The notes beneath the pieces were generated by a model. The model worked only from the letters and a program-made list of their open reading frames with translations, searched no databases and was not told where the DNA came from. The position numbers and the translations under genes were made by a program. From Thermoplasmata archaeon (GTDB lineage Archaea > Thermoplasmatota > Thermoplasmata > Thermoplasmatales > Thermoplasmataceae), in assembly GCA_021806345.1 (NCBI GenBank), contig JAJZXP010000385.1, forward strand, positions 1 to 6,133: a DNA stretch of 6,133 bases, written 5' to 3'. Positions 1 through 6,133 of this stretch are shown in pieces. Numbering within the stretch: position 1 is the first letter of the stretch; every line of letters begins with the position of its first letter.

Positions 1-2866
1 TGGTGAGTTTGGTGTATTCCAGTATCTCACATGTATTAGCGCCCTGCTTCTTCATCATCTCAAAAGTATTCTGACTAAGAAGCACATAGCTCCAGTCACA
101 GTTCATCCTTTCTTCCGGAGGCAGTTCGTTTATCTTATCCACCCAGTCAATAGCTGCGATCCTCTTGTTTTTGACATTCTGGTTGCTCATGTCTCTTTCA
201 GATTTGGTCTCTACAAGATAGATGTGATCACAAGCTCTAATCATAAAATCTGGATAATAGTGAGCAAGAAGACCGTCGTCCCTGACGTAAATGATATTTG
301 CAAAGTCATTGTAGTATTCGTTTATCTTCACAAATGCCTTGACTTTGGAATCAGAATCTATGAATTCGATGAAGTCCTTTTCAAACCCACCAGCGTGTGA
401 AGGATAGGCTATCTTTTCGTAAATGTTCTTTGCAGCTTTCAAGGCATAAGTCTCCCTAATTCTGATTTCAGGCACTTCAGAGAAGTACTTTTTCACGATC
501 TTTGCCTCGTTTGCTTTGAGATTTTTCATAGAATCATACACGGCCTGCGCTATATTACTCACAATGTGCTTGATCAAATTCTGCTGAGCCACAAGAAGCA
601 CGCGCCAGTTGTTGTCCACCAAGGGGTCAAACTCTTGTCTGAAAAGTTTGTGTCTGATGTAATCGTCCGTGAGCTTTGCAATAAGGGCAGAATTGACTTG
701 CATGACCGGGAAATCTCTTGATTTCCTACCTCTTGCATTGACATGGATCACTGATACTGCGTTCACCACTTTCTGGATAAATGAATTGTAGCTTTTTGCG
801 GTGAAAATGTCCGCTGTTACAGTATACTCGCCAAAAGTTGTCTTTACGGTCAACTCCTCGCTGTAAAAAGTATCACCTTTTCGCCCTACCAATGAACGTA
901 AGTCCTCAAGTTTCATCTGGAATGGTTCAAGTTTATCGATGGATAGGTCAGGAACCGCGAGTTCCTCCTCTTTGTCCTGTAATATGATGATCCAGAACAA
1001 GTCATAGTCTTTGTAATTCGGTTTGAGACCTACTTTAATCAAGTCTCCCACAATTTTGCTTTTCGTTGGTTCCTCTGTAATTTCACCGAATGCACCCATA
1101 AGTTGCTCTTCATAGTATTTGATAAAGTTCGGGTGCTCGATTACACTAAGAATGTCTATGTAAGTATCTGGGGCTTCTTTTTTATTCAGAAGATTTTCCC
1201 TGTTCTTTACCCTCATTTCTTCGTATATTGGTAATTCTCTCCACATAATCCTTAGGCCTCTTCCAATGAGCTGCTCCAGAAGAATCGATGAAGACGCAGA
1301 CCTAAGTGGCACAATTACACATATATTATTGACATCAAATCCTTCCCTTAGCATGAGTACAGAAACTATGACTTTCGGTTTCTCGTGCTTATCTATGTCG
1401 AAGAGTCTTTGTTCTATTTTTTTCCACTCTTCTTCGCTAACACTGCCTTTCCTGTCCGAGTGAATCTCAAGTACTTCTTCTTCTGAATAACCTTCCTGAA
1501 TAAGAAAGGAGATAACTAGAGGTACAACCCAATGGTCTTCGCAGACTATAAGCATCTTTGGAAACTTCGTTGAATCAAATACTGTAAATTCCATTTCAAG
1601 TAATCTTTGTTTAGCGATTCCTGCCCTTAGCATGACTTTTTGTCCCTCGGAAAGGCTGGTAACTCTCTTGCTTTCTCGCTCTGCTTTGAACTCTAGAGGC
1701 AAAGCGCCAAACTCCTTTCTCTTGTCTATTGCAACAGTTTTGACAAGTCCCTTCTTTATGGCATCTACTAGTTCAAAATTAGCTACTATATGGGGAAAGT
1801 AGTTTCTTACGTGGTTTTGTCCGCTTCCAGTCACTATGTATGGTGTGGCGGAGAAATCAACCTGTATGTACCGACTTTGCTTGTTTCCTGAAATCTTGTC
1901 AAGAGCTTCCTGCCATTTCTTCTCTACTGTCTCTTCGGACTTCTTCATTTCACCAAGGTGGTGGGCTTCATCATTGAATACGACGAGGTCCTGAAGGCTT
2001 GATAAGTAGTCGAGTTCCTGGCCTCTCATGTATTGATTGTCAAGTTCTTCCAAAGAATGTCCCCGTGAAGTGCCAGGAGTAATCGGAAGTAGTTCCTTTA
2101 CTGCTATATCGGGTCTATCCAGTGCAGAATCTGGCTCATCTTCTTCTTCATCCTCTGCCAAAAGATGCCAGTTTGTTATTGCTATAAGCCCTTCTCCGGT
2201 GACTTTTCGTCCTATCTCCTCTTTTTGTGAAACACTGCTCTGGATAAAGCCAAAAACCTCATCCTTGTGGACAGGTGGAATGAAGAGCTTCTGGAACCTC
2301 CAGAAATCGGACTGTTCAAAGTCCCTTGTCCCTTCCTCTCTTCGTTTTCCCAGATAAGCGTCCAGTAGTCTTTCATAGACAATAATACCGGGAGCCACTA
2401 AGAGGAAGTTCTTTGAGAACCTCTCACTCCCATTTTCATCGTATTTTGAGTTCAGGTATTGCCATATTAGTAGGGCATCCATAACCCAAGTCTTACCCGT
2501 ACCAGTTGCCATTTTTACGCAATATTTTGGATGTTCGTATTTATCCTGCTTGAGATCTGTCATGTCCATTTGCGACAGAAGTTCCGGGTAAATTTGAGCA
2601 TAGAGTTCACCAACGCTGGATATTTTCAGTATCTCGTGTACATAGATTACATTCAATATGGATTGCCATTGTCCATCATGAAAGTTTATGCTTCTCTCAT
2701 CTGCAAATACTCCATCAGGGTCCCAGAACTTAAGCAGTTCTTGGGTGATTGGTGCGACTTTCTCAAGAAATTCTCCAGATTTCCACAACTCTCTTGCCTG
2801 TTCAGTGATCCTCTTTGCAAGCTTTAGAGGGACATCTCTAGTTCCAGGAGACTTAACATTTACCAT
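1..2866 (-). CDS. res: Type III-like restriction endonuclease / DEAD-DEAH helicase (Res), 3' end outside the window
   Basis: Starts ATG at 2866 and stays open for 955 codons to the left edge, so the stop is not seen. Motifs read by translating the reverse complement: Walker A MATGTGKT at 119-126; helicase motif II DEAH at 299-302; motif III SAT at 339-341; MLIVCED at 438-444; motif V LREGFDVNN at 506-514; motif VI QLIGRGLR at 532-539; and a C-terminal PD-(D/E)xK nuclease site with PDF at 872-874 (D873) and ETK at 886-888 (E886, K888). Family role: with Mod it forms a complex that uses ATP to communicate along DNA between recognition sites and cuts unmodified DNA. Type III Res proteins are usually about 950-1000 residues and have the nuclease motif near the C-terminus, so little is likely missing. 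An acidic stretch (EDEEEDEPD, 238-246) sits between motifs I and II. Start is supported by GAGGT six bases upstream and by the one-base overlap with mod. A stand-alone helicase is unlikely given the nuclease motif and the partner. Confidence 0.93.
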   Translation of the reverse strand, partial: MVNVKSPGTRDVPLKLAKRITEQARELWKSGEFLEKVAPITQELLKFWDPDGVFADERSINFHDGQWQSILNVIYVHEILKISSVGELYAQIYPELLSQMDMTDLKQDKYEHPKYCVKMATGTGKTWVMDALLIWQYLNSKYDENGSERFSKNFLLVAPGIIVYERLLDAYLGKRREEGTRDFEQSDFWRFQKLFIPPVHKDEVFGFIQSSVSQKEEIGRKVTGEGLIAITNWHLLAEDEEEDEPDSALDRPDIAVKELLPITPGTSRGHSLEELDNQYMRGQELDYLSSLQDLVVFNDEAHHLGEMKKSEETVEKKWQEALDKISGNKQSRYIQVDFSATPYIVTGSGQNHVRNYFPHIVANFELVDAIKKGLVKTVAIDKRKEFGALPLEFKAERESKRVTSLSEGQKVMLRAGIAKQRLLEMEFTVFDSTKFPKMLIVCEDHWVVPLVISFLIQEGYSEEEVLEIHSDRKGSVSEEEWKKIEQRLFDIDKHEKPKVIVSVLMLREGFDVNNICVIVPLRSASSSILLEQLIGRGLRIMWRELPIYEEMRVKNRENLLNKKEAPDTYIDILSVIEHPNFIKYYEEQLMGAFGEITEEPTKSKIVGDLIKVGLKPNYKDYDLFWIIILQDKEEELAVPDLSIDKLEPFQMKLEDLRSLVGRKGDTFYSEELTVKTTFGEYTVTADIFTAKSYNSFIQKVVNAVSVIHVNARGRKSRDFPVMQVNSALIAKLTDDYIRHKLFRQEFDPLVDNNWRVLLVAQQNLIKHIVSNIAQAVYDSMKNLKANEAKIVKKYFSEVPEIRIRETYALKAAKNIYEKIAYPSHAGGFEKDFIEFIDSDSKVKAFVKINEYYNDFANIIYVRDDGLLAHYYPDFMIRACDHIYLVETKSERDMSNQNVKNKRIAAIDWVDKINELPPEERMNCDWSYVLLSQNTFEMMKKQGANTCEILEYTKLT

Positions 2867-2868
2867 CA
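2864..2868 (-). other. mod stop / res start overlap (TGATG)
   Basis: The TGA of mod (2868-2866) shares its last A with the ATG of res (2866-2864). Such overlaps normally go with co-transcription and translational coupling, here probably keeping Mod and Res in a fixed ratio and making Res synthesis depend on Mod synthesis. Confidence 0.85.
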
Positions 2869-4908
2869 GAATACCTCTTTAACAGTCACGCTCTCGAATC
2901 CGAATACATCAACCGCTTTCACGCAAACCTTTCTTTTTCCACTAACCTTGGGGACAAGGAGCTTTGTCTTCCGGTTCACCTTCAATGAATCTTCATGGTT
3001 TTCCCGGTAATCCTGCCATTTGCTCCTGAACATCTCTCCATCATATTCAGGGTCAATGCTCCAGTATTCTATGAGACTCAGAGGGTCTTCCTCTATGATC
3101 TTTTCGAGTTTGTCCTTATCTGATTTGTCAAGCGGGAATGCGTCTGGAGACAGAAGAACATAATTCTCAAGTTCAACTGTCAACTCTTCCTTATCGTCAT
3201 CCGTTGCTTTTTTGATAACTGGCTTAACAGTGAGGTATTGCAAAGAACTGAATCTTACTGTTCCTTCCTTTATCAGTTTCTCGTAGTCAGCCTTGTGTTT
3301 CAGCTTTTCCAACAAGTCTGGGGGAATTACAAGCACTTCGAGATTATCATCGTTTATTCCGTCTATGATTTTGCCAATGTCTGTTTCGAAGTTCCAACCC
3401 AGAACAACTATTTTGCTCCATCCTCCCATAAAGGAGGCTCTGAGTTCCTGAGCCTTCTTCAGAGTAGCATAACCAGTGATCTTTGTTGGAGAGTCAACAA
3501 ACACCAGAGTCTTACTCTGTTTAATGTAACCAAGGTTGGTGGGCGCACCTTCCTGCATCGGAAATGGAAGCGCACCGTATAGGTTGATCACAACATGAGC
3601 AAGGTCCCCTATACGTCTAAATTGCGATCTTTCAAACTGTTCTTTTTGATAATCACCGATGGATTGATACAGGAACGGTTTAGAATCTTGGTCGATAAGA
3701 CGTTTTCTGGAGATCATTATTGCAGGTTTACCAAGATCGCACATTATCCAATTTCGTCCGAGTTTCTCTGCCACTGCTCCCAATGTTCCAGATCCTGAGA
3801 AAAAATCGGCCACAATTGAATTCTCAGTGCTAGAAGCTTCAAAGATACGCGCAAGAAGCTTTTCACTTTTTTCAGTGTTGAATCCAAAGTTGAAACTATA
3901 TGCTGGAATGTCATCCCACAATGAAGTCACGATAGGATTTTCTGAAACAACTTTATACTCTGGTTTATTAGTTCGTTGATTTCTTCTCAATAGACCATTT
4001 TCTATGGCTTTAAATGCCCTATCCTTTCCCCACATCCAATGCCTACCTCTGGGCGGAGTCACTCCAAAAATTTCATAGTCCATCCCTGTACGTATACCAG
4101 GAGCGTCAAACGCATGCCATCGTTCCCCCAAACTTACATCGGTACGTGGTTGAAAGACCCTATGCTCTTCTGTTTTTGAGTAGAATAATATAGTGTCCAA
4201 TGCAACGTTAAGCCTCTTTGTAGTTTCATACTCTTGAACGTTCTTGCGAATTCTCTTACATTGTATTTCATTTCGGAAATTATCCCTTCCGAATAAGTCA
4301 TCCATAACTAACTTAACGTAATGAACAACGTGCCAATCTAAGTGAACATAGATTGATCCTTTGTTTGAGAGAAACTCCCTCATTAGGACAAGTCTTGGAA
4401 CAATCATTTCTAAGTACGATTTTGTCCCATCCTTCCATGTGTCAGAGTAGGCAAATTGTTCTATCACCGAAGGTTTTTGTTCAATGTCCACAGATGGTAG
4501 GTGTATTTTTGTCCTATAATCCGCCTTGCTGTCAAAGGGTGGATCAATATAAATTAAATCTATTTTGCCTCTCATTGACGGAAGTCCTGTTTCAGGATCG
4601 CCAGCTAGAAGTGCCTGCATGGCGAGAAGGTTATCGCCGTAAATTAACCTGTTAAGAAATTCATTGTTATCTTCCGTTTTGACATTTTGACCGGTGAATT
4701 TCGTTAATCCTCCAATAGCCTTGGTGGGAAGCACTAATTCATTCGTTTGAAGGGTGACTCTTTGTGATTTAGAAAGTCCGTCAAGGACCCTTTGTGCCTC
4801 TTTTTTACCTCTTTCGACGATTTTTGGCAATTCCTCGACTAACGATTTTCTTCGACCATTTCCACTTCTCTGAGTTGGATCTCCTTTTTCTTCCAACGTA
4901 TCAACCAT
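2866..4908 (-). CDS. mod: Type III-like adenine-specific DNA methyltransferase (Mod), beta class
   Basis: 680 residues from ATG 4908. A GTG at 4920 would add four residues, but GGTG at 4918-4915 is then the natural ribosome binding site, so I prefer the ATG. Seen, numbered from this ATG: a basic N-terminal region (NGRRKS at 17-22) before the fold; LIYGDNLLAM at 88-97; catalytic motif IV DPPF at 122-125; a variable stretch at about 210-330 where beta-class enzymes carry the target recognition domain; WDDI at 331-334; TEKSEKLL at 345-352 in place of the usual TQKPxxLL; and the AdoMet-binding motif I FFSGSGT at 369-375. Motif IV before motif I defines the beta class. Family role: N6-adenine methylation of an asymmetric site, which both protects host DNA and supplies sequence specificity to Res. 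The 280-residue C-terminal part ends in VKAVDVFGFESVTVKEVF, a tail type I recall from Mod proteins of this group. Stop overlaps the res start. No frameshift or missing catalytic motif is visible. The target site cannot be read from the sequence. Confidence 0.93.
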   Translation of the reverse strand: MVDTLEEKGDPTQRSGNGRRKSLVEELPKIVERGKKEAQRVLDGLSKSQRVTLQTNELVLPTKAIGGLTKFTGQNVKTEDNNEFLNRLIYGDNLLAMQALLAGDPETGLPSMRGKIDLIYIDPPFDSKADYRTKIHLPSVDIEQKPSVIEQFAYSDTWKDGTKSYLEMIVPRLVLMREFLSNKGSIYVHLDWHVVHYVKLVMDDLFGRDNFRNEIQCKRIRKNVQEYETTKRLNVALDTILFYSKTEEHRVFQPRTDVSLGERWHAFDAPGIRTGMDYEIFGVTPPRGRHWMWGKDRAFKAIENGLLRRNQRTNKPEYKVVSENPIVTSLWDDIPAYSFNFGFNTEKSEKLLARIFEASSTENSIVADFFSGSGTLGAVAEKLGRNWIMCDLGKPAIMISRKRLIDQDSKPFLYQSIGDYQKEQFERSQFRRIGDLAHVVINLYGALPFPMQEGAPTNLGYIKQSKTLVFVDSPTKITGYATLKKAQELRASFMGGWSKIVVLGWNFETDIGKIIDGINDDNLEVLVIPPDLLEKLKHKADYEKLIKEGTVRFSSLQYLTVKPVIKKATDDDKEELTVELENYVLLSPDAFPLDKSDKDKLEKIIEEDPLSLIEYWSIDPEYDGEMFRSKWQDYRENHEDSLKVNRKTKLLVPKVSGKRKVCVKAVDVFGFESVTVKEVF
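2873..2877 (-). promoter_or_regulatory. Ribosome binding site of res, inside the mod coding end
   Basis: GAGGT on the minus strand, six bases before ATG 2866, formed by the last Lys-Glu-Val codons of mod. It is the strongest Shine-Dalgarno match of the three genes and sets the res start. Confidence 0.7.
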
Positions 4909-4914
4909 GTAAAA

Positions 4915-4920
4915 CACCAC
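4915..4920 (-). promoter_or_regulatory. Ribosome binding site deciding the mod start
   Basis: GTGGTG contains GGTG (4918-4915), six bases before ATG 4908. The same bases include the alternative GTG start at 4920, which has no Shine-Dalgarno-like sequence ahead of it (upstream bases are TTATCATTCAATGTC). The site therefore argues for the ATG. Confidence 0.55.
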
Positions 4921-4935
4921 GACATTGAATGATAA

Positions 4936-6021
4936 CTAAAGCCTCTTTTTCAATTCAGTAGAAACAATCGACGCATCAGATAATAAAATTTGCGATTCCA
5001 TTGTGTAGTACCGACCAATCTTTTTCTTGATCAGCGTGACCAGACCTAAGTTCTGCAGGTAGTTAACACTCTGAAAGAAAGTGGACTTGCTCATTCCCTT
5101 AACCAGGAAGCTGTTGACATTCGTCACCTCGGCATAGGCCTTGTTCGTGTCCTGATTCTTGATCAATGACGCCAGAATCAATAAATCCCTGTCTCCAAGA
5201 TTCCTTAGAGTTTCTCCCTCCACCTCTACATAAGCCTGCCTCAATGCTGATATGACTGCCTCATCGGTCCATTTGTTAACCCTTCCAAGTATCTCCAGTG
5301 CTTTGATGCCAATCCTGGCATCGCTCCTGTATTCCCTGACAAGCATGGCGGACAAGAGGCCTATAGCAACCTTGTCAAATTTGTTAAGACCTTCTTCTGC
5401 CCTCATTTTCAGTATCTCGCGGATCTCATCTGCGTTGTATTCATGGAAAACAATATGGTCAGGCTGCAGAGAGCTCTTCACGCTCTCGTCGTTCATGTCC
5501 TTGTACCAGTAGACTTTCTGGGTCAGTAGGATAAGGTTAGCCTTTGTATGCCTCGTTATGTGGTAGAGGACATCATAGTCCTGGAGAAAATCAACTTCGT
5601 CCAGTATAACAATTGACTTTCCAGACAGCAACGAGTCAAATTTGTTCTTTACTTCATCGATGTCATGACCTCTGCTGGATATCCTTGTCAGATACCTGTA
5701 TATCTTTATGGATGTGGGGTTCTCCCTCACGTTTATGTAGTAATATGGCACTGATTTGCTCTCTTTCAGGGCCTTTGCCATGATCAAAGCACTTAGTGTT
5801 TTGCCGGAACCCTTTGATCCATAGATGATTATGTGCCTGGGAAGGTTTAGGTTCACGTAGTCTGCAAGGTCATTGGTAACCTTGTCAAGCTCCTTTCTTA
5901 TGAGGATGCGATTTGGCTTGAAATCCATGTCGAACAGCTGTGCATTCTTTATGTTGCTGGTTTCCTTTGCCCTCTGCTTGACCTTGCTGTCAAAGAACGC
6001 ATATGGATCTTTCAGAGCCAT
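4936..6021 (-). CDS. cdc6: Orc1/Cdc6-family AAA+ ATPase (replication-initiator-like), first gene of the restriction operon
   Basis: 361-residue protein, ATG start and TAG stop. Seen: an N-terminal linker (FKPNRILIRKELDKV, 34-48) in the place of the family's YxPxxxxxRExEL segment; Walker A GSKGSGKT at 68-75; Walker B IVILDEVD at 137-144; a sensor 1 region LLTQK at 165-169; the family block ESVKSSL...IVFHEYNADEIREIL at 179-204; sensor 2 SDARIGIKALE at 233-243 with R236; and a C-terminal winged helix from about 270 to 350 ending LGLVTLIKKKIGRYY. Known family role: ATP-dependent binding of origin DNA and loading of the MCM helicase. Length is slightly below the usual 380-410. The sensor 1 SN/TN pair is replaced by TQ, and the stretch between Walker A and B seems compact, so this looks like a divergent paralogue rather than the main chromosomal initiator. 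Start supported by GTGATC just upstream. It lies 27 bases ahead of mod on the same strand, which suggests a role tied to restriction-modification or to an element carrying it (inference). Confidence 0.88.
   Translation of the reverse strand: MALKDPYAFFDSKVKQRAKETSNIKNAQLFDMDFKPNRILIRKELDKVTNDLADYVNLNLPRHIIIYGSKGSGKTLSALIMAKALKESKSVPYYYINVRENPTSIKIYRYLTRISSRGHDIDEVKNKFDSLLSGKSIVILDEVDFLQDYDVLYHITRHTKANLILLTQKVYWYKDMNDESVKSSLQPDHIVFHEYNADEIREILKMRAEEGLNKFDKVAIGLLSAMLVREYRSDARIGIKALEILGRVNKWTDEAVISALRQAYVEVEGETLRNLGDRDLLILASLIKNQDTNKAYAEVTNVNSFLVKGMSKSTFFQSVNYLQNLGLVTLIKKKIGRYYTMESQILLSDASIVSTELKKRL
4981..4995 (-). promoter_or_regulatory. Possible internal promoter ahead of mod
   Basis: Within the 3' end of the Orc1/Cdc6-like gene the minus strand reads TCGCAAA followed by TTTTATTA (4988-4981). 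The order and spacing resemble the operon promoter. A start near 4957 would leave about 50 untranslated bases before ATG 4908 and allow mod-res expression without the first gene. The bases also encode protein, and AT-rich matches occur by chance, so support is weak. Confidence 0.25.
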
Positions 6022-6023
6022 GC

Positions 6024-6029
6024 GATCAC
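6024..6029 (-). promoter_or_regulatory. Ribosome binding site of the Orc1/Cdc6-like gene
   Basis: GTGATC on the minus strand pairs with the usual archaeal 16S 3' end (AUCACCUCC). Its GT step lies six bases ahead of ATG 6021, the same register as the sites of the two downstream genes. This supports ATG 6021 as the start. Confidence 0.55.
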
Positions 6030-6056
6030 TGCACTTTTACGATTCACTGGTAAGAT

Positions 6057-6070
6057 TATTAAAAGTTCCG
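6057..6070 (-). promoter_or_regulatory. Archaeal promoter (BRE + TATA-like box) for the operon
   Basis: On the minus strand CGGAAC (6070-6065) is followed directly by TTTTAATA (6064-6057), a good match to an archaeal BRE plus TATA box. Archaeal transcription usually begins about 25 bases past the box centre, here near the purines at 6034-6038, giving a leader of roughly 13-17 bases before ATG 6021. No better candidate is seen in the 112-base upstream region. It would drive all three genes. Confidence 0.6.
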
Positions 6071-6133
6071 AACGAGTCGAATCATTGAGTGTCGTAGAAC
6101 AGTCGTTTTCAGTTCAGAAGAGAGAGTGTCAGA

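Follow-up and report, generated by a model that had tools for sequence, protein, structure and literature searches.

A Cdc6 gene beside restriction-modification (R-M) genes is already known from the Picrophilus oshimae plasmid pPO1 (NC_016049), in which the end of an Orc1/Cdc6 gene overlaps the DNA methyltransferase gene behind it by 8 nt. This Cdc6 relative has been proposed to act as replication initiator, with the origin located upstream (PMC3177234). A large ATPase and a serine recombinase upstream on the circle are further features that pPO1 shares with the elements described below. Unlike these, it is a free 7.6 kb plasmid whose six annotated genes do not include a tyrosine integrase or ParA, and its methyltransferase is type II-type and accompanied by an REase_II-like gene. 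Archaeal integrated elements are also known to carry R-M genes as cargo, and some thaumarchaeal elements with a tyrosine integrase possess a Cdc6/Orc1 homologue and some R-M genes, but the available text of the source (PMC6563490) does not describe R-M genes as occupying a fixed slot behind the initiator. Genomic islands of Cuniculiplasma and Mia14 likewise combine tRNAs, R-M and toxin-antitoxin genes, and in Mia14 a Pin homologue, ParA and a XerD integrase were ascribed to integrated mobile elements; Cdc6 and Orc1, however, go unmentioned in both main texts (PMC5155288, PMC5498576). A recurrent R-M slot behind orc was not found described in the open-licence literature searched.

Here, we analysed a 6,133-nt stretch of DNA from a Thermoplasmata archaeon, referred to as the window (Table 1). 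The initial annotation had recognized three minus-strand genes, encoding an initiator-type ATPase, Mod and Res, and open reading frames and profile matches confirm both their identity and their placement. The 27-base gap reported between orc and mod is obtained when mod starts at an in-frame ATG at position 4908, and the single base shared by mod and res is position 2866. As Res measures 974–975 aa in four relatives, ~20 residues are missing from the window copy. The arrangement is not a matter of chance, because four other loci (L003, L008, L057 and L067b) show the order orc-mod-res as well, with Mod and Res being 70–89% identical. Integrase, ParA, resolvase and attachment repeat are all absent from the 6.1-kb window.

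Table 1. Features of the window and their positions.
Feature	Position	Strand	Description
orc	4936..6021	minus	361-aa ORF; divergent Orc1/Cdc6-type AAA+ ATPase with C-terminal winged helix
mod	2866..4920	minus	684 aa from GTG; type III-type DNA methyltransferase
res	2..2866	minus	955 aa, 3' end cut at window edge; type III-type restriction subunit, helicase and probable C-terminal nuclease
RE_endonuc domain of Res (probable C-terminal nuclease)	167..430	minus	residues 813-900, 20.0 bits
Variable middle of Mod, probable target-recognition domain	3841..4320	minus	residues 201-360
Cassette boundary	4921..4935	minus	the DNA match with elements of a different R-M kind stops at the orc stop codon or just before it
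Conserved non-coding stretch (part), candidate origin and promoter region	6022..6133	minus	upstream of orc

Orc scores 108.3 bits (E 3.7e-31) with TIGR02928, which is under the model's cut-off of 181.3. Profile comparison matches it to 2qby_A over positions 32–356 (E 1.9e-35), and a Foldseek search with its AlphaFold model (mean pLDDT 89.2) returned 2v1u as best match (E 1.5e-17, TM 0.69). Over its full length, both profile and fold are those of archaeal Orc1/Cdc6 initiators, i.e. AAA+ plus winged helix. The protein contains GSKGSGKT, presumably its Walker A motif, of which the G and GSGKT are invariant together with D234 and R236 in an alignment of 40 sequences. When TIGR02928 was applied to 18 host genomes, the full-length Orc copies of the elements reached 83–107 bits and the best chromosomal Orc1, in 17 genomes, 360–451 bits; an Orc1 other than that of the element, above the cut-off, is present in 17 of the 18. 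With 14 control genomes, which included bacteria, the same model returned matches in 12, of which three exceeded the cut-off. Among MADS families, mad8 matched part of orc weakly (20.1 bits), with nothing else of this system among the matches listed (for Mod, 25 of 49 families). Most likely, this ATPase serves its element as replication initiator, one of three options in the initial annotation and the one supported by the relatives described below.

Mod matches PF01555 with 108.6 bits and contains DPPF and FSGSG, which we take to be its motifs. The PADLOC model MTase_III (244 bits) and PDB sequence matches, which include EcoP15I and Mbo45V Mod, identify it as type III. Its residues 201–360 are 20–37% identical to the Mod of L057, as compared to 75–100% in the remaining 40-residue blocks, and the DNA match breaks at the same place; this variable middle probably represents the target-recognition domain. 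Res was recognized by ResIII (56.4 bits, above cut-off) and PADLOC REase_III (79 bits), and its gene adjoins mod; RE_endonuc stays under its cut-off of 23.4. The mod-res order, the domains of Mod and, with the nuclease as a candidate, of Res, and the variable Mod middle are as in EcoP15I-like type III systems. Unlike in these, no sequence match to the window Res was found among solved structures, and NCBIfam BPTD_3080 gave 206.8 bits with a cut-off of 800. Both Mod and Res have relatives on bacterial plasmids, going by the 12 records listed for each out of 604 and 72, respectively.

The Thermoplasmatales relatives of the window display a common gene order, that is tRNA-Ala/integrase, AAA ATPase, ParA, resolvase, a conserved non-coding stretch, orc and a variable slot, and measure 16–18 kb in the three loci in which both ends were found. 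The integrase matches PF00589 (33.9 bits). ParA was detected in 22 and serine resolvase in 19 of 33 scanned loci, many of which are cut by contig ends. A tRNA-Ala is present in 10 of 11 regions, at a distance of 48–49 nt from the integrase ORF in five loci, and in 7 of 10 regions a copy of its 3' end, 19–24 nt long and 80 nt in one case, lies past the first R-M genes. Relatives that combine an integrase with a tRNA target and a repeat of the tRNA end include L012, L013 and L057. In L059, which matches the window with 95% identity in the orc region, a tRNA-Ala and a piece of integrase are present, and no repeat was found in the stretch analysed. No relative of orc was found in scanned viral contigs or searched phage records, and a viral origin was dropped for this reason. 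Since a class sample (14 genomes with matches, all already in the order search) and a phylum-wide sample around Methanolliviera (2 of 392) added few relatives, the slot rule outlined below has its basis almost wholly in Thermoplasmatales, one Micrarchaeota-class genome and pPO1. Judging by these relatives, the window would itself belong to such an integrative element. We consider it highly probable that it is a piece of a Thermoplasmatales integrative plasmid, with orc as the element's initiator and mod-res as an interchangeable R-M cassette at the orc stop codon.

What lies behind orc was labelled by hand for 34 orc places, which, the window excepted, were retrieved by orc rather than by R-M genes. 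The count leaves out planctomycete loci (L014–L016, L092), distant matches (L051–L055, L098), small orc fragments (G006:C170; L072, 360-593; G419 contig C51, 18537–18827) and weaker matches representing other Orc1 genes. Among the 26 evaluable places, 22 carry R-M genes or a remnant thereof and one a ParE toxin gene; in the remaining three (L059, L069, L071) no R-M was found. The R-M kinds comprise four type III families, type IIG and type II-type methyltransferases. The picture that the initial annotation named as contrary to its reading, an Orc found alone with the mod-res neighbourhood unique to one genome, did not emerge. Going by mechanical ORF starts, the first open R-M gene begins between -41 and +57 nt from the orc stop in 17 of 19 cases, the gap being larger in L075 (~240 nt) and L067a (~0.9 kb).

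In comparisons with elements of a different R-M kind, the DNA match breaks off at the orc stop codon or no more than ~30 nt away. The window shares 95% identical DNA with L001 and L059 up to this codon but not beyond; its Orc is 99% identical to that of L001, which precedes a type IIG enzyme, and in L059 a likewise 99% identical orc is followed by no recognized R-M. Because near-identical Orc copies thus precede quite different DNA-modifying systems, the R-M genes are most likely an exchangeable cargo cassette. The distribution of R-M kinds does not match the orc tree, in which 15 tips require 10 changes of kind (6–10 in 300 shuffles). Of 20 loci whose R-M slot was typed, the tree comprises 15; pPO1 and loci with a broken or partial orc (L067a, L072, L073, L075) are excluded.

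In the reading we prefer, Orc would attach to the conserved DNA directly upstream of its gene and bring in the replication machinery of the host, and the element would insert itself into a tRNA gene, with mod-res as one of several R-M cassettes interchangeable in the slot. As to the function of the adjacency, we infer that the cassette probably retains the element in the cell, as after loss the restriction enzyme would attack unprotected DNA, and that it probably shuts out competing elements and viruses. More tentatively, the orc stop may be a dedicated slot through which the initiator is coupled to a module for addiction or exclusion. This module would be exchangeable, with R-M systems of whatever kind or toxin-antitoxin pairs filling the role, and its dose would track element replication; the elements might diversify through swaps, at fixed points, of Mod recognition domains and of entire R-M cassettes. 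Within single genomes, none of eight pairs shares its R-M kind, but shuffled labels give zero in 28.9% of draws; this count therefore says nothing about exclusion between unlike kinds, and the idea was dropped.

The position of the R-M genes could also be functionless, if the backbone simply ends with orc ahead of the attachment site, so that captured cargo lands behind this gene. This explanation has a considerable, though less than even, chance of being correct; it is compatible with Orc as initiator and disputes only the R-M position, so that its probability overlaps that of the preferred reading. It accords with R-M being known cargo of archaeal integrated elements, as far as the available text goes (PMC6563490), with additional cargo further downstream in L057 (DndB-like and AlbA_2 genes) and with broken genes and deletions among the relative loci. 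Less easily accommodated are the 22 of 26 places with R-M or a remnant, the ParE gene in another, and the start of 17 of 19 open first genes <60 nt from the orc stop, all in loci collected by orc, although shared descent accounts for part of the pattern.

The DNA upstream of orc is 95% identical between the window and L001, L059 and L060, and in nine pairs of other loci 245 nt upstream of orc are 71–86% identical (53–54% when shuffled). Its A+T content of 0.59–0.69, pPO1 apart, is slightly above that of the whole window (~0.58). Inspection of three loci for origin repeats revealed short words only and no convincing iterons. We regard this stretch as a candidate replication origin and promoter region. 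The 'one visible promoter' claimed for the three genes was not confirmed by a sigma-70 scan of positions 4800–6133, a model ill-suited to archaea, which returned one site as compared to 2.4 expected. In pPO1, a transcript start for the Cdc6 gene was not found, polycistronic RNA was not seen, and the methyltransferase transcript starts within cdc6 (PMC3177234); for this reason, a common orc/R-M operon is doubtful.

The pPO1 transcript start, the winged helix of Orc and the constant proximity of orc to R-M would also suit an Orc that mainly controls the R-M genes downstream, in analogy to the non-initiator Orc1-2, reportedly from Sulfolobus. Orc1-2 regulates DNA-damage genes, according to the available part of the source (PMC9738581). 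Such a regulator, another of the three options, is unlikely: non-coding DNA is conserved upstream of orc, the DNA behind the gene is unrelated where R-M kinds differ, and inspection by eye of the 3' part of orc, prompted by pPO1, showed no conserved promoter and no evident TATA-like sequence in the window's relatives matching the pPO1 start. It is very improbable that Orc is a third subunit sensing or loading DNA for Res in a new three-gene type III system, as also contemplated initially, since, despite tight gene spacing and the orc-mod-res order in five loci (one of them the window) that carry this Mod-Res family, the R-M swaps behind orc (type IIG in L001, nothing recognized in L059), the orc tree, which reveals no co-inheritance with one R-M kind, and two inspected bacterial plasmids with Mod-Res relatives but no adjoining Orc all argue against it.

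In the preferred reading, what appeared to be a three-gene defence system becomes a mobile element, in which a replication gene is the constant neighbour of changing R-M systems. This suggests a route by which unrelated R-M systems spread among acidophilic archaea. The candidate initiators and origins could serve vectors in this archaeal group; genetic tools were lacking for Picrophilus (PMC3177234). The relatives also provide natural pairs for testing whether R-M systems are retained through addiction or exclusion. The Orc of pPO1 is related at 42–44% identity. Between L065 and L009, the first 245 nt of the cassettes are 87% alike and the orc genes 77%.

Open reading frames, family profiles and structure matches confirmed the reading of the window's three genes in the initial annotation as an Orc-type ATPase (orc), Mod and Res. 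The proposed 27-base first gap holds when counted from an in-frame ATG at position 4908, and the one-base overlap of mod and res agrees with the ORF coordinates. The orc product scored 108.3 bits against TIGR02928, i.e. below the cut-off of 181.3; as this profile also found matches in 12 of 14 named control genomes, bacteria included (three over the cut-off), this score alone is weak evidence. A profile of 40 orc sequences matched 2qby_A (Sulfolobus Cdc6/Orc1-1; E 1.9e-35), and the AlphaFold model of the protein (mean pLDDT 89.2) matched 2v1u, Aeropyrum ORC1 bound to DNA (E 1.5e-17, TM 0.69). The nuclease domain of Res scored under its Pfam cut-off, and Res found no sequence match among solved structures.

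We listed 34 orc places, fragments included, and labelled by hand the slot directly behind the orc stop codon in the 26 with at least 1 kb of contig there. To the question how often restriction-modification (R-M) genes follow relatives of the ATPase, the answer is that an R-M system or remnant occupies 22 of 26 slots, and a mod-res pair of the window's family five of them (window and relative loci L003, L008, L057, L067b). With these five, type III-type systems account for 12 of the 22, the others falling into groups of one (L004), three (L012, L058, L062) and three (L067a, L072, L073). Type IIG enzymes follow in five places (L001, L002, L065, L075 and a broken one in L009), and methyltransferases of the type II kind in L011, L013 and the Picrophilus oshimae plasmid pPO1; leaving L013 aside, a REase_II-like partner gene was found for pPO1 only. 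L007 and L064, which are 99.96% identical over 2.6 kb, hold a broken methyltransferase piece, recognised by one tblastn match (a putative DNA methylase, 42.6%) without any family match; counted as one, they bring the tally to 21 of 25, or to 20 of 24 if the window is also left out. In L061, the slot encodes a ParE toxin (PF05016, 35.3 bits), and a small ORF lies opposite its gene. L059, L069 and L071 yielded no R-M genes when compared with the R-M proteins encoded in other loci, nor did Pfam searches with a few L059 and L069 ORFs; an unrelated system could have escaped both. In 17 of 19 open cases, the first R-M gene starts -41 to +57 nt from the orc stop (mechanical ORF starts); the distance is ~240 nt in L075 and ~0.9 kb, with a small ORF within, in L067a. 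In L058, an early stop codon interrupts the orc frame. The 26 places are not independent events, related elements having common descent.

Coordinates of window genes and of features in related or matching loci
Locus	Coordinates	Strand	Feature
Window	4936-6021	-	orc, 361 aa; Orc1/Cdc6-type (ORF call, profiles, fold)
Window	2866-4920	-	mod, 684 aa; Mod of type III-type system
Window	2-2866	-	res, 955 aa, open at window edge; Res of type III-type system
L002	9088-17082		IIG cassette: Eco57I-type enzyme, HTH-IrrE protein like PADLOC RmrA, DUF4411 protein, PLD-SNF2 helicase
L065	9528-18044		First two L002 cassette genes at 66-69% identity, two further genes in like order
L075	2382-8568		IIG enzyme and HKD-SNF2 protein
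L057	15474-17833		Cargo past R-M genes, including DndB-like protein and Schlafen AlbA_2 protein
L070	184-1446		Open frame fusing integrase part to orc C-terminal part
L072	8086-9483		Open frame fusing AAA ATPase part to orc C-terminal part; then type III-type mod and res
L014	8001-9017		Planctomycete Orc1/Cdc6-like gene (genome-contig scan)
L015	8001-8999		Planctomycete Orc1/Cdc6-like gene (genome-contig scan)
L016	389-1429		Planctomycete Orc1/Cdc6-like gene (genome-contig scan)
L096	3910-9470		Sphingomonas plasmid: mod-res directly after recombinase gene, near replication initiator gene and parA gene

Through the upstream stretch and orc, the window shares 95% DNA identity with L001, L059 and L060, and this match stops two bases short of where the orc stop codon ends. 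Beyond it, L001 continues with its type IIG enzyme and L059 with a 143-aa ORF not recognised as R-M, and L060 reaches its contig end. For intact orc genes preceding other R-M kinds, the match to the window ended at positions 1170-1199, the orc stop ending at 1198; L003, L008 and L057, with R-M genes of the window's family, match far past orc, and L067b throughout. A tree built from 15 orc genes (5 of 12 inner branches poorly supported) requires 10 changes of R-M kind, as compared to 6 to 10 in 300 shuffles; R-M kind thus shows no sign of following the tree. The first 245 nt of the IIG cassettes of L065 and L009 are 87% identical and their orc genes 77%; for Res and orc, the window shares 81% and 75% with L008, and 78% and 81% with L003. 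Residues 201-360 in the middle of Mod are 20-37% identical to L057, the other blocks 75-100%. A variable middle between conserved blocks is what exchange of recognition domains would be expected to leave.

Comparison of ORFs between the window and 33 relative loci yielded a backbone comprising, in order, a 429-aa integrase (PF00589, 33.9 bits, cut-off 27.1), several small proteins, a 594-aa AAA ATPase, ParA (PF13614, 203.7 bits), a 91-aa protein, a 201-aa serine resolvase (PF00239, 154.5 bits) and orc. Of the 33 loci, many on cut contigs, 22 showed ParA and 19 the resolvase. A tRNA-Ala gene was found in 10 of 11 regions, some joined from neighbouring stretches, and lies 48-49 nt from the integrase ORF in five loci. 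In seven of ten regions, a copy of the tRNA 3' end (19-24 nt, 80 nt in one) recurs past the first R-M genes; in the other three, the sequence stops soon after orc or the fetched stretch goes no further. Measured by this repeat, the element spans 16-18 kb in L057, L012 and L013, and 32 kb, with two orc copies, in genome G082. The fused frames of L070 and L072 (table) perhaps reflect deletion between tandem elements. The window carries none of the element's other genes; we assign it to the element because its 95% identity to L001, L059 and L060 extends over 1.2 kb, and L059 and L060 carry the backbone. As to published work, a passage on the Mia14 island describes a Pin homologue, ParA and XerD integrase as attributable to integrated mobile elements (PMC5498576), and another counts Thermoplasmatales with those groups whose atypical gene clusters, as defined there, adjoin tRNA genes in 40-50% of cases (PMC2718499). 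Titles and abstract openings among the open-licence matches listed contained no description of an initiator-linked R-M slot in Thermoplasmatales, which may have been described elsewhere.

Among the functions initially considered for the ATPase, that of initiator of a mobile element carrying the R-M genes gains support from the relative loci with backbone, and sequence comparison suggests that orc is probably the replication initiator of this element. Nine locus pairs share 71-86% identity over the 245 nt upstream of orc (gapped; shuffled 53-54%); 4-fold codon sites in the same pairs reach 30-53%, an ungapped figure on a different scale. Over the 245 nt downstream, identity is 51-55% between loci of different R-M kinds and 67-87% between loci of the same kind. 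The upstream stretch contains a local AT tract, its overall A+T content of 0.59-0.69 (pPO1 0.85) being hardly above the window's 0.58. Another Orc1 over the TIGR02928 cut-off is encoded in 17 of 18 host genomes, the exception being G001, which may be incomplete; the element copy is therefore extra. The same initiator role, with an upstream origin, was already proposed for the Cdc6 gene of pPO1 by its authors (PMC3177234).

A common operon of orc, mod and res is unproven, because the transcript data for pPO1 speak against it: no start was found for a cdc6 transcript, polycistronic RNA was not seen, and the methyltransferase transcript began within cdc6 (PMC3177234). No comparable promoter inside orc is evident in the window's relatives. 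The idea of Orc as a third restriction subunit was rejected, since R-M kinds swap behind orc and the bacterial Mod-Res pairs on two plasmids lack an Orc neighbour: 604 bacterial plasmid records match Mod (46-50% identity among the best 12, two at 56-57% over ~80% of Mod) and 72 match Res (44-46% among the best 12), and on the two plasmids examined, from Acetobacter and Sphingomonas, no Orc gene adjoins the pair.

A protein search with orc returned at least 91 proteins (7998 candidates sharing most words scored), and a scan of genome contigs at least 16 loci; the 16 listed comprise ten Thermoplasmata or Thermoplasmatales records, uncultured archaeon ASS_A1, one Micrarchaeota, one Methanolliviera and three planctomycetes. 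Whole-genome searches, run with differing E-value limits, gave matches in 18 genomes out of 117 for the order and in at least 14 out of 400 for the class (at most five candidates scored per genome), the latter 14 being included in the former 18. Matches also occurred in 7 of 246 genomes of the Micrarchaeota genome's class, strong in two, and in 2 of 392 of the Methanolliviera genome's phylum. Viral contigs and phage records yielded no relative. The best plasmid match is pPO1 (43.7%), in which cdc6 and the methyltransferase gene overlap by 8 nt. The proteins on the planctomycete MAG contigs, ~30% identical to the window's orc, are unexpected in bacteria; six ORFs neighbouring their genes gave no R-M match in Pfam. 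The orc of a Micrarchaeota MAG is identical to one in G251, a genome from the order search (loci L006 and L063), which reflects either recent transfer or a binning error.
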